In this document: positions 1 through 64,000 of the stretch, piece by piece
Position numbering within the stretch: position 1 is the first letter of the stretch
How the letters are laid out: every line of letters begins with the position of its first letter
Source of the DNA: Clostridia bacterium
GTDB lineage: Bacteria > Bacillota > Clostridia > Christensenellales > CAG-1252
Assembly (NCBI GenBank): GCA_024685775.1
Contig: JAIKVL010000032.1
Coordinates: 1 to 64,000 of the forward strand
Direction: 5' to 3'
Length of the DNA stretch: 64,000 nucleotides
Notes under the pieces: generated by a model
Told to the model about the DNA's origin: nothing
Databases searched by the model: none
The model's input: only the letters and a program-made list of their open reading frames with translations
Position numbers and translations under genes: made by a program

Positions 1-2331
1 TTGACCGACGAAGACATCAAAGCGCTTGCAAGCGCGCTTTCCGAGGCTGACAAGGACTTCGTGAAGACTCTCCGCGCTTTCTTCGACAAGGGCGGCGAGT
101 ATATGAAGGCAACGGACGAACTGCTCAAAGGCTATTCGACGATCACTTTGGAAAATAGCGATTACTTCCCGATCATCCGTTACTCAAAGGATAGGGCGGA
201 AAGCATAGACAAGAATTATATGCTTGCACTCTCGAACGCCTCCGTGCAAAATATGGGGATCACGAAGACGAGAACGGACAACACGCACCGCCTCGACGTT
301 CACCCGATCTTGTCCGTGGTGGAACGCCACGCAAAGCAGATTGGGCAGTACGCGGGGCTCGCCGTACCGATCAAGACGATACAGCAAGTCTATAACTGTA
401 ATGTGTCACAAGAAAGTGGCGGCGGCTCCGAGTCTATCCGCAACACCATAGATCAAAAAGTGTGGAAGGGGTTCGATAAGTATTTCACAAACTGGCTCGC
501 CGACGTCCAAGGAATGGGAAAGATGCACTCCGAAGCGGATAGTTTCGTTGATCGGATCAGAAGCAACTACGCCAAGTTCCAGCTCGGCGCGAATATCAAA
601 GTCGTTCTCTCGCAGATGGCGTCCTTCCCGACGGCGTTTTGTGTCCTTTCCGCGTCCTCGATGGTCCGCGCGTATGGTCACAAGCCTAATCTTAAAAATA
701 TGGATAAATATTGCGCGTGGGCGCGAGTGCGTAACGCGGATCACGGCGTAGTGCTTGCAGAAGGCAACCTCGACAAGATCGGCGCTGTCGGTGACGTGTT
801 CACGAAGCCGATACAATGGACGGACCGTCTGACGATCAGCTTCTTGTGGAACGCCTGCCAATGCGAGGTGGAGTCGAAGCACAAAGGGGATGCCGCGTAC
901 AAGTTCGGCACCGAGGCGAATATGGAAGAGGCGGCGGCTCTGCTCGAAGAAGTTGGACGCCTTACACAGCCAAACTATACGCAGTCGGAAAGGTCGGCGA
1001 TGCAACGGAGTAGTAACAGCATTGTCAAGAGCCTCACGATGTTCTTCTCCGTTCCGCTGAAGCAATACTCCCGTTTGATCGAGTCTATCGGACGCATCCG
1101 CGCATTGCGCTACAAGAAGAACGTCCTGCACGAGAACGTCTCCGCCGCAGAGATGAACGCCGCGAGAAAAGGTCTCGCCAAGGCGGCGACGGCTGTCACG
1201 GTGGCGAACCTTATATATGCGCTCATGGGGCAGCTTGTGAAGTTCTTGCTCAACAAGGACCGCAAGGACAAAGACGGAGAGGAGATTGGATGGGTCGAGG
1301 ATCTCTTCAAAGATTTCGCATCCACCTCGATCGGTATGATCCCGCTCGTGAAAGAGGTCTACAACGTTTTCAACGGGTTCGAGATGGAAGAGGCGGTCAC
1401 GTCGACGATCAACGACTTCGTCAAAGGGGCAAAGGGCGCGGTCGAGCTGCTCGGAACGATCGGAGACGACGAACCGCACGAGGCGAGAGACTACGCGAAA
1501 CCGCTCCGCGACTTTATCTATGCGTCCGGGCAGATCCTCGGGATCCCGACGAGAAACATCTACAACCTCACTTTCGGCGTCGTGAACCGCTTCGACGAGA
1601 GCGAGGCGTACAAGTGGAACTCTCTCTTCTACGCGCAGAACTATGTAAAGGATCTGAAGAAGGCGATCGAGGAAGGCGACGAGAGCAAGGCGTCGACAAT
1701 CGTCGGTCTTATGATGAAAGACGACGGCATGACCTCCACGTCGCCGCTCGTAAATAAGAAGCTCCGCGAGCTTTACGGGAAAGGCTATACCGTCCTCCCG
1801 AAGACGGTCCGTGACAGTATCACCTACGAAGGCGAGACGATAAAGCTCTCCGCGAAGAGTCAAAAGGCGTTCAAAGACACTTACAGTGGCGCGAATAAGG
1901 AAGTCGAAAACTTGATAAAGGCGTCCTATTTCAATAAGCTCTCGGAAGAAGTGCAAGCGAAGTCTATAAAATGGATCTACGACTATTACTACGAAAGCGC
2001 TGTCTGCGAGACCGTGGGCGAGGAGAGCAACTCGAAGAAGAGGCTCTTCGCCGAGACGATGCCCGTCAGCAAGTTCGCTATGTCGATCGCGGCTTGCTCT
2101 GCCGTCGAAGGGAAGGTCGACAAGAAGGGCAATACGATCGCCGGGACGAAGAAGGCAGAGGTGATGAAGCTGCTGAACAAGCTCTCGCTCACCCGCGCGG
2201 AGAAGGCGTTGATCCTCGCATACCTCGGGTACTCGGTGGATGACTATGCAGGGCTCATAAAGAGCTATATTCGCAGGATCGGGCTCTCAAAAGCACAGCA
2301 AAAAGCCTTCCTTACATATTGCGGTTTGTGA
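1..2331 (+). CDS. C-terminal part of a large phage-type (polyvalent-like) protein, 5' end outside window
   Basis: The reading frame is open from the first base and runs 776 codons to a TGA. The 5' end cannot be judged because the window begins inside or exactly at it (TTG at base 1), so I treat it as the tail of a longer protein. It resembles the alpha-helical C-terminal regions of giant polyvalent or internal virion proteins of prophages. A hydrophobic stretch lies around residues 396-420, and the rest is soluble and rich in Lys, Glu and Ser. I see no catalytic motif. No host gene follows on this strand before a terminator and a tRNA, which fits the last gene of an integrated element. The family placement is inference from overall character, not from a diagnostic motif. 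Confidence 0.55.
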   Translation: MTDEDIKALASALSEADKDFVKTLRAFFDKGGEYMKATDELLKGYSTITLENSDYFPIIRYSKDRAESIDKNYMLALSNASVQNMGITKTRTDNTHRLDVHPILSVVERHAKQIGQYAGLAVPIKTIQQVYNCNVSQESGGGSESIRNTIDQKVWKGFDKYFTNWLADVQGMGKMHSEADSFVDRIRSNYAKFQLGANIKVVLSQMASFPTAFCVLSASSMVRAYGHKPNLKNMDKYCAWARVRNADHGVVLAEGNLDKIGAVGDVFTKPIQWTDRLTISFLWNACQCEVESKHKGDAAYKFGTEANMEEAAALLEEVGRLTQPNYTQSERSAMQRSSNSIVKSLTMFFSVPLKQYSRLIESIGRIRALRYKKNVLHENVSAAEMNAARKGLAKAATAVTVANLIYALMGQLVKFLLNKDRKDKDGEEIGWVEDLFKDFASTSIGMIPLVKEVYNVFNGFEMEEAVTSTINDFVKGAKGAVELLGTIGDDEPHEARDYAKPLRDFIYASGQILGIPTRNIYNLTFGVVNRFDESEAYKWNSLFYAQNYVKDLKKAIEEGDESKASTIVGLMMKDDGMTSTSPLVNKKLRELYGKGYTVLPKTVRDSITYEGETIKLSAKSQKAFKDTYSGANKEVENLIKASYFNKLSEEVQAKSIKWIYDYYYESAVCETVGEESNSKKRLFAETMPVSKFAMSIAACSAVEGKVDKKGNTIAGTKKAEVMKLLNKLSLTRAEKALILAYLGYSVDDYAGLIKSYIRRIGLSKAQQKAFLTYCGL

Positions 2332-2358
2332 CAATTTTGTGACATAGCCGAAAATCAT

Positions 2359-2400
2359 ACTATATATAGTGTTTGATATCATAATATCAGCACTATATAT
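2359..2400. repeat. AT-rich imperfect inverted repeat after the phage-type gene
   Basis: CTATATATAGTG (2360-2371) and GATAT (2375-2379) face ATATC (2384-2388) and CACTATATAT (2391-2400), giving a long hairpin or a pair of inverted binding sites. No T-tract follows directly. It could be a recombinase binding site or a weak terminator of the phage gene. Confidence 0.45.
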
Positions 2401-2421
2401 TGTAGTGGGAAGTGTCCATCT

Positions 2422-2431
2422 CTCTCCACCA
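2422..2431 (+). other. Possible attachment-site remnant (tRNA/tmRNA 3'-end-like CTCTCCACCA)
   Basis: The ten bases CTCTCCACCA look like the last acceptor-stem bases plus CCA of a tRNA or tmRNA. They are followed at once by an intrinsic terminator, as behind a structural RNA gene, but no RNA body precedes them; a phage-type gene does. This is the pattern expected of the duplicated 3' end at the far side of an element integrated into a tRNA or tmRNA gene. The match is short and the other att copy is not in the window. Confidence 0.3.
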
Positions 2432-2436
2432 AAATG

Positions 2437-2473
2437 AAGCTCATCTTTCCCGAGCAAAAAGATGAGCTTTTTT
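2437..2473 (+). terminator. Intrinsic terminator
   Basis: A perfect 12-bp stem (AAGCTCATCTTT at 2437-2448, AAAGATGAGCTT at 2458-2469) with a 9-base loop is followed by a T-run to 2473. Confidence 0.85.
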
Positions 2474-2531
2474 ATTTATAAAGAGGGAGCGCAAAGAATT
2501 TAAGTTTTTTTCATAAAGAAGCTTTTTTTAC

Positions 2532-2560
2532 TTGCAAAATCTCCTTGAATATAATATAAT
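2532..2560 (+). promoter_or_regulatory. Sigma-A promoter of tRNA-Ser
   Basis: TTGCAA at 2532-2537, a 17-base spacer and TATAAT at 2555-2560. Transcription would start near 2567, about 60 bases before the tRNA. Confidence 0.7.
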
Positions 2561-2625
2561 TTGAGAGCAAACAAGGGTTCGAGCGATCGTTTCCCGAAAC
2601 AATTGAATCGCGTTTATCGCAATAT

Positions 2626-2716
2626 GGAGAGTTGGCTGAGTGGTCGAAGGCGCACGATTGGAAATCGTGTTTACCTCACAAGGGTAACTAGGGTTCAAAT
2701 CCCTAACTCTCCGCCA
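2626..2716 (+). tRNA. tRNA-Ser (anticodon GGA)
   Basis: The acceptor stem GGAGAG pairs with CTCTCC (2707-2712), followed by G73 and an encoded CCA (2714-2716). The anticodon stem CACGA/TCGTG encloses the loop TTGGAAA, placing anticodon GGA at 2660-2662. There is a long variable arm, as expected for a class II serine tRNA, and the T-loop GGTTCAAATCC is present. Confidence 0.95.
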
Positions 2717-2721
2717 AGCAT

Positions 2722-2761
2722 AACCTAAGTTGAACCCCTAAAAGTTTGACTTAGGTTTTTT
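2722..2761 (+). terminator. Terminator of tRNA-Ser
   Basis: AACCTAAGT (2722-2730) pairs with ACTTAGGTT (2749-2757). The stem can be extended by G-U and A-U pairs, and a T-run ends at about 2760. The next gene starts 14 bases further on, so it may depend on read-through. Confidence 0.8.
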
Positions 2762-2774
2762 ACTAGGAGAATGT

Positions 2775-3272
2775 ATGAACAATAATTATATTTGGCATTA
2801 TACTGATGAAGAGTACATGAAATTGGCAAATGAACAATTGAAATCTCATTTCAATTACAAAGATTATATCACACCATACAATGAATCACGCGAACTTGTT
2901 GGGCGTATCATTGAAGAATTTCAACCTCTTGAACACTCCATTAAATCCTTACTGCAGATTGCGCTTGAAAAAAAACTTTATACTAGAAAGAATTTCAATT
3001 TTGACAATTATATTCAAGCTTCAAGAATTATAAATGAACTTTCTGAAAATTTGATCGATAAAAAAACTGCAAAACTGTTAATCGAGATCATCAAGTTTCG
3101 CAATTATATCATCCATGAGCATTTTATTAGCATAGACCGAGAAAAAGCAGAAAAGGTTTTCCCACATTTTTTGTTTCTAATCTTTGAAGCAGAAGATTAC
3201 ATTAACAATATGATTAACAGGATCAGCGGCAAAAATGAATCTATTCGAAACATATTTGATGGGACTCTGTAA
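2775..3272 (+). CDS. Small HEPN-like protein, AT-rich
   Basis: A 165-residue, mostly helical, soluble protein. Residues R109-N110-(3 residues)-H114 form an RNxxxH motif inside a hydrophobic helix, which is the R-x(4-6)-H signature of HEPN ribonuclease and toxin domains. The start is set by AGGAG at 2765-2769. The gene is clearly AT-rich (Lys AAA, Asn AAT, Ile ATT codons), unlike the neighbouring core genes, and lies directly behind tRNA-Ser, a common insertion point for acquired DNA. No nucleotidyltransferase or antitoxin partner is adjacent. A weak hairpin followed by a T-run (3328-3350) may end it. RNase activity and a role in defence or toxicity are inference from the motif; the protein could also be a non-catalytic HEPN relative. 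Confidence 0.7.
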   Translation: MNNNYIWHYTDEEYMKLANEQLKSHFNYKDYITPYNESRELVGRIIEEFQPLEHSIKSLLQIALEKKLYTRKNFNFDNYIQASRIINELSENLIDKKTAKLLIEIIKFRNYIIHEHFISIDREKAEKVFPHFLFLIFEAEDYINNMINRISGKNESIRNIFDGTL

Positions 3273-3381
3273 TGATTTTTCCGAGTAAGGAAATTTAAAT
3301 ATATATTTTCCGGCTACCAACAATAAATCCGATTCGGTTCGGACCTTTTTATATTTTTAAGTGGTGATTTTTATATTTTTA

Positions 3382-3411
3382 TTGAAATATGTTTTATAAC
3401 TAATGTATAAT
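3382..3411 (+). promoter_or_regulatory. Promoter of the MscS-type channel gene
   Basis: TTGAAA (3382-3387), an 18-base spacer and TATAAT (3406-3411), about 30 bases before the start codon. A purine-rich ribosome binding region containing AAAGGAAG follows. Confidence 0.65.
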
Positions 3412-3441
3412 TAAATCAGTGAAAGAAAGGAAGAAAGAAAG

Positions 3442-4599
3442 ATGATTTTACAATGGATTAACGATTTGCAGTCGCCTTGGAACGTAATGACTTGGATCGG
3501 ATTATTTATCGCGGTCTTCGCCATGTGCATTTTGATCACGAAACTCAGTAACGCCATTTTCAAGCGGATCCAAAAAAACCATCCGGGGCTACACGTTATG
3601 TTTTTGCATCATATCCTGACCATCGCGATCATCCTCGGATTTATTATCTTGGTCGTTTCCGCGTTGGCGGGCGTAAAGACGGTTTGGAGCACGCTGTTCG
3701 GAGGAACCGCGATCATCAGTGCGGTTCTTGCTTTCGCCGCGCAGGACATCATCAAGGACGTCCTTGCGGGTATGATGATCAGCGCGCATAATCCTTTCAA
3801 AGTAGGGGATAGGATCACGCTTGACGACGGGACGACGGGCGTCGTCGAAGACATTACGCTGCATCACGTCGTGATCGCAGGCGTCGAGTCCCTGCGCTAC
3901 GTTATACCGAACCACGTCATCAACACGATGCGCCTCACGAGTTACAATTTCCAAACGACGACGCGCTCCGCCGTTTTCAAATTCGCCATCGGCTATGATT
4001 CCGATATGACGGAAGCAAAAAGGGTGATCGCGCAAGCGATTGAAGACAGCGAGTACTCCATAAAAGGGCGTACCGATAAAAACGGCGTCCCTTGCTACGG
4101 AGACGTCTATTTCATGTCCTTTGAGGACAGCGCTTTGATTTTGCAAGTCACGGTTTATTATCGTCCGTCCCATCCGAGCGAAAGAGTGATCGACGATATT
4201 AACGTCCGCGTTCGCGAAGCGCTCATCGCAAATAACATCGAGATCCCGTATAATTACGTTAACGTCGTCGAAAAACCCGACGAACCCATGAAAAAACCGA
4301 TCAGGAAGCCCTTGCCGAAAGCGCCAGAAAAGTCCAAACTCCCCGCGGCGGCGCCTGCCATATCCAAAGAGCCCACTCCCGCTAAGATCGAAGCGAAAAA
4401 CGCCGTAAAAACGCCTGTGAAGACGGTGGCGAAAGCCCCCGTTAAGGCGACGGTCAAAGCACCCGTAAAATCCGTAGCGAAGCCCGCGACCCAAGCAGCC
4501 CGCAAAGCGCCTGTAAAAACTTCTGCGAGCGCAACAAAACCGACTTCGAAACCCGCCGCAAAGCCCGCTCCGAAACCGGTCGCCAAAAAGACGAAATAA
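3442..4599 (+). CDS. MscS-family small-conductance mechanosensitive channel with a histone-H1-like tail
   Basis: A membrane channel that opens on osmotic downshock to release solutes. Three hydrophobic segments lie near residues 15-36, 53-75 and 80-105; the third runs into the Ala/Gly-rich pore helix. It is followed by the MscS beta-domain, recognisable from the NPFKVGDRI stretch near residues 117-125, and an alpha/beta cytoplasmic domain to about residue 275. From about 285 to 385 the protein carries an unusual low-complexity tail of Lys, Ala, Pro and Val with repeated KAPVKA-like units, similar in composition to histone H1 tails. Typical short MscS proteins end near residue 290, so the tail is an addition. 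The gene is monocistronic, between its own promoter and a terminator. Confidence 0.9.
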   Translation: MILQWINDLQSPWNVMTWIGLFIAVFAMCILITKLSNAIFKRIQKNHPGLHVMFLHHILTIAIILGFIILVVSALAGVKTVWSTLFGGTAIISAVLAFAAQDIIKDVLAGMMISAHNPFKVGDRITLDDGTTGVVEDITLHHVVIAGVESLRYVIPNHVINTMRLTSYNFQTTTRSAVFKFAIGYDSDMTEAKRVIAQAIEDSEYSIKGRTDKNGVPCYGDVYFMSFEDSALILQVTVYYRPSHPSERVIDDINVRVREALIANNIEIPYNYVNVVEKPDEPMKKPIRKPLPKAPEKSKLPAAAPAISKEPTPAKIEAKNAVKTPVKTVAKAPVKATVKAPVKSVAKPATQAARKAPVKTSASATKPTSKPAAKPAPKPVAKKTK

Positions 4600-4611
4600 G
4601 AAATAATAGGA

Positions 4612-4638
4612 AAGGCGGTAAAATGTACCGTCTTTTTT
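4612..4638 (+). terminator. Terminator of the MscS gene
   Basis: AAGGCGGTA (4612-4620) pairs with TACCGTCTT (4626-4634) with one G-U pair, followed by a T-run. Confidence 0.75.
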
Positions 4639-4697
4639 ATAAAAACGATCGATTTTGACCGTTTTCCAAAACGGTTCCCGGTATTGGATCGAGAAAG

Positions 4698-4727
4698 TTG
4701 ACAAGACCGCGCATTTTGTTGTATTAT
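4698..4727 (+). promoter_or_regulatory. Sigma-A promoter of the nfeD-stomatin operon
   Basis: A consensus TTGACA (4698-4703) is followed 18 bases later by TATTAT (4722-4727). Transcription would start near 4734, leaving a leader with a strong ribosome binding site. Confidence 0.75.
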
Positions 4728-4760
4728 ATACAAGATAAAAAAAGAAAAGGAGGGCTTGGT

Positions 4761-5216
4761 ATGCCGCAGATTTCTTTGTGGGTTTGGCTCGGAGTCGTCG
4801 TCGTTGCGACGGTCGTCGAGCTGATGACGTTGGATATGACTTCGATTTGGTTCGCGATCAGCGGACTTGTGGCTCTTATTTTGAGCGCGTTCGATCAGAT
4901 CCACTGGATCGTTCAATTGATCGTCTTCGTCGTCCTTTCGTCCGCTTTGATCGTCGGGATCCGTCCGATCGCTCGAAAATTTCTTTTGAAACAAATGAAC
5001 GAAAAGACGAACAGCGATTCTTTGATCGGGAAAAAAGTGTATATGACCTCGACCGCGTCGTTCGGGCAAATGGGGTCGGTCAAGATCGCGGACGTCGTTT
5101 GGAGCGCCGTTCCGGAAAATGAGGAAGAAACGATCGAGGAGGGCGCAGTCGTCGAGATCACGGCGATCAGCGGAAACAAATTGATCGTTAAAAAATCGGA
5201 TAATCCGAATAATTAA
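4761..5216 (+). CDS. NfeD-like membrane protein
   Basis: A 151-residue protein with three closely spaced hydrophobic helices (about residues 5-25, 28-45 and 48-68) and a C-terminal OB-fold-type beta domain (about 85-145) ending in GNKLIVKK, the usual layout of short NfeD proteins. The start at 4761 is preferred over an in-frame ATG 63 bases upstream because AAAGGAGG lies at 4746-4753. It is followed after 18 bases by the stomatin-like gene; NfeD and SPFH proteins are commonly co-encoded and thought to work together in membrane microdomains. The role is inferred from the family. Confidence 0.88.
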   Translation: MPQISLWVWLGVVVVATVVELMTLDMTSIWFAISGLVALILSAFDQIHWIVQLIVFVVLSSALIVGIRPIARKFLLKQMNEKTNSDSLIGKKVYMTSTASFGQMGSVKIADVVWSAVPENEEETIEEGAVVEITAISGNKLIVKKSDNPNN

Positions 5217-5234
5217 TAATAAAGGAGAATAACC

Positions 5235-6137
5235 ATGGAACCAGTAGGAATCGTTTTATTGATCATAGGAATCGTTATTTTGATCGTCCTGATGACGGGG
5301 ATCCGCGTCGTTCGCCAAGCGACCGCGGTTACGGTCGAACGCCTCGGAAAATATCGCAAGACCTTGGAAACCGGCGTTCACTACGTCTTGCCGATCTTCG
5401 ACCGCACCTCGACTCCGATCTCGTTAAAAGAGATCGTTGCGGACTTCAAGCCGCAACCCGTTATTACGAAAGATAACGTTACGATGCAAATCGACACGGT
5501 CGTTTATTTCCAAATCACGGACGCGAAACTCTATACTTACGGCGTAGACAAACCGCTTTCCGCGATCGAGAATTTGACCGCGACGACGCTTCGTAACATC
5601 GTCGGCGAGCTTGAACTCGACGAGACTTTGACCTCGCGCGACACAGTCAACTCGAAAATGCGCATTATTCTCGACGAAGCGACCGATCCTTGGGGCATCA
5701 AGATCAACCGCGTCGAGCTGAAAAACATCCTCCCGCCGAAAGATATTCAGGAAGCGATGGAAAAGCAAATGCGCGCCGAACGTGAAAGAAGAGAGGCGAT
5801 CCTTCGCGCCGAAGGCGAAAAGAAGAGTAACATCCTCGTTGCGGAAGGTGAGAAGCAAGCGAAGATTCTTCGCGCCGAAGCGGATAAAGAATCCCGCATT
5901 TTAGCGGCGGAAGCGGAGAAGGCGGCTTTGATTGCCGAAGCGGAAGGTAAAGCGACTGCCGTAGACCTCATCAATAAAGCAAATCCGAATAAAGCGTTTT
6001 TGACGATCGAAGGTTACGACGCTCTGAAATCGCTGGCGCAAGGTCCCGCGACCAAGATCATCATTCCTTCCGAATTGCAAAACATCACGGGAACGCTTGC
6101 CGGGATCACCGAAGCAATCAAATCCGACAAGAAATAA
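5235..6137 (+). CDS. Stomatin/prohibitin-like SPFH (band 7) protein, paraslipin type
   Basis: A 300-residue protein with an N-terminal membrane anchor (about residues 5-22), an SPFH/band-7 domain (about 27-190) beginning with the VVRQATAVTVERLGKY stretch, and an Ala/Glu-rich coiled-coil of repeated RAEGEK- and AEAEK-like units (about 170-245). Length and order match bacterial QmcA/paraslipin proteins. These oligomerise on the inner face of the membrane and organise other membrane proteins. It forms an operon with the upstream nfeD-like gene and has its own AAAGGAG ribosome binding site at 5221-5227. The exact partner proteins cannot be told from sequence. Confidence 0.92.
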   Translation: MEPVGIVLLIIGIVILIVLMTGIRVVRQATAVTVERLGKYRKTLETGVHYVLPIFDRTSTPISLKEIVADFKPQPVITKDNVTMQIDTVVYFQITDAKLYTYGVDKPLSAIENLTATTLRNIVGELELDETLTSRDTVNSKMRIILDEATDPWGIKINRVELKNILPPKDIQEAMEKQMRAERERREAILRAEGEKKSNILVAEGEKQAKILRAEADKESRILAAEAEKAALIAEAEGKATAVDLINKANPNKAFLTIEGYDALKSLAQGPATKIIIPSELQNITGTLAGITEAIKSDKK

Positions 6138-6161
6138 TTTCGAAGGGTTCGTTTGAATTGA

Positions 6162-6196
6162 AAAACACGCATAAATCGAATTTATGCGTGTTTTTC
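6162..6196. terminator. Bidirectional terminator between the stomatin gene and sigF
   Basis: AAAAACACGCATAAAT (6162-6177) and its complement (6181-6196) form a 16-bp stem with a 3-base loop. The A and T ends give U-tracts in both directions, serving the convergent genes on each side. Confidence 0.85.
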
Positions 6197-6224
6197 TTTT
6201 TATTGTTATAATATTTCGCTTATT

Positions 6225-6941
6225 TTAAGACAGTTTTTCCTTCAAATAAGAGAGGATCCTCGTTTCGAGTCTGGAAACCTGCACCTGCGAAACGCCGAGA
6301 ATGGCGGCGACTTCGCTTTGCGTCTTATCTCGATAATAGCGCAATAAGATGATCTTTTTATCCCTTTCGTCCAAGCTCTCGATCAAATCTTTCAGCATGA
6401 TCCTGTCGATGACGTCGTCCGTCTTGTCGACGGTTTTGATATTATCGATCAAATAAGAGCCGCTGTCATCATCGTATTTTTCGTATAAGGAGAGGGGCAT
6501 TCGCGTGCTGTCGAGGGTATAAACGACCTCGAAAGGATCGACTTTGAATCGCTCGGACAGTTCGTCCACGTTCGGTTCTCTTCCTTTTTCCTGCCGAAAT
6601 TCTTCGATATATTTCGTCATAAGGATCGCGAGCGCTTTCGTCGACCTCGAAACTTTGATCGGACCGTCGTCTCGAATTTGGCGCTTGATCTCCCCGCCGA
6701 TCATCGGAACGGCATAGGTCGAGAAACGAACGCCGAAGTCCTTATTGAAGTTCATGATCGCCTTATAAAGCCCGAGCGAGCCGAGTTGGATGAGATCGTC
6801 GTATTCGATGACGGTGTTCCGATATCGTTTGATAATGCTTTTGATCAGCGGCATATTTTCTTCGAGCAGGGTGGATTTCGCGGCTTCGTCGCCTTTTTGC
6901 GCCAGCTCGATCAGTCGCATCGTTTCTTCGTGACTAAGCAT
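6225..6941 (-). CDS. sigF: RNA polymerase sigma-F factor, forespore-specific
   Basis: A 238-residue sigma-70 family protein. Region 2 (DLIQLGSLGLYKAI near residues 49-62, then FSTYAVPMIGGEIKRQIRD) and a C-terminal region-4 helix-turn-helix (SEVAAILGVSQVQVSRLE near residues 211-228) are clear. Its position as third gene of a spoIIAA-spoIIAB-sigF operon identifies it as SpoIIAC/sigma-F, the first compartment-specific sigma factor of the forespore. The start codon overlaps the end of spoIIAB by 8 bases, so translation is likely coupled. It is held inactive by SpoIIAB until SpoIIAA is dephosphorylated. Confidence 0.96.
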   Translation of the reverse strand: MLSHEETMRLIELAQKGDEAAKSTLLEENMPLIKSIIKRYRNTVIEYDDLIQLGSLGLYKAIMNFNKDFGVRFSTYAVPMIGGEIKRQIRDDGPIKVSRSTKALAILMTKYIEEFRQEKGREPNVDELSERFKVDPFEVVYTLDSTRMPLSLYEKYDDDSGSYLIDNIKTVDKTDDVIDRIMLKDLIESLDERDKKIILLRYYRDKTQSEVAAILGVSQVQVSRLETRILSYLKEKLS

Positions 6942-7368
6942 TTTTCCCGATTTTTTTGCGCATTTTTACGATCGTTCCGCGCCCGACTTGCGTTTTTACT
7001 TCGAGTTCGTCCATAAAGGCTTCCATAATCGTAAAACCCATACCGCTGTGCTCTTCGTGAGATTTCGTGCTGAAAAAGGGCTTCCTCGCTTCTTCCGCAT
7101 CGCGGATCCCCGTGCCTTCGTCCGAAACGTCGATTGCGACGACGTTATCGTCATACGTCGTAACTTCGATCGTAATCTCGCCTTCGCCGTCCGGGTAGGC
7201 GTGAACGATCGCGTTCGTTACCGCTTCGGAAACGGCTGTTTTTACGTCGTTTATTTCTTCGAGAGTAGGCGAAAGATTCGCGCAAAACGCCGCCACGCTT
7301 GCGCGCGCAAAACTTTCGTTGCCCGATTTCGCCGGCAAAATGATCGTTACGTTATTCGTTACCTTCAT
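6934..7368 (-). CDS. spoIIAB: Anti-sigma-F factor / serine kinase SpoIIAB
   Basis: A 144-residue GHKL-type kinase. The N-box is SEAVTNAIVHAYP with E48 and N52, the G1 box is D83-E-G-T-G, and the G2 box is HSGMGF at 107-112. The protein binds and inhibits sigma-F and phosphorylates SpoIIAA on serine using ATP. Its start follows the spoIIAA stop by 2 bases and its end overlaps sigF. Confidence 0.96.
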   Translation of the reverse strand: MKVTNNVTIILPAKSGNESFARASVAAFCANLSPTLEEINDVKTAVSEAVTNAIVHAYPDGEGEITIEVTTYDDNVVAIDVSDEGTGIRDAEEARKPFFSTKSHEEHSGMGFTIMEAFMDELEVKTQVGRGTIVKMRKKIGKNA

Positions 7369-7370
7369 AG

Positions 7371-7676
7371 TTACACCACCTTAATTATTTGATAGAGTCC
7401 GCTGACCCGAAACACTTTGTCCGTTTGCGCTTTTACGTTTCGGACGCAAAGCTCCGCGCCCGCCGCCTTTAATCGCTTATACCTTCCGAGAAGAACGCCG
7501 ATCCCCGTGCTGTCCATAAAATCGACCTTTTCCATATCCAAAACGAGGGTATGAAAATCGTACTGACGAATATTTTTGTCGAGATAATCCCTCGTTTCGC
7601 GCGCACTTCGTTCGTCGAGATCGCCCGAAAGGCGGACCGTCATAACTCCGTTTAACAAATTCGTTTGAAATTCCAT
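7371..7676 (-). CDS. spoIIAA: Anti-anti-sigma-F factor SpoIIAA
   Basis: A 101-residue STAS-domain protein with the phosphoacceptor serine in the DST-GIGVLLGRYK motif (S56). I chose the start at 7676 rather than the ATG 21 bases upstream because GGAGGA lies 5 bases before it. Unphosphorylated SpoIIAA removes SpoIIAB from sigma-F; phosphorylation by SpoIIAB switches it off. First gene of the spoIIA operon. The 258 bases between its start and spoVAC must carry its promoter (sigma-H in relatives); I see no clear consensus. Confidence 0.95.
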   Translation of the reverse strand: MEFQTNLLNGVMTVRLSGDLDERSARETRDYLDKNIRQYDFHTLVLDMEKVDFMDSTGIGVLLGRYKRLKAAGAELCVRNVKAQTDKVFRVSGLYQIIKVV

Positions 7677-7824
7677 AGTTTCCTCCGCGTTTATCATACG
7701 AAACGAATCGGATCGTGGAACGTAAATATAAATACTATTTGCGGATATTTCGAAAGATTTTGTCGAAAACGAATTCTGTCTTCTTCAACTGTATACTTTT
7801 CGAGGAGCGGGCAATACTTCGCTT

Positions 7825-7959
7825 ATGAATAACGTGCTCGATGCGGAAGAAAACCTCGATTTCAATCATCCAGCGGCGAAAATCGCGGAAGAAAACGAGC
7901 GTTACCATAAAGAAAGCGGGGAGAAAGACAGAAATGCTAAGCAGAACGGAATATCTTGA
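7825..7959 (+). CDS. Possible 44-residue ORF overlapping the start of spoVAC
   Basis: ATG at 7825 opens 44 codons rich in Glu, Asn and Lys ending in TGA at 7957-7959, overlapping the first 26 bases of spoVAC in another frame. The peptide has a plausible helical composition (AAKIAEENERYHKES). No good ribosome binding site precedes it. It may be a small protein, a coupling peptide for spoVAC, or chance. Confidence 0.25.
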   Translation: MNNVLDAEENLDFNHPAAKIAEENERYHKESGEKDRNAKQNGIS

Positions 7960-8383
7960 ACTGGATAAAAAGATCGCTCCGAAAAGCAAAGAGCGGCGAA
8001 CGCTTTTTCTCGCGTTCCTCGTGGGCGGGTTGATCTGCTCGGTCGGGCAAGCGGTCGCGGATCTATTCAAACTGTGCGTTCCTTCCGCGAGCGAAAAACT
8101 CGTCTCGCAGTTTGCTTCGACGATTATGATTTTTATCGGCGCGTTTTTGACCGGTCTCGGCGTCTACGACAACATCGGAAAGCACGCGGGAGCGGGGTCG
8201 ATCATCCCGATCACGGGATTCGCGAATTCCGTCGTTTCGCCCGCCATGGAATTTCGATCGGAAGGAATGGTCTTCGGCGTGATGTGTAAAATGTTCGTGA
8301 TTGCGGGTCCGATTATCGTAAGCGGGATCACGTCGTCCGTCGCGGTCGGTCTGATCTATTGGTTGATCGAGGTGTTGAAATGA
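7934..8383 (+). CDS. spoVAC: Stage V sporulation protein AC
   Basis: A 149-residue integral membrane protein with four hydrophobic segments (near residues 25-45, 55-80, 85-105 and 120-146). It forms part of the SpoVA channel that moves dipicolinic acid into the forespore and releases it on germination; in Bacillus, SpoVAC behaves as a mechanosensitive channel. The start at 7934 gives the usual family length and is preceded by GGGGAGAAAG; an upstream in-frame ATG at 7841 has no ribosome binding site and would add a basic extension. Stop and next start overlap as ATGA. Confidence 0.93.
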   Translation: MLSRTEYLELDKKIAPKSKERRTLFLAFLVGGLICSVGQAVADLFKLCVPSASEKLVSQFASTIMIFIGAFLTGLGVYDNIGKHAGAGSIIPITGFANSVVSPAMEFRSEGMVFGVMCKMFVIAGPIIVSGITSSVAVGLIYWLIEVLK

Positions 8384-9390
8384 ATTTCGGCGAACAAACG
8401 ATCAAATTTCAAAACAAACCCCGCGTCGTTTCTTCTTACAGCATCGTCGGTCCGAAAGAAGCGCAGGGGCCTCTCGATCCGTATTTCAATAAACGAATCC
8501 GAAAAGACGATTTCGGGCAGGAAACCTTTGAAAAAGCCGAATGCAAGTTGCATATGAGCGCAATCTCGGGCGCGATCATCGAAGCGGGGCTGACGCCGAA
8601 AGAAATCGACGTCAATATCGGCGGAGACCTTTTGAATCAAATCATTACGTCTTCGTTTTCCGCGCGCGAGCTCGATATTTCGTTTATCGGAATGTACAGC
8701 GCGTGCTCGACCTTCGGACAGGCTTTGATCGTCGGCGCGAGTTTGATCGACGGAGGATATATTCGTTACGCAGCTTGCTCGACGAGCAGTCACTTTTCGA
8801 CCGCGGAACGACAATACCGTTACCCGTTGGAGCTCGGAACGCAGATGACGCCGACAACGCAATGGACGGTCACGGGAAGCGGCTGCACGCTTCTCGGGAG
8901 AACGGGCGGGAAAGTTTTCGCGGAAAGCGCGACGATCGGAAAAGTCGTGGATTTCGGGATATCCGACGCGAACAATATGGGCGCGGCGATGGCGCCCGCC
9001 GCGGCGCAAACCGTCGCAAGACATTTGAAAGACACGGGGCGCGACGCCGAATATTACGATCATATCGTGACGGGCGATCTCGGGATCTACGGGAGTAAAC
9101 TATTTCTCAAACTTTTGGAAAGCGAAGGGATTCAAGCGTCCGCGGTTCATAAAGATTGCGGCGCGATGATCTTCGATAAAAGACAGCGCTGTCCGCAAGG
9201 CGGTAGCGGAGCGGGGTGCAGCAGCGTCGTCTTTAATTCCTATTTTATGCATCATTTGCGCGTCGGCGCGATCAAAAGGCTCTTGCTCGTTCCGACGGGC
9301 GCGCTTTTATCCAAAGTCTCATCGTTACAGGGAGAAACGATCCCGGGAATCGCGAACGCCGTTTCGTTCGAAAGGGAGGAAGCCGAATGA
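8380..9390 (+). CDS. spoVAD: Stage V sporulation protein AD
   Basis: A 336-residue soluble protein of the SpoVAD family, which has a thiolase-like fold, binds dipicolinic acid and is required for its uptake into spores. Family features include the N-terminal FGEQTIKFQNKPRV stretch and the Gly/Ser/Cys-rich segments PTTQWTVTGSGCTLL and QGGSGAGCSSVVFNSYF. The start at 8380 overlaps the spoVAC stop (ATGA) with GAGGTG upstream; the ATG 21 bases earlier lies inside spoVAC. The end overlaps the spoVAE start by 4 bases, so the three genes are likely translationally coupled. Confidence 0.94.
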   Translation: MNFGEQTIKFQNKPRVVSSYSIVGPKEAQGPLDPYFNKRIRKDDFGQETFEKAECKLHMSAISGAIIEAGLTPKEIDVNIGGDLLNQIITSSFSARELDISFIGMYSACSTFGQALIVGASLIDGGYIRYAACSTSSHFSTAERQYRYPLELGTQMTPTTQWTVTGSGCTLLGRTGGKVFAESATIGKVVDFGISDANNMGAAMAPAAAQTVARHLKDTGRDAEYYDHIVTGDLGIYGSKLFLKLLESEGIQASAVHKDCGAMIFDKRQRCPQGGSGAGCSSVVFNSYFMHHLRVGAIKRLLLVPTGALLSKVSSLQGETIPGIANAVSFEREEAE

Positions 9391-9749
9391 TTCTGACCTA
9401 TTTACGGGTTTTTGCGGTCGGCGGACTCGTCTGCCTGATCGGGCAAATTTTGATCAATTTGACGAAAATGACCTCTTCCAAGATCCTCGTGACCTTTCTT
9501 TTAATCGGCGTGGTTTTGGAAGCGGTCGGGCTGTTCGACGCAGTCAAAAACTTTTCGGCGGCGGGAATTACCGTCCCGATCGTCGGATTCGGTTCCACGC
9601 TCGCGAAAGGAGCGATCGAAGGAGTCGAAAAATTCGGATTGATAGGGGCTTTGACGGGTGGAATGCAAGCCGCGGCGGCGGGATTATCCGCGGCGATCTT
9701 ATTCGGATTTTTGATCAGCTTGGTCTTCAAGGCGCGAACCAAGGTTTGA
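9387..9749 (+). CDS. spoVAE: Stage V sporulation protein AE
   Basis: A 120-residue membrane protein with four hydrophobic helices, similar in plan to SpoVAC, and the third member of the minimal spoVAC-D-E set found in Clostridia. The start overlaps spoVAD (ATGA). The last 51 bases overlap, on the opposite strand, the 3' end of the GH13-like gene, and no terminator separates the two. Confidence 0.92.
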   Translation: MILTYLRVFAVGGLVCLIGQILINLTKMTSSKILVTFLLIGVVLEAVGLFDAVKNFSAAGITVPIVGFGSTLAKGAIEGVEKFGLIGALTGGMQAAAAGLSAAILFGFLISLVFKARTKV

Positions 9750-11366
9750 TTCCGAAAGCAATTTCACCTCGGGTTCGATCGAATAGACGCGCGCCTCGAA
9801 AGGACGAAGACCGACCGTCTCGTGCAATAAGCGGCTGACGATCGAATAATTTCCGAAAACGAAACGTCCTTTCCGATCGGTAAGCGCGCGCGGGATCGCG
9901 AAATTGACGTTCTCGGGCGAAAGCGACGCGATCACGAGCAACGTTTTTTCTTGAAAACTCCGCGTAAAGCAAACGATCAAAGGATGCGCGGAAGGATAAA
10001 AGACGAAATCACCGAACGAAAAAACGTCCGATTTTTTTCGAAAATCCAAAACCTTTTTATAGAAATTCAATACGCTTTCGGGATCCTCTTCCTGCATTCT
10101 TCGATTGATCTTGACGTAGTTATCGCGAACGGGAGCGAAAGGGAAAAGCGCGGAAGTAAACCCGGCGTGTTTTTTATGATCCCATTGATAAGGATCGGAA
10201 GCGAGGGGAATATATTTTTTCTCGGAAGGTTGACGGTTTTCTTCGATCGGAGTTACGGAATTGCGAAAAACGACGTCGCTCATCGCGATTTCCTGCCCTT
10301 GATAGAGAGAAACGCCGCCGACCGACGCGCCGAGAAGCAGGGCGACGGATTTCGCGGCGTAAAAGTAGGCTTGATCGTCTTTGCATTGCTTCCAAGAGGA
10401 GAGCATTCTCCCGTGGGTCGCGTCCTCTACGGAAAGAAGCGTCTTTCGCGCGACGGGGGAAGATTGGATCGAAGCGTAGGTTTTGATCCATTTGCGAACG
10501 TTTAGTTCTTTCAAAGAAGGAAGACGCGTGTTTTCGTCCAAATTCGAAAAGGTCAAAGCGTCGATCGTCGGAAGATTTCCGTCGGTCAGATACAGAGAAA
10601 CGACTTCGTCTTGCGGAAGGTTTCTTAAAAGCAGGTGAAAATCTTCTCCGAAACGACTGCGGATCTCGGAAAGAAGGGCGAATCGGTCTTTACCGACAGC
10701 GAAGAGATCGGGAGAAGGTTTATAAAGCAATTTGCCCGATTTTACCGCATTTTTTTCAATCGTAAAGGGGAGTGATTCAATAACGAATCCCGCGACGCCG
10801 AGCTCCTTCCAAAAAGAAACGATCGAAAGCATCTCGTTTCTGAGTTCGGGATTTTCGAGATCGAGATCAAGAGAAGAGGCGCCGTAGGTATTTTTATAAA
10901 AAACGCCCGAATCTTTTTCTTCCCACGCTTCCTCTCCGAGCCGATTCTTGCTTCGGAACGGAGCGACGGAGCCGTCTTTTCCTTTTCCCGGAGCCGAAAC
11001 GTAATACGAAGCATATTTGGGATTTTTTCTTTTTTCAAACCAAGAATGCTCGGCGGACGTGCAAAACAAGGGGATCGATAAATAGACGGCGATCCCGTTT
11101 TCGCGCGCCTCGTTAAGGAGCTCGGAAAAATCGGAAAGCTCGCCGATTTGCGGATTTATCCGACAAAAATCGGTTACTTCATAAAAAGAATTTACGTTCG
11201 AAGTCTCGAAAACGGACGTTAAAACGATCGCGTTGATCCCGAGCGAGACGAGTTCGGGAAGCTTTTCTTTGACGCCGAGAAGATCGCCGACGCCGTCGGC
11301 ATCGGAATCGAAAAAAGTCGGAACGCGAATTTCATAAGACAGAAAACGAACAGGATCGAATTTCAT
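9699..11366 (-). CDS. GH13-fold protein with all catalytic motifs lost (pseudo-amylase)
   Basis: A 555-residue protein with the overall plan of GH13 alpha-glucosidase/oligo-1,6-glucosidase enzymes: N-terminal strand, the DSDADGVGDLLGV loop (residues 20-32), a beta-strand pattern leading to LYQGQEI (354-360), and a C-terminal beta domain. All four catalytic regions are altered. Region I, normally DxxxNH, reads SIPLFC (97-102); region II, normally GFRxD, reads GFVIE (193-197); the region III glutamate is absent (LLLRN, 246-250); region IV, normally NHD, reads DAT (315-317). It is therefore probably not a hydrolase, perhaps a carbohydrate-binding or scaffold protein. The start at 11366 lies 7 bases after a -10 box; the ATG 60 bases upstream would be in front of the promoter. 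Confidence 0.85.
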   Translation of the reverse strand: MKFDPVRFLSYEIRVPTFFDSDADGVGDLLGVKEKLPELVSLGINAIVLTSVFETSNVNSFYEVTDFCRINPQIGELSDFSELLNEARENGIAVYLSIPLFCTSAEHSWFEKRKNPKYASYYVSAPGKGKDGSVAPFRSKNRLGEEAWEEKDSGVFYKNTYGASSLDLDLENPELRNEMLSIVSFWKELGVAGFVIESLPFTIEKNAVKSGKLLYKPSPDLFAVGKDRFALLSEIRSRFGEDFHLLLRNLPQDEVVSLYLTDGNLPTIDALTFSNLDENTRLPSLKELNVRKWIKTYASIQSSPVARKTLLSVEDATHGRMLSSWKQCKDDQAYFYAAKSVALLLGASVGGVSLYQGQEIAMSDVVFRNSVTPIEENRQPSEKKYIPLASDPYQWDHKKHAGFTSALFPFAPVRDNYVKINRRMQEEDPESVLNFYKKVLDFRKKSDVFSFGDFVFYPSAHPLIVCFTRSFQEKTLLVIASLSPENVNFAIPRALTDRKGRFVFGNYSIVSRLLHETVGLRPFEARVYSIEPEVKLLSESNLGSRLEDQADQKSE

Positions 11367-11373
11367 TATTTTT

Positions 11374-11402
11374 ATTATATATGATTTACGTTTTTTTTGC
11401 AA
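11374..11402 (-). promoter_or_regulatory. Promoter of the GH13-like gene, leaderless geometry
   Basis: On the minus strand, TTGCAA (11402-11397), a 17-base spacer and TATAAT (11379-11374). Only 7 bases separate the -10 box from the ATG, so the mRNA should start at or next to it. No ribosome binding site fits. Confidence 0.7.
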
Positions 11403-11448
11403 CACGTTGCGCTCCGAAAAAATCAAGCGTCAAATAAAAAATAAAAGA

Positions 11449-11477
11449 TTGATTCAGACTGCTTTATATAGTATAAT
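11449..11477 (+). promoter_or_regulatory. Promoter of dnaX-ybaB-recR
   Basis: TTGATT (11449-11454), a 17-base spacer and TATAAT (11472-11477). The start codon at 11496 follows after a short leader that contains GGAG at 11485-11488. Confidence 0.65.
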
Positions 11478-11495
11478 ATTTTACGGAGATATCTT

Positions 11496-13334
11496 ATGTA
11501 TCAATCTTTGTATCGCAAATACAGACCGGATACTTTCGAAAAGGTCATAGGTCAAGAGCATATCACGACGACGCTCGTCAATCAGATCCGAACGGGGAAT
11601 ATCGCTCACGCCTATCTTTTGACCGGAACGCGCGGAACGGGTAAAACTTCCGTCGCCAGAATTTTTGCGCGCGCCGTAAACTGTCTTTCGCCCGTCAACG
11701 GGTCGCCTTGCGGAGAATGCGAAGTTTGCAAAAAACTTCTTTCCGGGACGAGTTTGGACGTCGTCGAGATCGACGCCGCTTCCAATAACTCGGTCGAAGA
11801 CGCCCGCTCGATCCGCGACAGCGTCCGCTACGCTCCGATTGATTGCAAATACAAAGTCTATATCATCGACGAAGTCCATCAGCTTTCCCAAGCGGCGTTC
11901 AACGCGCTTTTGAAGACTTTGGAAGAGCCCCCGGCGCACGCGATCTTCATTCTCGCGACGACGGAAGTACAAAAGATCCCCGCCACGATTTTAAGCCGTT
12001 GTCTCAGGCTGGATTTCCATTTGGTTTCACAAGAGCTTTTGGAAAAGCACGTCGCCGAGATCTTCGATAAAGAGGGCATTTCTTACACGAAAGAAGGCGT
12101 CTCCGCGATCGCCGCGGCAGGCGCGGGCAGCGTCCGCGACACGCTCTCCGTCGCAGACATGTGCGCTTCCTATTCGGACGTCGTCAATTACGATTGCGTC
12201 CTCGGCGTTCTCGGCGCGAACGATCCTTCTCTGATCGCCGCGATCGCGCTTTGCGCGCTCTCGGGAGATATTAAGAACGCGATCACGCGCGTCGAATCCG
12301 CGTCTTCCCTCGGAAAGAGCATGCAGGTTCTGACCAAAGATCTGACGAAATATTTCCGCGATTTGATCATTATCAAAAACGACGATAAAGCAAACGAGGT
12401 TTTGCGTTTACCCGACCACCTTTTCACCGTCGCAAGAGAAATCGCCGTCGCGTACGACGGAAGCGTCCTTATGCGCGCATTGGATATTTTTTCCAACGTC
12501 GAAGCAAAAGAGCGTTACAGCGCGCAACCGAAGATCCTTCTCGAAAGCGCGATCATCAAAACCGCGACGCTTTCCGGGGAAGATTTCTCCGATCTTTTGG
12601 CGCGCGTCGCGACGCTTGAAAATAAAGTCAAAGAATTCGAGGGTTCGCCCGCGGCTCGCCCCGATTATACGGCGATCCTTTCTTCTTTGTCCGCCGTTCA
12701 AAAACAAACCGTAGTCGAAAAACCCGCGGAAAAAGCGCCGGTTGAAGAAAAACCGGAGCAAAAGCAAGATGCCGCGGAAGTAATCAAGGGAGAAAAGAAA
12801 GAGATCCCCGTTTTCCCGACGCTCAAAGAGACCGCTTCGGTCGAATTGCCGTTTGAGACGGAAAGCGCGAGCTCGCCCATCCTTTCCGAAGCGAAAGCGC
12901 CCGAGGATCTGCCGTTTGACGTTCCCGCGGAAGATCCGCAAGAACCCGTTTTGACAAATGCCGACGTCAAGAACCTCCTTCCGAAGGAAGTCAAAGACGA
13001 GATCAAAAAGCTCAGAGGTCGACTGATCAACCGCTTACGCGAGCGCAAACAGCTGATGCTGTATCTCGCCGTCTGCGAAGAGGGCACGCTCATTAAAGTC
13101 GAAAACGGAAAGATCGTTATGGCGTTCCAAAAGGAAAGCGATTACAACTATTGCAACAATCCGCAGGTCAAAAAGTATTTGCAAGCGCTTTTTGCGGAAG
13201 AATTGAATTTTGATTGCGATTTGTCGCTCTTGATGTATGACGATCATTCGCCGAATTCGATTTCGAACGCGGATATTCTGAAATTATTTGCCGGAGCAGA
13301 CTCCGTCAATTTCAAAAACGTTCACAGGAGGTAA
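11496..13334 (+). CDS. dnaX: DNA polymerase III subunits gamma/tau
   Basis: The 612-residue clamp-loader ATPase. The N-terminal AAA+ module has Walker A GTRGTGKTS (near residues 44-52), the four zinc-binding cysteines in CLSP-CGECEVC, Walker B IIDEVHQ and the sensor-1 TTEVQKIP. The middle is a collar domain, and a Pro/Glu/Ala-rich linker from about residue 395 to 480 leads to a C-terminal tau-like domain. Tau links the polymerase and helicase at the fork and loads the sliding clamp. It heads a dnaX-ybaB-recR operon, the standard Bacillota order. Confidence 0.96.
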   Translation: MYQSLYRKYRPDTFEKVIGQEHITTTLVNQIRTGNIAHAYLLTGTRGTGKTSVARIFARAVNCLSPVNGSPCGECEVCKKLLSGTSLDVVEIDAASNNSVEDARSIRDSVRYAPIDCKYKVYIIDEVHQLSQAAFNALLKTLEEPPAHAIFILATTEVQKIPATILSRCLRLDFHLVSQELLEKHVAEIFDKEGISYTKEGVSAIAAAGAGSVRDTLSVADMCASYSDVVNYDCVLGVLGANDPSLIAAIALCALSGDIKNAITRVESASSLGKSMQVLTKDLTKYFRDLIIIKNDDKANEVLRLPDHLFTVAREIAVAYDGSVLMRALDIFSNVEAKERYSAQPKILLESAIIKTATLSGEDFSDLLARVATLENKVKEFEGSPAARPDYTAILSSLSAVQKQTVVEKPAEKAPVEEKPEQKQDAAEVIKGEKKEIPVFPTLKETASVELPFETESASSPILSEAKAPEDLPFDVPAEDPQEPVLTNADVKNLLPKEVKDEIKKLRGRLINRLRERKQLMLYLAVCEEGTLIKVENGKIVMAFQKESDYNYCNNPQVKKYLQALFAEELNFDCDLSLLMYDDHSPNSISNADILKLFAGADSVNFKNVHRR

Positions 13335-13338
13335 CAGT

Positions 13339-13674
13339 ATGGCTAAATTCAACGGTTTCGGCGGAGGCGGCGCCAATATGGCGCAACTGATGCGTCAAGC
13401 GCAAAAAATGCAGCAAGATATGCTCGCCGCGCAGGAAAACCTGAAAAACACCGAATTTACGGCGCAAGCCGGAGGCGGCATGGTCGAAGTCGTCCTTACG
13501 GGCGATAAAAAGATCGTTTCGCTTACGATCAAACCCGAAGCGGTGGATCCGGACGACGTCGAAATGCTCGAAGATATGATCGTCGCGGCGTTCCAAGAAG
13601 GCTTTAACCTGATCGACAAAGAGACGGAAGCCACGATGGGTCCGTATGCGGGAATGCTCGGAGGCTTGAACTGA
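13339..13674 (+). CDS. YbaB/EbfC-family nucleoid-associated protein
   Basis: A 111-residue protein with a Gly-rich N-terminus ([15 protein letters not shown]) and the family core [17 protein letters not shown] followed by [18 protein letters not shown]. The family binds DNA as a dimer and is nearly always found between dnaX and recR. The start at 13339 is set by AGGAGG a few bases upstream; an ATG further upstream lies inside dnaX. It ends one base before the recR start. Confidence 0.95.
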
Positions 13675-13675
13675 G

Positions 13676-14266
13676 ATGGAGTACATCGAGCCGATCTCGC
13701 GGCTCATCGCAGAATTTTCGAAATTGCCCGGCGTAGGAAAGAAAACGGCGGCGCGTTATGCGTTTTCCGTGATCAATATGCCGCCCGAGGAAGCCGAAAA
13801 TTTTTGCGATGCGATCATCCGCGTCAAAGAGAACGTTCGGCTTTGCAAGATCTGCGGGAATTACACCGATCGAGAGGTCTGCGAAATCTGTTCGACGCGT
13901 GACAAAAGCATTATTTGCGTCGTAAAAGAACCGCGCGACGTCATCGCGCTCGAAAAAACCAAGTGTTTTAACGGCGTTTATCACGTTTTACACGGGTTAT
14001 TGAGCCCGATCGACGGCGTCGGCGTAGGAGATATCCGCGTAAAAGAATTGCTCGAAAGGATCAACGAGGGGGGAGTAAAAGAGGTCATCGTCGCGACGTC
14101 GACCGATCAATCGGGCGAAGCGACCGCGTTATACCTTGCGATGCTCTTAAAACCTCTCGGCGTTAAGACGACGAGGATCGCGCGCGGTCTGCCGACGGGG
14201 AGTAACCTCGAATATACCGACGAAGCGACGCTTTCTCGCGCGATGTCCGACCGAAAAGAATTATAA
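13676..14266 (+). CDS. recR: Recombination mediator protein RecR
   Basis: A 196-residue protein with an N-terminal helix-hairpin-helix ([14 protein letters not shown], about 18-31), a four-cysteine zinc finger ([16 protein letters not shown], about 57-72) and a TOPRIM domain ([13 protein letters not shown] onward). It works with RecF/RecO to load RecA on gapped DNA. Length and domain order are normal. Confidence 0.97.
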
Positions 14267-14290
14267 AAAATATGCAAAACGCAAAAAAAA

Positions 14291-14316
14291 GCGAGGCGCA
14301 AGCCTCGCATTTTTTT
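14291..14316 (+). terminator. Terminator of dnaX-ybaB-recR
   Basis: GCGAGGC (14291-14297) pairs with GCCTCGC (14302-14308) and is followed by A and a run of eight T. The A-run before it may also allow termination of the convergent gene. Confidence 0.85.
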
Positions 14317-15680
14317 TACTTCAAATGATACTTTCTCGTGTGATACAGAACCGCGTAAAGGATCGAATAAATCGGAAGATTAATCAAGAGCAGGGCGGGA
14401 TACAAAAGCGGTTTGACCATCGTCGAAGGCTTGCCGATATCCGCTTTGAAGACGAAGAACGCCAAAAGCATACAAATCACGAAAACGTTTAAAGCAAGCA
14501 TCAGCGTCCCGGATAGCGAGATCTTTAAGTCGAAATCCGCGCGGACGCGTTTATCCGGCTTTAAGAGGTAAAGGACGACGCCGACGATCGGGAAGACAAG
14601 CAGCACGCAAGCCGCGACCAAATAGAAGGCGTAACCGAGACACGCGAAACGATCGAGCGCGAAATAGGAGATCAAAACTTCGAGCACCATAAACGCGTAC
14701 AAAAGAACCAAGCAATCGCGAACGAGTCTGGACGAAAAAACGAAATTCATCGAGTAATACGAAGACGAAGTCGCCTTGGAATAGGGGCGAAGCTTGTATC
14801 CGTTCGCTTGCGCGTACTCTTTCAACTCACCGTAATTGAACGCGTTATGAGACGCAGATTTATCGGAATCTTCCGCATTTTCCTGCGGACGTTCCGCCAA
14901 AGAACCGGACAGAGCGAAAATGTCGTTTAATTGCGAACGGTAGTCGTCGCCGTAACCGACGCGATCCGCCAAAAAATCTTGCAGGATCGGTTCGGGTTCT
15001 TCTTCGGGCGCTTGCTCAGCGGCGATCGAATCGAGATCCAACTGCTCGCCGTAGATCTTTGAGCCGAAGATATCGAGTGGCTTTTTTTCTTCCGTTTCTT
15101 CGACCGCATCCGAAGCGTCTTGCGCTTCCGAATCGGCGGGGGCATCTCCATAATCTGAGGAAGATTCCTCGGGAGAGGGGGCTTCGGGCTCGGGATCGCT
15201 CGCCTCGGGAAGAACTTGCTCGGAAGATATTTCTTCCGAATTTTCCGCATTTTCTTCGGAAAGATTCGAGAGACCGCCTCCGCGTTTCGTCCGCGGGCGA
15301 AGTTCGCTTGGATCAAACGGCTTCGGAGCGTTCGACAAATCGAATTCTTTATCGGAAAGCAAACGATTGAGCAGGGTGCGGGAAAATTCCCATTGCTCAA
15401 TATCTTTATCGAGAAAATCTCTGCCTTTATCCGTCAGGGAATAATACTTTCTTTGCGCGCCGTTGGAAGTTTCGCCGTCATAAGAGGTTATATAACCTTG
15501 TTTTTCAAGTCTTTTCAGGCAACTGTAAAGGGTGGGCTGTTTGATTTCGTAAACGCCCTCGGTCGCATTCGATATAGCTTTATGGACGTCGTACCCGTAA
15601 CTGTCTCCTTGGGAAAGGAAACGCATTATGAAGGAATCGACGTGATCTCGGATCAAATCCGTGTTAACGTTATTATCCAA
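14316..15680 (-). CDS. Membrane-anchored PadR-type transcriptional regulator
   Basis: A 454-residue protein of unusual design. Residues about 10-90 are a PadR winged helix (DSYGYDVHKAI, QPTLYSCLKRLEKQGYI, RKYYSLTDKGRDFL). Residues about 110-290 are a low-complexity, strongly acidic linker (Glu, Ser, Pro, Asp). The C-terminal 140 residues contain four predicted transmembrane helices. PadR proteins are normally 100-180 residues and soluble, so this looks like a DNA-binding domain tethered to the membrane by a long flexible acidic arm. The start is taken as TTG at 15680 with AGAGGTG six bases upstream; GTG at 15689 would lie inside that site. It is a single gene and its target is unknown. Confidence 0.8.
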   Translation of the reverse strand: MDNNVNTDLIRDHVDSFIMRFLSQGDSYGYDVHKAISNATEGVYEIKQPTLYSCLKRLEKQGYITSYDGETSNGAQRKYYSLTDKGRDFLDKDIEQWEFSRTLLNRLLSDKEFDLSNAPKPFDPSELRPRTKRGGGLSNLSEENAENSEEISSEQVLPEASDPEPEAPSPEESSSDYGDAPADSEAQDASDAVEETEEKKPLDIFGSKIYGEQLDLDSIAAEQAPEEEPEPILQDFLADRVGYGDDYRSQLNDIFALSGSLAERPQENAEDSDKSASHNAFNYGELKEYAQANGYKLRPYSKATSSSYYSMNFVFSSRLVRDCLVLLYAFMVLEVLISYFALDRFACLGYAFYLVAACVLLVFPIVGVVLYLLKPDKRVRADFDLKISLSGTLMLALNVFVICMLLAFFVFKADIGKPSTMVKPLLYPALLLINLPIYSILYAVLYHTRKYHLK

Positions 15681-15700
15681 AATAAGCACCTCTTGTTAAT

Positions 15701-15729
15701 ATTTTACTTTTATTTAGAATACTTGTCAA
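15701..15729 (-). promoter_or_regulatory. Sigma-A promoter of the PadR-type gene
   Basis: On the minus strand, consensus TTGACA (15729-15724), a 17-base spacer and TAAAAT (15706-15701), with the ribosome binding site about 10 bases downstream. Confidence 0.75.
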
Positions 15730-16026
15730 GGGCATTTCTTTACGAGCATCACGTCGTAAAAAGAGCGTATTTGTTATAAATCGGCGATAATCGTCGTTTG
15801 ATAAAAGGGATCAAGCGATTATTTTGACGTCTCTTTGCCGTTTCGGGCGACCGGAGATTATCGGATAAGAATCGAAACTACACGATTAATACTATCGGGA
15901 GACAGTTATGACGAAGATCCGGAATCATTTTTCGACGAACGGATGACAAATATTTGCCAAAGAAGTACAAAACGCAGCGATAGAGGAGTGTTTTCGATCG
16001 GTCGGAATTTGTCGAAGAGCGTTTTG
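15730..16026. other. Stretch without a recognisable gene
   Basis: About 300 bases between the PadR-type promoter and the palindrome. A 75-codon plus-strand frame (15835-16062) has no ribosome binding site and no recognisable composition, and a 12-codon frame at 15908 follows GGGAGA; neither is convincing. No RNA family was recognised. Confidence 0.5.
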
Positions 16027-16060
16027 AACTATTCGCAAAACACAAGTTTTGCGAATAGTT
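16027..16060. repeat. 34-base perfect palindrome (15-bp arms, 4-base centre)
   Basis: AACTATTCGCAAAAC (16027-16041) and its exact complement (16046-16060) flank ACAA. There is no T-run on either side, so it is not an ordinary terminator. A third copy of CGAATAGT follows at 16077-16084. It lies 186 bases before the tyrosine recombinase gene. It could be a recombination site or an operator. Confidence 0.85.
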
Positions 16061-16210
16061 AGTGCAAGATTTCTGTCGAATAGTATTAAAAATCGTCTTT
16101 AATTAAAATAATTCGTAAAAATCAAGCAATTTATCATACGATATCGAATTCATAGCTTTTAAGAATCCGCACGCCTCAAACGATTTTTACGGACGGTTTT
16201 TCGTTTTATC

Positions 16211-16239
16211 TTTACAGAGGTTTTGCGAAATGTTACAAT
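16211..16239 (+). promoter_or_regulatory. Promoter of the tyrosine recombinase, leaderless geometry
   Basis: TTTACA (16211-16216), a 17-base spacer and TACAAT (16234-16239). Six bases separate the -10 box from the ATG at 16246, and no ribosome binding site is present. Confidence 0.7.
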
Positions 16240-16245
16240 ATAAAT

Positions 16246-17307
16246 ATGGAATCCTTTTACGACGAACGAAATAAAGACGTAACGCTGCGCATCCGGGAAC
16301 TCCGCAAGGAATTGCCGCCTTTTTGCGAGGAGTTTTTTATCGGGATCGAAAATCGAACCACACCCCTGACGCGACTCGGTTACGCATACGATCTTCGGAT
16401 CTTTTTCGACTTCGTTTTATCGAATTTAAGGGAATTTCGCGCCTATAATCTCGATACGTTCGGATTGTCCGAGCTGGACAAAGTCACCGAAACGCATATC
16501 GAATCCTTTCTCGATTATTTGAGCTATTACAGATTTAACGGCAAAGAATATAAGAACGACGAACGCGCGAAGGCGCGCAAATTATCGACGATTCGGGCGT
16601 TTTTTAAGTATTTTTTCAATAAAAACAAGCTTTCCCGCAACGTAGCGAGCAAGGTTCCGACCCCGAAGATCCACGATAAAGAGATCATTCGACTGGACGT
16701 GGACGAGGTCGCAAATCTTTTGGATGAAGTCGAATTCGGAAATAAGCTGTCCAAACGCCAACAAGGCTACCACAAAAAAACGAAACTTCGCGATCTCGCC
16801 TTGATCACGCTGCTTTTGGGGACGGGAATCCGTGTTTCGGAGTGCGTCGGGCTCAACGTCGAAGATCTCGATTTCAAAAACAATTCGTTTACCGTAACGA
16901 GAAAAGGCGGAAATCGAAAAATCCTGTATTTTCCGCAAGAAGTATCCTCTGCGCTTCGCGAATTTCTGCAAGAAGACCGATTGCTCGCCGAAACGGACGA
17001 TCCCGCCCTGTTCCTTTCTTTGCAAAACAAACGCCTGACCGTTCGCGCCGCCGAGATCATCGTTAAAAAGTACAGCAAATTGATCACTCCTTTGAAAAAG
17101 ATCACGCCGCACAAGCTTCGCAGTACCTACGGAACCAATCTATATCGCGAAACGCAGGATATTTTCGTCGTTGCGGAAGTCCTCGGTCACAGAGACGTCA
17201 ACACGACCAAGCGCCATTATGCGGCGATGAGCGAAGACATTTTGCGTTCCGCGGCGAAAGTCACGGTTCTCAGAGAAAACGATCCCAAAGATCCGTCCGA
17301 TTTATAA
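16246..17307 (+). CDS. Tyrosine recombinase, XerC/XerD-like
   Basis: A 353-residue integrase with an N-terminal SAM-like core-binding domain (about 28-130) and a C-terminal catalytic domain. The full catalytic set is visible: R196 (GTGIRVSE), K220 (TRKGG), H289 and R292 (HKLR), H315 (GHRD) and nucleophile Y325 (RHY). Chromosomal Xer proteins are nearer 300 residues; the extra length lies in the N-terminus and an insertion near residues 160-180. It sits directly before lexA with host-like base use, so it is more likely a resident Xer-type enzyme than a phage integrase, but a mobile origin is possible. Its substrate site is unknown; the palindrome upstream is a candidate. Confidence 0.9.
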   Translation: MESFYDERNKDVTLRIRELRKELPPFCEEFFIGIENRTTPLTRLGYAYDLRIFFDFVLSNLREFRAYNLDTFGLSELDKVTETHIESFLDYLSYYRFNGKEYKNDERAKARKLSTIRAFFKYFFNKNKLSRNVASKVPTPKIHDKEIIRLDVDEVANLLDEVEFGNKLSKRQQGYHKKTKLRDLALITLLLGTGIRVSECVGLNVEDLDFKNNSFTVTRKGGNRKILYFPQEVSSALREFLQEDRLLAETDDPALFLSLQNKRLTVRAAEIIVKKYSKLITPLKKITPHKLRSTYGTNLYRETQDIFVVAEVLGHRDVNTTKRHYAAMSEDILRSAAKVTVLRENDPKDPSDL

Positions 17308-17316
17308 TTCATTTAT

Positions 17317-17328
17317 AAACATTTGTTC
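17317..17328. promoter_or_regulatory. LexA (SOS) box 1 upstream of lexA
   Basis: AAACATTTGTTC is close to the Clostridia-type SOS box GAACATATGTTC and lies 11 bases before box 2. Confidence 0.6.
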
Positions 17329-17338
17329 ATTTTATTAT

Positions 17339-17350
17339 AAACATATGTTT
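17339..17350. promoter_or_regulatory. LexA (SOS) box 2 upstream of lexA
   Basis: AAACATATGTTT is a perfect palindrome around the SOS core AACATATGTT. It overlaps the lexA -35 box at 17348-17353, the expected position for autorepression. Confidence 0.8.
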
Positions 17351-17376
17351 ACATTTCTATATAGATATGATATAAT
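17348..17376 (+). promoter_or_regulatory. Promoter of lexA, leaderless geometry
   Basis: TTTACA (17348-17353), a 17-base spacer and TATAAT (17371-17376). The ATG at 17383 begins 6 bases later, at the expected transcription start. Confidence 0.75.
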
Positions 17377-17382
17377 GTCGGT

Positions 17383-17979
17383 ATGAACGATTCCACGATG
17401 CAAAAAACGCAGGATTTATACGACTATATCAAAGTCTTTCAGCTTGAAAACGGCTATCCGCCGACGGTGCGCGAGATCCAAAAAAGATTTGCGATCAAAT
17501 CGACGGCGTCCGTTTTTTATTATTTAAAGCAGCTGGAAAGTCAAAATCTGATTCGCCGATCGAAGCTGAAAAACCGTTCGATCGAGATCGTCGGCGAACC
17601 CAAACGATGCGAAGTTCCCGTCCTCGGAGAAATCGCCGCGGGCGCGCCGCTCCTTGCCGTAGAGAACGTGGATTCTTATTTTCCGATGCCGGACGGATTT
17701 TTCGGAAAAGGTTCGGAGCTTTTTATGCTTCGTATTTGCGGTTCGAGCATGATAGAAATCGGGATCAACGACGGAGATTTCGTCGTCATTCGCCGTCAGG
17801 AAACGGCGGAAAACGGAGAAATCGCCGCGGTTTTGATTGAAAACGAAGCGACGTTAAAACGCTTTTATAAAGAAAAAGACCATTACAGATTACACCCCGA
17901 AAATTCGGAAATGTCCGATATTATTACGGATAAAGCGACGATCCTCGGCATCCTCGTGGGTCTCGTTCGCCGTTATTGA
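17383..17979 (+). CDS. lexA: SOS repressor LexA
   Basis: A 198-residue repressor of DNA-damage genes. The N-terminal winged helix (PPTVREIQKRFAIKSTASVFYY, about 26-47 in two parts) is followed by an S24 peptidase domain with cleavage site A86-G87, catalytic S122 (GSSM) and K159. RecA filaments trigger self-cleavage. Two SOS boxes and the promoter lie directly upstream, so it represses itself. There is no ribosome binding site in front of the start; a second in-frame ATG at codon 6 has none either. The last 7 bases overlap ynbB on the other strand. Confidence 0.96.
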   Translation: MNDSTMQKTQDLYDYIKVFQLENGYPPTVREIQKRFAIKSTASVFYYLKQLESQNLIRRSKLKNRSIEIVGEPKRCEVPVLGEIAAGAPLLAVENVDSYFPMPDGFFGKGSELFMLRICGSSMIEIGINDGDFVVIRRQETAENGEIAAVLIENEATLKRFYKEKDHYRLHPENSEMSDIITDKATILGILVGLVRRY

Positions 17980-19205
17980 TTCGAAAATTCTTCAATACAT
18001 TTCAAGATCGCAAGTTTGATATGTTCGAACGTCAAACCGCCTTGAACGTAAGCGATATAAGGAGGTTTGATCGGCGCGTCCGCCGTCAATTCGAGCGAAG
18101 CGCCGCCGACGAACGTTCCCGCAGCCATGATGACGGGGTCGTCGTATCCGGGCATATCCCAAGGTTCGGGAACGACGTACGCGTCGATCGGCGAAACCGC
18201 TTGAATGATCCCGCAAAACTTGATCAGCTTTTCTTTATCTTCAAAAACGATCGAACGAATGATATCGCCGCATTTTTTTCCGGGCGCGGGGATCGTTCGA
18301 TATCCGAGCTTATCAAAGACGCTTCCGAAAAGGACGCTCCCCTTTAACGCGCCGGCGACGACGTGCGGCGCATTAAAGATCCCTTGAAAGAAATTTTGAT
18401 ATCCGAGGGCGTAAGAGCCGATTTCCGTTCCGAGCGACGGCGCGGTCAAGCCGTAGCCGACTTGCTCGATCAGATCGCGTCTGCCCGCGGCGTACCCTCC
18501 GGAGGGAGCGAGACCTCCGCCGATATTTTTCGTAAAAGAACCGACCATAATATCCGCGCCGACTTGGGTCGGTTCAGTCGTTTCCACGAATTCTCCGTAA
18601 CAATTATCCACAAAAACGATAGATTTCGAATGAGATTTAATAAATCCGATCGCTTTTTCAAGCGCGCGGATCGTAAATGCGTCGCGATCGCTGTAACCTC
18701 TGGACCGCGTTATAAAGACGAGTTTCGGAGCGCGTTCGAGGGCTTTCTCGATCGCGGGATAATCAAAATCGCCGTTTTCCGTCAAATCGACTTGCTCGTA
18801 CTTTACGCCGAAATCGACAAGAGAACCGATCCCGGGTTTGGTTATAACGCTCATCAAAGTATCGTACGGCGCGCCGGTAACGGATAAAAGCGTATCTCCC
18901 GGGCGCAAAAGCGCGTACAAGGAGACTTTCAGCGCATGCGTTCCGCTCGCAAAATACGGAGAAGCGATCGCGTCCTCCGCGCCGAGGGACAAAGCGAAGA
19001 CCTTGGACAAAGCTTCTCTGCCGATATCCCCGTAGCCGTAACCGGTCGTCCCTTTCAAATGGCGTTCCGCGATCCTGCATTCGGAAAAAGCTCTCAAAAC
19101 TTTTTCCGTGTTATAAAGCGCGGTTTTATCGATTTCTTCGAATAATTCGGAATTTTCCGCCTCGCATTGCGCGAGGAGTTTTTCAGCGTTCGATCTGTCA
19201 GTCAT
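17973..19205 (-). CDS. ynbB: PLP-dependent YnbB-type protein (aluminium-resistance / methionine gamma-lyase family)
   Basis: A 410-residue fold-type I PLP enzyme of the family once called aluminium resistance proteins. Visible features are SPYFASGTHALKVSLYALL, the cofactor-lysine segment GSFTKNIGGGLAPSGGYAAG and the YQNFFQGIFNAPHVV region. Relatives are annotated as methionine gamma-lyase-like, but the physiological reaction is unsettled. It is the last gene of a miaB-mutS-mutL-miaA-ynbB run, the same neighbourhood as in Bacillus but without hfq. Its start overlaps the end of miaA by 8 bases. Confidence 0.93.
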   Translation of the reverse strand: MTDRSNAEKLLAQCEAENSELFEEIDKTALYNTEKVLRAFSECRIAERHLKGTTGYGYGDIGREALSKVFALSLGAEDAIASPYFASGTHALKVSLYALLRPGDTLLSVTGAPYDTLMSVITKPGIGSLVDFGVKYEQVDLTENGDFDYPAIEKALERAPKLVFITRSRGYSDRDAFTIRALEKAIGFIKSHSKSIVFVDNCYGEFVETTEPTQVGADIMVGSFTKNIGGGLAPSGGYAAGRRDLIEQVGYGLTAPSLGTEIGSYALGYQNFFQGIFNAPHVVAGALKGSVLFGSVFDKLGYRTIPAPGKKCGDIIRSIVFEDKEKLIKFCGIIQAVSPIDAYVVPEPWDMPGYDDPVIMAAGTFVGGASLELTADAPIKPPYIAYVQGGLTFEHIKLAILKCIEEFSNQ

Positions 19206-20112
19206 TGTCTTCTCCCTTAAAATCTCGGACGATAAAATCGGCGATCTCGCTCGACGTTTTGCCTTCCGCTTGGACTTCGATCGCGGTTTTATACTGTTTG
19301 AACCAAGTGTCTTGCCGTTTCGCGTAGTTTCGCGTGCGCCGTTTGATCAATTCAAAGATCTCTTCATCCGAAAGACCTTCTTTTTTCAGCGCCCATTCTT
19401 TATAAGCGATCGCCTGCATGCTTCTGTCCGAGAAGGAAACTCCGGCGGCAAGCAGATCTTCGACCTCTTTTTTCAATCCGGAACGCATCATCTCGTCCAC
19501 GCGTTCGTTGATCCTTTTATATAAAATCTCGCGGGGACGCTTGATCAAATAGAGTTTATAGTCGAATAAAGGTTTTTCGAAATCGTTTTCCTTCGTCCCC
19601 CCCGTCAACGCCTTTTCGATCGCGCGAAGCACGCGTTTTTCATCGTTAACGTGCAATTTATTCGCGGCGTAGGGATCGAGCGAACGAAGCTTTTCGAACA
19701 TTTTTTCCTTTCCGATCTTTTCGAGTTCGTCTTTTAACGACGCGCGAAGCGTCTCGTCGTACTCGCCCGAATAACTCATATCGTAGATCAAAGAATGGAT
19801 ATAAAGCCCCGTGCCGCCGCAAACGATCGGAGTTTTTCCGCGAGATAAAACGTCTCGAACGATCGAGACCGCCGCTTTTTTATAATCGCAAACGGAAAAC
19901 GACTCTTTCGGGGAAACGACGTCGATCATATGATGCGGAACGCCTTTCGCTTCGTTTTCGGTGATTTTGGCGGTACCGACGTTCAGTCCTTTATAGATTT
20001 GCATCGAATCAGCGGAAACGACTTCTCCGTCCAAGCGCAGCGCGCATTCGACGGCGACCGCGGATTTTCCGCTGCCCGTCGCCCCTCCGATGATCAACAG
20101 TTTTTCCATCAA
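19198..20112 (-). CDS. miaA: tRNA dimethylallyltransferase MiaA
   Basis: A 304-residue enzyme that adds a dimethylallyl group to A37 of tRNAs reading codons that begin with U. The N-terminal P-loop is GGATGSGKSAVAVECA, followed by DSMQIYKGLNVGTAK and the substrate region GGTGLYIHSLIYD. MiaB, encoded upstream in the same operon, performs the next step on the same base. The start overlaps the mutL stop by 4 bases. Confidence 0.97.
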   Translation of the reverse strand: MMEKLLIIGGATGSGKSAVAVECALRLDGEVVSADSMQIYKGLNVGTAKITENEAKGVPHHMIDVVSPKESFSVCDYKKAAVSIVRDVLSRGKTPIVCGGTGLYIHSLIYDMSYSGEYDETLRASLKDELEKIGKEKMFEKLRSLDPYAANKLHVNDEKRVLRAIEKALTGGTKENDFEKPLFDYKLYLIKRPREILYKRINERVDEMMRSGLKKEVEDLLAAGVSFSDRSMQAIAYKEWALKKEGLSDEEIFELIKRRTRNYAKRQDTWFKQYKTAIEVQAEGKTSSEIADFIVRDFKGEDND

Positions 20113-21959
20113 ACGATCCTCTTAAAGAGTTTTTCCAAATCCCTTTTCGTATAAATATAGTACGCGGGACGGCCGTGCGGGCATTGGAGCGGCAAACCTT
20201 TTTTGAAATAGGCGTTCATAAGCCCTTCGATCTCGTCGTTCGTCAAATAGGTGTTGCCTTTGATCGAGCTTCGACAAGCGGCGTAAGCAAGCCTTTCGTG
20301 TACGAGCGGGAAATGCTTGTTCGGGCGATCCGAAACGATCTCCGCGATGAGCGTTCCGATATCGATTTCCGATAAAATGCTCGGAACGGAGAGCAATTTG
20401 AAACAATCCGCGCCGAACGGGATCAATTCGACGCCGATCTTTTTCAATTCTTCTATTTTCCCCGAAACGATTTGATATTCGGAAGGCGTGACGTCGATGG
20501 TCGCGGGAATCAATAAGGGTTGGACCGCGATCTTGCCTTTTTCATATTCTTCCAAAAGATGATCGTAGCGAAGACGTTCCACGGCGGCGTGCTGATCCAC
20601 AATAATGAATTTTTCGGAATATTCGAGCAAAAGGAAGGTTCCGAAGACCTGACCGATCACGCGATAGCCGTCGCTTTCTTCAAGCCGCATTTGACGTTGC
20701 GTTTCGGCTCGCTCTTCCTTTAATCTCGTCGCGATCCGATTGACTCCGCCGTCGTCGTTAAAAAGGGAGATCGGACTCGACTCTTCGACCGAAAACGGCG
20801 GCGCAAACGACGCGACAGTCTCGGGTTCGCGCTTTACCTCGTTCGATTCGATCGGCTCGATCGTCTCGTTCACCGCGTAAAAAAGATCGGAAACGGGAGA
20901 TTCCTTTCTCTCGTTCGATCCTTCGATGGTTTCGACTTCGTCGTTCACCGTCTGAAAAAGCATTCTACGGTCGAGAATATCTTTTTCGACCGCGTCTTTG
21001 ATCGCGTGATAGACGGCGGAAAATACCGCGTTATTATCGCTGAAACGGACTTCCGCTTTGGTTGGGTGAACGTTTACGTCGATCTCATCCGTCGGGATCG
21101 AGAGCGACAGGATGGTTACCGGATAATTCCTTTTCATTAAATACTGCGAATAAACGGTCGTGATCGCGGAAGAAATGCTTTGATTTTCCGCGACTCTTCC
21201 GTTAATGATCGCGATCTGATACGTTCGGTTCGTCTTGAAATAAGTGCTTTTGCTGACGAATCCGCTGACGGAAATCTTTCCTTTTTGATAAGAAACGGGC
21301 AAAAGATTTTGGCAGATCTCATCGCTGAAAAGCGCGCGAACGCTTTCGCCGAGCCCGTTGCCGTGAGAATGATAGACGACGCCTTTTTCGTCCGATAGTT
21401 TTACGGAAATATGGGGATTGGCGAGGATGGTCTTTAAGCAAACGGTTTTAATCTCCGCCGCTTCACCGGACGGAGTCTTCAAAAACTTTTTACGCGCGGG
21501 CGTGTTGAAAAACAAATTTCGAACGGTAATTTCCGTGCCGTTATTCATCGAGATCGCGCCTTCTTCCGTCTCTTCGCCGCCGCGAAGGGTCAAATACGAA
21601 CCGAATTCCGCATCCTTCGTCTTACTCTTGATCTCGACCATCGAAACCGAAGAGATGCTTGCGAGCGCTTCGCCGCGGAAACCGAGCGTCGAAATCGAGA
21701 AGAGATCGTCCGCCGTCCGAATTTTGCTCGTTGCGTGGGGCAAAAACGCCGTTTTCAGGTCGTCTTTTTCGATCCCGCATCCGTTATCGGAAACGGATAT
21801 CTCATCCAGCCCGCCGTTTTTTACGAAAACTTCGATCCGATCCGCACCGGCGTCGACCGCATTCTCCAAAAGTTCTTTAACGACGGACGCAGGTCTTTCG
21901 ACGACTTCTCCCGCCGCGATCTTATTATAAACAGTACTATCGAGTTTTATGATTTTCAT
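20109..21959 (-). CDS. mutL: DNA mismatch repair protein MutL
   Basis: A 616-residue protein with an N-terminal GHKL ATPase (ENAVDAGADRIEV, DNGCGIEKDDL, TLGFRGEALASI) and a C-terminal dimerisation/endonuclease domain containing DQHAAVERLRYD (the DQHA-type metal-binding motif of nicking MutL proteins), ACRSSIKG and CPHGRP near the end. It should nick the new strand after mismatch recognition by MutS. It begins at the base where mutS ends. Confidence 0.97.
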   Translation of the reverse strand: MKIIKLDSTVYNKIAAGEVVERPASVVKELLENAVDAGADRIEVFVKNGGLDEISVSDNGCGIEKDDLKTAFLPHATSKIRTADDLFSISTLGFRGEALASISSVSMVEIKSKTKDAEFGSYLTLRGGEETEEGAISMNNGTEITVRNLFFNTPARKKFLKTPSGEAAEIKTVCLKTILANPHISVKLSDEKGVVYHSHGNGLGESVRALFSDEICQNLLPVSYQKGKISVSGFVSKSTYFKTNRTYQIAIINGRVAENQSISSAITTVYSQYLMKRNYPVTILSLSIPTDEIDVNVHPTKAEVRFSDNNAVFSAVYHAIKDAVEKDILDRRMLFQTVNDEVETIEGSNERKESPVSDLFYAVNETIEPIESNEVKREPETVASFAPPFSVEESSPISLFNDDGGVNRIATRLKEERAETQRQMRLEESDGYRVIGQVFGTFLLLEYSEKFIIVDQHAAVERLRYDHLLEEYEKGKIAVQPLLIPATIDVTPSEYQIVSGKIEELKKIGVELIPFGADCFKLLSVPSILSEIDIGTLIAEIVSDRPNKHFPLVHERLAYAACRSSIKGNTYLTNDEIEGLMNAYFKKGLPLQCPHGRPAYYIYTKRDLEKLFKRIV

Positions 21960-24616
21960 TATTTCACCTTACTGATCAGATCCGCCAATATGGAAAAGGC
22001 TTGGATCGGAGAGATCGAATTGATGTCGATTGCTTTGAGCTCTTCTCCGATCTGTTCGAGTTTGTCGTTCGTCTTATCTTCAAACAGGCTTGCCTGTCGA
22101 ACGTCTTTCTTCCCGATATCGCCCTGCACGAGGATCTGATTCGTGTCTCTGTATTTGGACGTTTCTTCGAGAATATCCGTAATTTTACGCGCTCTTTCGA
22201 CGACGACTTCCGGGACGCCCGCAAGGGACGCGACTTCCGCGCCGAAGCTCTTATTCGCGCCGCCGCGCGCGATTTTATGCAAAAAGACGACTTTTCCGTC
22301 GATCTTATTCGCGAGGACCCTGTAATTCTTTACGCCCGCGATCCTGTTTTCGAGATCGGTCAATTCCTGATAATGGGTCGCGAAAAGCGTCCGTGCGGAG
22401 ATCTTTTTCGCAATGTATTCCATAACCGACCACGCGATCCCGAGTCCGTCGTAGGTCGAAGTTCCCCTTCCGATCTCATCCAAGATCAGCAAAGAATTTT
22501 TCGTCGCGTTATTCAAAACGGTCGCGACTTCGACCATTTCGACCATAAACGTGCTTTGCGAATAGGTCAAATCGTCGTTTGCGCCGATACGCGTAAAGAC
22601 ACGATCGGTCAAAGCGATTTCCGCCTTCGTCGCGGGAACGAAACTTCCGATATGCGCGAGGATCGTGATCAAAGCGACTTGGCGCATATAGGTGCTTTTA
22701 CCCGACATATTCGGTCCGGTCAGGATCATCGTCCGACATTGATCGTCCAAAACCGTGTCGTTCGGGATAAAATTCTTTCTTCCGATAATTTTTTCGACGA
22801 CGGGATGCCTGCCGTTCTCGATCGAGATATCTTTAACGGATTTATTGATGATCGGTCGGACGAAATCGCTTTCAAACGCGACTTTCGCAAGAGAATAGAC
22901 GGCGTCCAACGCGCCGATCGCCGACGCGCATTTCAAAAGCGCGGGAACGCTCGCCATAAGTTCTTTCGAAAACTTCTCGAAAAGATCGAGTTCAAGTTGA
23001 AGCGCGTATTCTTCCGCGTGTAAGATCTCTTCTTCTTTCGCTTTCAATTCTTCGGTGATATAGCGTTCGCCGTTCGTCAGGGTTTGCTTCCTGTGATAGT
23101 GAAACGGGACGAGCGAAGCGTTCGAATTCGAAACCTCGATATAATAGCCGAAAACGCGGTTGAAGCCGACGTGCAGATTCTTGATCCCCGTCGCTTCTTT
23201 TTCTTTGAGCTCGTACGCTTCGAGCCAACCTTTTGCGTTCGCTTTCGCGTCTCGATAGGAATCGAGTTTCGGATCGTATCCTTTCAAAATAAAGCCGCCG
23301 TTTTTGTACTCTTTTCCGCAGTGATCGGGATCGAAAGCTTTCAATATCTTATCGCCGATCTCGATTTGATTCGGGATCGCCGACAACACGCGATCCAAAA
23401 ACTTAACGTGCGTATCTTTCAAATAGGCTTTGATCTTCGGGAAAACTTCGAGCGATTTCGCAAGATTCAACATATCCGACGGAGACGCGTTCCCGTAAGC
23501 GGAGCGCCCCGCGAGCCTTTCGATATCGTGCATCTGAGAAAGGAGATCTTCCACTCCGTCTCGGATCTCGGAATTCTTGTAAAAGAATTCGACGGCGTCT
23601 TGTCGCTCGGCGATGACTTTTTCGTTCAAAACGGGATAATCAAGCCATTTGCGGAGAGTTCGAAGCCCCATTCCCGTCCGCGTCTTGTCGATGACCCAAA
23701 AGAGCGAACCCTGCTTTTTCCGATCGCGATTGGACTCGAAAAGCTCCAACGTCCTTCTCGCGGCGGAATCCAAAAGCATATATTCGCTATCGTTAAAATA
23801 GGATAACTTCGTAAATTGCGGAAGTTTTCGCTTTTGCGTTTCGTGAAGATATTCGTTCAAAGCGCCGGCGGCGCAAATCGCCGCGTCCTTTCCTTTGACG
23901 CCGAAGCTGTCGAGCGTCAAGACGTTAAACGCCTTCGTCAAACCGTCGATCGCGTTTTGCAGTTTGAACGCCCAATCGTAATAAGCTTGCATTTTGACGT
24001 ACTTCTGCGTGGCGAGAGACGGAACGATCTCGTTATATTCGCACGTTTCGGGAGACGCGATGATCTCCGAAGGATTGACGGTCGCCAAAAAATCTTCGAA
24101 CGCTTTAACGAGATCTTCGGTTTCTTTTTCGTAAAGATTGAATTCACCGGTCGTTATATCCGCCCAAGCGAACCCGACCTTGGAACCGTGAACGAATACC
24201 GAGGCGAGATAATTGTTTTTCCCGTCCGAGATCATTCCCTCGTCGATCACCGTTCCCGCGGTAATCACGCGAACGACTTCTCTGTCCACGAGCGTCTTTC
24301 CGGGCATCGGCTCCGAAAGCTGCTCGCAGATCGCGACTTTGTAGCCTTTATTGACGAGGCGAGCGACGTATCCGTCCACCGCGTGATACGGGACGCCGCA
24401 CATCGGCGCGCGATGTTCGAGCCCGCAATTTCTGCCGGTAAGCGTCAGATCCAATTCGCGGGAGACGAGCTCCGCGTCGTCGAAAAACATCTCATAAAAA
24501 TCTCCGAGGCGATACATCAAAATGCAGTCCTTATACTGCTCTTTGGTGTCGAGATACTTTCGCATCATCGGAGAAACTTCGTCTTTTTCCTTTTTTTCTT
24601 TCGGTTTTTCAGCCAT
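21959..24616 (-). CDS. mutS: DNA mismatch repair protein MutS
   Basis: An 885-residue mismatch-binding ATPase. Domain I carries the mismatch-contacting GDFYEMFFDDA segment (normally GxFYExF), and the C-terminal ATPase has Walker A TGPNMSGKST, DEIGRGTSTYDG and the THYQEL segment. The start is taken at 24616, with GAGGT upstream; an upstream in-frame start would add 49 mostly basic residues overlapping miaB. It lies 2 bases after miaB and is coupled to mutL. Confidence 0.97.
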   Translation of the reverse strand: MAEKPKEKKEKDEVSPMMRKYLDTKEQYKDCILMYRLGDFYEMFFDDAELVSRELDLTLTGRNCGLEHRAPMCGVPYHAVDGYVARLVNKGYKVAICEQLSEPMPGKTLVDREVVRVITAGTVIDEGMISDGKNNYLASVFVHGSKVGFAWADITTGEFNLYEKETEDLVKAFEDFLATVNPSEIIASPETCEYNEIVPSLATQKYVKMQAYYDWAFKLQNAIDGLTKAFNVLTLDSFGVKGKDAAICAAGALNEYLHETQKRKLPQFTKLSYFNDSEYMLLDSAARRTLELFESNRDRKKQGSLFWVIDKTRTGMGLRTLRKWLDYPVLNEKVIAERQDAVEFFYKNSEIRDGVEDLLSQMHDIERLAGRSAYGNASPSDMLNLAKSLEVFPKIKAYLKDTHVKFLDRVLSAIPNQIEIGDKILKAFDPDHCGKEYKNGGFILKGYDPKLDSYRDAKANAKGWLEAYELKEKEATGIKNLHVGFNRVFGYYIEVSNSNASLVPFHYHRKQTLTNGERYITEELKAKEEEILHAEEYALQLELDLFEKFSKELMASVPALLKCASAIGALDAVYSLAKVAFESDFVRPIINKSVKDISIENGRHPVVEKIIGRKNFIPNDTVLDDQCRTMILTGPNMSGKSTYMRQVALITILAHIGSFVPATKAEIALTDRVFTRIGANDDLTYSQSTFMVEMVEVATVLNNATKNSLLILDEIGRGTSTYDGLGIAWSVMEYIAKKISARTLFATHYQELTDLENRIAGVKNYRVLANKIDGKVVFLHKIARGGANKSFGAEVASLAGVPEVVVERARKITDILEETSKYRDTNQILVQGDIGKKDVRQASLFEDKTNDKLEQIGEELKAIDINSISPIQAFSILADLISKVK

Positions 24617-24618
24617 AG

Positions 24619-25950
24619 TTACCTCTGCTCTTCCGTAAAACAAACGAGTTTGCCGAAAAGAGACGCGCTTCTGGATTCCAAAATGAGAACGCGCGCGAAT
24701 TTGCCTACGTCGGCGGGATCGCCGGGGATCGTTACGAGCCTTCCGGAATCCGTCCTGCCGCAAACGGTGCCTTCGTATTTCGGATTAACGTCTTCGATCA
24801 AAATCTCGAACTCCTTTCCGATATACTCTTCGGACAATTCTTTCGTGATCTCGTTTTGCAAAGCGACGAGACGCGTGATGCGGGATTTTTTTACGTTTGC
24901 GGGGATTTGCTCCATCTCTGCGGCGGGCGTCCCGTTACGCGGAGAGTAAACGAAAGTAAATGCGTTGGAGAAACGAACCTTCTTGACAATCTCGCACGTT
25001 TCGAGGAAATCTTCCTCCGTTTCACCCGGAAAACCGATCATAATATCGGACGTTATGCCGACGTCGGGCATCTTTTCTTTGATATAAGAAACGATGTCGA
25101 GATAGGTCTCCGCGGTATATTTGCGATTCATTCTTTTGAGAACGGCGTTACTTCCCGATTGGATCGGCAAATGGATGTTATGGCAAATATTGGACGAAGA
25201 CGCGATCACGTCCACGACTTCTTTATTGAAATCTTTCGGATGACTCGTCATAAATCGGACGCGGAATTTACCCTCGATTTTCCCGATTTCGCGCAAAAGC
25301 GCGGCAAAATTCGTCCCGTCACGGAGATCGGATCCGTAAGAATCGACGTTTTGCCCGAGAAGCGTAATCTCTTTATAGCCTTCCGCGAGAACTTGCTTTA
25401 CGTCCGCAAGGACGTTTTCCATACTGCGACTCCGCTCTCTGCCTCTGACGTACGGAACGATACAATAGGTGCAAAAATTATTGCAACCGTACATAATATT
25501 GATCCAAGCGTTCGTCCCGCTCGTCCGATAAACGGGGATATTTTCGTTGATCGCGGGAGAAGGATCGGTATTTACGGAAATCACGCGCTTTTTCGCGCGT
25601 TTTTCCTGCAAAAGGACGGGAAGTTCGTCGATATTATGCGTTCCGAGAATGATATCCACAAACGGAAATTTCTTCGAAAGCGCTTCCGCGCCGCCTTTTT
25701 GCTGAGTCATACAACCGAGAACGCAGATCAAAAGATCGGGATTTTGCTTTTTCAGCGATTTTAACGCCCCGATATTCCCGTAAGCGCGCTTTTCCGCGGT
25801 GTCGCGAATGCAACAGGTGTTGAAAAGGATGACGTCCGCTTCTTCTTCCGAGCGAGCTTCCGTATATCCGATCCCGACGAGCATGCCCGCGAGTTTTTCC
25901 GATTCGTGGACGTTCATTTGACATCCGTAAGTGACAATAAAATATTTCAT
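24619..25950 (-). CDS. miaB: tRNA-2-methylthio-N6-dimethylallyladenosine synthase MiaB
   Basis: A 443-residue radical SAM methylthiotransferase. The N-terminal UPF0004 domain has three cysteines (C10, C46 and C80 areas), the radical SAM motif is CNNFCTYCIVPYVRG, and a C-terminal TRAM domain ends the protein. It adds a methylthio group at C2 of the A37 already modified by MiaA. AAAGGA lies 5 bases before the start. First gene of the miaB-mutS-mutL-miaA-ynbB operon. Confidence 0.96.
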   Translation of the reverse strand: MKYFIVTYGCQMNVHESEKLAGMLVGIGYTEARSEEEADVILFNTCCIRDTAEKRAYGNIGALKSLKKQNPDLLICVLGCMTQQKGGAEALSKKFPFVDIILGTHNIDELPVLLQEKRAKKRVISVNTDPSPAINENIPVYRTSGTNAWINIMYGCNNFCTYCIVPYVRGRERSRSMENVLADVKQVLAEGYKEITLLGQNVDSYGSDLRDGTNFAALLREIGKIEGKFRVRFMTSHPKDFNKEVVDVIASSSNICHNIHLPIQSGSNAVLKRMNRKYTAETYLDIVSYIKEKMPDVGITSDIMIGFPGETEEDFLETCEIVKKVRFSNAFTFVYSPRNGTPAAEMEQIPANVKKSRITRLVALQNEITKELSEEYIGKEFEILIEDVNPKYEGTVCGRTDSGRLVTIPGDPADVGKFARVLILESRSASLFGKLVCFTEEQR

Positions 25951-26069
25951 GATTCCTTTCTTTATAAGTAATATAGTTCAGTAATAACAGTATAAATTAT
26001 TTTATCGTATTTTTCAAGAAAAAACGCAGGGAAAATAATAAAGGAAAACGCAATTTACATACTAACTTC

Positions 26070-28229
26070 GTGAAAAAGTCGAGAAAAATTACGATCATTT
26101 TGCTGTTACTGTCGGCAGGCGCGCTGTTTTTAACGGGAGCGTGCGCTCTTTTAAGCTGGTGTTTCGAAGCGGATCTCGATGAAGCAAAGCTCCCGAGCGC
26201 GGTCGGATCCGTCTGCGTTTTGGACGCGAACAGCGACGCGATCCCGAACGACAATTATGCGAAACTGTCCGAAATTTCGGAAAATATTCAAAATGCGTTC
26301 ATCGCGGTCGAGGACAAACGTTTCTATTCGCATCACGGGATCGACCCGCTTCGGATCGCGGGAGCGATCAAAGAAAACGTCCGAACGCGCCGATTTTCAC
26401 AAGGCGCGTCCACGATCACCTGCCAACTCGTCAAAAACACACTGCTCGACCACGACAAGACCCTAAAAAGAAAAGTTAAGGAAGCGATCCTCGCTCGAAA
26501 ACTCGAACGAAAGTACACGAAATCGGAGATCTTGGAAATGTATCTGAACGTCCTATATTTCGGAAAAGGCGTCTACGGAATCAAAAACGCTTCGAGAACG
26601 ATTTTCGGGAAAGAACCGTCCGAGATCGGAGAATACGAAGCGGCATGTCTTGCGGCAACCGTAAAAAATCCCTCGGCATACTCCCCTTTGATCGACGCAA
26701 ACAAAAATATCGAGCGCGCAAAAATCGTCCTTTCGCTCATGCGTGAGCAAGGTCTCACGGATCGCGCGAATCCCTCTTCGGAACCCAATATTGTTATAAA
26801 TTGTAGCGATTTTAATAATAATTATTGCAATAGTTATGCTAATTCAGTATTGTTTGAGGCGCAAAAACTATTGAAAATCGACAAAGCGGATCTGAAAAAC
26901 AAAGGATACATTATCCATTCATACTTTGATCCGAATGCGCAAAAAGCGATCGATTTCGCCCTTTCTTCAAACATCGAAGCACTCTGCGAAGACGGATTGC
27001 CCGCCGAAAAAGAGATCCTGCTCGCGGACAATAAAACGCGCGGAGTCGTCGCGTACGGCTCGACGGCAAAAAGCGCGACCGCGTTTTCCGAACCCCGACA
27101 ACCGGGCTCCGCGATCAAACCTTTTATCTATGCCGCCGCAATCGCCGAAGGTCAACTTCTACCCGACACGCCGATTTTGGATGAAAAGACCGCGTTCGGT
27201 TCTTACGCTCCGAGCAATTATTCCGACGCATATCTCGGATGGACGGACGCAAAAACCGCGCTCGCAAAGTCCTCAAACGTTGCTGCCGTAAAGATTTTAC
27301 GAGAACTCGGAGTCGAAAACGCATACCGTTTTCTTGAAAAATGCGGTTTTTCATTAAGCGAAAAAGATCTGAATCTCGCGCTCGCACTCGGCGGTACGAC
27401 GTACGGATCGAAAATCACGGAACTTTGCGAAGCCTATCAAACGCTCGCAAACGAAGGACGAAGAAAAGAATTGCATTTTATCAAGAAAATTACCGATAAA
27501 AACGGAAACACGATCTACGCCGATCAATCCCTTCCCGATTCGGTAATGCCCGAATCCGTCGCATACTTGACCACGACGATGCTTCGATCCGCCGTAAAAA
27601 TCGGAACGGCAAGTCAGTTGAGCTATTTAGACTTTGACGTCGCCGCCAAAACGGGAACGGTCGCGCGCGGACAAGGGAACTCGGACGCCTGGATCGCGGG
27701 ATACACGACCGCGCACACGTTCTCCATAAGATACGGCGCGCCAAGCGGAAAAACCCTTCAAAACAACGTAACGGGCGGCAATCAAGCCGCAAAAACCGCG
27801 CGGAGCGCACTGCGCGAACTCTATAAAGTCGCGCCGAAATCTTTCGAAAAACCTCAGGACGTGCGCTGCGAAACCGTCAGCTCCTATGCGAAAAACGAAC
27901 TGCATTCGCTTGTCCGCTTTCAAGATTTCCCGATCGGAGAAAGCGAAATCATCGAGGTTTCGTCTCGATTTCCGCTGAAAAAGCCCGATTTTGAAGAATT
28001 CTTTTTGGATAATTTCCGAATTTCGACGGAGAATAAAAGTCTCGTCGTCCGATTCGACGCGCGCGCGGAGATCAATTACGCCGTCTTCGTAAACGGGAGA
28101 TCCTGCGCAGGCAAAGACGGGGTTTACCGTATAAAAAAGTTTCGCCCGGGACTTCTTGCAAAGATCCGAATCCTCTGCAAATCGGGCGAAACCGCGCTTT
28201 TCAATAAAGTAAAATGGGTTATAGTTTGA
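26070..28229 (+). CDS. Class A penicillin-binding protein (transglycosylase/transpeptidase)
   Basis: A 719-residue bifunctional cell-wall synthase. It has an N-terminal membrane anchor (about 8-30), a GT51 transglycosylase domain with catalytic E81 in VEDKRFYSHHGID and downstream TITCQLVKN and YLNVLYFGKGVYG, and a transpeptidase domain with S347-A-I-K350, SSN and KTG motifs. A short C-terminal beta-rich extension follows. The start is GTG without an evident ribosome binding site. It is a single gene divergent from miaB and overlaps thiI tail-to-tail by 11 bases. Which of several PBP1-type roles it has cannot be told. Confidence 0.94.
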   Translation: MKKSRKITIILLLLSAGALFLTGACALLSWCFEADLDEAKLPSAVGSVCVLDANSDAIPNDNYAKLSEISENIQNAFIAVEDKRFYSHHGIDPLRIAGAIKENVRTRRFSQGASTITCQLVKNTLLDHDKTLKRKVKEAILARKLERKYTKSEILEMYLNVLYFGKGVYGIKNASRTIFGKEPSEIGEYEAACLAATVKNPSAYSPLIDANKNIERAKIVLSLMREQGLTDRANPSSEPNIVINCSDFNNNYCNSYANSVLFEAQKLLKIDKADLKNKGYIIHSYFDPNAQKAIDFALSSNIEALCEDGLPAEKEILLADNKTRGVVAYGSTAKSATAFSEPRQPGSAIKPFIYAAAIAEGQLLPDTPILDEKTAFGSYAPSNYSDAYLGWTDAKTALAKSSNVAAVKILRELGVENAYRFLEKCGFSLSEKDLNLALALGGTTYGSKITELCEAYQTLANEGRRKELHFIKKITDKNGNTIYADQSLPDSVMPESVAYLTTTMLRSAVKIGTASQLSYLDFDVAAKTGTVARGQGNSDAWIAGYTTAHTFSIRYGAPSGKTLQNNVTGGNQAAKTARSALRELYKVAPKSFEKPQDVRCETVSSYAKNELHSLVRFQDFPIGESEIIEVSSRFPLKKPDFEEFFLDNFRISTENKSLVVRFDARAEINYAVFVNGRSCAGKDGVYRIKKFRPGLLAKIRILCKSGETALFNKVKWVIV

Positions 28230-29379
28230 TCGTTTCCACCGTCGCGAGTGCGTCTCGAACCAAAGTCTCGACGTCTAATTTCGATTCCGCCGCTTCGATC
28301 AAAGCAAGCTTCGGTCTGATAACCGGGAATTTCGGCAAAAACACAGTGCAGCAATCCTCGTAAGGTTCGATGCTTTTATCAAACGTCCCGATTTCCCTCG
28401 CCGTTTGGATGATCTCTTCTTTATCCATTCCGATCAGCGGACGGAAAACGGGAAGTAATTCGACCGTTCGATTCGTCACGAGGATGCTTTCCTGCGTTTG
28501 CGAAGCAACCTGCGCCAAGCTTTCCCCCGTCGTTATACTTCCGCATCCCTTTTCGACGGCGAGCTTTTCCGCGATTCGCATCATAATGCGGCGCATGATC
28601 GTAATCATATATTCTTCGGGGCACTTTTCGTGGATCTGGCGCTGAATTTCGGTAAAAGAAACGACCGAAAGCTCAAAACCGCCCTGATATTCGGATAAAA
28701 TCTTCGCAAGATCGACGACTTTCTGCTTCGCCATCGGGCTCGTGTAGGGAAAACTGTGGAAATGAACGCCGTACATCTTCATTCCGCGCTTCGCCATTCG
28801 AAACGCCGCCACTGGGCTGTCGATTCCTCCGGACAACAGCACGACGCCGCTCCCGGAACTTCCGACCGGCATCCCGCCGAAGCAAGGGATTTTATCCGCA
28901 AAAATAAACGCGTGTCCTTCTTCTCGAATATCGACGAAGATCTCTTTATCGGGAGTAAACAAATCGACCGAAAGATTCGGCGCAAAATCAAGCGCGGCGC
29001 CGCCGAGCTCGATCGCGACTTGCTGCGAATTCAAAGGAAAAGTCTTGTCCGCGCGATTGACCGTAAAGCGGAAAGTACCCGATTTCGGTAAAAAAGCCAT
29101 CGCTTCTTTTTTGAGTTCATCCATCGACGCCGCAACTTTGACCGCTTCGCTGAACGAATGCAAACCGAAAACCTTCCTTACTCGGTTTTTCGCTTCCGAA
29201 ACCGTCTGCTCGTTCAACCCTTCGACAAGATACCTGCCGCGCGTCCGAACAAGCGCGCACGGAATCCCCTTCAAAGCGTGACGAATGTTATCCAAAAGCT
29301 GTTTTTCAAAGGAAAACTTGTTCTTTCCCTTCAAATATATTTCACCGAAACGCAACAATAAAACCTTTTCCATACTCAT
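28219..29379 (-). CDS. thiI: tRNA 4-thiouridine synthase ThiI
   Basis: A 386-residue enzyme with an N-terminal ferredoxin-like/THUMP region and the PP-loop ATPase motif SGGIDSPVAAF. The C-terminal rhodanese domain of the E. coli enzyme is absent, as in most Bacillota. It adenylates U8 of tRNA and receives sulfur from a cysteine desulfurase, whose gene is directly upstream and overlaps as ATGA at 29376-29379. A second ATG two codons later is an alternative start. Confidence 0.96.
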   Translation of the reverse strand: MSMEKVLLLRFGEIYLKGKNKFSFEKQLLDNIRHALKGIPCALVRTRGRYLVEGLNEQTVSEAKNRVRKVFGLHSFSEAVKVAASMDELKKEAMAFLPKSGTFRFTVNRADKTFPLNSQQVAIELGGAALDFAPNLSVDLFTPDKEIFVDIREEGHAFIFADKIPCFGGMPVGSSGSGVVLLSGGIDSPVAAFRMAKRGMKMYGVHFHSFPYTSPMAKQKVVDLAKILSEYQGGFELSVVSFTEIQRQIHEKCPEEYMITIMRRIMMRIAEKLAVEKGCGSITTGESLAQVASQTQESILVTNRTVELLPVFRPLIGMDKEEIIQTAREIGTFDKSIEPYEDCCTVFLPKFPVIRPKLALIEAAESKLDVETLVRDALATVETIKL

Positions 29380-30512
29380 CTTCCTACGTATTTTTTCAAA
29401 ATTTCGTAATTTTCCTTGATTTTCTCGGCGAGGAACCGAACTTCTTCTTCCGTATTTTCCCTGCCGAAACTGATTCGAATAATCCCATCGGAATATTCCT
29501 TTAACCCGAGCGCACGCGGGATCCGATCGTGCGCGCGACGAGCGGAGCAAGCCGACCCGGTCCCGATCAGAATCCCGTACTCTTCGAGCGCGTGCTGCAT
29601 AACTTCTCCGCGGACGCTCTTAAACGCGAACGTCAAAACGTGGGGCGAACACCCGCCGTCCGAGATCCACTGAATCTCGGGGATCTCTGACAGCTCATTT
29701 CGCAAAATATCTCTGAATTTTCGGTATTTTTCACCGTTTTCGAAAAGCTCTTTCATCGCACGATCGGCGGCAAATGCAAACGACATGATCCCGGAAACGT
29801 TCTCGGTGGAAGACCTTGCGCCCTGCTCCTGACCACCCCCGAAAATCAAAGGAGAAACGCTTACCCCTTGTTTTACAAAAAGCGCGGCGACTCCTTTCGG
29901 CGCGCCGATCTTATGCCCGCTGATCGTATAAAGATCCGCGCCGATCTCGGCAACGCAAACGGGAATTTTTCCGAAAGCCTGAACACCGTCGACGTGGAAA
30001 ACGATCGAAGGATTTACGTCTTTCGCTTTCGCGATCAGAGATTTAACGTCGTTGATCCCACCGGTTTCGTTATTAACATGCATAACGGAAACGAAAGAAG
30101 TGTTGTCGTCGATCAATTTCAAAAATTCCGATTCGATCACCCTACCCACGCCGTCAACGGGAGCGATCCTGACTTCAAAATCAAGATTTTTCAATTGCAA
30201 AGCGGTGTTATAGATCGCAGGATGCTCGCTCGCGGAAATCACGACGTTCGACTTTTTACGTTTTTTCGAACAAAATACGGCTTGATTATCCGCTTCCGAT
30301 CCGGAAGACGTAAAAATCAAGCGACCGTTAAATCCCTGCAAACAAGATAAAATCCCCTTTCTAGCTTCTTCGACCATATTATGGACTTCGACGGATTTAA
30401 AGTAATTCGCCGAAGGATTAAAGAAGAAATCTTCGTTATACTTTCGGACAATCTCCGCAACCGAAGCGTCCACCCTCGTCGTCGCGGCGTTATCAAAATA
30501 CAGAGTCTTCAA
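29376..30512 (-). CDS. Cysteine desulfurase (NifS/IscS-like)
   Basis: A 378-residue PLP enzyme. The cofactor lysine is in TISGHKIGAPKG, and the active-site cysteine is in GTGSACSARRAHDR near residue 325. It removes sulfur from L-cysteine and most likely passes it to the ThiI encoded next, the usual Bacillota NifZ-ThiI pairing, though a role in Fe-S assembly is possible. Its start overlaps the previous gene by 20 bases. Confidence 0.95.
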   Translation of the reverse strand: MKTLYFDNAATTRVDASVAEIVRKYNEDFFFNPSANYFKSVEVHNMVEEARKGILSCLQGFNGRLIFTSSGSEADNQAVFCSKKRKKSNVVISASEHPAIYNTALQLKNLDFEVRIAPVDGVGRVIESEFLKLIDDNTSFVSVMHVNNETGGINDVKSLIAKAKDVNPSIVFHVDGVQAFGKIPVCVAEIGADLYTISGHKIGAPKGVAALFVKQGVSVSPLIFGGGQEQGARSSTENVSGIMSFAFAADRAMKELFENGEKYRKFRDILRNELSEIPEIQWISDGGCSPHVLTFAFKSVRGEVMQHALEEYGILIGTGSACSARRAHDRIPRALGLKEYSDGIIRISFGRENTEEEVRFLAEKIKENYEILKKYVGR

Positions 30513-31011
30513 TTTTTTCTCCCTTGAAAAACGTTAAAGAATAGTCGTCGAACGTCATGATATACGACTCGTTTTCATAACCGACAACAAATGATTTAAC
30601 ATCCAAACTATCCTTATTTAATGCATTTTTCACAATAATTCTGTTCTTAATAAAGGTCTTTTTAATAATACTTTTTGACAAAAAGTCCGAATTTTCCGCA
30701 TTTTTTATGAACGTAAGGTCATTAAGCGAGAAAACGTCGGATTTCCCGTTTTTCGAGCGAATCGTCAGCGACGAATCGGTAAACGAATACGCAAATTCCA
30801 AGGTTCTCTTCCCCATCAAAAACGCAACCGTAAAACAAATCAAATAGATCACGGCGCATATAATCAAATTCAAATAAAGTTCGAACAAGATAAACAAAAC
30901 GACGAGCGCCGTCGCGATAACGGAAAGTAAAATCGCGACGTAAAGAATCGAGCGTCGCAACGCCGCGAAAGATCCGTCCGTATTGATCACCTTATAGTCG
31001 TATCGATTCAT
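30493..31011 (-). CDS. Membrane protein of unknown function, two-helix N-terminus
   Basis: 172 residues: two hydrophobic helices (about 23-47 and 49-68) followed by a cytoplasmic, beta-rich domain of about 100 residues resembling bacterial PH-like domains in pattern. No catalytic motif is visible. It is tightly packed between mutS2 (4-base overlap) and the cysteine desulfurase gene. Codon use is slightly more AT-rich than its neighbours. Function not recognised. Confidence 0.8.
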   Translation of the reverse strand: MNRYDYKVINTDGSFAALRRSILYVAILLSVIATALVVLFILFELYLNLIICAVIYLICFTVAFLMGKRTLEFAYSFTDSSLTIRSKNGKSDVFSLNDLTFIKNAENSDFLSKSIIKKTFIKNRIIVKNALNKDSLDVKSFVVGYENESYIMTFDDYSLTFFKGEKIEDSVF

Positions 31012-33059
31012 TTCTTAACCTTTTGCGCCGCCCCGCTTTTTACCGTCGTCGTAAAGTTCCCGATCTTAACGACGTAATCTCCGTTTCGTTTAACGTCGGT
31101 CACAAGAGCGATCTTGCCGATTTTTTTGATGTAGACTTCATCGCCGACGGAAGCCACGCCGCCGACGAGATCCGGAAGAACATCCTCTTCCTCGATCTCT
31201 TCGCTGTTTGCGATCTCTTTGATGCGTTTTCTGAGCTTCGCCGCTTCGAAATAGCTTTTCTTTTCGGGCGCATCCAAGAGTTTTTTCAGCTCCGCGAGGA
31301 TCTCGTTTACTTCTTCGAGCGATTCCTGCACGCGGCGTTTGACTTCCGCTTTCGCCTGCGTCGCGAGTTTTTCTCTTTGGACGAACAAGCGATTCCTTTC
31401 CTCTTTCAAAGCCGCCTTTTCTTCGGATAATTCTTGCGTTATTTTTTTTTCGAGGTCTTTTTCGCGCTCCGCCGCTCTTCGCGCCTGCTCCGCGGATTGC
31501 AAAACCGAATCGAAGCTGACGCGCTCGGTTCCGAGCTTCGCTCTCGCTTCCGCGATCAAATCTTTATCCAGCCCGAGCCGTTCGGCGATCTGCAGCGCGT
31601 TGGACGTCCCGGGGACGCCGATAATCAAATGGAAGGTCGGTTCGTACGTCTCGGGATCGAAGTCCATCGACGCGTTTTCCACTCCTTCGGTCGCGTAAGA
31701 ATACTCTTTGAGTTTCCCGTAGTGCGTCGTTATGATCGCTTTTGCGCCGCTTTCGCGGATACGTTCCGTAATGCAGACCGCAAGCGAAGCGCCTTCGTCG
31801 GGATCCGTCCCCGCGCCGAGCTCATCCAGCAGGACGAGCGATCGGCTGTCGTAAGAATTCATAATATCGACGATATTCTTGATATGAGAAGAGAACGTGC
31901 TCAGACTCTGCTCAATGCTTTGCTCGTCGCCGACGTCGCAGAAAACGCGGTCGAAGACGCTGATCTCGGATTCTTCCTCCGCAGGCAAATACAGCCCGCA
32001 TTGCGCCATGAGCACAAAGAGTCCGACAAGCTTTAAGGAAACGGTTTTTCCGCCCGTATTCGGCCCCGTGATCAGCAAAATCGTAAAATCCTTTCCGAGC
32101 GAGACCGAGACCGGGACGACTTTTTCTTTCGGAATAAGCGGATGACGCCCTTTTTTGATATTGATATATCCGCGATCGTTTATGATCGGCGCCGTAGAAT
32201 GCGTGTTGATCGCGTAAAGCGCGCGCGCAAAGATCACGTCTAACGCGGTTATGATCTCGTAATCGGCGACGAGTTCGTCCGCGATGACCGCGACGCGCGC
32301 CGTAAATTCCTGCAAAATCCGATCGATTTCGTTCTTTTCGTCCGCAAGAAGCATTTTCAGCTCGTTATTCATTTCGACGATCGCCATCGGTTCGACGTAT
32401 AAGGTTTGCCCGGATGCCGAGCGGTCGTGGACAAGCCCCGGGATCTGCCCCTTAAACTCGCGCTTAACGGGAATAACGTAGCGATCGCCGCGAACAGTAA
32501 CGACGTTATCCTGAATCGCTTTTTGATAATCGGGCGTGGAAATATAGCTGTTTAACTTCGCGCGCAAACGTTCGCCGTTCTTTTTGATCTCCCTGCGAAT
32601 CGTCGCAAGTTTATCGGACGCGCAGTCGTTCATTTCCGTTTCCGAAAAAATACTTCGATCAATCTCTTCCGCAAGAAAATTCTGCAAAAATATCTTATTC
32701 GCCGCATTGGTCAGGATCGGAGCCTTTTTCGAATCGAGTTTCGCAATGGAATTCCGTACGTTTTTCGCAAAACGCAGCAGTCTTGCGATCTTCAAAAGTT
32801 CGCCCATCGTCAGCATCGAAAGTTTTTTGGCGCGAGTGATGCATTCCGTAACGTCGTCCACCTCGAAAGACGGGAAGCAATTACAGGAGTTCATCGCATA
32901 AAACGCTTCCGCCGTCTCGCTTTGCAGACTTTTCACGGCGGAAAGATCGGAAAGAGGCAAAGAAGACAAAATTTCCGCTTTTCCCTTTTCGCTCCCCGCG
33001 CATAGCGCGACTTGGGCGAGAATCTTATCGAGTTCGAGTGCTTTTATGCTTTTATCCAC
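31008..33059 (-). CDS. mutS2: MutS2-family ATPase lacking the C-terminal Smr domain
   Basis: 683 residues. The core helical domain, the ATPase with Walker A ITGPNTGGKTVSLK and the ELGAGTDPDEGASLAV segment, and the long coiled coil of MutS2 are present. MutS2 proteins are normally about 780 residues and end in an Smr nuclease domain; here the protein ends after the small KOW-like beta domain (VGDEVYIKKIGKIALV onward) in basic residues. The next gene starts at the stop (ATGA), so no frameshifted Smr remnant remains. MutS2 acts in recombination control and in rescue of collided ribosomes; without Smr it should lack nuclease activity. Confidence 0.93.
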   Translation of the reverse strand: MDKSIKALELDKILAQVALCAGSEKGKAEILSSLPLSDLSAVKSLQSETAEAFYAMNSCNCFPSFEVDDVTECITRAKKLSMLTMGELLKIARLLRFAKNVRNSIAKLDSKKAPILTNAANKIFLQNFLAEEIDRSIFSETEMNDCASDKLATIRREIKKNGERLRAKLNSYISTPDYQKAIQDNVVTVRGDRYVIPVKREFKGQIPGLVHDRSASGQTLYVEPMAIVEMNNELKMLLADEKNEIDRILQEFTARVAVIADELVADYEIITALDVIFARALYAINTHSTAPIINDRGYINIKKGRHPLIPKEKVVPVSVSLGKDFTILLITGPNTGGKTVSLKLVGLFVLMAQCGLYLPAEEESEISVFDRVFCDVGDEQSIEQSLSTFSSHIKNIVDIMNSYDSRSLVLLDELGAGTDPDEGASLAVCITERIRESGAKAIITTHYGKLKEYSYATEGVENASMDFDPETYEPTFHLIIGVPGTSNALQIAERLGLDKDLIAEARAKLGTERVSFDSVLQSAEQARRAAEREKDLEKKITQELSEEKAALKEERNRLFVQREKLATQAKAEVKRRVQESLEEVNEILAELKKLLDAPEKKSYFEAAKLRKRIKEIANSEEIEEEDVLPDLVGGVASVGDEVYIKKIGKIALVTDVKRNGDYVVKIGNFTTTVKSGAAQKVKK

Positions 33060-35239
33060 GATTCCTCCGACGCGATGCGTTTCGCCTCGATCTTTTGACC
33101 GTCGTCAAGATCGATAAGGCTGACAAACGCCGCGGCTGTTTTTTCTTTTATGCGACGAGCGACAACGTCGCTTCGCATCGTAAAGGAGCACGACCCGCCT
33201 TCCGTCCTGCGGATCGAATAACGCTTCGACCCCGTCGAATAAAAGACGTGATTCGTCTTCTTATCGCAGGTCGCGCAATCGTTGCCTTTCGTCACGGAAA
33301 TCGGGCAATGCGCGAAACTCATCAAGGGGATCTTTCCGAATCCGAACGAAAGATTTCCCGCCCCGCTGAATTCGACCGACGAACAGACATAGTCCGCGTC
33401 CTTGAAAAGAAGCGCCGTCCTGTGATTGCAAACGTTCAGACCGAACCCCGCAATATAACGCCTGCCGAATTCGCGCGCGAGCTGCACGCCGTAAAGATTA
33501 TCGGCGTAGATCCCGAGATCTCCGAACGCACGCAGGATCTTTTCGTAAAAACGGAGATCGACGGATCGCGCGATTTTCGGCAAACGGAGATAACAGGGTT
33601 TTTGCGCCGCGACGTTTACGATCGATCCGATCGAATCGACATTTACGATCAACGGATCGAGGACGAAGCCGACCGCAAACGAGAACGCTTTCGCGTCTTC
33701 CGCTCTTTCGATCTCCGCAAGGACACCAAAGCGATTCGGCAAAACCGAACGTATCGTTTCCCTTTTCACGAACGAGTAATTCGGAAAGCGCGCGCGGAGG
33801 ACGGTATCCCGCAACTTTTCCGCGAGCGAGCGCCTCAGCGCGTTCAATTCACTGACTTTCAGATAAACCGCGCCGTCCAATTCGTCTTCATAGCTTTCGA
33901 GGACGAAATCGGACGATCCGAATTTCGTTGCCTTTTCGATCAAGGCTTCGTTCGAATCCGAATTGCTCTTTTCGAGGAAGGATTCGCTTTGAACTTCGAC
34001 GGAGAATCCGCAAGACTCCGCCCGAAGCGTCAGTTTTTGACCGGGTGAGCCTTTCAAGGTCAGCTTCAAAGGAAGCTTATTCTCGATCGTCTCGGCAAAG
34101 CGGACGTCCTCGGCGTCGGTCGTCAATCGAACTTCGTCTCCGGGTTTGACTTCGTTGCTGACCGGGATCACGCAGTATTCCCCATCCGTATAAACGGACG
34201 TAACGTCGCTCCCGCCGACCTCTTCGCCGTTTCGGAGAATCTTCGCGCCGTCGCCTTTCATAAACGCGCGAGAGGATTTGACGTAAGCGTATTTGTAGCC
34301 CGACTTATCAATAATTCGTTCGATTTTTCCGACAAAAACGCCGATATGGCTCGCAACGTCCGAATGGATGACGGCGGCGGATTTCTTCAAGGTGTACCCT
34401 TTGAAAAAACCGCGATTGAAGCTCGTCTTCAATCGAACGAGATCTTCTTTCGCCGCTTTCGGCTTGCCATCCAAAAGGTCGCGATAATATTTCGTCGCAA
34501 AATAGACGTACGCCGCCCTTTTGAGTCTACCTTCGATCTTCAAAGAATCGACGCCGAGATTTTCCTGAAAGCAAGCGTCTTCCCCGAGCGAAAGATCGAA
34601 CGGCGATAAAAGAAAGCCATTTTTCAAAAAATTCCCGTCTTCATCCGTCGCGACGTAGCGCAAACGGCAAGGCTGATTGCAAACGCCGCGATTTCCGCTC
34701 TGCCCGTAATCGATCGAGCCGAGCAGGCAGCCGCCCGAAAAACAGACGCATAACGCGCCTTGCGCGAATCGCTCAACCTCTCCGACTTCCTTTTTTATGC
34801 TCGGAATATCATCTTCGACCGTCTCCCGCGCTAAAATCACCCGATCCGCGCCGAGCGTCTCGGCAAAGCGCGCGTCGAATTCGTTTTGCACGCCGGCTTG
34901 CGTGCTGAGATGTAAGGGAACGTCGGAACGTTCGCGGATCGCGGCGAACAAACCGAGATCGGAAACGATCAGTGCGTCCGCGCCGCTTTTTACGGAAATC
35001 TCCGCAAGTTCGAGCGCGCGATCAAGCTCAAAATCCGTAACTGCGGTATTTAACGTAACGTGCACCTTTACGCCGAACAAATGCGCGTAAGAGATCCAAT
35101 CTTTCAGATTTTCCTCGTTAAAGTCCGAGCATTTCAGCCTTGCGTTATGCTCACCGAGCCCGAGATAAACCGCATTCGCGCCGCCCTTAACGGCGGCTTT
35201 CAAAGCGGCTATGCTTCCGGCGGGAGCCAAAAGTTCCAT
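33044..35239 (-). CDS. U32-family protein (RlhA/YhbU-like) with C-terminal collagenase-type domain
   Basis: 731 residues beginning MELLAPAGSIAALKAAVKGG, the typical U32 opening. The conserved cysteine cluster CVCFSGGCLLGS and CNQPCRLRY marks the family. It is long enough to contain the extra DUF3656-type domain. Characterised relatives are RNA hydroxylation enzymes (RlhA on 23S rRNA, TrhP on tRNA) rather than proteases, so an RNA-modification role is likely but inferred. The start at 35239 lies 1 base after pheT; an upstream in-frame start would lie inside pheT. The end overlaps mutS2 by 16 bases. Confidence 0.9.
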   Translation of the reverse strand: MELLAPAGSIAALKAAVKGGANAVYLGLGEHNARLKCSDFNEENLKDWISYAHLFGVKVHVTLNTAVTDFELDRALELAEISVKSGADALIVSDLGLFAAIRERSDVPLHLSTQAGVQNEFDARFAETLGADRVILARETVEDDIPSIKKEVGEVERFAQGALCVCFSGGCLLGSIDYGQSGNRGVCNQPCRLRYVATDEDGNFLKNGFLLSPFDLSLGEDACFQENLGVDSLKIEGRLKRAAYVYFATKYYRDLLDGKPKAAKEDLVRLKTSFNRGFFKGYTLKKSAAVIHSDVASHIGVFVGKIERIIDKSGYKYAYVKSSRAFMKGDGAKILRNGEEVGGSDVTSVYTDGEYCVIPVSNEVKPGDEVRLTTDAEDVRFAETIENKLPLKLTLKGSPGQKLTLRAESCGFSVEVQSESFLEKSNSDSNEALIEKATKFGSSDFVLESYEDELDGAVYLKVSELNALRRSLAEKLRDTVLRARFPNYSFVKRETIRSVLPNRFGVLAEIERAEDAKAFSFAVGFVLDPLIVNVDSIGSIVNVAAQKPCYLRLPKIARSVDLRFYEKILRAFGDLGIYADNLYGVQLAREFGRRYIAGFGLNVCNHRTALLFKDADYVCSSVEFSGAGNLSFGFGKIPLMSFAHCPISVTKGNDCATCDKKTNHVFYSTGSKRYSIRRTEGGSCSFTMRSDVVARRIKEKTAAAFVSLIDLDDGQKIEAKRIASEESWIKA

Positions 35240-35240
35240 T

Positions 35241-37640
35241 TCAGTCTCTGAGTTTCGCGTCGAACGCGGACGCAACGGCGGAAACGATCGCATCGACCGC
35301 AACGTTGACTTCTTCGCCGCCGAGCGTTCCTTCGTCTTTGCGGAACAGCAAATTGAACGCGATGCTCTTTTTCCCGGGCAACACGCCGACGCCGGAATAG
35401 ACGTCGAAAATCGAAACGTTCTTCAAGTATTCGCCGCCGTTCGCGCGGATCGCTTTGATCATCGCGCCGCCCGTCACCTCTTCGGAAACGACGAAAGCAA
35501 GGTCGCGCTCGATCGCGGGATATTTGCTGACCGGGACGAACGGTTTGAACTCGCAAGACGCTTCAATCAGCGCAGCGAGATCGATCTCCGCAATATAAAG
35601 CGGCGCGTCAAACTTGTGCGCTTTCGTGATTTTCGGATGAATTTGCCCGATATATCCGAGTTTTTTGCCGTCAAGCAAAACGTCCGCCCTGCGATACGGA
35701 TGCAGGAAAGGCTCGTTTGAAACTTCAAAATCAAGCGTGACGTTCAGCTTATCCGCAAGCTGTTCGAGGACGTTTTTCAAGGTGTAAAAATCTTCGCCTT
35801 CGCCGAACGCGGACAAGACGAGCGTTTCGATCTCGATCGCCGTGTCCGTCATGGGAATGGATCTCGGGAAGTACGTCTTCCCGATCTCGTAAAATCTCGC
35901 CGCCTTTACGCCGCGGGAATAATTCGAAACGTTGATTTGAAGCATACTCGGCGCAAGCGTCGTCCGCATAACGGAAACGTCCTCGCTGAGCGGATTCAGA
36001 ATATCGACGGTCACCCTTCTCTTATCGTCTTCCGCGAGCATAAATTCGTCTTTGAATTTCGGAGAAATGAAAGAGTACGAGAAGGTTTCGCTCATGCCGC
36101 CGAGACCGGAAAGAAAGGCTTTAACGGATTGAACGGTCGAGTCCGTCTTGTTTCTTCCGCCGTGCGTGAGTTTTTTCCCGTCGAGAGGCTTGGAAACGAT
36201 GTTATCGTAGCCGTACATACGAATGACTTCTTCCGCGATGTCGTTCGCTCCGACGATATCTTCGCGATATGCGGGAACTTCGATCGTAAAGACGCCGTCC
36301 TTTTCCGAAACGCGGAACTGCAACGAACGCAAAATGCTTTCGATCGTTTCCGCGGGAATATCGATCCCGAGGATCTCGTCGATCTTTTCCTTTTTCACCG
36401 TAAGAACGGTGAGAGCGGGAAGCGCTTTCAAAGAATCGATCGTTCCCTTTTCAAAAGTTCCCGCGCCGAGACGGCAGACGAGTTGGATCGTGCGAATCAA
36501 AGCAAGATCCTGACTGATATAGTCGATGCCCTTTTCGAAACGCGCGGAAGAATCCGAACGCAAACCGAGCGTTCTCGACGTTTTGCGAACGTTATCTCTC
36601 TTAAAACGAGCGAACTCGAAGACGACTTTTTTCGTGTCGGCGTTGATCCCGCTGTTCGCGCCGCCCATAACGCCCGCGACCGCCATCGGTTCCGACTCGT
36701 TCGCGATCACGAGATTATTGTTCGAAAGTTTATTTTCCGCTCCGTCAAGCGTAACGATCGTTTCGCCTTCCGCAGCCCTGCGAACGACGATCTTATTCCC
36801 TTTAACGAGCGAATAATCGAACGCGTGCATCGGCTGACCGATATCGAACAAAACGTAGTTCGTGATGTCGACGATATTATTGATCGGGCGAAGCCCGACA
36901 AGGCGCAAACGGCGCTTGATGATCTCATCCGAAGGCGCGATTTTGACGCCGCTCAGCATTTTCGCAAGATAGCGCGGGCAAAGCTCAGCGTCTTTGACTT
37001 CGACCGAAAGATCGCTCGAAATATCACCCTCTTCTTTAATCGCGGGAAGCGCGAACGTGTCTTTCAAAGGAAGATTCAAAACCGCGGCGATCTCTCGCGC
37101 GATACCGAGAATACTGTTGCAATCCGGGCGATTCGCCGTGACCGCGACGTCCAAAACGACGTCGTTCGTCCCGAGGAAATCGTTTACGTCCGTTCCGGGC
37201 GCAACCCCTTCGGGGAAAATGAAGACGCCGTCGATCCCCGCCGCGGGATAATCCGAACCCGTCAGTTTCAGTTCGCTGCCGCCGCAGAACATACCTTCGC
37301 TCGGTATGCCGCGCAGTTCGCCCTTTTTGATCTCCGTCCCATCGGGAAGGCGCGCGCCGTCGATCGCGAGCGCGACGACGTCGCCGACGGCGACGTTCTT
37401 CGCGGCGGTAACGATTTGAAGCGTGCGATCGCCCGCGTCGACCTGACAGACGGAGAGTTTATCCGCGTTCGGATGCTTTTCCATCGAAAGGATCTTGACC
37501 GCTTTAATATTGACGTAATCATCGGAAGGACGAATGATCTCTTCGATCTCAAAGCCCGCGCCGACGAGTTTCGCGCAGAGTTCTTCTACCGAAACGTTTA
37601 TATCCACATAATCTTTTAACCAACTCAAAGGTGCTTTCAT
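35241..37640 (-). CDS. pheT: Phenylalanyl-tRNA synthetase beta subunit
   Basis: 799 residues with the normal order: tRNA-binding OB domain (about 40-150), B3/B4 editing domain, B5 domain, a catalytic-like core and a C-terminal ferredoxin-fold anticodon-binding domain. With PheS it forms the alpha2-beta2 enzyme that charges tRNA-Phe. It lies 8 bases after pheS. Confidence 0.97.
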   Translation of the reverse strand: MKAPLSWLKDYVDINVSVEELCAKLVGAGFEIEEIIRPSDDYVNIKAVKILSMEKHPNADKLSVCQVDAGDRTLQIVTAAKNVAVGDVVALAIDGARLPDGTEIKKGELRGIPSEGMFCGGSELKLTGSDYPAAGIDGVFIFPEGVAPGTDVNDFLGTNDVVLDVAVTANRPDCNSILGIAREIAAVLNLPLKDTFALPAIKEEGDISSDLSVEVKDAELCPRYLAKMLSGVKIAPSDEIIKRRLRLVGLRPINNIVDITNYVLFDIGQPMHAFDYSLVKGNKIVVRRAAEGETIVTLDGAENKLSNNNLVIANESEPMAVAGVMGGANSGINADTKKVVFEFARFKRDNVRKTSRTLGLRSDSSARFEKGIDYISQDLALIRTIQLVCRLGAGTFEKGTIDSLKALPALTVLTVKKEKIDEILGIDIPAETIESILRSLQFRVSEKDGVFTIEVPAYREDIVGANDIAEEVIRMYGYDNIVSKPLDGKKLTHGGRNKTDSTVQSVKAFLSGLGGMSETFSYSFISPKFKDEFMLAEDDKRRVTVDILNPLSEDVSVMRTTLAPSMLQINVSNYSRGVKAARFYEIGKTYFPRSIPMTDTAIEIETLVLSAFGEGEDFYTLKNVLEQLADKLNVTLDFEVSNEPFLHPYRRADVLLDGKKLGYIGQIHPKITKAHKFDAPLYIAEIDLAALIEASCEFKPFVPVSKYPAIERDLAFVVSEEVTGGAMIKAIRANGGEYLKNVSIFDVYSGVGVLPGKKSIAFNLLFRKDEGTLGGEEVNVAVDAIVSAVASAFDAKLRD

Positions 37641-37648
37641 ACTGACTC

Positions 37649-38665
37649 CTATTTATACTGTTTGAGGAAATTGACGTCGTTTTCGTACATTAAACGGATA
37701 TCGGGAATGCCGTATTTCAGCATCGCGATCCTGTCGATCCCGAAACCGAACGCGAAACCGCTGTACTTCTTCGAATCGATCCCGCAGTTTTCGAGAACGA
37801 CGGGATTGACGATCCCCGCGCCGAGGATCTCGATCCAACCAGTCCCCTTGCAAAGGCGGCAACCTTTTCCTCCGCACATCGTGCAGCTGATATCCACCTC
37901 GACGCTCGGCTCGGTAAACGGGAAATAGGAAGGACGGAAACGAACCTTCGTGTCGGGCGTAAATGTCGATTTCGCGAAAATTTCGAGCATATTTTTCAAA
38001 TGAGCGAGAGAAATTCCCTCTTCCACGCAAAGCCCCTCGATCTGATTGAAGATCGGGCTATGCGTCGCGTCGTCGTCCGCGCGATAAACCTTCCCGGGAA
38101 CGACGATTCGGATCGGCGGCTTTTGAGAAAGCATCGTGCGCGACTGCATCGGAGAAGTATGCGTGCGAAGCAGGACGTTCTCGCTGACGTAAAACGTGTC
38201 TTGCATATCGCGCGCGGGGTGATCGGCGGGAATGCCGAGAGTTTGGAAATTATAATAATCGGTCTCGATCTCCGGACCTTCTTTGACCGCGAAACCAAGC
38301 CCGATAAAGGTGTTCAGGATCTCGTTTTTTACTTTCGTGATCGGATGGGTCGAACCGCAAGACGCGCCTTTGGAAAGCGTGACGTCGATGCGCTCGGATT
38401 TGAGTTTCCTTTCTTCTTCTTTCGCTTTGAAATTCGCCTCGATCTCGGACAAGACCGCTTCGATCTTCATTTTTCCGTCGTTGATCAACTTACCGAAAGA
38501 AGATCTTTCCGCAGGCGGAACGTCTTTCAAACCGCGCAAAAGACCGGTATATTCGCCGTTTTTGCCGAGATACTTTACGCGAAGGTCGTTGATATCCGAA
38601 CTGGACTTCGCGTTATTCGCGCTTTCCGTGCAGCGCGAGATCAATTCTTTGATTTTGTCTATCAT
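37649..38665 (-). CDS. pheS: Phenylalanyl-tRNA synthetase alpha subunit
   Basis: 338 residues: an N-terminal coiled coil and the class II catalytic core with HPITKVKNEI, QIEGLCVEEGISL (motif 2 area) and GFAFGFGIDRIAMLKYGI (motif 3). The start at 38665 has GGGAG upstream; an upstream ATG would add 16 residues without such a site. TATAAT on the minus strand at 38689-38684 is the likely -10 box, with no clear -35. Only about 95 bases separate it from yunB, too short for a T-box leader. Confidence 0.97.
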   Translation of the reverse strand: MIDKIKELISRCTESANNAKSSSDINDLRVKYLGKNGEYTGLLRGLKDVPPAERSSFGKLINDGKMKIEAVLSEIEANFKAKEEERKLKSERIDVTLSKGASCGSTHPITKVKNEILNTFIGLGFAVKEGPEIETDYYNFQTLGIPADHPARDMQDTFYVSENVLLRTHTSPMQSRTMLSQKPPIRIVVPGKVYRADDDATHSPIFNQIEGLCVEEGISLAHLKNMLEIFAKSTFTPDTKVRFRPSYFPFTEPSVEVDISCTMCGGKGCRLCKGTGWIEILGAGIVNPVVLENCGIDSKKYSGFAFGFGIDRIAMLKYGIPDIRLMYENDVNFLKQYK

Positions 38666-38758
38666 ATTAAGCTCCCGTAAAAGATTATAGTAAAAGACTA
38701 CCACTTCAAACATAAAGTGTCAACGAAAGCGCGGAACATATACTATAAAATATGTATA

Positions 38759-39403
38759 TTAAGGTATTAAATCCAAATAATCCACGCCCTTTTCCCCGTT
38801 GACGTAGACGCTCGGGATCTCGCCGAGCAAGACGTTCTCCGCGACGAGTATATCGTTCGTTATGCGGAGTTCGTGTTCCGCGATCGGAAGAACGGTGTTA
38901 AACGAAACGTCGATCTTGACGTAGACGGCGTGGCGCGTCCGATTGATCCCGACGTTCTCGAAACAAGTCAGAAAGTCACATTTTACCGAAGAAAAGAACG
39001 TTATATCAAGCGAGACTTTCGGACCGCTGTTCGACAAAAGCACCGACCCCGTGAACGCACCCGAAGGGATCTCGATCGTCTGCACGCCAAGCGCGTTCAG
39101 CGCCCGTTCGCAGCGAAGCGCAAGACTGCGCGTAAATCCGTTGATCAAGGGCGTATTCGCCGCCAAACGCTCGATTCTGTCGCCGCTTTTCTGCACGTCG
39201 ATAAAGTCCGAATATTCGTAAAGGGCGACGACGTCCGCCGCGCTCGAATTGATGCATTCGACGCCGAGACTCGAAATCAGCGCGTCGCAATAGGTGTAGA
39301 CGACGGGTTTCACGTTCCGTTGAAAAGAAAAATACGCGAACAAGATCATCGCGAGAAAGAAAGACAAAACGACGATCCACTTTCGTTTCGACGCTTTTTT
39401 CAT
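38759..39403 (-). CDS. yunB: Sporulation protein YunB
   Basis: 214 residues with one N-terminal transmembrane helix (about 9-26) and a long extracytoplasmic domain. It resembles YunB, which in Bacillus is made in the mother cell under sigma-E and is needed for normal spore formation; its biochemical role is unknown. CATATATA in the 31-base gap to the previous gene could be part of a sigma-E -10 element but is not decisive. No ribosome binding site is evident. Confidence 0.85.
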   Translation of the reverse strand: MKKASKRKWIVVLSFFLAMILFAYFSFQRNVKPVVYTYCDALISSLGVECINSSAADVVALYEYSDFIDVQKSGDRIERLAANTPLINGFTRSLALRCERALNALGVQTIEIPSGAFTGSVLLSNSGPKVSLDITFFSSVKCDFLTCFENVGINRTRHAVYVKIDVSFNTVLPIAEHELRITNDILVAENVLLGEIPSVYVNGEKGVDYLDLIP

Positions 39404-39434
39404 AATTTATATATATGAGGAAAGGAGAAAAAAG

Positions 39435-40019
39435 TTACGAATTTTTCGAATTCTCTATCGAAGGATCTCCCGTGATCTCGGGGAAATTTTGTTTCATATA
39501 ATCGGAAAGCAGTCCTTCGAAGATCGGTTCGACGCCGGGAACTTTATAAAAATCCTCGGGCGCGACGACCGGTCCGAAGAAGGATTCCGGGATAATATGC
39601 CCGCATACCAGCAAATAGCGAACGAACTGACTGCAATAGAATTTGCGATAACTCGTTTGAAAATTGACGTTTTTACGCGCTTTTATCAAGCCGCGAACGT
39701 TATATTTGAACTTTTTGCGCTCCGTAACGAAGTTTTTAACGATATCGGTCATGATCGCGTAACTTTCATCCGAAACGCTCAATTCAAGGATCTTGCAACT
39801 CGTGTTTTTGAACCTCTTGAAGGTCCCGCGGAAAGGATGCTCGTGGACGAAACCGCCGAAAAGCACAATATACGGATTGCGGCGACCGAAAGAATACATT
39901 TCGGACAAATCTTCTTTCATCGAAATGGAAATATGGTTGTAGGTAGCGCGGGTGAATTTCCGAATCAAATTGGAAACCGACGTACCCGTATTCGTTAAAA
40001 CCAACAAGACTTTCGCCAT
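39435..40019 (-). CDS. Possible permuted papain-like (YiiX/NlpC-P60 superfamily) hydrolase
   Basis: 194 residues, no signal peptide. An early conserved-looking His in YNHISIS (about 27-33) and a later Cys in FYCSQFVRYLL (about 127-137) are arranged as in circularly permuted NlpC/P60-type thiol hydrolases, where His precedes Cys. Family assignment rests on this pattern. It begins 7 bases after a -10 box, has no ribosome binding site, and is followed by yunB after 31 bases; a shared sporulation role is possible but unproven. Confidence 0.6.
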   Translation of the reverse strand: MAKVLLVLTNTGTSVSNLIRKFTRATYNHISISMKEDLSEMYSFGRRNPYIVLFGGFVHEHPFRGTFKRFKNTSCKILELSVSDESYAIMTDIVKNFVTERKKFKYNVRGLIKARKNVNFQTSYRKFYCSQFVRYLLVCGHIIPESFFGPVVAPEDFYKVPGVEPIFEGLLSDYMKQNFPEITGDPSIENSKNS

Positions 40020-40026
40020 AAACGAA

Positions 40027-40055
40027 ATAATATCACATTTCCGCGACTATGTAAA
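40027..40055 (-). promoter_or_regulatory. Promoter of the papain-like hydrolase gene, leaderless geometry
   Basis: On the minus strand, TTTACA (40055-40050), a 17-base spacer and TATTAT (40032-40027), 7 bases before the ATG at 40019. Confidence 0.7.
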
Positions 40056-40066
40056 GAAAAAATCTT

Positions 40067-40753
40067 TTAAATCAGCCTGATAAGTTCGGGAAGTTCCGTT
40101 ATTTTTCGGATTGTAAAGTCCGGTTTCGCCGCCTCGGGCGGACGCGGGTTTCCCCCGCTGATCCAAATCGTCCGGATCCCGAACGCCACCCCGCCCTTAA
40201 TATCCGAAGTTAAACTGTCTCCGACGAGAACGCAGGTGCTTTTATCGAAATTCGGGATCTTCGCGGTCGCTTTGACGAAAAACGCGACTTCGGGTTTTAC
40301 GTTTCCGATCTCTTCGGAAATAAAGACGTCTTTGAAAAACTTATTGAGTCCGGCGGCTTCGATCCGCCCTCTTTGCGTTTGGATATAACCGTTCGTAACG
40401 GCGTACAAGTTAAACTTCCTTCGAAGCTGTTTCAAAACGTTGCGCGCGCCCTTGATAAAAACCCCCGTTTGAGACAAATGAGTCATATACGAGTCCGCAA
40501 AACGCTCGGGGTCCGCGGAGATGTCGTACAGGGAGAAAAACTCCGCAAAGCGCTCGATCCTGAGTCTTTCGCGCGTGATCTCTTTTCTTTCGAGTTTTTT
40601 CCACATTTTATCGTTGATCAAACTGTAAGACGAGAGCATTTCGTCCGTTGCGAAAACGCCGTAATCCTTCAAAGCCGCGGCAAGAGCTTTTTTCTCGCAT
40701 GCCTTGAAATCCAAGATCGTTTCGTCGATATCGAGAAGAATCGTCTTTACCAT
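40067..40753 (-). CDS. HAD-family hydrolase, YjjG-like nucleotidase
   Basis: 228 residues with the HAD motifs LLDIDETILDF (nucleophile D8, acid D10), the TNGY segment (motif II), the motif III lysine in GNVKPEVAFF and VGDSLTSDIKGG (motif IV). The helical cap and overall similarity fit the YjjG/YfnB group, which removes phosphate from non-canonical pyrimidine nucleotides. AGGGTGA precedes the start by 5 bases. The substrate is inferred from the subfamily. Confidence 0.88.
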   Translation of the reverse strand: MVKTILLDIDETILDFKACEKKALAAALKDYGVFATDEMLSSYSLINDKMWKKLERKEITRERLRIERFAEFFSLYDISADPERFADSYMTHLSQTGVFIKGARNVLKQLRRKFNLYAVTNGYIQTQRGRIEAAGLNKFFKDVFISEEIGNVKPEVAFFVKATAKIPNFDKSTCVLVGDSLTSDIKGGVAFGIRTIWISGGNPRPPEAAKPDFTIRKITELPELIRLI

Positions 40754-41043
40754 AGAATCACCCTATTTTTCCGCATTTTTTCACTTCGGAAAAATGCCAC
40801 GAAAGACGATTCGCGACCGCACGACGAAATTCGCGAAAAGAAGAGAAACCGCTGAACGACCGAACGCCACCGAACGACATTATTAACCCTTTTATCTCAA
40901 CAATCGGATTCATTTTGCAGCAGCTCCCTCCACGATCCAAACGAACAAAGATCGCCCGATTTATTTTATTATACCACTAAAACGGCGGATTTGAGCAAAA
41001 AACAAAAAATACAATTAATTATACATATAAATAAAAAATCAAT
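40754..41043. other. Intergenic stretch without a recognisable gene
   Basis: About 290 bases upstream of the HAD gene, AT-rich toward the tRNA-Leu terminator. A 60-codon minus-strand frame (40758-40940) has no homology I recognise and only a weak ribosome binding site. Confidence 0.5.
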
Positions 41044-41073
41044 AAAAAAAGGCACTCAAATCTGAGTGCCTTT
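41044..41073 (-). terminator. Terminator of tRNA-Leu
   Basis: GGCACTCA and TGAGTGCC (41051-41070) form an 8-bp stem with a 4-base loop; reading on the minus strand a run of seven T (41050-41044) follows. Confidence 0.85.
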
Positions 41074-41159
41074 GGTGCGGAAAACGGGACTTGAACCCAC
41101 ACAGTATTGCTACCACAAGAACCTGAATCTTGCGCGTCTGCCAATTCCGCCATTTCCGC
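41073..41159 (-). tRNA. tRNA-Leu (anticodon CAG)
   Basis: The acceptor stem GCGGAAA pairs with TTTCCGC, followed by A and an encoded CCA (41075-41073). The anticodon stem CAAGA/TCTTG holds loop TTCAGGT, so the anticodon CAG lies at 41125-41123. A long variable arm and the T-loop GGTTCAAGTCC are present, as in class II leucine tRNAs. Confidence 0.95.
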
Positions 41160-41172
41160 ATCTTGCGCAGTT

Positions 41173-41201
41173 ATTGTAATAAAAAGAGAACGAAAAGTCA
41201 A
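41173..41201 (-). promoter_or_regulatory. Promoter of tRNA-Leu
   Basis: On the minus strand, TTGACT (41201-41196), a 17-base spacer and TACAAT (41178-41173). The -35 box contains the stop codon of the upstream transglycosylase gene. Confidence 0.7.
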
Positions 41202-41752
41202 TGATTTCCCGCGATTTTTTTCTTTTTATAATAATTCTTACGCTTTACGACCTTCCGAACGTAGGCTCGCGTTTCCGCATATGGGATATCCTCGGAAGAA
41301 ATATTTTGCTCGATCCACTTGAAGACGACGGTCTCACCGGCATTATAGGCGGCGTACACAAAAAGCGAATCATTGAATTTCGAATAAAGATAGGATAAAT
41401 AAAAGCAACCCATTCGGACGTTCTTTTCGGGATCTTTCAAGAGTTCGTCCGAATACTCCAAGCCGAGTTCGGAAGCGATCCACTTCCCCGTGGTCGGCAT
41501 GATCTGCATCAACCCAAGAGCGCCCGCCTTCGATTCCGCGACAGGATTAAAGCCGCTTTCGACCTCAATGATCGCAAAGATTTCGCACGGTTCAAGACCG
41601 TATCGGTCGGCATTCGATTGAATGATCGAAGCGTAACGTTTTGCCCGAAAATCGCAAGAAAAAGTTAAAATTAGAAGTAAAAATGAAGTAATTATTATGA
41701 AAAGTGCTCTAAAATAAAATAATATCGGCTTGCAACTTGTTCCTTTAAGCAT
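41198..41752 (-). CDS. Lytic transglycosylase (SLT domain)
   Basis: 184 residues: an N-terminal signal anchor (about 10-32, possibly a lipoprotein or uncleaved helix ending near C33) and an SLT-type goose-lysozyme-fold domain with catalytic glutamate in AIIEVESGFNP, then GALGLMQIMP and AYNAGE. It cleaves peptidoglycan glycan strands. The first 58 bases overlap coaE, and no later in-frame ATG, GTG or TTG precedes the signal anchor, so the overlap appears real. Confidence 0.9.
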   Translation of the reverse strand: MLKGTSCKPILFYFRALFIIITSFLLLILTFSCDFRAKRYASIIQSNADRYGLEPCEIFAIIEVESGFNPVAESKAGALGLMQIMPTTGKWIASELGLEYSDELLKDPEKNVRMGCFYLSYLYSKFNDSLFVYAAYNAGETVVFKWIEQNISSEDIPYAETRAYVRKVVKRKNYYKKKKIAGNH

Positions 41753-42264
41753 GAAAAGTCATAGTTATTGCGGATCACGAAATCCGCTTTTCGCTCCATT
41801 TTTTCTTCGTCCGATTGAAGCGCGACGAGACGCTCCGCCCTGTCCTTCGAACAACCGTCACGCTCCGTAATTTTCAAAATCCGATCTTTCTTATCCGCTT
41901 TCACGAACCAAATCGAATCGAACGTTAAAGGACACATCGACATCAAAGGGATCTCGAAAAAGACAAGTTTCTCCCCCTCGGATTTTTTCATCATCAAAGA
42001 ATAAATTTTTCCGTGAGCGAGATTCATCAATTTCGCCCTTTCCTTTTCATCGGAAAAAACGATCCGCGACAATTCTTTTTTATCGACGATATGATTATGG
42101 ACGGCAGTCGGAAAAATATGCGAAAGTTCGGAAATATATTCCGGCGACGCCAAAAGTTCGGCGTTGATCTCATCCGCGATCAAAACCTTTGCGCCGAGCG
42201 AGCGCAAAATCGAGCTGACTGCGCTTTTACCGCTTCCGATCCCTCCGCAAATCGCAACGCGCAT
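41695..42264 (-). CDS. coaE: Dephospho-CoA kinase
   Basis: 189 residues with the N-terminal P-loop CGGIGSGKSAVSS and the LIADEINAELL segment. It performs the last step of coenzyme A synthesis. The start at 42264 overlaps the polA stop by one base and has GGAGG upstream; an in-frame ATG 18 bases earlier lies inside polA. polA-coaE adjacency is common in Bacillota. Confidence 0.95.
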   Translation of the reverse strand: MRVAICGGIGSGKSAVSSILRSLGAKVLIADEINAELLASPEYISELSHIFPTAVHNHIVDKKELSRIVFSDEKERAKLMNLAHGKIYSLMMKKSEGEKLVFFEIPLMSMCPLTFDSIWFVKADKKDRILKITERDGCSKDRAERLVALQSDEEKMERKADFVIRNNYDFSCLKEQVASRYYFILEHFS

Positions 42265-44798
42265 TATTTTGCCTCCTTCCAAGTTTCCCCGCTCTCCACG
42301 TTCACCGTTAAAGGAACTTTCAGCGAGAAGACGTTTTCCATTTCGTCTTTAACGAGCGCGCGCACGCGAGATTCTTCCGCTTTCGGACAATCGATAATGA
42401 GTTCGTCGTGGATTTGAAGGATCAATTTCGCGCCGAGCCCTTCGCTTTTCAGGCGATTATAGACCTTGATCATCGCAAGTTTGATAATATCCGCCGCAGT
42501 CCCTTGCAAAGGCATATTCAAAGCGGCGCGTTCGGCAAAGGATCGGAGCGCGTAATTCGAGCTGTGGATCTCCGGAAGCGCGCGAACCCTGCCCATCGAA
42601 GTCACGACGTAGCCGTGTTCTTTTGCAAAATCAACGGATTTCTTCATATATTCTCGAATTTTCGGATAGGTATCGAGATATTTTTCGATAAAAGAGCGCG
42701 CTTCGCGCACCGAACAATTGATATTTTTGGACAGACCGAAATCGCTGATCCCGTAAATGATCCCGAAATTGACCGCCTTCGCGTCGCGGCGCATCTTGGG
42801 AGTCACTTCGTTTTCTGGAACGCCGAAAACCTTGGAAGCCGTCGAAGCGTGGATATCGACGCCGCGCAAAAACGCGTCGATCAGTCCTTCGTCTTCGGAA
42901 AAATGCGCCATCAAACGAAGTTCGATCTGCGAATAATCGGCGGAAATCAAGACGTTTCCGTCGCTCGGGATAAACGCGCCGCGGATCTCGCGGCCTTCCG
43001 CCTCGCGAACGGGTATATTTTGCAGATTCGGTTCGGAAGACGAAAGCCTGCCCGTCGTCGTTAACGCTTGATTGAAAACGGTATGGATATATCCTTTCGG
43101 GTCGATCATCGCCTTCATCGCGATCAGGTACGTTGAAATAAGTTTCGAAAGCATCCGATAGCGCAAAACGTAGCTCACGATCGGATTTTCCGTCTCGATC
43201 TCCGCGAGAACGTCGGCGCTCGTGCTGCGTTTTTTGCCGCTCGGAAGCCCCAATTCGTCGTAAAGGACCTCGGCAAGCTGCTTCGGAGAATTGATATTGA
43301 ATTCGTGCCCGACGAGTCCGAAGATCGAATCGGTAACCTTTTTGAGTTCTCCGGAATATTTTGCGGAAAGCTCGTCCAGCGTCGCTTTATTGACGCGAAA
43401 ACCTTGTTTTTCCATATCGTACAAGACGACGACGAGCGGAAGCTCCACGGTTTCGTAGACTTTCAAGGAATTCGCTTGAACCATCGTCTTACGAAGCGAG
43501 ATTTGAAGCGAAAGGAGTTCCGCCGCAACCGAGACGCCGTCGTAGCCGTGCGCAAGAAGCAGATCCGCCGCGCCGTCGTAACTTTTTCCGCAGTCCGCGA
43601 TATACGCCATCAGCATAAGATCGTCCGCCGAAAAAGCCTCTTCGACGGAAAGATCAAGGAGCGAATACGTCTTTTTCAGATCGTAGACGAAAATGCGCCC
43701 CGCATAATCTTTTACAAAATCTTTGATCTCTCCGATCGAAAAATCGAACGAAAGCCCCTCGCCGAGGAGATCCTCCGAAAAGCGAACGGAATAATTTTTC
43801 TCGGGATCGAACGCAAAGGAAAGCGAATCATCCTGCAAATACAAGCAAAACGATTTCTCGGCTTTTCCGTCGGAGAGAACGCGAGTAAGTTCGTTTTGAT
43901 CGGATATTTCGAAATTTTCCGTTTCCGTCTTCGTCTCTTCTTCCTTAGGCTCGGAAAACGCGAAACGGTCGGTCAAAGACTTAAAATCATAGCCGACCAT
44001 TAATTTCTTCGCCTCATACGGCAAAATCGGCGTAAAAGAAAACGCGGAATAATCCCCGTATTCGATCGGAGCGTTCGTCTCGATCGTAGCGAGCCAATGC
44101 GAAAACTCGGCGCTTTTACGCCCTTCGAGAAGTTTTTCTTTGAGTTTTCCTTTGATTTCGTCGATATGTTCGTAGACGCCTTCGAGCGTGCCGTATTGAA
44201 CGACCAGATCTTTCGCGGTTTTTTCACCGACGCCCGGCACGCCCGGGATATTATCCGAATGGTCGCCCATTAAAGATTTCAATTCGACGATCCCTTGCGG
44301 CGTAAGCGATTCTTCGGCAAGGACGGCGGGCGTGTAACGAATCACGTCCGTAATGCCTTTTCTCGTGTGCAAAACCGTCGTCTTATCCGAGACCAGCTGC
44401 AAAACGTCCTTATCTCCACTGACGATCACGGTCTCCATCGGGCTGTTTTTCGCAAGCGTGCCGATCAAATCGTCCGCTTCGAATCCCGCAAGTTCGACGA
44501 TTTTAACGCCCATTGCGGAAAGCAGTTCTTTCATCGCGGGGACCTGCGCGCGCAGTTCTTCGGGCATCGGACGGCGTTTCGCCTTATAACCGTCGTACTT
44601 CAAATGACGAAAAGTCGGCGCGTGGACGTCGAACGCGGCGGCGATATGGGTCGGTTTTTCGGTTTTTATCAGCTTGGAAAGCATCGAAGTAAACCCGAAA
44701 AGCGCGCCCGTATACCGCCCCGTCTTATCTTGGAGCGCGGGAAGCGCGTAAAACGCGCGATTGATCAAACTGTTGCTGTCTAAAAGTAATAATTTCAT
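42264..44798 (-). CDS. polA: DNA polymerase I
   Basis: 844 residues. The 5'-nuclease domain (about 1-290), a proofreading-type domain that lacks the DxE metal-binding motif (the corresponding segment reads FCLYLQDDS) and is therefore probably inactive as in Bacillus PolA, and an A-family polymerase with ADYSQIELR (motif A), RRDAKAVNFGIIYG (motif B) and QIHDEL (motif C). It fills gaps and removes primers. The start at 44798 is 6 bases after a -10 box; the upstream in-frame start lies before the promoter. Confidence 0.97.
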   Translation of the reverse strand: MKLLLLDSNSLINRAFYALPALQDKTGRYTGALFGFTSMLSKLIKTEKPTHIAAAFDVHAPTFRHLKYDGYKAKRRPMPEELRAQVPAMKELLSAMGVKIVELAGFEADDLIGTLAKNSPMETVIVSGDKDVLQLVSDKTTVLHTRKGITDVIRYTPAVLAEESLTPQGIVELKSLMGDHSDNIPGVPGVGEKTAKDLVVQYGTLEGVYEHIDEIKGKLKEKLLEGRKSAEFSHWLATIETNAPIEYGDYSAFSFTPILPYEAKKLMVGYDFKSLTDRFAFSEPKEEETKTETENFEISDQNELTRVLSDGKAEKSFCLYLQDDSLSFAFDPEKNYSVRFSEDLLGEGLSFDFSIGEIKDFVKDYAGRIFVYDLKKTYSLLDLSVEEAFSADDLMLMAYIADCGKSYDGAADLLLAHGYDGVSVAAELLSLQISLRKTMVQANSLKVYETVELPLVVVLYDMEKQGFRVNKATLDELSAKYSGELKKVTDSIFGLVGHEFNINSPKQLAEVLYDELGLPSGKKRSTSADVLAEIETENPIVSYVLRYRMLSKLISTYLIAMKAMIDPKGYIHTVFNQALTTTGRLSSSEPNLQNIPVREAEGREIRGAFIPSDGNVLISADYSQIELRLMAHFSEDEGLIDAFLRGVDIHASTASKVFGVPENEVTPKMRRDAKAVNFGIIYGISDFGLSKNINCSVREARSFIEKYLDTYPKIREYMKKSVDFAKEHGYVVTSMGRVRALPEIHSSNYALRSFAERAALNMPLQGTAADIIKLAMIKVYNRLKSEGLGAKLILQIHDELIIDCPKAEESRVRALVKDEMENVFSLKVPLTVNVESGETWKEAK

Positions 44799-44804
44799 AA
44801 GAAT

Positions 44805-44833
44805 ATTATAACTTATTTTTACCATATAAACAA
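44805..44833 (-). promoter_or_regulatory. Promoter of polA, leaderless geometry
   Basis: On the minus strand, TTGTTT (44833-44828), a 17-base spacer and TATAAT (44810-44805), with 6 bases to the ATG and no ribosome binding site. Confidence 0.7.
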
Positions 44834-44872
44834 TATTTATATTTCGAAAATCTTGTTTTTCAGCCGATACGT

Positions 44873-44902
44873 TTGACAGAAAACAAGAGGAAACTTTATA
44901 AT
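44873..44902 (+). promoter_or_regulatory. Promoter of the Na/Pi cotransporter, leaderless geometry
   Basis: Consensus TTGACA (44873-44878), an 18-base spacer and consensus TATAAT (44897-44902), 6 bases before the ATG at 44909. Confidence 0.75.
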
Positions 44903-44908
44903 TTGAGT

Positions 44909-46600
44909 ATGAGTGGATGGGAAATAACGAAAAATATATTGCTTTTACTCGCCGGACTCGGGTGTATGATGTTCGGCATGCAGGTTTTGAGCGACAATCT
45001 GACGAAGGCTTCCGGTAAGAAACTTCGTAATGCTTTGTCTCGCTTAACCTCCAACAAATTCAAAGGGATCTTCATCGGCGCGACCGTTTCCGCCGTGATC
45101 CACAGTTCCGCCGCGACGACGGTCATGGTCGTAGGTCTCGTCAATTCGGGCATTCTGTCGCTCGTCCAAGCGACGTCCATCATTATGGGCGCGAATATCG
45201 GGACAACGGTCACCGGTTTGATGCTCTCCCTGCAATCGCTTCCGATCACGCAATTCTTCGCCGCGCTTTCGTTCGCGGGAATCATTATGACCTTGATTTC
45301 CAAAAAACCGTTCGTTCACGTCGTGGCGAACATTTTGATCGGTTTCGGAATGCTTTTCGTCGGAATGGCGGTCATGAACACGTCTATGAGCGGCATCGCG
45401 AACCTTCCGAGCGTCAGCGGCGTCTTCGCGAAGATCACGAATCCCGTCCTTCTTCTGCTTCTCGGCGCGGTCTTTACCGCGATCATGCAGAGTTCGACGA
45501 CGATGACCGCGATCCTTCTCGTCCTCGCGACGAGCGGCCTTATCAACCTGCACAGCGCGATCTATATCGTCCTCGGAATGAACCTCGGCACCTGCGTGAC
45601 GTCGATCATCGCTTCGATCGGCGCGAACACGAACAGCGTGCGCGCGGCGATGACGCATCTTTTCTTCAACGTCGTCGGAACTTTGATCTTCTTCTGTCTC
45701 TTATTCATCACCCCGCTGCGTCATTGGCTCTTAAACCGCGTTTTATTCGGAGAAAACGTAGAAAAAATCGCGTACAGCATCGCGATTTTCCACGTTGTTT
45801 TCAACCTGTTTACGACCGCGATCTTACTGCCGTTCATCAATTTGGTCGTCAAATTCATCTCGAAAGTCATTCCCGAGAAAAAGCCGAAGAACGAAGACGA
45901 GCAAATGCGACTGCATTACTTGGACGAAAGATTCCTTGCGACCTCTTCGATCGCCGTCGGCGAATGCAAACGCGAAATCTGCTATATGGCGGAGCGCGCG
46001 TATAAAAACTTTACTCTCTCGGTGGACTGCATTTTGAAAGTCGACCTTTCGCCGAAAGAAGACTTCGACAGAAGAGAACGCAAAATCAACTTTATGAATA
46101 AAGAGATCGCGAAATATCTCGTAAAACTCTCCTCTTCCAGCATTTCCGCCGAAGACGAGCAAGTCATCGCGACCTATTATCACGCAATCACCGACCTCGA
46201 ACGCATCGGCGACTATGCGGAAAACATTATGGAATATACCCAACGCCTTTCGGACGACGGCAGTAAGTTTTCCCCCGCCGCGATCGAAGAGATCAAAGCG
46301 ATGTACAATAACATTTCCAGCCTTTACACGACTTCGATTCAAGCGTTCAACACCCAAGACCTTAACGCACTTATGCAAGCGGAAATCTACGAAGAAATGA
46401 TCGACGAAGCCAAAAGCAAGCTCTCCGCCGCGCATATCCAAAGATTGGAAGACAAAGAATGCACCGTCGAGAACGGGACGGTCTTCCTCGCCCTTTTGAA
46501 CGATTTGGAGCGTATCGCGGACCACATTTTCAACGTCGCGAAATCCATTAAAGAATACACGCTCCCGCCCCGCTATCAGATCCCTGCGGGAACGGTTTGA
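44909..46600 (+). CDS. Na+/phosphate cotransporter with PhoU-like domain
   Basis: 563 residues. Residues about 5-310 contain 8-9 membrane helices with the two inverted family repeats (NLTKASGKKLRNAL, AVIHSSAATTVMVVGLVN; and GAVFTAIMQSSTTMTAILL), typical of NptA/YjbB transporters. Residues about 345-560 form a helical PhoU-like cytoplasmic domain. It should import or balance phosphate with sodium. The start is placed at 44909 because an upstream in-frame TTG is part of the -35 box. Transcribed away from polA and ended by a bidirectional terminator. Confidence 0.92.
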   Translation: MSGWEITKNILLLLAGLGCMMFGMQVLSDNLTKASGKKLRNALSRLTSNKFKGIFIGATVSAVIHSSAATTVMVVGLVNSGILSLVQATSIIMGANIGTTVTGLMLSLQSLPITQFFAALSFAGIIMTLISKKPFVHVVANILIGFGMLFVGMAVMNTSMSGIANLPSVSGVFAKITNPVLLLLLGAVFTAIMQSSTTMTAILLVLATSGLINLHSAIYIVLGMNLGTCVTSIIASIGANTNSVRAAMTHLFFNVVGTLIFFCLLFITPLRHWLLNRVLFGENVEKIAYSIAIFHVVFNLFTTAILLPFINLVVKFISKVIPEKKPKNEDEQMRLHYLDERFLATSSIAVGECKREICYMAERAYKNFTLSVDCILKVDLSPKEDFDRRERKINFMNKEIAKYLVKLSSSSISAEDEQVIATYYHAITDLERIGDYAENIMEYTQRLSDDGSKFSPAAIEEIKAMYNNISSLYTTSIQAFNTQDLNALMQAEIYEEMIDEAKSKLSAAHIQRLEDKECTVENGTVFLALLNDLERIADHIFNVAKSIKEYTLPPRYQIPAGTV

Positions 46601-46648
46601 TTGATCGATCGATTATACCGAAACATCCGTTTATAACGACAAAAAAAA

Positions 46649-46677
46649 GGCGTGGAAAATTCCACGCCGATTTTTTT
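46649..46677. terminator. Bidirectional terminator between the Na/Pi cotransporter gene and efp
   Basis: GGCGTGGAA (46649-46657) and TTCCACGCC (46660-46668) form a strong stem with eight A before and seven T after. Confidence 0.88.
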
Positions 46678-46688
46678 GATCGAATGAA

Positions 46689-47255
46689 TTACACGCGAGA
46701 CATATACGTTCCGGTACGGGTATCGACGCGGATCACGTCGCCTTCGTTCACGAACATCGGAACTTGGATCTTATAGCCGGTTTCGAGCGTCGCGGGTTTG
46801 GTTCCGGCTTGCGCGGTATCGCCTCTGACGCCGGGCTCGCAAACCGTGATCAAAAGCTCGACGAAGTTCGGCGGCTCGACGGAGAAAGCCTTGTCTTTAT
46901 AGAAAGAAACCGTGACCTGAGAATTTTCTTTGATGAAATTCAAAGCGTCGGAAACCTGATCGTAATTCAAGGGCAATTGCTCGTACGTTTCGACGTCCAT
47001 AAAATAATAGAGTTCTCCGTCCGTGTAGAGATATTCCATATTCTTGCGCTCGATATGAGCCGCGTCGAATTTATCGGTCGGGTTGAACGTGCGCTCGATC
47101 ACGCCGCCGGAAATAACGTCGCGGATCTTGGTGCGGACGAAAGCCGAGCCTTTACCGGGTTTTACGTGCATAAAATCAACGATGACGTACACCTTTCCTT
47201 CCATTTCAAAGGTGACGCCTTTCCTGAAATCACCTGCCATTACTGTCGAACCCAT
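46689..47255 (-). CDS. efp: Elongation factor P
   Basis: 188 residues with the three beta-domains of EF-P. The loop [12 protein letters not shown] near residues 32-43 contains the lysine that contacts the P-site tRNA and may be modified. It relieves stalling at polyproline stretches. The start has GGAGG 6 bases upstream; the ATG 15 bases downstream has none. It follows pepP by 9 bases. Confidence 0.97.
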
Positions 47256-47264
47256 AATATCCTC

Positions 47265-48308
47265 CTAAACTAATATAATTTCTTTATCCGAACGGTCAAA
47301 GACCGCAAGTTTCCCATTTTCGATCGCCGCCAAACTCTCGATCCGAATTCCGAATTCTCCTTCGAGATAGACGCCTGGCTCCACCGTAAAGACCGCCCCA
47401 TCCGCAAGGATATCTTCGGATCTCGCGCTCAAATACGGATCTTCGTGAATATCCACGCCGACGCCATGACCCAAAGAATGCGTAAACTTTCCTTTGAACG
47501 GACTTCCGTCGATCAACGATCGAGCGATCCGATCCGCTTCGAACGCGCTTCTGCCGCCGCTCGCGATATAATCGAGAGCCGCAAACTGCGCCCGCAAAAC
47601 GACGTCGTACGCCGATTCGAATTTCCGATCGGGTTTCCCGCAAAACAGAGTCCGCGTAAAATCCGAACAATACCCGCCCTTTTTCGCACCGAAATCCATA
47701 ACGATCGCGTCACCGCGCCGTAACGCGCGATCGGACGGGACCGCGTGCGGTTTCGCGGCGTTTTCACCGAACGCGACGATCGTGTCGAACGCGACGCCGG
47801 ACGCGCCTTCCGAAAGCATTTCGAACAGTAGGCGATCCGAAACCTGCTTTTCCGTTACGCCGGGCTTGATAAAATCGAGCACGCGACGAAACGCGGTATC
47901 GACGATCGCTTCCGCTTCCGCAATCGTTTTAAGCTCCGACGGCGACTTGATTCTTCGCGCGCCGCGGATCATTCCGTCGATCGGAAGAAACTCCGCGTCG
48001 AACGAACCGAACAGCTTGTCGAATCGAGCAAGCGACAAATGCTCCTTTTCAATCCCGATCGACCGAACGGATTCAAGCGCATCCCGAATAAAATCGATTT
48101 GCGCAGATGACCCGAGAATAATCGGACGGAAATCGGGCGCAAGCGAACGCGCTTCGATCTCATAACGAGAATCGGTGATATAAAAAGCGGTCTTGCCTTT
48201 AACGAGGATATACGCATCCGAATTCGCAACGCCGCTCAAATAAAACAAATTCGACGGTGAAGTAATCAAAGCGGCTTCGGTCGAAGCAAATAAACTCGTT
48301 ACATTCAT
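47265..48308 (-). CDS. Xaa-Pro aminopeptidase/dipeptidase (M24)
   Basis: 347 residues: an N-terminal creatinase-type domain and a pita-bread catalytic domain with metal ligands in MDFGAKKGGYCSDFTR (two Asp), HSLGHGVGVDIHE (His), VEPGVYLEG and GIRIES (two Glu). It removes N-terminal residues before proline. The gene commonly precedes efp in Bacillota. Starts 6 bases after a -10 box with no ribosome binding site. Confidence 0.94.
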   Translation of the reverse strand: MNVTSLFASTEAALITSPSNLFYLSGVANSDAYILVKGKTAFYITDSRYEIEARSLAPDFRPIILGSSAQIDFIRDALESVRSIGIEKEHLSLARFDKLFGSFDAEFLPIDGMIRGARRIKSPSELKTIAEAEAIVDTAFRRVLDFIKPGVTEKQVSDRLLFEMLSEGASGVAFDTIVAFGENAAKPHAVPSDRALRRGDAIVMDFGAKKGGYCSDFTRTLFCGKPDRKFESAYDVVLRAQFAALDYIASGGRSAFEADRIARSLIDGSPFKGKFTHSLGHGVGVDIHEDPYLSARSEDILADGAVFTVEPGVYLEGEFGIRIESLAAIENGKLAVFDRSDKEIILV

Positions 48309-48314
48309 AGAACA

Positions 48315-48343
48315 ATTATACCCTATTTTACGGCTGTTTGCAA
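48315..48343 (-). promoter_or_regulatory. Promoter of pepP-efp, leaderless geometry
   Basis: On the minus strand, TTGCAA (48343-48338), a 17-base spacer and TATAAT (48320-48315), 6 bases before the ATG at 48308. Confidence 0.7.
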
Positions 48344-48351
48344 CTGTTAAT

Positions 48352-49206
48352 TTATTCGGAGAAGTACTTCGAGTATAGGTTTTTCATCGTTTTTGCATCC
48401 GAAGATTGCGTCCCGGCGGATTCGGAGAGAATCCATGGTTCGAGTTTATACTCCGCCAAGAGTTTCGCAAGGGGTTCGAACTCGGGTCCGAAGGTTTGAT
48501 CCGCGAAAGTAAGATGGCGGATCTCTCCGCTTTTTCCGTACTCGATCTTGGAAAAGTGAACGTGCATTTTTTTGACTTTTGCCTCGCCCACGCCGTCAAT
48601 CAGACGGTCGATGACTCTTTTATAATCGTCGTAGCTCTTCAAGCTGCCTTGCGTTCTTGCGTTCAGATGCCCGAAATCGACGCAGGGAAGCACGTTATCC
48701 GCGACGTTGCAGATCTCGACGATCTCGTCCAAATCACCGAGCTGATTGAGTTTTCCCATCGTCTCGGCGCAAACGTACGACCAATCATACCCCTCTTTAT
48801 AAAAAATCTCCATAAAATCCGAAAACGCTCGGATCAAAACGTCCATCGCCTCGCGGCGATCTCTTTTCAAAGGCGATCCCGGATGGAAAACGGCGCGATT
48901 CCCTCCGAAAAATTTCAACGCGTCAAGCGAGGAAAAAAGATATTGAAAGGTAGCCTTCCGCTTTTCTTCGTCGTCGGTCGCGAAATTGATGAAATAAGGC
49001 GCGTGAACGCTGATCCCGACGTTCTTCTCGCGGAACGCGTTTCCGATCGAGGAAGCGGTCTCCTGCGTTATCCTGACCCCTCTTCCGAAGGAATACTCGA
49101 AAATGTCCAAGCCGCAGTCGACGATAAACTGCGGAACTTCGATCGTCTTCGTTAAACCGAGCGCGGCAAACGCTTCATCCGTGCCGGACGGACCGAATCG
49201 AATCAT
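48352..49206 (-). CDS. TIM-barrel protein, endonuclease IV / AP-endonuclease-2 family
   Basis: 284 residues with the sugar-isomerase/endonuclease IV type barrel: SVHAPYFINF, NRAVFHPGSPL, VCAETMGKLNQLG, CVDFGHLNAR, MHVHFSKIEYG and ILSESAGTQ carry the expected His, Glu and Asp metal ligands in order. This fits a DNA-repair AP endonuclease, but sugar-processing relatives share the motifs. The start at 49206 overlaps the ribF stop by 4 bases; the upstream frame lies within ribF. Last gene of the long frr-ribF block. Confidence 0.85.
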   Translation of the reverse strand: MIRFGPSGTDEAFAALGLTKTIEVPQFIVDCGLDIFEYSFGRGVRITQETASSIGNAFREKNVGISVHAPYFINFATDDEEKRKATFQYLFSSLDALKFFGGNRAVFHPGSPLKRDRREAMDVLIRAFSDFMEIFYKEGYDWSYVCAETMGKLNQLGDLDEIVEICNVADNVLPCVDFGHLNARTQGSLKSYDDYKRVIDRLIDGVGEAKVKKMHVHFSKIEYGKSGEIRHLTFADQTFGPEFEPLAKLLAEYKLEPWILSESAGTQSSDAKTMKNLYSKYFSE

Positions 49207-50093
49207 AAAAGCCTCCTTTTCCCGACGTCTTCCGAAATCGTTCGAACCAATTCGTCGACCGAATCGAACGCCTTTAATTCCCTTGCGAAATCCAAAAATT
49301 CGACGATAACTTCCCGCCCGTAAGCGTCTCCGCTGAAATCGATCAAATGCGTCTCGACGTTGCTTTTCCAATCGCCGAAAGTCGGATGCGGTCCGACGTT
49401 TGTGACGGAAGCATACGTTTTCCCGTCCAAAATCGTATTCGTAAAATAGACGCCGAATTTCAAATCGGACGGAGCGTTTGAAAGATTCAGCGTGGGAAAA
49501 CCGATCTTCGCGCCGTCGTTTCTGCCTTTCCCGACGACGCCTTTGATCGAAAACGGTCTTCCGAGAAGACGCGCGGCGGCGCGGACGTTCCCTTCTCTCA
49601 AAAGCTCTTTGACTTTTCCGCTGCCGATCTTTTCCCCTTCCATTCGGTAAAGCGAAACGACCTCGTTTTTCCCGCTCGGGAAAGCGCGAACGAGATCGGC
49701 GGGATTTCCTTCCCCGTTTTTCCCATAGGAATAATCTTCCCCGCAGACGACGCCTGCGACGTTTACGCGTTCTTTCAAAAACGAAACGAAAGATTCGGGA
49801 GAAGCATTCAAAAACGCGGGATCCGCATCCACGAAAAACACTTCGTCGACACCGAGTTTTTCGATCTCGGAGAGCCGCTCTTCAAAGGACAAAAGCGGCG
49901 CTTTATCCAGCCCGAGCAATTCGTAGATATTGTTTCGAAACAAAAAAACGGCGCTTTTTACGGAAAGAGAACGAGCGATCGAAACCGCGCGCGAGATCAC
50001 GCGCTTATGACCGAGGTGAATGCAATCGAAAAAACCGAGAGCGATCACACAAGGTTCTTTTTCGAAATAAGAAAACAGATCGAACGAATTCAT
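49203..50093 (-). CDS. ribF: Bifunctional riboflavin kinase / FAD synthetase
   Basis: 296 residues. The N-terminal nucleotidyltransferase has LGFFDCIHLGHKRVI (about 19-33), and the C-terminal riboflavin kinase has GKGRNDGAKIGFPTLNL followed by YFTNTILDGKTYASVTNVG. It makes FMN and FAD from riboflavin. Overlaps truB and the next gene by 4 bases each. Confidence 0.95.
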   Translation of the reverse strand: MNSFDLFSYFEKEPCVIALGFFDCIHLGHKRVISRAVSIARSLSVKSAVFLFRNNIYELLGLDKAPLLSFEERLSEIEKLGVDEVFFVDADPAFLNASPESFVSFLKERVNVAGVVCGEDYSYGKNGEGNPADLVRAFPSGKNEVVSLYRMEGEKIGSGKVKELLREGNVRAAARLLGRPFSIKGVVGKGRNDGAKIGFPTLNLSNAPSDLKFGVYFTNTILDGKTYASVTNVGPHPTFGDWKSNVETHLIDFSGDAYGREVIVEFLDFARELKAFDSVDELVRTISEDVGKRRLL

Positions 50094-50956
50094 AGATCCC
50101 TCGCAACGATTTTCAATTCGCCGTCGACGATTTGACCGATCGCGTAAAAACGATCCGCAAGATAAACGGAAACGAAAGAATTCGGTTCCTCGATCGGAAT
50201 CTTTACGCCGTTATCGAGTTTCTTCGCGAATTCTTCGGAGAAATCGATTCTTTTCAATTTATCGCCAAACCTTTCGAGCGAAGTAAATCCCGCGTTCAGA
50301 TTCTTTTCTACGTCGGGCAACGTAACGGCGTCGGAAATCGAGAAATCACCGTTTTCCAAGCGTTCGAGCGAGCCCATCAAAGCGGGATAGCCGAGTTTCT
50401 CCCCGATATCGCGACACAAAGAACGAATATACGTTCCCCCGGAACAGCGAATTTTGATCTTGAAGATTTCGGGAGCTTCCTTCCCGAGGAATTCGATGGA
50501 ATGAATCGTGATTTTGCAAGGTTCGAGCGCGGCGTCTTTCCCTTTCTGCGCGAGTTTATATGCGCGCACGCCGCCGACGCTTTTCGCGCTGTACTGCGGA
50601 GGCATTTGCAAGATCGTCCCGACGAAGGGTTTCGTAGCTTCGACGAAATCTTCGTCCGAGACGCCGAGATATTCTTTTTCGGAGAGAATCTTTCCGCCGA
50701 GATCCAAAGTATCCGTTTGCTTCCCGAGAACGACGGTCGCAACGTAGGTTTTCGTCTTGGATAAAAAATAATCGAACAATTTCGTCGCGCTGCCGACCGC
50801 TACGCCGAGAAGCCCGGAAGCCAACGGGTCGAGCGTTCCGAGATGCCCGACTTTGATTTTTTGTCCGGTTCTTTTGCGCAAAAGCCCGCGCAAACAAACG
50901 ACGAGATCGCTGCTCGACCAACCGGACGGTTTAATCAAATTATAAAACCCGTTCAT
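50090..50956 (-). CDS. truB: tRNA pseudouridine-55 synthase TruB
   Basis: 288 residues with the N-terminal LIKPSGWSSSD, the catalytic aspartate in VGHLGTLDPLASGLL, and the MPPQYSAKSVGGVRAYKLA and IRCSGGTYIRSLCRDIG segments. It makes the universal pseudouridine at tRNA position 55. The start at 50956 overlaps the nrnA stop; a start 15 bases earlier is possible but lies within nrnA. Confidence 0.97.
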   Translation of the reverse strand: MNGFYNLIKPSGWSSSDLVVCLRGLLRKRTGQKIKVGHLGTLDPLASGLLGVAVGSATKLFDYFLSKTKTYVATVVLGKQTDTLDLGGKILSEKEYLGVSDEDFVEATKPFVGTILQMPPQYSAKSVGGVRAYKLAQKGKDAALEPCKITIHSIEFLGKEAPEIFKIKIRCSGGTYIRSLCRDIGEKLGYPALMGSLERLENGDFSISDAVTLPDVEKNLNAGFTSLERFGDKLKRIDFSEEFAKKLDNGVKIPIEEPNSFVSVYLADRFYAIGQIVDGELKIVARDL

Positions 50957-51909
50957 AGGTTGTCTTTGCAAGCCTTCAAAACGTCGTCGATCACGTTGCC
51001 AATAAATCCGTTAAGCATGAAGCCCGCGGCAGCTTTATGACCGCCCCCGCCGAACGTCGCGGCGATCGCGCTTGCGTCCGAATCGCCCGAAGTGCGAACG
51101 CTGATCTTGAAACTATGCGGTTTTACTTCGGTGATCGAAGCCGCGATTTTGACCGTGGAAACGTTGATGATCTCGTTTACGAGATTGGAAGAATCGGCGG
51201 AAACCGTTCCCGTCGCTTCGAAATCTTCTTTCAAAAAAGTCAAGATCCCGATTTGTCCGTCCTCGAAGAATTGCGCCTTGTTTAAGACGCGCGCTTTCAG
51301 CTTAAAGACGGGAAAGCGAATCTCTTTGAAATGTTTATAAGAGATCTCCGCGTTATCGAATCCGAAACGAAGCAGTTCGGACGCGATCGAAAGCGTTCTT
51401 GCGCCGGTGCAGGAAAAGCTGAAATTCCCGGTATCCGTAACGAGCGCGGTATATAAAAGCCGCGCGATCTCCGCATCCAAAAGCGAAGGATCGAGCTCGA
51501 TCAACAAAAGATAAATAAGCTCCGCCGTCGCGCCCGAAGCGGATTCGACGTAATTGACGTCCGCGAAAGGTCCCGACTGGCGATGATGATCGACGCATAA
51601 AGTCTGCGCGGATTTTTTGAATAAAGAATAATAGGCTCCGACTCGGTTTTCATCGCCGCAATCGACTGCGACCGAAAGATCGTAGCGCGTAAGAGGTTTG
51701 TCCGCGTTGATCTTGTTTGCGCCGAAGACTTCGTCCACGCCGCATTTCAATTCTCCGTCGCAAAACGCGTGAACGGTTTTTCCCGCCTTTTCAAGCGCGA
51801 ATTTCAAAGCAAGCGCGGAACAGATCGTGTCGCAATCCGGATTAACGTGACAAAAAAGCGCGATTGTATTCGCACTTTTTATCGCCTTTAACGCTTCAAT
51901 TTTCCCCAT
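50953..51909 (-). CDS. DHH-family phosphoesterase, NrnA-like (nanoRNase / pAp phosphatase)
   Basis: 318 residues with the DHH domain (HVNPDCDTICSALAL near 20-34, D-C-G-D and DHHRQSG near 107-113) and the DHHA1 domain ending in GGGHKAAAGFML. It degrades short oligoribonucleotides and pAp. In motif I the usual PDGDAIGS is written PDCDTICS, with both glycines replaced by cysteine; the aspartates are kept. It overlaps the end of rbfA by 14 bases. Confidence 0.92.
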   Translation of the reverse strand: MGKIEALKAIKSANTIALFCHVNPDCDTICSALALKFALEKAGKTVHAFCDGELKCGVDEVFGANKINADKPLTRYDLSVAVDCGDENRVGAYYSLFKKSAQTLCVDHHRQSGPFADVNYVESASGATAELIYLLLIELDPSLLDAEIARLLYTALVTDTGNFSFSCTGARTLSIASELLRFGFDNAEISYKHFKEIRFPVFKLKARVLNKAQFFEDGQIGILTFLKEDFEATGTVSADSSNLVNEIINVSTVKIAASITEVKPHSFKISVRTSGDSDASAIAATFGGGGHKAAAGFMLNGFIGNVIDDVLKACKDNL

Positions 51910-52282
51910 TTTCTTCTCCGTATCCTTTGTTTTCGTTTTCTCGGGTGCTTTCCATTGCGTGCTCGATCTTTTGCGTAAGATCGATCGCTTTATTCAAAGA
52001 TTCGTCCTTAATGATGCGCAAATACGGAACCGTCCGCATTTTTACGCGCTGTTTCAAAAGGTTTCGAATATGCCCCGTGCAACCGTTTAACGCTTCGAAC
52101 GTTTGCGTTTCTTTGCTCGGATCGCCGAAATAACTGATAAAGACGCGGGCATGCGAAAGATCGTCGCTCGTTTGGACTTCCATAACGGTCAGCATTCCCG
52201 AGATCCTCGGATCGTTCAATTCGAATTGAAGGATCGCGGAAAGCTGTTTCAAAAGTTCGGAATTGATTCTCTCGATATTCAT
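51896..52282 (-). CDS. rbfA: Ribosome-binding factor A
   Basis: 128 residues with a type II KH fold ([27 protein letters not shown] in parts) and the [12 protein letters not shown] segment. It assists 30S subunit maturation. The start at 52282 overlaps the infB stop (ATGA), and a Glu/Asn-rich tail ends the protein. Confidence 0.95.
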
Positions 52283-54840
52283 GATTCGCTGATTTCCTCG
52301 ATCACGAAGCATTCGATCACGTCGCCGACCTTGATATCGTTGTAATTCTCGATACCGACGCCGCACTCAAAGCCCGCGAGAACTTCCTTGACGTCGTCTT
52401 TCAGGCGTTTCAAAGAAGAAACTTTGTTTTCGGTGATGACGACGTTATCGCGCAAAAGTCTGAGGTTTGCGTTCTTCTCGATCTTTCCTTCGAGGACGCG
52501 GCAACCCGCGATCGTTCCTACGCCGCTGATCTTGAAGGTCTCACGGACTTCGGCTTTGCCGAGGACGTTCTCCGTAAATTTCGGAGCGAGCATACCTTTC
52601 AAGGCGAGCGTAATATCGTTAATCACGTCGTAAATAATACGGTAGTTACGAATATCGACGCCATACTTCGCGGCAGCCGCTTTCGAATTCGCATCCGGAC
52701 GGACGTTAAATCCGATAATGATCGCCGAAGAAGTACTTGCGAGGACGACGTCCGATTCGGTGATCGCGCCGACGCCGCGGTGAACGACTTTGACTTTTAC
52801 TTCGTCGTTGCTGAGCTTCAAAAGCTCTTGGACGAGCGCTTCGACGGAGCCCTGCACGTCCGCTTTTACGATCAAATTCAATTCTTTGAGCTTACCTTCG
52901 CTTATCTGCGCGAACAAATCTTCGAGGTTGGGCTTATTCGACGTATCTTCTTCGGTCTTATCTTTGATCTTTCTTTCTTCCGCGATACGACGCGCGAGCT
53001 TTTCATCGGAAACAACGAGCATTTTGTCGCCCGCGGAGGGGACTTCGTCGAATCCGAGGACGGAGACCGGGGTCGAAGGACCCGCGACTTTGACGAGCTT
53101 GGATTTATCGTTGATCATGGATTTGACCCTACCGCAGACGGCTCCCGCGACCATAAAGTCGCCGACTTTGAGCGTTCCGTTTTGGACGAGAACTGTCGCG
53201 ATCGGACCCGAACCTTTATCCAACCTTGCTTCGATGACGGTACCTCTCGCGCTCTTTTTGCGATTCGCTTTCAAATCGTTCATTTCCGCGACGAGAAGGA
53301 TGTTATCGAGAAGCTTGTCGACGCCTGCGCCCGTCTTCGCGGAGACCGGGCAACAAATGACCTCGCCGCCCCACTCTTCGATCACGAGCCCGTTGGAAGA
53401 AAGCTCGACTTTGACCTTTTCGATATCAGCGCCGGGTTTATCGATCTTATTAATCGCCACGATAATCGGAACGTTCGCCGCTTTCGCGTGATTGATCGCT
53501 TCGACGGTCTGCGGCATAATGCCGTCGTCCGCCGCGACGACGATGATCGCGATATCGGTCACCATTGCGCCGCGAGCGCGCATCGAAGTAAACGCTTCGT
53601 GACCCGGGGTGTCGATAAAGGTAAGCATTTCGCCCTTATTCTCGATCGTGTACGCGCCGATATGCTGCGTAATACCGCCCGCTTCTTTTTCCGCAATGTG
53701 GGAATTACGGATATAGTCGAGAAGAGAGGTTTTACCGTGATCGACGTGACCCATGATCGTTATGATCGGGGCGCGCTTTTCGTTATCTTCGCCTTCGATA
53801 TCTTCCTCGTTGATAAGCTCTTCAAGCTTATCTTCCGCAGTCTTATCTGCTTTGTATTCGAGTTCGATCCCGTAGTTCGCCGCGACGAGTTCCGCTACGT
53901 CGTAACTGATCGAATCGTTGATATTTTTCATAATTCCTTCGAGAATAAGCTTACGCACGATGTCCGCGCTCGGCTTTCCGATCTTTTCGGAGAGAAGCTT
54001 TATCGGCACGGGATCGACCGTGATGACCGCTTTTTCGATCGGAGCTTGCGTCACGACGGGCGCTTGCTTTTGATACTTTTTGCTCTTAAAGCGCCTTGCG
54101 ATCTCGCTGTCGTCGATTTCGGCGCCGTTTTCGAGTTCACGCCTTAAAATACTGCGCTTACTGCCCGACTTTTTATCCTCGTAGGGGTTATTGCTATTCT
54201 TTTCGAAGGTCTTCTTTCCGCCTTTTCCTTTTCCGACTTGCGGCGCGGCAAACATCGGCTTATCCTTATCGGCAAAGCCGCCGAAGCCTCCGAGGAAACC
54301 GGAGGGGCCGCTCGGACGAGAGCCGTTAAAGGAAGGCTTATTTCTTCCGAGACGTTCGCTTTCCGGGATATAAACTTTCGTGGGTTGGAACTTACGCGGC
54401 TCGGGAACGTCGGGGCGCAACGGATTGCGGAACGGCGTTTCGGCTTTCTTTTCCGGAGGAGCGGCGGGAGCGGGAGCAGCAGGCTCTTCTTTGGGTTTCC
54501 GAGCGGTTTCCACAGGCTCTTTTACGGGCTCCGACGCGACGGGCTCGACCGTCTCCTCCGTTTTTTCGGGAGAAGCGACCTCTTCCGCGGGTTCTTCCGT
54601 TTTCTCTTCGGGAGCAACCGCTTCTTCCGCGACGGATTCGGGTTCTTCCGCAAAACTTTGCTCTTCCTTTTTCAGTTCCTCGATCAAGAATTTTTCTCTC
54701 ATTTCGCTGATCGAGTTCAGAAGATCTTCGGCGCGACGACGCGCTTCTTTTACTTCCAAAGTCAGGGCGCGAAACCTTGCCTTATCGAGCTCGATAAGCG
54801 CGCTGATATTTCCCAAGGCTTCTTTGTTCGTTTCACTCAT
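52279..54840 (-). CDS. infB: Translation initiation factor IF-2
   Basis: 853 residues. A long N-terminal low-complexity region rich in Glu, Pro and Ala (about 60-165), an IF2N domain around residues 280-330, and the GTPase core with [15 protein letters not shown] (G1), DTPGHEAF (G3), NKIDK (G4), then domains II-IV. It brings initiator tRNA to the 30S subunit. GGAGG lies 11 bases before the ATG at 54840. Confidence 0.97.
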
Positions 54841-55156
54841 TAATAACAACCTCCGATTGTTTGTTTAATTCTCTTTCGGACGCAAGCGACAGCCCTTCGT
54901 CCGTCAACCCGACGCACTTGACTTTTCTGCCTCCGCAATAAAAGGACAAGTCGTTTTCGGGAAGAAACGCGATCTTGATCTTTTCCTTTTTCGCAAAAAA
55001 CGTCACTTCGTTCTTCGCGCTGCGACCGATCGCCGAATCGCAGAGGATCAAACGGACTTTCGATCCCGCCGCGATCACGCTTTCATAACCGAAAACGATC
55101 TTTCCGGACTTGATCGAAAACCCGATATAGGAAAAAAGTTTATCGCTTCGTAGCAT
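54833..55156 (-). CDS. L7Ae-family ribosomal-protein-like YlxQ
   Basis: 107 residues with the L7Ae/L30e fold pattern: an early [18 protein letters not shown] segment and the later [10 protein letters not shown] strand. Homologues sit between ylxR and infB and bind structured RNA such as kink-turns. The start at 55156 is preceded by GGCGGA; a start 24 bases upstream, deeper in ylxR, is possible. Overlaps infB by 8 bases. Confidence 0.85.
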
Positions 55157-55406
55157 CGTAATCCGCCAGAAGTCTTTCATAGACTTCTTCCGAAAGGAAG
55201 GTCTTGAACGTCTTATTCAAGAGTTTCCCTTTCACGCATTTTTTTATGCAGTCTTCACGATCGCAAACGTAAGCGCCGCGACCGGCTTTTTTGCCGGTCC
55301 GATCGAGGACGACCTCGCCCTCGGGAGTCTTAACGACGCGCAAAAGATCTTTTTTATCGAAAAGGCCTCTGCAAGCGACGCACATGCGCCTCGGCGTTGC
55401 TTTCAT
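55140..55406 (-). CDS. ylxR: YlxR/RnpM, RNase P modulator family
   Basis: 88 residues with the family opening RRMCVACRG and the GRGAYVCDREDCIKKC segment. Relatives bind the RNase P RNA and modulate its activity. GGAGGAATAACG precedes the start. It lies 2 bases after nusA. Confidence 0.93.
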   Translation of the reverse strand: MKATPRRMCVACRGLFDKKDLLRVVKTPEGEVVLDRTGKKAGRGAYVCDREDCIKKCVKGKLLNKTFKTFLSEEVYERLLADYDATKR

Positions 55407-55408
55407 CG

Positions 55409-56476
55409 TTATTCCTCCGGATTCTCCATCGAATCCAAAATGGAAGAATAGGGTTTAACGTCGATCTTCCATTCCGTGAGTTTCGCGGCGAGACGCGCGT
55501 TTTGCCCTTCTCTGCCGATCGCAAGAGAAAGCATATTGTCGTTAACGATGACTCTCGCGGAATGCTCTTCGTCGTTCACGTGGACCTGCACGGCTTTCGC
55601 GGGGCTGATCGCGCGGGCGATGAATTCAAGCGGATCCGCGCACCAGCTGATGACGTCGATCCTTTCTCCGTTGAGCTCTTGAACGATGACGTTGATACGG
55701 CTGCCTTTCGGTCCGATGCAAGCGCCGACCGCATCGACGTTCGGATCGTCGGAATAGACGGCGATCTTCGTGCGGAAACCGGCTTCACGGACGATGCGTT
55801 TGATCGTAACGAGGCCGCTCTTCACCTCCGGAACGTCCATTTCGAACAAACGACGGACGAAATCGGGATGCGAACGGGAAACGATAACCTGCGGAGAACG
55901 CGTGTTCGTCGTCAAACGGCGGACGAGGACTTTAATCATATCGCCGACGTTATATCTCTCGTGACGGATCTGCTCGGAGATCGGCATAATCCCTTCCATC
56001 TGCGTCGGAAGGATCTCGACGTAGACGCTCGTGGGCTCGACGCGGCGGACGATCGCATTCACGATCTCGCCTTCTTTCTCGCTCATTTCGTTAAAGATCT
56101 GATCCTTTTTGATGTCGGTCAAACGCTGAACGATGACTTGACGCGCGGTCTGCGCGGCGATACGGGAAAAGTTCTTCGGAGTGATCTCTTGGGAGATCGT
56201 GTCGCCGACTTTATAGCTCGGCTTGATCTTCTTCGCTTCTTCGAGGGATATCTCTTTTTCTTCGTCCGTCACTTCGTCCACGATCGTGCGATACGCGAAA
56301 ACACGGATCTTGTTTTGTTCCGGGTTGAGTTTGACTTCGATCGCGGTTCCGTCGCCGTACTCTTTCTTGTAGGCGGAGCTAAGACCCGCTTCGAGAGACG
56401 CGATAAACTCCTGCTTATCGATTCTCTTTTCCTTTTCCAACTCATCCAACGCCGCAAAAAAATCTTTGGTTATCAT
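55409..56476 (-). CDS. nusA: Transcription termination/antitermination factor NusA
   Basis: 355 residues: an N-terminal RNA-polymerase-binding domain (about 1-125), S1 domain (about 135-200) and two KH domains with GPKGSRINVIVQEL and IGREGQNARLAAKL. It has the short Bacillota form without the C-terminal acidic repeats. Follows rimP by 8 bases with GGAGG upstream. Confidence 0.97.
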   Translation of the reverse strand: MITKDFFAALDELEKEKRIDKQEFIASLEAGLSSAYKKEYGDGTAIEVKLNPEQNKIRVFAYRTIVDEVTDEEKEISLEEAKKIKPSYKVGDTISQEITPKNFSRIAAQTARQVIVQRLTDIKKDQIFNEMSEKEGEIVNAIVRRVEPTSVYVEILPTQMEGIMPISEQIRHERYNVGDMIKVLVRRLTTNTRSPQVIVSRSHPDFVRRLFEMDVPEVKSGLVTIKRIVREAGFRTKIAVYSDDPNVDAVGACIGPKGSRINVIVQELNGERIDVISWCADPLEFIARAISPAKAVQVHVNDEEHSARVIVNDNMLSLAIGREGQNARLAAKLTEWKIDVKPYSSILDSMENPEE

Positions 56477-56484
56477 ATTTCCTC

Positions 56485-56946
56485 CTAAAATGAGATATAG
56501 GGTTTGGCAACCGCAATATCTTTAATTGCAATTTCGATTTCGCCGTTCGCCGTTTGAAGCGCGATCACACCGCCTTCAAACTTCGACAAAACGCCGACGT
56601 GCTTTTTCGCGCCCGCGACGGGAGCGTAAAGCGAGACTTCGATCTCCGTCCCGATTTTACGAAGATAATCTTTCTCCGTCTTCAACGGGCGATCGAGACC
56701 GGGCGAAGAAACGTTCAGAACGAAGGGCGCGCCCGCCGTCGGATCGAGCTCGTCGATCGGACCGTCGATCGCGTTCATGACGATCTCGGTATCGTCCAAA
56801 CTGACGCCGCCGGGCTTATCCGTGTCGATAAAGACGGTCAGATGCATGGCGTCGTGTTGCTTTTTGTAGCTGACCTCGACGAGATCGTAGCCCAAAGAAG
56901 CCAAGATCGGTTCGACGAGTTCGGTTACGCTGTCTTTTACTGACAT
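56485..56946 (-). CDS. rimP: Ribosome maturation factor RimP
   Basis: 153 residues with the N-terminal alpha/beta domain (LVEPILASLGYDLVEV, HLTVFIDTDKPGGVSLDD) and a C-terminal Sm-like domain (GVLSKFEGGVIAL). It binds the 30S subunit during assembly. The start at 56946 has GGAGGA 3-4 bases upstream. Head of the rimP-nusA-ylxR-ylxQ-infB block. Confidence 0.95.
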   Translation of the reverse strand: MSVKDSVTELVEPILASLGYDLVEVSYKKQHDAMHLTVFIDTDKPGGVSLDDTEIVMNAIDGPIDELDPTAGAPFVLNVSSPGLDRPLKTEKDYLRKIGTEIEVSLYAPVAGAKKHVGVLSKFEGGVIALQTANGEIEIAIKDIAVAKPYISF

Positions 56947-56976
56947 ATTCCTCCGATAGGAGCCCTTCATAAATTA

Positions 56977-57003
56977 AAAAGTGAGCCGATCAAGCCCACT
57001 TTT
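56977..57003 (-). terminator. Terminator-like hairpin in the rimP leader
   Basis: On the minus strand, AAAAGTGGGC (57003-56994) pairs with GCTCACTTTT (56986-56977) with one G-U pair and is followed by TTAATTT. It lies after the rimP promoter and before rimP, so it would stop transcripts from both that promoter and the upstream gene unless bypassed. Confidence 0.65.
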
Positions 57004-57029
57004 ACGAAAAAAGCACCTTTACATTTTGA

Positions 57030-57059
57030 ATTATAACACAGCGTAGTGAATAAATACAA
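57030..57059 (-). promoter_or_regulatory. Promoter upstream of rimP-nusA
   Basis: On the minus strand, TTGTAT (57059-57054), an 18-base spacer and TATAAT (57035-57030). The predicted start near 57023 lies about 20 bases before the terminator-like hairpin. Confidence 0.6.
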
Positions 57060-57108
57060 GCGTATCAACCGATTTTTTTATCGAAGATCGGGATCTTTCT
57101 CCGGAAAG

Positions 57109-58566
57109 CTATTCGCGCAGGAGTTCTTTCGCGATCTCGACCGCCTCTTCAAGCGCGCCGTCGACTTTTCCTTCGCCTTTATTTTGAGAAATCGAAACGG
57201 TTCGGCTCTCGTTCGAGAAGAGATAACGAAGGGGTTTCGCCGTTTGATTCAAAAGATCGATAAGAAACTGCGGATTCGAAGCGGCGATGGGTTTTCCCGC
57301 GGAAAATTTGATCAGATCGGGAATAACGGTCGACAAACGCGGCGAAGCGTAACCTTTCGCGTTTGCGAATTCGGCGCGCTCCGTTTTCTCCGTAAAGGCG
57401 ACCTTCAAAAACGAATGAACGTATTCTCGGATCTTATTTCCTTCGACGAAACACATCGCGATCTCATACGGGACGAACGCACGCTCCGTCTTAATCGCGC
57501 GGATCGCGGCGGTAACGGTCGGCGGGACGGACGCGCGCGGCTCTTCGGCGCGAACATCGCCCATGTCGAATCGGATCTGACTGTACACCTCTTCTTCATA
57601 GGGTTTCGGCTCCAAAACGCTGTACCGTTCGGGCGGCGCAAGCGGTTTCGTCTGCTCGTGGATCAAAGCGTAAGGAACCGTGCAAAGCGCGATCGAACGC
57701 GCGTACATACTCAAAGACGCTTTATCGTCGCGGCTGTTCACCCTACCGCGGCAAACGACGTCGACCCCGTTTTGCAAAAGAGGCATCGCCCCGTCGATAT
57801 TGACGAAGACGTTCAAAGAACCCGTCGTGTCGTTGATACTGAACGTGTAATAATGCGGATAAAACCTTCTTCCTTCCACACGCTTGCTCTCGTCTCGATC
57901 ATAATAGCGCAGGAAAGCGACTTTCCCGCAACAGACGACGTCTTGCCCTTCGCCTTTGAGCGTGCTGATATGGACGGCGGGCGAAAGCAGTTCGGACTCT
58001 TTTCCGAAAAGTATCTTTTTATCCGTGACCGAAACGCTTTTTCCGTAGCGTTGCGCCGATTTGGTCTCGATTTTGATCTCTTGATCGTCCGGGATCAAGA
58101 CGAAGGTCAATTCGGAATCCGATGAAAAACGTTCGTATATGAACTTTTTGATGCGTTCGTCGAAATCGACGATCTCCATATACTTTTTCAAATTTTCCGC
58201 GACGGGGATATCCAAACGGATCTTATCGTCGATTTTCACTTGGATCGCGGTAAAATCGATATTCGCGCTGACCAAAGGAAAATGCTTTTCCATATACTCG
58301 ATCAAAGCGGACTTGAAATTCTCCTCGGTAACGACGATCTTTTCGAATTTGCAATACACGGTAAACGACCCGCCGAGAGCCTTTTTAACGACGTCCTTGA
58401 TCTTTTCGACGTCGGTCGAATTAAAATGGTAATCGAAAATATCCTCGGGCATCAAAAAGACGACGTTCGCGCGTCGATCCTGCGTGGAGACCTCCACCCG
58501 TCCGAGACGAAGATAATCGTACGCTCCGTCGAATTCTTCTTTCAGCAAATGCAAAATATCAGTCAC
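57109..58566 (-). CDS. PolC-derived protein: N-terminal and OB-fold regions plus inactive exonuclease-like domain, no polymerase
   Basis: 485 residues at the position normally held by polC (between ispG and rimP). Residues about 1-170 resemble the PolC N-terminal domains and about 207-296 the OB fold (VVCCGKVAFLRYY ... GVDVVCRGRVNSR). Residues about 353-450 follow the pattern of the PolC DEDDh exonuclease, but the FDxETTG motif reads RAIKTERA (356-363) and the VAHNxxFD motif reads IAASNPQFLI (427-436), so the metal-binding acids are gone. PHP and polymerase domains (about 900 residues) are missing. The frame is intact, overlaps ispG by 8 bases and ends normally, so it looks retained. It may be an accessory replication protein. 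The assignment combines position and pattern and needs a profile search. Confidence 0.7.
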   Translation of the reverse strand: MTDILHLLKEEFDGAYDYLRLGRVEVSTQDRRANVVFLMPEDIFDYHFNSTDVEKIKDVVKKALGGSFTVYCKFEKIVVTEENFKSALIEYMEKHFPLVSANIDFTAIQVKIDDKIRLDIPVAENLKKYMEIVDFDERIKKFIYERFSSDSELTFVLIPDDQEIKIETKSAQRYGKSVSVTDKKILFGKESELLSPAVHISTLKGEGQDVVCCGKVAFLRYYDRDESKRVEGRRFYPHYYTFSINDTTGSLNVFVNIDGAMPLLQNGVDVVCRGRVNSRDDKASLSMYARSIALCTVPYALIHEQTKPLAPPERYSVLEPKPYEEEVYSQIRFDMGDVRAEEPRASVPPTVTAAIRAIKTERAFVPYEIAMCFVEGNKIREYVHSFLKVAFTEKTERAEFANAKGYASPRLSTVIPDLIKFSAGKPIAASNPQFLIDLLNQTAKPLRYLFSNESRTVSISQNKGEGKVDGALEEAVEIAKELLRE

Positions 58567-59602
58567 GGAGATCCTCCTCGATGATCGAAAGGAGTTCGAG
58601 CAGGATTTTATCGTTCGGAACGGTCTTTATGATCTTTCCGCTCTTCATAATCGCAGACTTTTCCTTACCTCCCGCGACGCCGACGTCCGCGTTCGACCCC
58701 TCGCCCACGCCGTTTACGACGCAGCCCATAACCGCGACCGTGTAGGGCTTTTTGATATCCTTCGTCGCTTCCTTGATCTTTTCGGAAAAAGTTAAAACGT
58801 CGATCTCCGTTCGCGCGCAAGTCGGACATGAGATCACGTCCACGAAATTCTTTTTGAGTCCGATCGCCTTCAAAAGGTTGTCCGCCGCGTAGACTTCGCG
58901 AACGGGATCTCCCGTCAAAGAAACGCGGATCGTATCGCCGATCCCATCCAAAAGAAGCGCGCCGATCCCGGCGTACGATTTCGCGAGCGCGATCTCGCCG
59001 CCCCCCGCTTCGGTCACGCCGACGTGAAGCGGATAATCGCATTCCTTCGCGATCAATCGATAGGCTTCGACGTTCGTTTGAACGGACGAACACTTCGCGG
59101 AGATCACAATATCGTAAAAGCCGAATTTTTCGAGCAATTTGACGTTTTCGAGCGCGCTTGCCGCAAGCGCTTTCGCGCCGAATCCGTAGGCTTCGCGGGC
59201 TTTCTTTTCAAGCGAACCGCCGTTTACGCCGACGCGGATCGGGACTCCGTGACGCTTCGCCGCGGTAACGACGGATTCGACCGCCCTTTCCGAACCGATA
59301 TTCGACGGATTCAACCTGACTTTGTCCACTCCGTTTTCGATCGAGGCGATCGCGAGTTTATGGTCGAAATGAATATCCGCGACCAAAGGAAGATCGGTCG
59401 ATTCGCGGATCTCGCGAAGAGCCTTCGCGGCGGCTTCGTCGTTTACGCTGACGCGAACGATCTCTACGCCCGCTTTTTTAAGCGCGGAAATTTGAGCGAT
59501 CGTCGCTTTCGCGTCGCTCGTCTTCGTGTTCGTCATGGATTGGATCGAAACGGGCGCGCCCCCTCCGATCTGTAAATTTCTTATCTTAACGGATTTCGTC
59601 AT
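58559..59602 (-). CDS. ispG: 4-hydroxy-3-methylbut-2-en-1-yl diphosphate synthase (flavodoxin)
   Basis: 347 residues with the N-terminal IGGGAPVSIQSMTNT, a TIM barrel and the 4Fe-4S ligands CPTCART and MGCVVNGVGE. It makes HMBPP in the MEP isoprenoid pathway, together with dxr encoded two genes upstream. Lies 3 bases after rseP. Confidence 0.97.
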   Translation of the reverse strand: MTKSVKIRNLQIGGGAPVSIQSMTNTKTSDAKATIAQISALKKAGVEIVRVSVNDEAAAKALREIRESTDLPLVADIHFDHKLAIASIENGVDKVRLNPSNIGSERAVESVVTAAKRHGVPIRVGVNGGSLEKKAREAYGFGAKALAASALENVKLLEKFGFYDIVISAKCSSVQTNVEAYRLIAKECDYPLHVGVTEAGGGEIALAKSYAGIGALLLDGIGDTIRVSLTGDPVREVYAADNLLKAIGLKKNFVDVISCPTCARTEIDVLTFSEKIKEATKDIKKPYTVAVMGCVVNGVGEGSNADVGVAGGKEKSAIMKSGKIIKTVPNDKILLELLSIIEEDLRD

Positions 59603-59605
59603 ACG

Positions 59606-60709
59606 CTAAAATAACCTCGCAATCGTCCCGAGATTCAAAATGTCGCATAGGATCGCGAACCCGAATAGCAAGACCAAGCCGACCGTGTGAATGATGGCTT
59701 CGACCTTGCGATTGACCGGTTTCCCCGCGATCCATTCGATCAAGACGAAGACGACGTGACAGCCGTCGAGCGCGGGAAACGGAAGCGCGTTCATCAAAGC
59801 GACGCTCGCGCTCATAATCCCGAACATCAAGAGAACGCCGCGGAAACCGAGCGACATCGTGACTCTGCCCATCGCCGCGACGCTCGTCACCGTCCCGCCG
59901 ACCGAGCCTTTGAGCCCGACCGCACCGGTAAACAAACCGCCGAGCGTCTTAAAGGTCAAGACGACGAGCTGACCGATAAAAATAAAACTGCGAATGAACG
60001 CTTCCCAAACGTTCAGCCGATAATAATCGTAGCCGATATTGATGCCGAAGCCGTGATAGACTTCCGTAACTTCATTCCCGTCTTCGTCCGTTTCGTGCGA
60101 TTTGAAATCCGCCTTATAGACGGAAATATCCGTCTTTTTGCCGTTTCGGATAACGGTCACCGTCGCTTCTTCGTCGCAACTCGAAAGCAGAGTCGAAATA
60201 TTCGTGTCGATCACGGAATAGACGTTCTTCCCGTTTACGCGATACAGAAGATCCCCGACCTCGAAATTCTGCTCGATCGCAGTTTGCGGCTCGTTCAACG
60301 TAACGATTTTCGGAAGGGTGTAACCGTAGGTCGCGAAAAGGATCGTAAGAATTAGGACGGCGGAAATAAAGTTAAAAGTAACGCCCGCGAGCAGGACGAG
60401 GATGCGCTTCCAAGGTTTTTGGCTGTTGAACGCGCCTTCTGCCTCACTGTCGCCTTCTTCCCCTTCAAACGCGCAAAAACCGCCGAGCGGGATCGCGCGA
60501 AGCGAAAAGACTTCTCCCGTCGATGCGTTTTTCCGAGAAAAGAGCTTCGGACCGAATCCGATCGAGAACTCGTTGATCTTGAATTTCAAAAGTTTCCCGA
60601 CGAGATAATGCCCGGATTCGTGCACCATAATCATCACCATTAAAGCGACGATCGCGATCAAAATGGAAAGGGCTATATGCAAGCCACCGTTCAACGCGCT
60701 TAAAATCAT
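59606..60709 (-). CDS. rseP: Site-2 intramembrane zinc metalloprotease RseP/RasP
   Basis: 367 residues with several membrane helices, the zinc-binding HESGH near residues 30-34, a PDZ domain (about 135-225) and the second active-site motif NALPFPALDGCHVVF. RasP-type proteases cleave anti-sigma factors and signal-peptide remnants. Overlaps dxr by 4 bases. Confidence 0.95.
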   Translation of the reverse strand: MILSALNGGLHIALSILIAIVALMVMIMVHESGHYLVGKLLKFKINEFSIGFGPKLFSRKNASTGEVFSLRAIPLGGFCAFEGEEGDSEAEGAFNSQKPWKRILVLLAGVTFNFISAVLILTILFATYGYTLPKIVTLNEPQTAIEQNFEVGDLLYRVNGKNVYSVIDTNISTLLSSCDEEATVTVIRNGKKTDISVYKADFKSHETDEDGNEVTEVYHGFGINIGYDYYRLNVWEAFIRSFIFIGQLVVLTFKTLGGLFTGAVGLKGSVGGTVTSVAAMGRVTMSLGFRGVLLMFGIMSASVALMNALPFPALDGCHVVFVLIEWIAGKPVNRKVEAIIHTVGLVLLFGFAILCDILNLGTIARLF

Positions 60710-61848
60710 ACCTCACCTACCGCTTGTAGAGTATATTTTCGAGCCTCGGCGTTTATGTTGAAAACGTCCGAAAGGTCGTATGCGCCGCCGATCCCTTGAA
60801 AATGCGACACGACTTTTTCAAGAACGCGGGCGAGATCGAAATAACCGATCTTCCCGGAGAGATACATCGGGACGAGGACGTCGTCCGCTGCCATATAACA
60901 CGCGCCGTAAAGTCCACCCTTTTTCGCCGCTTCGAGAGCGACGGCAAAAGCGGGATAACGCGCGAGATCGACGGGCTTAAAGGAAAGATCCAAATCGAGC
61001 GGCAATCTCGAAACAAGCGTTTTCACACGATCGGGATACGAGAACGCATAGGCGATCGGGAGACGCATATCGGGATTCGCGAGCTGCGCGATCACAGCCC
61101 CGTCGACAAAGCGAACCATCGAATGAACGATGCTTTCGCGATGGATCACCGTCTCGATCTTCTCGATCGGCATCTCAAACAAATGCATCGCTTCGATGAC
61201 TTCGAAGCCCTTATTGACCATCGTGGCGCAATCGACCGTGATCTTTTTTCCCATATTCCAATTCGGATGCGAAAGCGCGACCGAAGGATCGAGAGAATCG
61301 ATCTCGCGAAGAGGAACGTCGCGGAATGCGCCCCCGCTCGACGTTATGATCAAAGACTCGACTTCCGATCTCTTCCCCGCTTGCAAGCATTGAAACAGCG
61401 CGGAATGTTCGCTGTCCACGGGAATGATCTCGGAAGAAAGTTTTTTCGCGAGATCCATAACGAATTCGCCGGCGCAAACGAGCATTTCCTTATTGGAAAG
61501 CGCGATACGCGCGCCTTTTTTTATCGCGGCGATCGTCGGTTCGAGTGAAGCGATCCCGACGACGGAATTCAGAAACACGTCGTAAGAGGATTCTTCGGCG
61601 GCTCGGACCAAAGCTCCCTCGCCCGTAAAAACACGGCAAGGATAGGAAAGATCTTGCGCCGAAAACGATTCTTTCCCGGTATAACAAACGTTCGGAACTT
61701 GAAATTCGTTCGCAAGTGAGATCAAGCCCCCGAGATTCGAATGCGCCGAAACGAGCGAGATCGAGTACGCCCCGCCGCTCTTTCGTATGATATCGACGGC
61801 TTGTCCGCCGATCGAACCCGTAACCCCGATGATCGCGATCTTTTTCAT
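60706..61848 (-). CDS. dxr: 1-deoxy-D-xylulose 5-phosphate reductoisomerase
   Basis: 380 residues with the NADPH-binding GVTGSIGGQAVDIIRK at the start, the metal/substrate region PVDSEHSALFQC, SGGAFRD and HPNWNMGKKITVD. It performs the second step of the MEP pathway. Overlaps cdsA by 4 bases. Confidence 0.97.
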   Translation of the reverse strand: MKKIAIIGVTGSIGGQAVDIIRKSGGAYSISLVSAHSNLGGLISLANEFQVPNVCYTGKESFSAQDLSYPCRVFTGEGALVRAAEESSYDVFLNSVVGIASLEPTIAAIKKGARIALSNKEMLVCAGEFVMDLAKKLSSEIIPVDSEHSALFQCLQAGKRSEVESLIITSSGGAFRDVPLREIDSLDPSVALSHPNWNMGKKITVDCATMVNKGFEVIEAMHLFEMPIEKIETVIHRESIVHSMVRFVDGAVIAQLANPDMRLPIAYAFSYPDRVKTLVSRLPLDLDLSFKPVDLARYPAFAVALEAAKKGGLYGACYMAADDVLVPMYLSGKIGYFDLARVLEKVVSHFQGIGGAYDLSDVFNINAEARKYTLQAVGEV

Positions 61849-62711
61849 AGCGCGGCTCCGTTATAGATCACGAAAAAGAAGAAAACGGCGGGAACGACGA
61901 AGAGCAAACTGTCCAGCCTGTCCATAACGCCGCCGTGACCGGGGAAAATCTTTCCGAAATCTTTGATTCCCATTTTGCGTTTGAGCCAAGAAGCCGCGAG
62001 ATCGCCGATGATCGCGAGCAAGGTGCAAACGGGTGTGAACAAAAGATAAGCAAGCGCGGAAAAGCCGACTTTATCGAACAGGTGCGTCAAGCCGACGTTC
62101 GGCAGACGATCGAAAACGCGGAACACGTCGAATAAAAGAAGGACGACGGTCGCTCCGATCAAACCGCCGACGAACGCGCCGACCGCGCCCGCAACGGTTT
62201 TCTTCGGACTGACGTCCTCGATCAGTTTCTTTTTTCCGAAAAGCATCCCGGCGAACAGCGCGAACGCGTCGGACAAAAGCGTAACGAACAAAATATAGAA
62301 TATGCCGAGCAAATTACCGTAAGAACGGTTTACGAGCATAAAGAGCGAACAAAGCAACATCGGATACACGAGGATCAAAACCGTGTATTCGAGGTCTTTG
62401 AGTTCGAATTTTTTTCTTTCGAGAATAAAATCGCCGAGCGCGGAAACGCAAGAAAGCGAAAACGCCGCGAGGACTCCGGTCGCGCCGAAGAACCAAAAGC
62501 AAGGATAGACGGCGAGCGCGAAAAACACAAGCGGGATCAAAAGCGCGTTAAATCCGCTCTTTTTGCCGACGAGGACCATTTCCGCGCCGCCGAGAAAGGC
62601 AAACGCCAAAAACAAAACGTCCGCAAACGCGGTGTGGAACGTTCGAAGATAAAGAAGAAACAAAAGCGCGATCGAAACCAAGACGATCGCCGTCAGATTT
62701 CGTTTAAGCAT
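61845..62711 (-). CDS. cdsA: Phosphatidate cytidylyltransferase
   Basis: 288 residues with about eight membrane helices and the family signature near the C-terminus (WLKRKMGIKDFGKIFPGHGG followed by VMDRLD). It makes CDP-diacylglycerol for phospholipid synthesis. Overlaps uppS by 8 bases. Confidence 0.96.
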   Translation of the reverse strand: MLKRNLTAIVLVSIALLFLLYLRTFHTAFADVLFLAFAFLGGAEMVLVGKKSGFNALLIPLVFFALAVYPCFWFFGATGVLAAFSLSCVSALGDFILERKKFELKDLEYTVLILVYPMLLCSLFMLVNRSYGNLLGIFYILFVTLLSDAFALFAGMLFGKKKLIEDVSPKKTVAGAVGAFVGGLIGATVVLLLFDVFRVFDRLPNVGLTHLFDKVGFSALAYLLFTPVCTLLAIIGDLAASWLKRKMGIKDFGKIFPGHGGVMDRLDSLLFVVPAVFFFFVIYNGAAL

Positions 62712-63393
62712 TTTTATCCTCCAAACCGCCGAATTTTCTCGAACGCGATGAAAATTCTTCGATACATTTCGTCAAATTTCTTTTATTGAAATCCGGCCAA
62801 AGAGTTTTCGTAAACAAAAGCTCGGCGTATGCGCTTTGAAGAAGCAAAAAGTTGCTGAGACGGATCTCCCCGCCCGTTCGAACGACGAGATCGGGAAACG
62901 GAACGTCCTTCGTGTAAAGCGCGGCGGCGATCTCTTCTTTCGTAACCGAAGAAACCCCCTTCGCGAGAAGTTTATTCACGGCGTTCGTGATTTCCTCCCA
63001 ACTTCCGTAATTGATCGCGATGCAGACCGTCAGACCGGTTTTCGAAGCGCTTTCCTTTTCGATCTTCTCCGCGCCCTCCCGAATGTCGGGCGGCATTTCG
63101 CGCATATTTCCGATAAAAATTACGCGATAATTTTCATCTTTATGCTCTTCGATCTCACCGATAAAGCGGCGAAACATATCGAAAAGATAATCGACCTCAT
63201 CTTTGGGTCGATTCCAGTTCTCAGTAGAAAAAGCATAAAACGTAACGTATTTTACTCCGATCTCCGCACAATTTTCGATCGTGCGTTTCAGAGCTTCCGT
63301 TCCCATTTTATGCCCGTACTTTCTCGGCAAGCGGCGGCGTTCCGCCCACCTGCCGTTTCCATCCATAATAAAAGCAATATGCTCGGGTATCAT
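62704..63393 (-). CDS. uppS: Undecaprenyl diphosphate synthase
   Basis: 229 residues with FIMDGNGRWAERR at the N-terminus (catalytic Asp), the YVTFYAFSTENWNRP segment and VVRTGGEIRLSNFLLLQ. It makes the C55 lipid carrier for peptidoglycan from isoprenoid units. Eleven bases after frr. Confidence 0.97.
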   Translation of the reverse strand: MIPEHIAFIMDGNGRWAERRRLPRKYGHKMGTEALKRTIENCAEIGVKYVTFYAFSTENWNRPKDEVDYLFDMFRRFIGEIEEHKDENYRVIFIGNMREMPPDIREGAEKIEKESASKTGLTVCIAINYGSWEEITNAVNKLLAKGVSSVTKEEIAAALYTKDVPFPDLVVRTGGEIRLSNFLLLQSAYAELLFTKTLWPDFNKRNLTKCIEEFSSRSRKFGGLEDKNA

Positions 63394-63404
63394 CAGACCT
63401 CCGA

Positions 63405-63980
63405 TTATACGCTCAAAATCTCGCTTTCTTTATCCTTAAAGGCTTTTTCGACACCGGCAAGGTAATCGTTCAAGAGTTTATCGACGTCCTTTTCGAGAGC
63501 TTTGACGTCGTCCTCGGTAATGAGCGAGTCTTTTTTGAGCTTTTTAAGACCTTCGTTCGCGTCGCGTCTGTGATTGCGAAGCGCGACTTTCGCGTTCTCC
63601 GTCGTCTGTTTGAGCTCTTTGACAAGGGCTTGGCGACGCTCTTCGGTAAGATCGGGGAAGACCAAACGAATGACTTTACCGTCATTATTCGGCGTGATGC
63701 CGACGTTCGCGTCGATTATTGCCTTTTCGGCGGCTTTTAATGCGCTCCCGTCCCAAATCGAGACGACGATCATTTTCGCTTCCGGTACGGTAATGCTGCC
63801 CATTTGGTTCAAAGGCGTCGGAGTCCCGTAATAATCGACCATAACCTTATCGAGAATATGCGGATTCGCCCTGCCGGCGCGAATATTCAGGATATGGGTT
63901 TTATAAGAATCAACCGCCTTTTTGAGCGCGGATTCATATCCGTCCAAAAGTTCCAAAACTTCCATAATATCGTATGACAT
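63405..63980 (-). CDS. frr: Ribosome recycling factor
   Basis: 191 residues with the three-helix bundle pattern and conserved LNIRAGRANPHILDKVMVDY and ALRNHRRDANEGLKKL. It splits the post-termination ribosome with EF-G. GGGAG lies 8 bases before the start at 63980. The usual upstream gene, pyrH, is outside the window. Confidence 0.97.
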   Translation of the reverse strand: MSYDIMEVLELLDGYESALKKAVDSYKTHILNIRAGRANPHILDKVMVDYYGTPTPLNQMGSITVPEAKMIVVSIWDGSALKAAEKAIIDANVGITPNNDGKVIRLVFPDLTEERRQALVKELKQTTENAKVALRNHRRDANEGLKKLKKDSLITEDDVKALEKDVDKLLNDYLAGVEKAFKDKESEILSV

Positions 63981-64000
63981 AGTTCAAACTCCCGTTACAT

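Follow-up and report, generated by a model that had tools for sequence, protein, structure and literature searches.

A polymerase-less descendant of PolC at the polC locus of a Christensenellales bacterium

We analyzed a 64,000-bp stretch of a Clostridia bacterium genome (contig JAIKVL010000032.1, positions 1 to 64,000; referred to below as the window) and identified a polymerase-less PolC of 485 aa at 57109..58566 on the minus strand, recognized by its frame, by profile comparison and by its conserved place in the operon. The gene order at this locus is ispG - truncated polC - rimP - nusA. The upstream neighbour, ispG (58559..59602, minus strand), overlaps the truncated frame by 8 bases, and a ribosome-binding-like AGGAGG (58573..58578, minus strand) lies within the end of ispG, upstream of the GTG start of the truncated gene. 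Downstream lie rimP (56485..56970, minus strand) and nusA (55409..56476, minus strand), the latter named from its sequence and conserved place. Only 138 bp separate the truncated polC from rimP; therefore, no polymerase part is concealed downstream of the frame.

The family of the window protein was compared with 13 full PolCs of the order by profile-profile alignment. The N-I/N-II region (residues 1-190; 57997..58566, minus strand) aligned by hhalign to PolC residues 24-213 with 97% probability, the OB fold (residues 191-305; 57652..57996, minus strand) to residues 211-330 with 96%, and the exonuclease region with 97.5%, all three being collinear. DnaE, included as a negative control, gave 0.1%, while the OB of the window's family matched the OB of DnaE at 74%, as expected from the common fold. 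The N-I/N-II region is one that we take from the literature, without retesting, to be KH-like and, in PolC, related to tau domain V. Beyond the OB fold, a linker modeled with low confidence carries QIRFDM, a hexapeptide resembling a clamp motif (residues 330-335; 57562..57579, minus strand), in the alignment column that holds QxxLF in relatives. The protein ends in a degenerate DEDDh exonuclease domain (residues about 345-485; 57112..57534, minus strand) whose catalytic residues are gone, all five DEDDh positions being substituted in the alignment (A, R, L, gap, E).

The window protein on its own gave only a weak OB match in single-sequence searches (Pfam, E 0.007) and no match to the PDB by phmmer. 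The top PDB match of the family profile was the exonuclease of T. maritima PolC (2p1j, E 0.0011), and the 510-560-aa form with an intact exonuclease motif (exo+) matched PolC structures 9qpc and 3f2b. AlphaFold models of 8 sequences, built on a shallow alignment confined to the window protein and loci of the contig scan, were good for the N-terminus and OB (pLDDT mostly 70-86 in the N-I/N-II region of the window protein); the C-terminus was poor in the whole protein and somewhat better when modeled alone, with modest confidence. Foldseek ranked PolC first for the whole model, matched the OB to 3f2b (rmsd 2.5 over 105 columns) and matched the C-terminal domain to DnaQ-type and PolC exonucleases. 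The window protein lacks the PHP, polymerase and HhH parts of PolC; there was no C-family polymerase domain with catalytic aspartates, and the PolC model TIGR01405 matched nothing at the locus. When the truncated forms were aligned, the order was N-I/N-II, OB, exonuclease, with everything C-terminal of the exonuclease gone. The PHP stretch ahead of the exonuclease, which in full PolC runs 84-96 residues from the PHP start to the exonuclease motif, was gone as well. We conclude that the window gene is an in-place descendant of polC.

Between the window's genome and its nearest relative, dN/dS was about 0.10 for the truncated polC, 0.115 for ispG and 0.10 for rimP; within the truncated gene, the OB gave 0.05 and the dead exonuclease domain 0.16. 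These figures are rough, as dS was high and near saturation, and they indicate that the protein is under purifying selection despite its dead nuclease. Members of the window's family also share invariant non-catalytic stretches (e.g., SPRLST.IPDL.KF and AKPLRY). Their presence in the dead exonuclease domain suggests that the domain has some role, and we infer that it is likely a binding surface.

The initial annotation, made from sequence alone, had described an intact PolC remnant without polymerase between ispG and rimP, keeping the N-terminal and OB regions and an exonuclease-like domain without catalytic acids, and had taken the intact frame overlapping ispG to suggest selection. All of this held, by operon place, by domain-by-domain profile homology (96-98% for N-I/N-II, OB and exonuclease in the PolC profile check that it had proposed), by the substituted DEDDh positions, and by the 8-base overlap together with the low dN/dS. 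Its description of the remnant as a paralogue did not; the gene is the orthologue of polC.

The genome to which the window belongs (1.71 Mb, 38 contigs) is 97% complete, and within it no other PolC was found: TIGR01405 had no match above its cut-off, and the best-scoring protein, at 112 bits, was DnaE. Below the cut-off the model picked up only DnaE and one unrelated exonuclease, both away from the locus. This search rules out a full polC elsewhere in the genome. The sole C-family polymerase, and the only match to DNA_pol3_alpha, is a DnaE1 of 1,215 aa with an intact PHP site and the clamp motif QxxLF. A compensating stand-alone DnaQ was not found in this genome with PF00929 or TIGR01405. In most relatives of the window's genus there is a separate DnaQ-type exonuclease, 190-260 aa long and with its motifs intact (among others, L149:5282-5923, L150:5273-5875 and L147:6278-6919). 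The window's own genome yielded a single RNase_T-type exonuclease (L068:2597-3631), of 344 aa, with a long extra C-terminal part. The window that holds the truncated polC also holds dnaX (11499-12563, plus strand), inside a 620-aa frame. We considered whether tau had lost its C-terminus and rejected this, as the dnaX frame is not shortened.

Across the order, the slot ispG-X-rimP-nusA was filled by one of three types: a full PolC of about 1,400-1,500 aa, a 510-560-aa exo+ form in which TIGR01405 picks up the exonuclease alone, or, in the window's family, a 485-520-aa form with a dead exonuclease. The window protein had a direct match in 31 of 61 genomes, its own included. Full PolC was retained in 91 of the 297 genomes analyzed from the order (88 above the PolC cut-off and three, G106, G076 and G065, with PolC split over contigs) and was absent from the other 206. 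The contig scan for the truncated form used a genus alignment, the family-wide alignment being too diverse. The truncated-form profile was matched near full length in at least some 150 cases; these were single frames, mostly of 500-560 aa, and none came from a PolC genome. For the lower-scoring families, representatives were inspected singly. A polymerase-less PolC in the same operon was found in representatives of nearly every PolC-less family; relatives include Christensenella sp. UBA3770, UBA3217, UBA3798 and UBA4247 and rumen Clostridia MAGs (NCBI order Christensenellales). Outside the order, 277 genomes of the class showed no full-length match to the truncated form; the exonuclease matches examined there sit in PolC-length frames. 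One candidate from outside the order, a 481-aa protein of genome G436 (L159:2616-4058), was rejected as an unrelated exonuclease; it has an N-terminal membrane-like segment, a C-terminal BRCT-like stretch and an adjoining integrase. Two variants were noted within the order. In family f30 the truncated PolC (L138:1189-2586) has lost the OB and kept the exonuclease. In family f11, which otherwise bears PolC, neither a full PolC nor a truncated form was found in genomes G057 and G300, and PolC was apparently lost outright in this part of the family.

These surveys also bear on what the initial annotation had offered as explanations. Its suggestion that polC had moved elsewhere failed for this genome, its alternative, replication of the lineage by a different polymerase, gains support from the single DnaE1, and assembly loss, which it had named as a possible refutation, was not borne out, the same truncated gene lying between ispG and rimP across many families. 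Beyond what it had claimed, the sequences indicate that the truncation is clade-wide, that the exonuclease of most relatives looks active, and that the linker holds a clamp-type motif.

A tree of 40 DnaE proteins split the genomes with full PolC from those with the truncated form by one change (SH-aLRT 100). The truncation of polC is therefore most simply a single event, likely in the ancestor of a large clade of the Christensenellales, which are gut bacteria. All 40 DnaE1 proteins carry the complete nine-residue PHP signature HHDHEHCDH, a state that has been called active (PMC12926913). All 62 exo+ proteins have the full DEDDh motif, and in each of the 27 exo-dead proteins it is disrupted; the latter make up family f1 (that of the window), genus g73 of f32 and most of f19. 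When a tree was built without the exonuclease, using only the N-terminal and OB columns, nuclease death required 3 changes, 2 of which are forced by well-supported branches. About three deaths of the nuclease are thus implied, one of them in the window's family.

We first noticed a QxxLF-like peptide recurring in the stretch that links OB to exonuclease. We then scored a hold-out of 40 further proteins not examined before; Q..[LMIFV][FLYM] occurred at one column in 34 of them, whereas shuffled linkers gave an expectation of 3.3 for any position. One hold-out protein (L180) is the same gene as one already seen (L118), and several are close relatives. Since the hold-out genomes share common ancestry, these statistics overstate independence and the nominal probability should not be taken at face value. 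Of the 13 full PolCs, 12 lacked such a motif between OB and exonuclease, and every one had it near the C-terminus. In the literature the clamp motif has the consensus QL[S/D]LF or QxxLF, with the weak hexapeptide QTSMAF serving in epsilon (PMC12309361). That the linker of the exo+ forms binds the sliding clamp is inferred from the motif sequence, without binding data. Strict QxxLF was found in none of 15 members of the window's family. The hexapeptide pattern Q..h.h was present in 11 of the 15, and the glutamine with a hydrophobic fourth position was kept in 13 (e.g., QIRFDM, QIGFDF). Other exo-dead forms kept the motif in 4 of 12 cases. With the strict motif lost in the window's family and in most exo-dead forms, clamp binding by the window protein is uncertain.

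Sequence evidence thus establishes PolC ancestry, loss of catalytic residues, retention under constraint, a sole DnaE1 and conservation of the motif, with truncation most simply a single event. To account for these observations, we propose that an ancestral polC lost its PHP, polymerase and HhH parts in place, leaving N-I/N-II, OB and the 3'-5' exonuclease, and that DnaE1 was left as the sole replicative polymerase. The linker newly formed between OB and exonuclease carries a motif of the sliding-clamp type. In most families the protein would act like epsilon in E. coli, as a clamp-tethered exonuclease working in trans behind DnaE1, with the OB gripping single-stranded DNA and the tau-domain-V-like N-terminus gripping DnaE1 or the clamp loader. 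There is a reported parallel, in that the PolC exonuclease of B. subtilis reportedly proofreads in trans for DnaE3 (PMC12926913). The nuclease would have died independently in three families, the window's among them, where the PHP site of DnaE1 is able to proofread, and there the protein would serve as a non-catalytic fork adaptor that binds the clamp, the clamp loader or DnaE1, and single-stranded DNA. In the absence of binding or activity data, we consider this proposal, an epsilon-like clamp-tethered subunit of DnaE1 that is here a non-catalytic adaptor, as likely to be wrong as right. A bolder reading, in which a polymerase became a stand-alone clamp-tethered exonuclease subunit and then a catalysis-free replisome protein in three lineages including this one, could equally go either way.

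Other explanations must be weighed against this proposal. It remains possible that the exo+ forms are clamp-associated repair or end-trimming nucleases (mismatch repair, gap repair or Okazaki ends) and the exo-dead forms regulators of such a pathway. The intact PHP proofreading site in every DnaE1 tested means that a second proofreader is not required, and the nuclease was lost about three times, both of which favour this explanation. On the other hand, active PHP sites are likewise found alongside full PolC in Clostridia (PMC12926913), so that redundancy of proofreaders is normal there, and the truncated forms keep N-I/N-II, the proposed clamp-loader contact of PolC (PMC3919608). A departure from replication altogether, towards a KH/OB protein that associates with RNA or ribosomes and belongs to the rimP-nusA operon, is less probable and we consider it unlikely. 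In its favour are a KH-type match to protein S3 of the ribosome (E 0.017), a weak RbfA match in one member and the operon shared with rimP and nusA, but the PolC N-terminus already has KH-like folds, full PolC occupies the same operon, and the exo+ relatives carry the clamp motif.

That the gene is a functionless decaying remnant is highly improbable and already contradicted; catalytic residues have been lost in three lineages, yet the frame is open in all family members found, dN/dS is low and non-catalytic stretches are invariant. Most of the genomes used seem to be metagenome-assembled, which would allow for an assembly or binning artefact, but identical architecture and neighbours in independent assemblies from many families all but exclude it.

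In comparison with known systems, the truncated form resembles PolC (TIGR01405 / NF001688) in its operon place and in its collinear N-I/N-II, OB and, in relatives, DEDDh exonuclease. It differs in having no PHP, polymerase palm, thumb and fingers, HhH or C-terminal clamp motif, in its size (485-560 aa against about 1,440 aa) and in a clamp-type motif that now precedes the exonuclease. PolC has its DEDDh exonuclease inserted in PHP, whereas the window protein has no PHP and a homologous exonuclease that is catalytically dead. The exo+ relatives are like DnaQ/epsilon in being separate DEDDh exonucleases that carry a clamp-type motif and occur where the genome encodes one DnaE1. Unlike epsilon, the truncated PolC has PolC-derived N-I/N-II and OB, its motif lies before and not after the nuclease, it has no known contact with a PHP domain, and its nuclease is dead in the window's family. 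Binding to the alpha subunit is inferred. The DnaE1-only replication system (Timinskas 2013, PMC3919608) likewise has a single DnaE1 with active PHP and QxxLF and no PolC, while the Christensenellales clade retains a PolC-derived protein. The PolCs without exonuclease insertion (6% of PolCs, PMC3919608) are another loss of a PolC domain within Clostridia, in the reverse sense, as here the polymerase is gone and the exonuclease region kept.

Two surveys of C-family polymerases admitted only sequences whose polymerase domain was intact or recognised with confidence, and polymerase-less PolCs therefore could not appear in them. We found no description of such a protein in the open-access literature searched, outside which lay bioRxiv and most subscription papers. 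The role of the PolC N-terminal and OB domains has so far been largely inferred, and PMC3919608 states that it is unknown how PolC and DnaE1 divide their tasks in Clostridia. The clade amounts to a natural domain-deletion experiment, in which the PolC polymerase was dropped and the N-terminus, OB and nuclease kept, with even the nuclease later proving dispensable, and it isolates the non-polymerase function of PolC. DnaE1 with a PolC-derived accessory protein would be a replication system beyond the three described combinations, and drugs directed at the PolC polymerase are predicted to have no target in this clade. In the tree of 40 DnaE proteins, the DnaE1 end branches were seemingly longer in PolC-less genomes, as if DnaE had evolved faster after PolC was lost.
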